Assembly: GCA_024277475.1 (NCBI GenBank) | Contig: JAJRVC010000454.1 | Span: 1-8,038 of the forward strand | Length of the DNA stretch: 8,038 bases | Origin: Deltaproteobacteria bacterium | GTDB taxonomy: Bacteria > Desulfobacterota > Desulfobacteria > Desulfobacterales > JAFDCJ01 | Reading direction: 5' to 3' | Shown: positions 1 to 8,038 of the stretch, in pieces | How positions within the stretch are numbered: the stretch's first letter is position 1 | Layout of the letters: each line of letters starts with the position of its first letter | Position numbers and translations under genes: made by a program | Notes under the pieces: model-generated | What the model was told of the DNA's origin: nothing | The model's database searches: none | Seen by the model: the letters and a program-made list of their open reading frames with translations, nothing else

Positions 1-118
1 AGGGACCTACACGGTGGTGGGAAACCGGGACGGCTACCAGGATGTGCGGCAAAAGATCGGGGTAAAACCCGGCCGGCAACCCTTGCGCATCACCGTTGAA
101 TGCCGGGTTAAGATTTGA
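1..118 (+). CDS. PEGA-like protein, C-terminal end only (5' truncated by window)
   Basis: The frame starting at base 2 is open to a TGA stop at 116-118 and encodes about 38 residues, beginning GTYTVVGNRDGYQDVRQ and ending ITVECRVKI. The pattern 'G-x-YTVVG-x-R-x-GY-x-DVR', then a beta strand and a Pro-Gly turn, resembles the last beta repeat of PEGA-type extracytoplasmic domains. The next gene also carries PEGA repeats. Its stop codon overlaps the TTG start of that gene in the four bases TTGA, so the two are probably translationally coupled and belong to one operon. The N-terminal part, and so the full domain architecture, lies outside the window. The reading frame is well supported by the overlap and by protein-like composition. 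The PEGA assignment is an inference from a short tail. Confidence 0.7.
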   Translation, partial: GTYTVVGNRDGYQDVRQKIGVKPGRQPLRITVECRVKI

Positions 119-2220
119 AAACCAAAGATAAAATCAAAGACCGCATCGGGCAACCGGTGGAGATAACACCGGTTTCTTTTCGTCCCGAACATCATCAGCG
201 GCGCTGGAAATCATCCATACGGCTGAAGTGGTTGCTGAATGCGACACTTGCAACAACCCTCGTCCTGCTTTGTGCCACAGCATGGTTCATATTTACGGCC
301 CGACGGGTGGTGATTCAAATTGTTCCGGAGCCGGACCGGATGTCAATTAACGGCGGCTTTGCGACGCCCAAATTTGGAGACTATTATTTGATGCGCCCTG
401 GTAAATATAACCTTCAGGCTGCCAGGCAGTGTTTTCAGCCGCTCAACAGGCCATTTGTGGTAGGAGCTGAAAAAAACCAGCAATTAAAATTTTCATTGGC
501 AAAACAGCCGGGACAGGTATCTTTCCAGGCTCATCAAGTGGATAAGTCGACGGTAAAACTTGAAAAGGCCCGGGTGTTTATTGACGGTAAGCAAGTCGGC
601 CAAACTCCGGTTGCTGCATTGGAGGTAAAGCCGGGTCGGCGGGTAATAGAGATCCGTACCGAAAATTACCTGAATTATCAAACCGAAATAGAGGTGGAGG
701 GCTGTGAAATTGTTCAGCAGTTCGACTTTGCTCTGATTCCGGGATGGTCGGACATCACCATCGATTCCATTCCCCGGGGAGCAACCGTGCTGGTCAATGG
801 AAAATCAGCCGGAAGCACACCGTTAAAGCTTGAACTGCCTGCCGGCGACCATGAGCTTGAGTTGAAGGCGGGCCGATTTAAACCGTGGCGCACGCGCCTG
901 GTGGTGGAGGCAAATCACCCGCAGGTGCTGGAACCTGTCCGTTTGCAGCCGGCGGACGGCACCCTAACGGTACGAACGAATCCATCCGGTGCGAATGTGA
1001 TGCTTTCAAACACCTTCGCCGGTCAGACGCCGATAAAGCTAACGCTGTCTGCCAACACAACCCACTCGATCCACCTGTCCAAGGCCGGATACGAAAAAGC
1101 AGACCGCAAAGTCATCCTGAACAGTGCCGAATCAAAAACGCTCACCGTCAGGCTAAAACCTAAACTGGGCGTCATCCACCTAACGGTGGAGCCGGCTGAT
1201 GCTGTGATTGTTATAGACGGAAAGCCAATGGGTAAAGTCCCGCGGCAATTGCGTATGGTTGCCGTTGAACACCGCCTGGAAATATCGAAAAAAGGATATG
1301 AACCGTATCGTACCCGCATTACCCCCCGACCGGGATTTGCCCAGGAAATCAAAGTGGCTTTAACCAGACTGGAAACCGTCAAAAAAACCGCGATCAGCAT
1401 TATCAGCGCTAAAAACGGCTATGAACTGACCCTGATTCGACCCCGGTCGTTTACCATGGGATCATCACGCCGGGAGCAGGGACGCCGTTCCAATGAGACC
1501 TTGCGCATCGTCAAACTTCAACGGCCGTTTTATATGGGTGTCCGGGAAGTTACCAACAGGGAATTCAGGCAATTTTTAGCCAGCCACACCTCGGGCTCAT
1601 TCAAAGGTCAAAACCTGAACCGGGATCCGTATTCCGTAGTTCAGGTAACCTGGCAGCAGGCAGCACAGTTTTGCAACTGGCTCAGCATCAAAGAATCGTT
1701 GGCCCCGGCTTACATCAGCAAAGGAGGCCGCCTGATAGCGGCAGATCCCGTGGGAACCGGATATCGCCTGCCCACGGAGGCCGAATGGGAGTATTGCGCC
1801 CGTTTCACTAAAAACGGGGCTGCCCTGAAATACCCGTGGGGAAACAAATACCCTCCGACCGGGAAGGCCGGAAATTTTGCGGATATATCCGCTAAAGACT
1901 TACTGACATCCTATCTGCAGATATATAATGACGGCTACCCGGTAACCGCACCTCCGGCGAAATTTAAGGCAAACGGGTCGGGTCTGTATGATATGGGAGG
2001 CAATGTGGCGGAATGGTGCCATGATTACTATTCGATTTATCCCTATAACGCTAAAAAAGTGTATACCGACCCCATGGGGCCCAAAGAAGGAAAGCACCAT
2101 GTCGTGCGCGATTCCAGCTGGAAACAGGCCGGTATCAGTGAGCTGCGGCTTTCGTACCGCGATTACAGCAGTACCATGCGGCCGGATCTGGGATTTCGGA
2201 TTTGCCGGTATTTGGAATGA
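115..2220 (+). CDS. Membrane-anchored PEGA-repeat protein with C-terminal FGE-like (SUMF1/EgtB/PvdO fold) domain, probable pseudoenzyme
   Basis: 701 residues. A basic cytoplasmic tail (1-38) precedes one membrane helix (about 39-61), so the rest should be periplasmic. Residues about 66-417 are beta-rich repeats. At least four look like PEGA units (about 135-207, 212-277, 283-347, 353-417), with the signature 'V-x-V/I-[DN]GK-x-x-G-x-TP' followed by a glycine/proline turn and 'GY' or similar. Residues about 433-700 match the formylglycine-generating-enzyme fold family: FTMGS, GYRLPTEAEWEYCAR, YPWGN, GLYDMGGNVAEW, and a closing GFRICRYL. The cysteine pair that genuine FGE uses in its RGGS..C....C segment is absent: here it reads RDSSWKQAGISELRLSYRD, with no Cys. 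Sulfatase activation is therefore unlikely, and a structural or binding role is more plausible. TTG at 115 is chosen because an in-frame stop lies at 109-111 and TTG overlaps the upstream stop. A later GTG at 157 is possible but has no such coupling. Confidence 0.88.
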   Translation: MKTKDKIKDRIGQPVEITPVSFRPEHHQRRWKSSIRLKWLLNATLATTLVLLCATAWFIFTARRVVIQIVPEPDRMSINGGFATPKFGDYYLMRPGKYNLQAARQCFQPLNRPFVVGAEKNQQLKFSLAKQPGQVSFQAHQVDKSTVKLEKARVFIDGKQVGQTPVAALEVKPGRRVIEIRTENYLNYQTEIEVEGCEIVQQFDFALIPGWSDITIDSIPRGATVLVNGKSAGSTPLKLELPAGDHELELKAGRFKPWRTRLVVEANHPQVLEPVRLQPADGTLTVRTNPSGANVMLSNTFAGQTPIKLTLSANTTHSIHLSKAGYEKADRKVILNSAESKTLTVRLKPKLGVIHLTVEPADAVIVIDGKPMGKVPRQLRMVAVEHRLEISKKGYEPYRTRITPRPGFAQEIKVALTRLETVKKTAISIISAKNGYELTLIRPRSFTMGSSRREQGRRSNETLRIVKLQRPFYMGVREVTNREFRQFLASHTSGSFKGQNLNRDPYSVVQVTWQQAAQFCNWLSIKESLAPAYISKGGRLIAADPVGTGYRLPTEAEWEYCARFTKNGAALKYPWGNKYPPTGKAGNFADISAKDLLTSYLQIYNDGYPVTAPPAKFKANGSGLYDMGGNVAEWCHDYYSIYPYNAKKVYTDPMGPKEGKHHVVRDSSWKQAGISELRLSYRDYSSTMRPDLGFRICRYLE

Positions 2221-2386
2221 CCCGTGACGAAGGATGAGGGAAGACAGGTTTCAGGTGTCAGAGGACAGAGGTCGAAGGCGAGGGAAGATAGGAAGATAAG
2301 AGGTTGAGAAGGTGGGAAGGTAAGAGGATGAACATCGAACGTCCAACGTCGAATTCTGAATGAAAAGGAAAAATTAACCGCAGACA

Positions 2387-2405
2387 CACGCGGACGCACG
2401 CGGAC
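2387..2405. repeat. Tandem duplication of a 9-mer (CACGCGGAC), period 10
   Basis: The 9-mer CACGCGGAC occurs exactly at 2387-2395 and 2397-2405, separated by one base, inside the sequence 'accgcagacacacgcgg...'. It is a short local tandem duplication in the non-coding spacer. No function is apparent. Confidence 0.75.
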
Positions 2406-2485
2406 ATAAAAAAATAGGGAAAAAGATGGATGAGGGTTGGGAATTAAGCTCAAAGCTGAAAGGTGAAAGCGAACAAGCTCAAGGC

Positions 2486-2508
2486 GAAAGGATAATTCTT
2501 AATTTTTA
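2486..2508 (+). repeat. 23-base direct repeat, copy 1
   Basis: The 23 bases beginning GAAAGGATAATTCTT and ending AATTTTTA are identical to 3048-3070 in the next spacer. The two copies lie 562 bases apart and bracket the small exported-protein gene. Copy 1 continues 'attcaaaattc', and copy 2 has a related 'aactcaaaatt' a few bases further on, so the similarity fades gradually. A GATAAT word inside could be read as a -10 element, but no -35 element sits at the right distance. Confidence 0.85.
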
Positions 2509-2538
2509 ATTCAAAATTCTCAAATCTCAAATCTCGAT

Positions 2539-2589
2539 CCCAGAACCCTTGAACCCAGAACCCAGAACCCATAACCCACAACCCCGAAC
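2539..2589. repeat. Telomere-like heptamer array with seven evenly spaced C-runs (minus-strand G-quadruplex candidate)
   Basis: C-runs of three or more lie at 2539-2541, 2546-2548, 2554-2556, 2561-2563, 2568-2570, 2575-2577 and 2582-2585. They are separated by AGAA, TTGAA, AGAA, AGAA, ATAA and ACAA. The unit is about seven bases, CCAGAAC or close variants. On the minus strand this gives seven G-runs with loops of four or five bases, which satisfies the usual G3-N(1-7) quadruplex rule. The array ends eight bases before the ATG at 2598 and would lie in the template strand of that gene's leader. The structure is a prediction from sequence only. Confidence 0.8.
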
Positions 2590-2597
2590 GATTACCT

Positions 2598-2960
2598 ATG
2601 AAAAATACACTCAGCAAGAGCATATCGGCACTGGCTGCAGCGATAGTTATCTTGAGCGCACCGATAACTCCGGCAATGAATGCGGTTGTTACAGCCCGAA
2701 ACCCCGGGCGAACAGATATTCTGCATCAAACCACTTCAACGCAGGAAACAATTGTTTTAGCTCAAAATGAGGAAACTACAACTAAAGACAAAAATAACAC
2801 GGCTTCCGGTGCGCAGGACCAGACGCCTGAACCGGGGACAGTCCCGAAAGCTGACAGCAACGACCCATTCACCAAATCAAGGGCAGCGCCTTTAAGACCC
2901 TTTGTCCCTTCGGAGAAAATACCGGCAGAGCAGGCGGTTGATTTCCCGGTAGATATATGA
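2598..2960 (+). CDS. Small exported protein with signal peptide and C-terminal PSEKI...FPVDI motif, function unknown
   Basis: 120 residues. The first 29 look like a Sec signal peptide: MKNT-K charge, a hydrophobic stretch ALAAAIVILSAPIT, and a probable cleavage near AMNA (27-29). The middle (about 33-95) is polar, low in hydrophobic residues and rich in Thr, Asn, Gln, Asp and Pro, so probably disordered. The C-terminus (98-120) is more protein-like and ends PFVPSEKIPAEQAVDFPVDI. From memory this kind of tail recurs in small envelope proteins, so it may be a docking motif. No catalytic motif is visible. The ATG has no recognisable Shine-Dalgarno sequence and follows a C/A-rich leader, an odd context shared with the next gene. 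Low-complexity spacers flank it on both sides within an otherwise compact cluster. It is called a gene because of the coherent signal peptide and conserved-looking tail. Function is not assigned. Confidence 0.72.
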   Translation: MKNTLSKSISALAAAIVILSAPITPAMNAVVTARNPGRTDILHQTTSTQETIVLAQNEETTTKDKNNTASGAQDQTPEPGTVPKADSNDPFTKSRAAPLRPFVPSEKIPAEQAVDFPVDI

Positions 2961-3177
2961 AAACAGAGGTTGGAGGTCGGAGGCAATGGAAAGCGGAATT
3001 GGGAATGCGGAAGGATAGCAGTTGAGAAGATGAGAAGGTGGGATGGTGAAAGGATAATTCTTAATTTTTACTGTTTAACTCAAAATTAACAACTTAATTA
3101 ATCAACCAATCAACGATCCTAACGATCTAAACCATCTAAACGAACATAACGAACCAAACGGACTACGGACAACCATT
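2961..3177. other. 217-base low-complexity intergenic spacer, second copy of the block pattern
   Basis: This repeats the architecture of the preceding spacer in shorter form. A G/A-rich block (about 2966-3052) is followed by an A/T-rich block (about 3053-3093), then a C/A-rich block built from loosely repeating words such as caacgatc, taacgatct, aaccatct, aaacgaac and ataacgaac (about 3094-3174). The segment at 3031-3046 matches 2305-2320 at 15 of 16 positions, and 3048-3070 matches 2486-2508 exactly. No gene, terminator or convincing promoter is seen. Confidence 0.7.
3048..3070 (+). repeat. 23-base direct repeat, copy 2
   Basis: Identical over 23 bases to 2486-2508. Just upstream, 3031-3046 matches 2305-2320 with one mismatch. 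In this copy the two modules are almost adjacent, whereas in copy 1 about 165 bases separate them. This suggests that spacer sequence was duplicated and then shortened or expanded between modules. Confidence 0.85.
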
Positions 3178-3981
3178 ATGAAAAAAACTTTTCCGATTTC
3201 TTTTGAGTTCATCTACCAGCTGTTTTCCTTAATATTGATTATTATCATCGTACACGCCGTCTATCTGGCTGTGATTCGCCCCAAGGCCGACAAGATTCTG
3301 GCCAGACAGGTGGCCATGCTGAATGAGGACAAATCACCGGCTACCGAGCGGTCCGTATTTATATTGATTAAGGACTATGAGCAGGAAACCTGTTTTATTC
3401 TCATGTTCTGGTCACTGGCCCTCATGATCTATAAAAGCGTTGTTACCATCAGGCATCGAGAGTTGTTGCAAAAAGATTTGATCCCATTGGCGGAGGGTGT
3501 GCGTATTCTGCCGGAAGATACCCGCGATCTGTCGCGGCAAATTCAGGCCCTGCCGCCTCATCAGCGAAGCGCTTTGCTTCCCAGGGCCTTGCTGGCGGCC
3601 TTGCACAGGTTCAGCACAACCCGAAACATCCAGGATGCAGCCGGCGCCAGCCATGCATACTGTGCTGCGGAAGCCGATCGGCTGGAATCGGAGTTGTCCA
3701 TGATCCGCTATATTGCCTGGGCGATTCCTTCGGTAGGCTTTATCGGCACCGTAAGGGGTATCGGGCAAGCCCTTGGACAGGCCCACAAGGCGATTGAAGG
3801 AGATATCTTTGATGTCACCACGAGTTTGGGCGTGGCATTTAATTCAACTTTTATCGCCCTGCTAATCAGCATCGTGCTGATGTTCCTGCTTCATCAATTG
3901 CAATCGCTTCAAGAGCATTATGTGCTGGACACTGAAGCCTATATTGAAGAAAATCTGACAAGGCATCTGCATACACAGTGA
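3178..3981 (+). CDS. MotA/TolQ/ExbB-family proton channel subunit
   Basis: 267 residues. Four membrane helices can be read: about 13-33, 70-90, 177-200 and 214-238. Helices 3 and 4 carry the family hallmark. PSVGFIGTVRGIGQALGQA (184-202) corresponds to the 'P-x-x-G-x-x-GTV-x-GI' segment of TolQ and ExbB. LGVAFNSTFIALLISI (217-232) corresponds to the pore-lining helix with the conserved small residues and Thr (here T224). Such subunits form inner-membrane rings that pass ions around a dimeric MotB/TolR/ExbD-type partner. The long stretch 91-176 is the cytoplasmic domain. No ordinary ExbD, TolR or MotB gene is nearby. The two downstream VWA proteins with Asp-containing N-terminal helices are the best partner candidates. 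The ATG at 3178 lacks a clear Shine-Dalgarno sequence, but the next residues are a normal N-terminus and no better start exists upstream. Confidence 0.88.
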   Translation: MKKTFPISFEFIYQLFSLILIIIIVHAVYLAVIRPKADKILARQVAMLNEDKSPATERSVFILIKDYEQETCFILMFWSLALMIYKSVVTIRHRELLQKDLIPLAEGVRILPEDTRDLSRQIQALPPHQRSALLPRALLAALHRFSTTRNIQDAAGASHAYCAAEADRLESELSMIRYIAWAIPSVGFIGTVRGIGQALGQAHKAIEGDIFDVTTSLGVAFNSTFIALLISIVLMFLLHQLQSLQEHYVLDTEAYIEENLTRHLHTQ

Positions 3982-4072
3982 AAGAGTTTTCTCGTCGACC
4001 CATAACTTTTGGAATTTATTTGGTATATTGTCCAGAATGTAAAATTCAAAGCACGAAACCCGAAACAATTTC

Positions 4073-4078
4073 AAAAGG
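4073..4078 (+). promoter_or_regulatory. Ribosome binding site that decides the start of the actin-like/FHA gene
   Basis: AAAAGG lies eight bases before the ATG at 4087. The open frame extends upstream to a TTG at 4009, but that extra part has the composition of the non-coding spacers (gaatttatttgg..., cgaaacccgaaac) and would put 26 unrelated residues before the phosphate-1-like strand. The ATG at 4087 is therefore preferred. The whole 3982-4086 stretch is read as a 105-base spacer. Confidence 0.65.
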
Positions 4079-4086
4079 CTTCTCCA

Positions 4087-5505
4087 ATGACTTTATTAGG
4101 ATTGGAATTAAGTGATGCCGGCATCATGGCCGCTGCCGGCTCTTTTGCCGAATTGCTTGCAATCGACGGACAGGCCACGGAGAGTCCCGGCTTTGCACTG
4201 CCGCAAAAAAACGGTTTGCTGGTGGGAAAAGTTGCCGAAAGCAAAGCACACCTGTTTCCGCGTCAAATCCTGAATCATTTCTGGGATCGGCTGGATACCG
4301 AACCTATAGAGCAGCATAGACGATATGGACCGCAAAATAACGCCGAAATCGTATACAGCCATTTGGCTTTGATACGGCAGCAGATTCAAAAACACGGGGA
4401 TCAAATCGTCATGGCCGTTCCGGGTTTCTATGACCGCGAACAGCTGGGGCTTATCCTGGGTATCACCCAGGAATTGTCCCTGCCGGTTAAAGGATTCGTA
4501 CCCATGGCACTAGCGGCATCGTCTGTTGCCTGTCCGCACAAAATGCTTTTGTACCTGGATATTCACCTGCACCGCATCGAAGTCATCTATCTTAAGCAGG
4601 GGGAACATCTGACAATAGAAGATTCGGTAACAGCCACCCAAAAAGGTCTTATTCGGCTGTACCGGGAATGGGTGGACGCGATTGCACAGGAATTTGTTCG
4701 CACCACCCGCTTTGACCCTTTACACCAGGCCACCTCGGAACAGGAACTGCATGATCGCCTGCCCGGGATTCTCTCACAGCTTCAGCAAAATCCGACCCTG
4801 ATTTTTGAAATAAACGGCGGGGCCGCACGCTACAATATTACTTTGAAACGCGACCTCATCACCCGCAAGGCTGAACCGATTTACGCTGAACTGAACCGCT
4901 TAATTGCAAGAATACGAAACAAACACCCAAAAGACAAACCGGCGGTAGTCCTTCAAGTATCACACCGCCTCACCCGTCTGCCCGGATGCAGGGAAATGCT
5001 GGCCACCATAAAAGATGCTCAAATTATTGAGCTCGACCGGGGTGCCGGAGCTTATGGTGTGCTTGGAATCTGGAACCGGTTATCCGATCAACACAGTAGT
5101 AAAAATGTATCTTTTTTCACCAGTCGTCCATGGCAACCTTCCCACCGGGAGTATGATCAACTTCCGTCCGGAAAGCGGGTGACCGAACCCCTGCCGACAC
5201 ACTTGCTCTATCGCAGCATTGCTTATCCGATCACTGAAAACCCGCTGATCATCGGTCGGGAAATGGGTACCGGCAATACAGGCGTGCATATTTACGGCCA
5301 GACAGCCGGGAACTGTGCCAGACATTGCTCAGTTGAGCTCCAAGGCCGGGAAATTGTGCTCAATGATTTCAGCACTGACGGAACTTTCGTGAATGGAATC
5401 CGCGTAAACGGGAGTATGGCCCTGAAACTCGGCCAGACTATTCGGTTGGGGACAGACGGCCAACAGCTCCAATTGATCGCCTGCCTGGAGAAAGATGAAA
5501 CGTAA
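4087..5505 (+). CDS. Degenerate actin/Hsp70-like domain fused to C-terminal FHA domain
   Basis: 472 residues from the ATG at 4087, with no signal peptide or membrane helix, so probably cytoplasmic. Residues 1-330 follow the ASKHA (actin/Hsp70/sugar kinase) layout. GLELSDAGI (5-13) sits where the phosphate-1 loop is expected, and IVMAVPGFYDREQLGLILGI (107-126) mirrors the Hsp70 'VxTVPAxFxxxQR' strand and helix. VKGFVPMALAAS (134-145) mirrors the 'NEPTAAAL' segment, and LLYLDIHLHRIEVIYL (154-169) lies where phosphate-2 should be but lacks its glycines. ATP hydrolysis is doubtful. Residues about 375-467 are an FHA domain: LIIGRE (387-392), ARHCSVEL (411-418), LNDFSTDGTFVNGIRV (425-440). FHA domains bind phosphothreonine. 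Here the usual Ser of 'S-x-x-H' is Cys410, while the Arg of GR and Asn436 remain. The 3' end overlaps the next gene by 11 bases. It is likely a cytoplasmic adaptor or regulator of the membrane complex. Confidence 0.82.
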   Translation: MTLLGLELSDAGIMAAAGSFAELLAIDGQATESPGFALPQKNGLLVGKVAESKAHLFPRQILNHFWDRLDTEPIEQHRRYGPQNNAEIVYSHLALIRQQIQKHGDQIVMAVPGFYDREQLGLILGITQELSLPVKGFVPMALAASSVACPHKMLLYLDIHLHRIEVIYLKQGEHLTIEDSVTATQKGLIRLYREWVDAIAQEFVRTTRFDPLHQATSEQELHDRLPGILSQLQQNPTLIFEINGGAARYNITLKRDLITRKAEPIYAELNRLIARIRNKHPKDKPAVVLQVSHRLTRLPGCREMLATIKDAQIIELDRGAGAYGVLGIWNRLSDQHSSKNVSFFTSRPWQPSHREYDQLPSGKRVTEPLPTHLLYRSIAYPITENPLIIGREMGTGNTGVHIYGQTAGNCARHCSVELQGREIVLNDFSTDGTFVNGIRVNGSMALKLGQTIRLGTDGQQLQLIACLEKDET

Positions 5506-6586
5506 GCGCCTGAATGTCTTCAGTTTGTCCTTTCTGGACATTATTACCTGCGGTCTGGGAGCGATCATTTTGTTGTTCGTCCTGGTAAATGCCAAAAGTG
5601 CCGCCCGGCGCGACACCGTTACGGCCGACCTTCGTGCTGAAGTCGACCGCATCGAAAACCAGGTGTTCGAAGACAAAAAACAATTAATCCGGTCCCGCAA
5701 TATACTGACAAAAATTCTGGCCGAACTGGTAAAAACACAAGGACTTTCCCGCCGGGTAATCGAGACCATCAAAGAAAAAAAGGTTGAGCTGGCCGACAGC
5801 GATAGGGACACCCTGGCGTCAAAAACCCATGTCAACAAATTAAAAGCCGATCTGAAATCCCTGGAAAAAGATGTTAAACGACTGAGAGCCGGGGCCGGTG
5901 CACGGGATGAACTCGGCTCCAAACTGCGACCATTTCCCGGACACGGTGATCGTCAATATCTCACAGATCTGAAAATGGGCGGTAGACGGATTTTTATACT
6001 GGTGGATTCCTCAGCCAGCATGCTGGATAAAACTATTGTCGGTGTCATTCGCCGGCGTAACCTGCGGATACAAGAAAAATTAAAATCTCCCAAATGGCAG
6101 CAGACAGTCAAGACCCTCGACTGGTTAATCACTCAGCTGCCCCCGACGAGCAAATTCCAAGTGTACACGTTTAATGAAACCGCCGGACCTTTAGTTGCCG
6201 GAACCAACGGAACCTGGCTGAATGCCGGTGAGGTCGATAAACTCAATCAAGCAGTGGCCCGGATGCGCAAACTGGTCCCGCAAAAAGGTACCAGCCTGTT
6301 AAATGCCTTTAACGCTATCGGTGAAATGAAACCGGCACCGGATAATATTTTTCTGTTGTCAGACAGCCTGCCGACCCAGGGAGCTAAAAAACCCTGGGGG
6401 AAAAGAGTTTCCGGGAAAAAACGCCTGCGCTTGTTTAATGATGCTGTCCGGCGGCTGCCTTCACGGGTGCCGGTCAATATTATTTTGTATCCCATGGAAG
6501 GCGATCCCTTTGCCGCCAGTGCGTTCTGGAAGCTGGCCAAGGATACCAGGGGGTCCTTTTTCTGTCCTTCACGGGATTGGCCATGA
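5495..6586 (+). CDS. VWA-domain protein 1 with MotB/TolR-like Asp-containing N-terminal membrane helix
   Basis: 363 residues. A basic N-terminus (MKRKR) is followed by FSLSFLD and one membrane helix (about 12-31, ending GAIILLFVL), placing the remainder outside the cytoplasm. Asp15 sits at the start of the helix, as in the proton-carrying helix of TolR, ExbD and MotB (for example 'PLLDVLL' in TolR). Residues about 40-131 are charged and heptad-like, a probable coiled coil. The VWA domain covers about 164-359 with a complete metal-binding MIDAS: DSSAS (D171, S173, S175), T266 in KGTSLLNAF, and D290 in FLLSDS. The ATG has GGAG four bases upstream (5487-5490) inside the previous gene and overlaps its end by 11 bases. 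The stop overlaps the next start as ATGA. The domain calls are firm. The channel-partner role is inferred. Confidence 0.88.
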   Translation: MKRKRLNVFSLSFLDIITCGLGAIILLFVLVNAKSAARRDTVTADLRAEVDRIENQVFEDKKQLIRSRNILTKILAELVKTQGLSRRVIETIKEKKVELADSDRDTLASKTHVNKLKADLKSLEKDVKRLRAGAGARDELGSKLRPFPGHGDRQYLTDLKMGGRRIFILVDSSASMLDKTIVGVIRRRNLRIQEKLKSPKWQQTVKTLDWLITQLPPTSKFQVYTFNETAGPLVAGTNGTWLNAGEVDKLNQAVARMRKLVPQKGTSLLNAFNAIGEMKPAPDNIFLLSDSLPTQGAKKPWGKRVSGKKRLRLFNDAVRRLPSRVPVNIILYPMEGDPFAASAFWKLAKDTRGSFFCPSRDWP

Positions 6587-7584
6587 AATCACGTCGCCGC
6601 GATATCGAAATATTCAGCCTGTCCTTTCTGGATGTGATCTGCTGTGGTTTTGGCGCCATCATCCTGTTGTTTGTATTATCCAAGTTCGCTGAACCCGTTA
6701 TCATCGAAAAGTTGAACAAAGATCTTTTATCTGTAATAGTTCAGCGGGAAGAGGAACTGCAAGAAATCCGCGGTAAGACAGCGGTGCTCAATCGAGAGTT
6801 ACGGGGGAAAAAAGAACAGCTGTCGCAAGAGAAGAAAAAACTGGCCCGGCTGCAGGGCGACCTGTCAAATATCAAAGGAGAATTTGCGGCATCGGATCAA
6901 CACGCGCAGGTGCAAAATATCATTGAGGAGAAGCTGGCCCGGGCACTTCAGCAGCTTACCGCTGAAATGAAACGGCTGTTGAAAAATCAGCCCCGGCAAG
7001 TTGACCGTTCAGTCGGCGGTATCCCGGTGGACAGTGAATATATCATCTTTATCATTGACACCTCCGGCAGCATGCAGCGCAACGCCTGGAGCCTGGTGCA
7101 GAAAAAGCTTGCTGAAACTTTAAAAGTATATCCGAAAGTAAAAGGTATTCAGATCATGAACGACATGGGCAACTACATGTTTTCCCAGTACCGGGGAAAA
7201 TGGATACCCGACACCCCCGCCCGCCGTCGCGCAATCATTTCCAGCCTGAGTACCTGGCGCTCGTTTAGCAACAGCAGTCCGGTGGAGGGCATTGAAGCGG
7301 CAATCAGGACGTTTTATTCTCCGGATAAAAAAATCAGTCTGTTTGTCTTCGGCGACGAGTTCAGCGGCAACGCAATTCAACCGGTTATCGACGAAGTCGA
7401 TCGGATCAACAGAGCCACAAAAGATGGAACGCGCCGGGTCCGGATCCATGCCGTGGGATTTCCTGTTATGTTAAAAGACAGCGTCGGGCGCGGCAACACC
7501 GGGGAGCGTTTTGCCACCCTCATGCGGATTTTGTGTCAAAAAAACGGCGGCACCTTTGTGGGATTGAACAGTACGAGACCGTAG
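6583..7584 (+). CDS. VWA-domain protein 2 (paralog), Asp-containing N-terminal membrane helix
   Basis: 333 residues from the ATG at 6583, which overlaps the previous stop in ATGA. A TTG six bases earlier is open but less likely. The architecture matches the preceding protein: basic tail MKSRRR, FSLSFLD (11-17) and a helix ending GAIILLFVL (24-32). This 22-residue anchor shares 19 identities with the first VWA protein, including the Asp (here D17). Residues about 55-135 are rich in Glu, Lys, Arg, Gln and Leu and probably form a coiled coil. The VWA domain (about 150-328) has DTSGS (D159, S161, S163) and D258 in FVFGDEFSG. The middle MIDAS Thr is probably replaced by Ser in NSSPVEG (230-236). 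Outside the anchor and MIDAS the two proteins have diverged strongly, so this is an old duplication. They may form a heterodimer in the ring of the MotA/TolQ/ExbB protein. It is the last gene of the cluster. Confidence 0.88.
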   Translation: MKSRRRDIEIFSLSFLDVICCGFGAIILLFVLSKFAEPVIIEKLNKDLLSVIVQREEELQEIRGKTAVLNRELRGKKEQLSQEKKKLARLQGDLSNIKGEFAASDQHAQVQNIIEEKLARALQQLTAEMKRLLKNQPRQVDRSVGGIPVDSEYIIFIIDTSGSMQRNAWSLVQKKLAETLKVYPKVKGIQIMNDMGNYMFSQYRGKWIPDTPARRRAIISSLSTWRSFSNSSPVEGIEAAIRTFYSPDKKISLFVFGDEFSGNAIQPVIDEVDRINRATKDGTRRVRIHAVGFPVMLKDSVGRGNTGERFATLMRILCQKNGGTFVGLNSTRP

Positions 7585-7748
7585 CCCGGGATGGGTGGAT
7601 ATGGAGAAGCAGGGACGGGGAGAGGGGGCGATTAGAGCATTATATAATCAGCCAAAACGTAAAATGCAATAACGATTTGGTTGGGTATAGTAATTTTATA
7701 TTCAGCCAAATCGGAAGTCGAACGCCTCAAGGATCAGTAGAAAAAATA
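7585..7748. other. Intergenic region between the VWA cluster and the antitoxin promoter
   Basis: There is no supported gene here. The first 45 bases are purine-rich with several G-runs (7588-7590, 7593-7595, 7612-7614, 7617-7620, 7624-7628). The sequence then becomes A/T-rich and contains the palindrome ATTATATAAT (7639-7648) and a long imperfect hairpin described separately. No stem followed by a T-run is seen, so the end of the upstream transcript is not defined by a classical intrinsic terminator. Confidence 0.65.
7673..7713. other. Long imperfect hairpin with competing alternative stem
   Basis: CGATTTGGTTG (7673-7683) pairs with CAGCCAAATCG (7703-7713) over 11 positions with one G-U pair. 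Pairing continues inward to 7690/7696 with three more wobbles, leaving a five-base loop (7691-7695), about 18 pairs in all. The 3' arm is nearly repeated upstream as CAGCCAAAACG (7649-7659), which can pair with the same 5' arm, with one mismatch. The two hairpins are thus mutually exclusive. No T-run follows on either strand. It could be a 3' processing or termination element of the VWA operon, or an eroded inverted-repeat element. Confidence 0.6.
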
Positions 7749-7777
7749 TTGACACTAACAATGTAATTTATTATTAT
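7749..7777 (+). promoter_or_regulatory. Near-consensus sigma-70 promoter of the antitoxin-toxin pair
   Basis: A perfect -35 hexamer TTGACA (7749-7754) and TATTAT (7772-7777, one mismatch to TATAAT) are separated by an optimal 17 bases. Transcription would start near 7784, giving a leader of about 20 bases before the ATG at 7806. No promoter this good was seen elsewhere in the window, which marks the downstream genes as a separate transcription unit. Antitoxins of this class usually repress their own promoter, so an operator probably overlaps it. I see no clear palindrome that I can name as the operator. Confidence 0.8.
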
Positions 7778-7794
7778 TCGATTAAAAACATACT

Positions 7795-7800
7795 GGGAGG
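7795..7800 (+). promoter_or_regulatory. Strong ribosome binding site of the antitoxin gene
   Basis: GGGAGG ends five bases before the ATG at 7806. It is much stronger than the sites of the two genes at 2598 and 3178, which have none recognisable. It supports the chosen start. Confidence 0.85.
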
Positions 7801-7805
7801 ACACA

Positions 7806-8030
7806 ATGGAAACGGTCCGTATCAATGTCAGCATGCCCAAGAATGTATTCAGGGAGCTCTCTCAAGAGGTAGAATCCAGAAAAAGGAGCCGTTTTATTAC
7901 AGAGGCTATCGTGCGACTGGTTAAAGAACGAAGAGATCAAAGACTTGCTGTCGAATATCAGGAAGCGGCAGCAGAAATGCATCGGATTAACAAGGAGCTT
8001 GAAGGAGCAATTAATGATGGCCTCGATTAG
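7806..8030 (+). CDS. Ribbon-helix-helix antitoxin, probably of a MazF/PemK-type pair
   Basis: 74 residues. The N-terminus TVRINVSMP (3-11) is the DNA-binding beta strand of the MetJ/Arc/CopG (ribbon-helix-helix) fold. It is followed by helix A (about 12-23) and helix B with KRSRFITEAIVRLVKER (26-42), the typical '(R)SRFI-x-EAI' pattern. The tail (43-74, LAVEYQEAAAEMHRINKELEG...DGLD) is acidic and helical, as expected for the toxin-neutralising part. The fold and length fit antitoxins that repress their own operon and wrap around an endoribonuclease toxin. It is preceded by its own strong promoter and ribosome binding site. Its last codons overlap the start of another open frame with its own AGGAG site, a common arrangement in toxin-antitoxin operons. 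The fold is clear. The toxin family is inferred, because only a few of its codons are visible. Confidence 0.87.
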   Translation: METVRINVSMPKNVFRELSQEVESRKRSRFITEAIVRLVKERRDQRLAVEYQEAAAEMHRINKELEGAINDGLD

Positions 8031-8038
8031 AAGGCAGG
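8014..8038 (+). CDS. Start of probable toxin gene (3' truncated by window)
   Basis: Two consecutive in-frame ATG codons (8014 and 8017) follow AGGAG at 8003-8007, giving spacings of six and nine bases. The visible residues are (M)MASIRRQ. The frame overlaps the end of the antitoxin gene by 17 bases in a different phase. A short 'M-x-x-I-R-R' start fits MazF/PemK-type endoribonucleases, which often begin this way, and the antitoxin partner suggests the same family. Eight codons cannot establish it, and other toxin families remain possible. Confidence 0.45.

Follow-up and report, generated by a model that had tools for sequence, protein, structure and literature searches.

A TolQ-like channel and two different VWA proteins with an aspartate-bearing N-terminal helix in a conserved bacterial gene run

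In the class of inner-membrane motors considered here, two single helices stand inside a pentamer; protons are carried by an acidic residue, and the force is passed on by the dimer to periplasmic partners (PMC9389320 and PMC8986121). The closest described system is found in section 8 of PMC12204202 (Mol Biol Evol 2025), which reports heterologous vWA pairs encoded beside tolQ, with neither tolR nor exbD. That section describes a transpore helix with a conserved Asp, and AF3 models put the Asp residues inside the threonine ring; the models were built from Idiomarina homologs, and the arrangement is a prediction. The second vWA family described there is distributed mainly in Proteobacteria and Verrucomicrobia, and section 8 proposes no partner for it.

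The locus analysed here lies in a window of 8,038 nucleotides, the whole of the stretch studied, from a Desulfobacterales bacterium. It shares with the TPH-vWA motor of PMC12204202, section 8, a TolQ-like gene, the lack of tolR and exbD, a heterologous pair of TM-tethered vWA proteins and a conserved Asp, which is in the pore in the published models. On these described features we file the locus as a putative member of the TolQ-like/vWA-pair motor class, the window having been set beside the Idiomarina seed by description alone. A preliminary description of the window had proposed an undescribed ion-driven machine, in which proton flow might drive or gate a binding event of the VWA domain. The ion-driven part was supported, the channel and the Asp helix being paired wherever the contig allowed, but the word undescribed has to be given up, since section 8 describes this type of motor and the central idea is therefore already in print as a prediction. 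What is added here is a run of seven to nine genes that is conserved, and the finding of the same helix, next to the same type of channel, on proteins in which no VWA domain is recognised. Section 8 of PMC12204202 gives the second family no partner of the PEGA-FGE, lipoprotein, kinase or Hsp70-FHA kind, and it does not speak of helices with heads other than VWA.

Other systems show more partial likenesses. ExbBD and TolQR share with the locus the channel homology, the threonine pair and a single-helix partner with an Asp near the helix start; they differ from it in that the output here is a long helical stalk and a VWA domain, that there is no ExbD match and that the two partners are different proteins. 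AglRQS, of Myxococcus gliding, was likened by description; it has a single MotA-like gene and two MotB-like genes that differ from each other (as given in PMC9389320). GldKLMN/PorKLMN, the type IX secretion motor, is also of the pentamer type, and its dimer contacts GldK (as given in PMC8986121); GldL and GldM were compared with the window by family scans alone. There is no vWA or FHA term in PMC12505986. A Zorya or other defence system was considered and rejected, as the channel gave only E 0.0037 to the ZorA model and no Zor model matched the other three proteins scanned.

The gene run and its channel protein

The whole window reads as a single gene run on the plus strand. It begins with the C-terminal end of a TPR-protein gene (2..118, +), truncated by the window edge, the translation of which (GTYTVVGNRDGYQDVRQK...CRVKI*) is similar to the C-terminus of the upstream TPR proteins of two other loci, L001 and L036. 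Its stop is overlapped, provided the start is the TTG at 115, by the gene for a PEGA-FGE membrane protein of 701 aa (115..2220, +) with four PEGA domains (E 3.4e-54) and an FGE-sulfatase domain (E 6.3e-38). An ORF at 2598..2960 (+) encodes a small protein with a signal-like N-terminus and low conservation; the cluster of related ORFs spans 22 loci. The MotA/TolQ/ExbB-type channel (3178..3981, +) is followed by a cytosolic-type protein combining an Hsp70 nucleotide-binding-domain fold with an FHA domain (4087..5505, +), and then by VWA1 (5495..6586, +) and VWA2 (6583..7584, +). The start of VWA1 overlaps the 3' end of the Hsp70-FHA gene, and VWA2 starts at an ATGA across the VWA1 stop. A short ORF after VWA2 (7806-8030) gave weak antitoxin-type matches. 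The conserved order, of seven to nine genes, is lipoprotein, TPR protein, PEGA-FGE, channel, often Hsp70-FHA, VWA1 and VWA2. The VWA1 relatives that carry names are of the Desulfobacterales type.

The channel falls in PF01618 (MotA_ExbB) with 49.5 bits against a Pfam cut-off of 22.9. With hhalign it was aligned, with a probability of 86%, to E. coli ExbB at E 5.5e-6 and to TolQ at E 5.1e-6, the match to MotA being marginal (E 0.01, probability 4%). A sequence-profile search of the PDB with the channel alignment gave no matches at E 0.001, so the kinship with ExbB rests on Pfam and hhalign. T191, T224 and P184 of the channel align on Thr148, Thr181 and Pro141 of ExbB, which are conserved residues according to a passage in PMC12215075. 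T191 and T224 were invariant in 26/26 operon channels (a set drawn from the 49 operon channels listed, some in trimmed form), in 15/15 of a wider set and in 81/81 rows of the largest set; the 72-, 64- and 81-row alignments used in this work include one genome repeated via two loci, and gapped cells stand outside the denominators. A plasmid search with the channel gave just three weak matches, and a plasmid search with VWA2 gave none.

The VWA pair and its association with the channel

VWA1 and VWA2 each have one N-terminal helix, FSLSFLD, followed by a long helical stalk region and a VWA domain; the helix Asp is residue 15 in VWA1 and 17 in VWA2. The stretches coding for the two helices (5519..5580 and 6613..6674, both +) form a direct repeat at 74%, and the two proteins of the window share 22% identity, ie they are two different partners. 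The structure model of VWA2 shows a VWA fold, with invariant MIDAS-type residues. The helix Asp was invariant in 62/62 and 63/63 aligned rows, gapped rows set aside, and was kept in all 21 helices compared, non-VWA forms included. By eye it sits at the same place as the Asp of ExbD and TolR. PF02472 (ExbD) gave no match to VWA1 or VWA2 at E up to 0.1. When the PDB was searched with a profile of the VWA alignment, most of the matches were to coiled-coil proteins, and the result was set aside. The combination first noted in the window, a MotA/TolQ/ExbB channel with two VWA proteins carrying an FSLSFLD Asp helix, is real by Pfam and by the Asp counts, and the possibility raised with it, of a poorly conserved Asp, gave way to an invariant one.

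Contigs from 84,980 species were scanned with a profile of the VWA1 alignment, giving 55 loci, most of them in metagenome bins; the bin labels of L030 and L009 look odd. The channel was present in all 46 loci having more than 2.6 kb upstream of VWA1 and in three of the remaining nine, and VWA2 in 43 of the 44 having more than 1.5 kb downstream; all 55 loci were reached through VWA1. The one of these 44 in which VWA2 was not found, L016, has about 1.7 kb of sequence there.

Genomes drawn from four phyla, the phyla being assigned from the titles of database records, were also surveyed. In the phylum of genome G001 (Desulfobacterales) 7 of 297 genomes matched, with the channel adjacent in 7/7, and in that of G003 (Gammaproteobacteria) 16 of 398 matched, with the channel in the gene run in 15; the sixteenth match, G427, starts at a contig end. 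For the phylum of G007 (a Kuenenia bin; presumably Planctomycetota) the full VWA profile gave matches in at least 114 of 199 genomes, and as most of the rows listed were the VWA domain alone, a helix-only profile was adopted. This profile, itself made from channel-linked proteins, matched 9 of 119 genomes at 14 places, each of which belongs to a gene run that includes a channel gene; eight of the 14 were measured against Pfam channel matches and gave gaps of 53 to 1964 bases. In the G261 phylum it matched 4 of 198 genomes, all with the channel. VWA homologs lacking a channel had been foreseen as a difficulty; none was found among helix-bearing proteins with enough flanking sequence to judge, and it is generic VWA proteins without the helix that are common.

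Nine loci of the G007-phylum survey (L122-L130) were examined. L130 (genome G802) was dropped, having neither helix motif nor channel. In L127 the Pfam channel match lies 183 bases from the first helix, in an overlapping ORF which the longest-ORF filter missed. Genomes G823 (helix survey, G007 phylum), G274 and G277 (both G261 phylum) were matched in another survey, and in these were either undrawn or missed.

A proposed motor, its load and the alternatives

The locus probably encodes a proton-driven 5:2 inner-membrane motor with a VWA1/VWA2 heterodimer at its core, the targets of which would be partners in the periplasm and the outer membrane. In this motor a pentamer of the 3178-3981 channel would enclose two N-terminal helices, one from VWA1 and one from VWA2, and protons would be carried by the helix Asp (15 and 17, respectively), which would face the threonines of the channel. 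The 5:2 stoichiometry, the heterodimer, the proton as the ion, and rotation are what we infer for it. At a further remove, and by analogy, the stalked VWA heads may act on products of the same operon (PEGA-FGE, the TPR protein and the probable outer-membrane lipoprotein), much as GldM does on GldK, while the Hsp70-FHA protein may adjust the motor from the cytosol, together in a few lineages with a kinase domain on the TPR protein. Counting against this reading are the lack of a PF02472 match in the VWA proteins, the failure to find VWA2 in L016, the single helix gene of L122-L126 and the origin of most loci in metagenome bins.

The conserved operon suggests which partners these would be, ie the lipoprotein, which is probably an outer-membrane protein, the TPR protein and PEGA-FGE, and it supplies concrete candidates for the load of a VWA motor, none of them named in the preliminary description. 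PEGA-FGE is the first candidate, because GldM contacts GldK and the closest NCBIfam model to PEGA-FGE is GldK (TIGR03525), at 132 bits and below the equivalog cut-off of 350. PEGA-FGE, a probable periplasmic partner, was present in all 29 loci with more than 9.8 kb upstream. A catalytic FGE role for it is doubted: by eye there is no Cys in the DSSWKQAGISELRLSYRD stretch, where we presume the catalytic Cys pair to lie, in the window and the other rows viewed (13/49 rows in all). As to the cytosolic protein, an Hsp70 nucleotide-binding-domain fold was found in the 4087-5505 product. Its GLELSDAG and LDIHLHR segments, which we take to be the glycine-rich phosphate-loop positions of Hsp70, are by eye not glycine-rich, the positions being approximate.

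An alternative, which we consider unlikely, is that the complex serves as a gated channel or as a sensor of the envelope and not as a motor; the VWA heads would then bind an envelope ligand and the movement of the helix would be reported through Hsp70-FHA to the cytosol. TagR is FGE-like and PpkA has a VWA domain, and the parts list of the operon, with its FGE-like and lipoprotein-like proteins, recalls the T6SS threonine-phosphorylation pathway (TagQ, TagR, PpkA, Fha). That pathway is described in PMC10482370. The FHA gene is present in 24 of 29 well-covered loci, but it was not found in L050-L055, nor did L064-L067 show one between the channel and VWA1; kinase motifs, too, are rare, occurring in 6/46 TPR proteins (with a Pfam kinase in L036). 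Because the FHA and the kinase are dispensable, phospho-signalling as the core function was ranked second. The retained set comprises the channel, both VWA proteins and the periplasmic proteins, and the motor residues of the channel are retained as well.

It is more improbable still that the VWA proteins lie at the side of the pentamer, as transducers of the TonB/TolA kind, the pore being filled by an ExbD/TolR-type dimer encoded elsewhere. A vWA family that binds in this way and has an SHLS motif is described in PMC12204202, and all 20 genomes checked have ExbD-type genes elsewhere. Against this, the SHLS motif is absent from the 21 helices compared, and their invariant Asp corresponds in position, by eye, to that of ExbD and TolR. 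In the same 20 genomes no ExbD match lies within 12 kb of the operon on the same contig, some contigs being short, and the nearest is at about 12.7 kb (G002), in keeping with the earlier remark that the window has no ordinary ExbD gene. A chance neighbourhood of an ExbB-type gene and unrelated VWA genes can be practically discounted, given the pairing in every assessable genome of the G001-, G003-, G007- and G261-phylum surveys against an expected chance of about 0.002-0.005 per place for a channel gene within 2 kb (computed for four genomes), and no point in its support was found.

The helix on other heads

The helix of the proposed motor was also found on proteins of 269 and 230 aa adjoining a channel gene, in genomes G261 and G203, respectively. 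The 269-aa protein gave a weak DUF5697 match (26.0 bits against a cut-off of 27) and no VWA match, and the 230-aa protein resembles it by eye. FHA, kinase and PEGA domains lie near the helix gene in the neighbourhood of the DUF5697-like locus. In L122-L126 a single helix gene was found adjoining the channel, and a heterodimer is therefore no general rule of the helix family. The single gene encodes a helix-VWA protein with the VWA domain above the cut-off in L122 and L123 and slightly under it in L125; in L126 there is no Pfam match, yet the protein is matched by the full VWA profile. L127 and L160 have pairs of helix proteins adjoining the channel with no Pfam domain above the cut-off. This points to the helix being a cassette with exchangeable heads.

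A wider reading is more tentative, its chances being in our estimate somewhat short of even. The F-x-L-S-F-L-D helix would be the general axle cassette of a large TolQ-like motor branch without ExbD/TolR, in which a single type of channel would drive many heads (paired VWA, single VWA, DUF5697-like, or domains for which Pfam has no convincing match). The machine that it would power in Desulfobacterota and Gammaproteobacteria would span the envelope and be made by seven to nine genes, with the GldK-like FGE protein and the lipoprotein as the load and the Hsp70-fold FHA protein as the cytosolic control, ie a type IX-like motor assembly outside Bacteroidota. If true, the family of proton-powered envelope motors would reach beyond Mot, Tol, Ton, Gld and Zorya, with an output head that can be swapped.

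Relatives of the protein of L135, a member locus, include proteins of Thalassomonas, Thalassotalea and Pseudoalteromonas; the name Idiomarina is absent among the 120 relatives listed, most of which are nameless. Among the same 120, taken as proteins alone, VWA1 relatives occur in the marine genera Pseudoalteromonas, Thalassomonas and Microbulbifer, so that cultured bacteria would be available in which to test the removal of genes.

Asp-helix proteins and channel ORFs in other genomes

A recognised VWA domain was absent from the proteins carrying the Asp helix (the FSLSFLD-type N-terminal helix) that adjoin a gene for a MotA/TolQ/ExbB-type channel in four loci. Such a protein is encoded at 6731-7540 in L131 and at 7522-8214 in L132, both on the minus strand, and the proteins are paired in L160 (857-1838, minus) and L127 (5506-8972, plus). 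Far longer ORFs, 674 to 1194 aa as called from unverified starts, have the channel signature close to the C-terminus in L160 (1854-3878, minus), L161 (9118-12702, minus), L127 (3674-6205, plus) and L129 (5670-8096, minus). A single minus-strand gene in L126 (8384-10414) encodes an FHA domain and a trypsin-like protease, and is followed immediately by a channel and a single helix protein.

Two operon copies are Desulfobacterales-like under other bin labels, ie Candidatus Kuenenia (L030, VWA1 identity 61%) and Nitrospinia (L009, 72%), reflecting either mis-binning or transfer.

The Hsp70-FHA protein

The plus-strand gene at 4087-5505 combines an Hsp70 nucleotide-binding-domain fold with an FHA domain (alignment A4), and the product is possibly a pseudo-chaperone scaffold. 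By eye, the stretches taken as its phosphate loops are not glycine-rich. The FHA motif appears eroded in the gammaproteobacterial members of A4.

Spacers and downstream ORF

The spacers flanking the small gene, 2221-2597 and 2961-3177, have purine-rich repeats in common (about 47 nt at 74%; 26 nt at 96%), as well as short tandem runs. Downstream of the operon, the ORF at 7806-8030 is of ribbon-helix-helix/HicB-like antitoxin type, with all Pfam matches below the cut-off.
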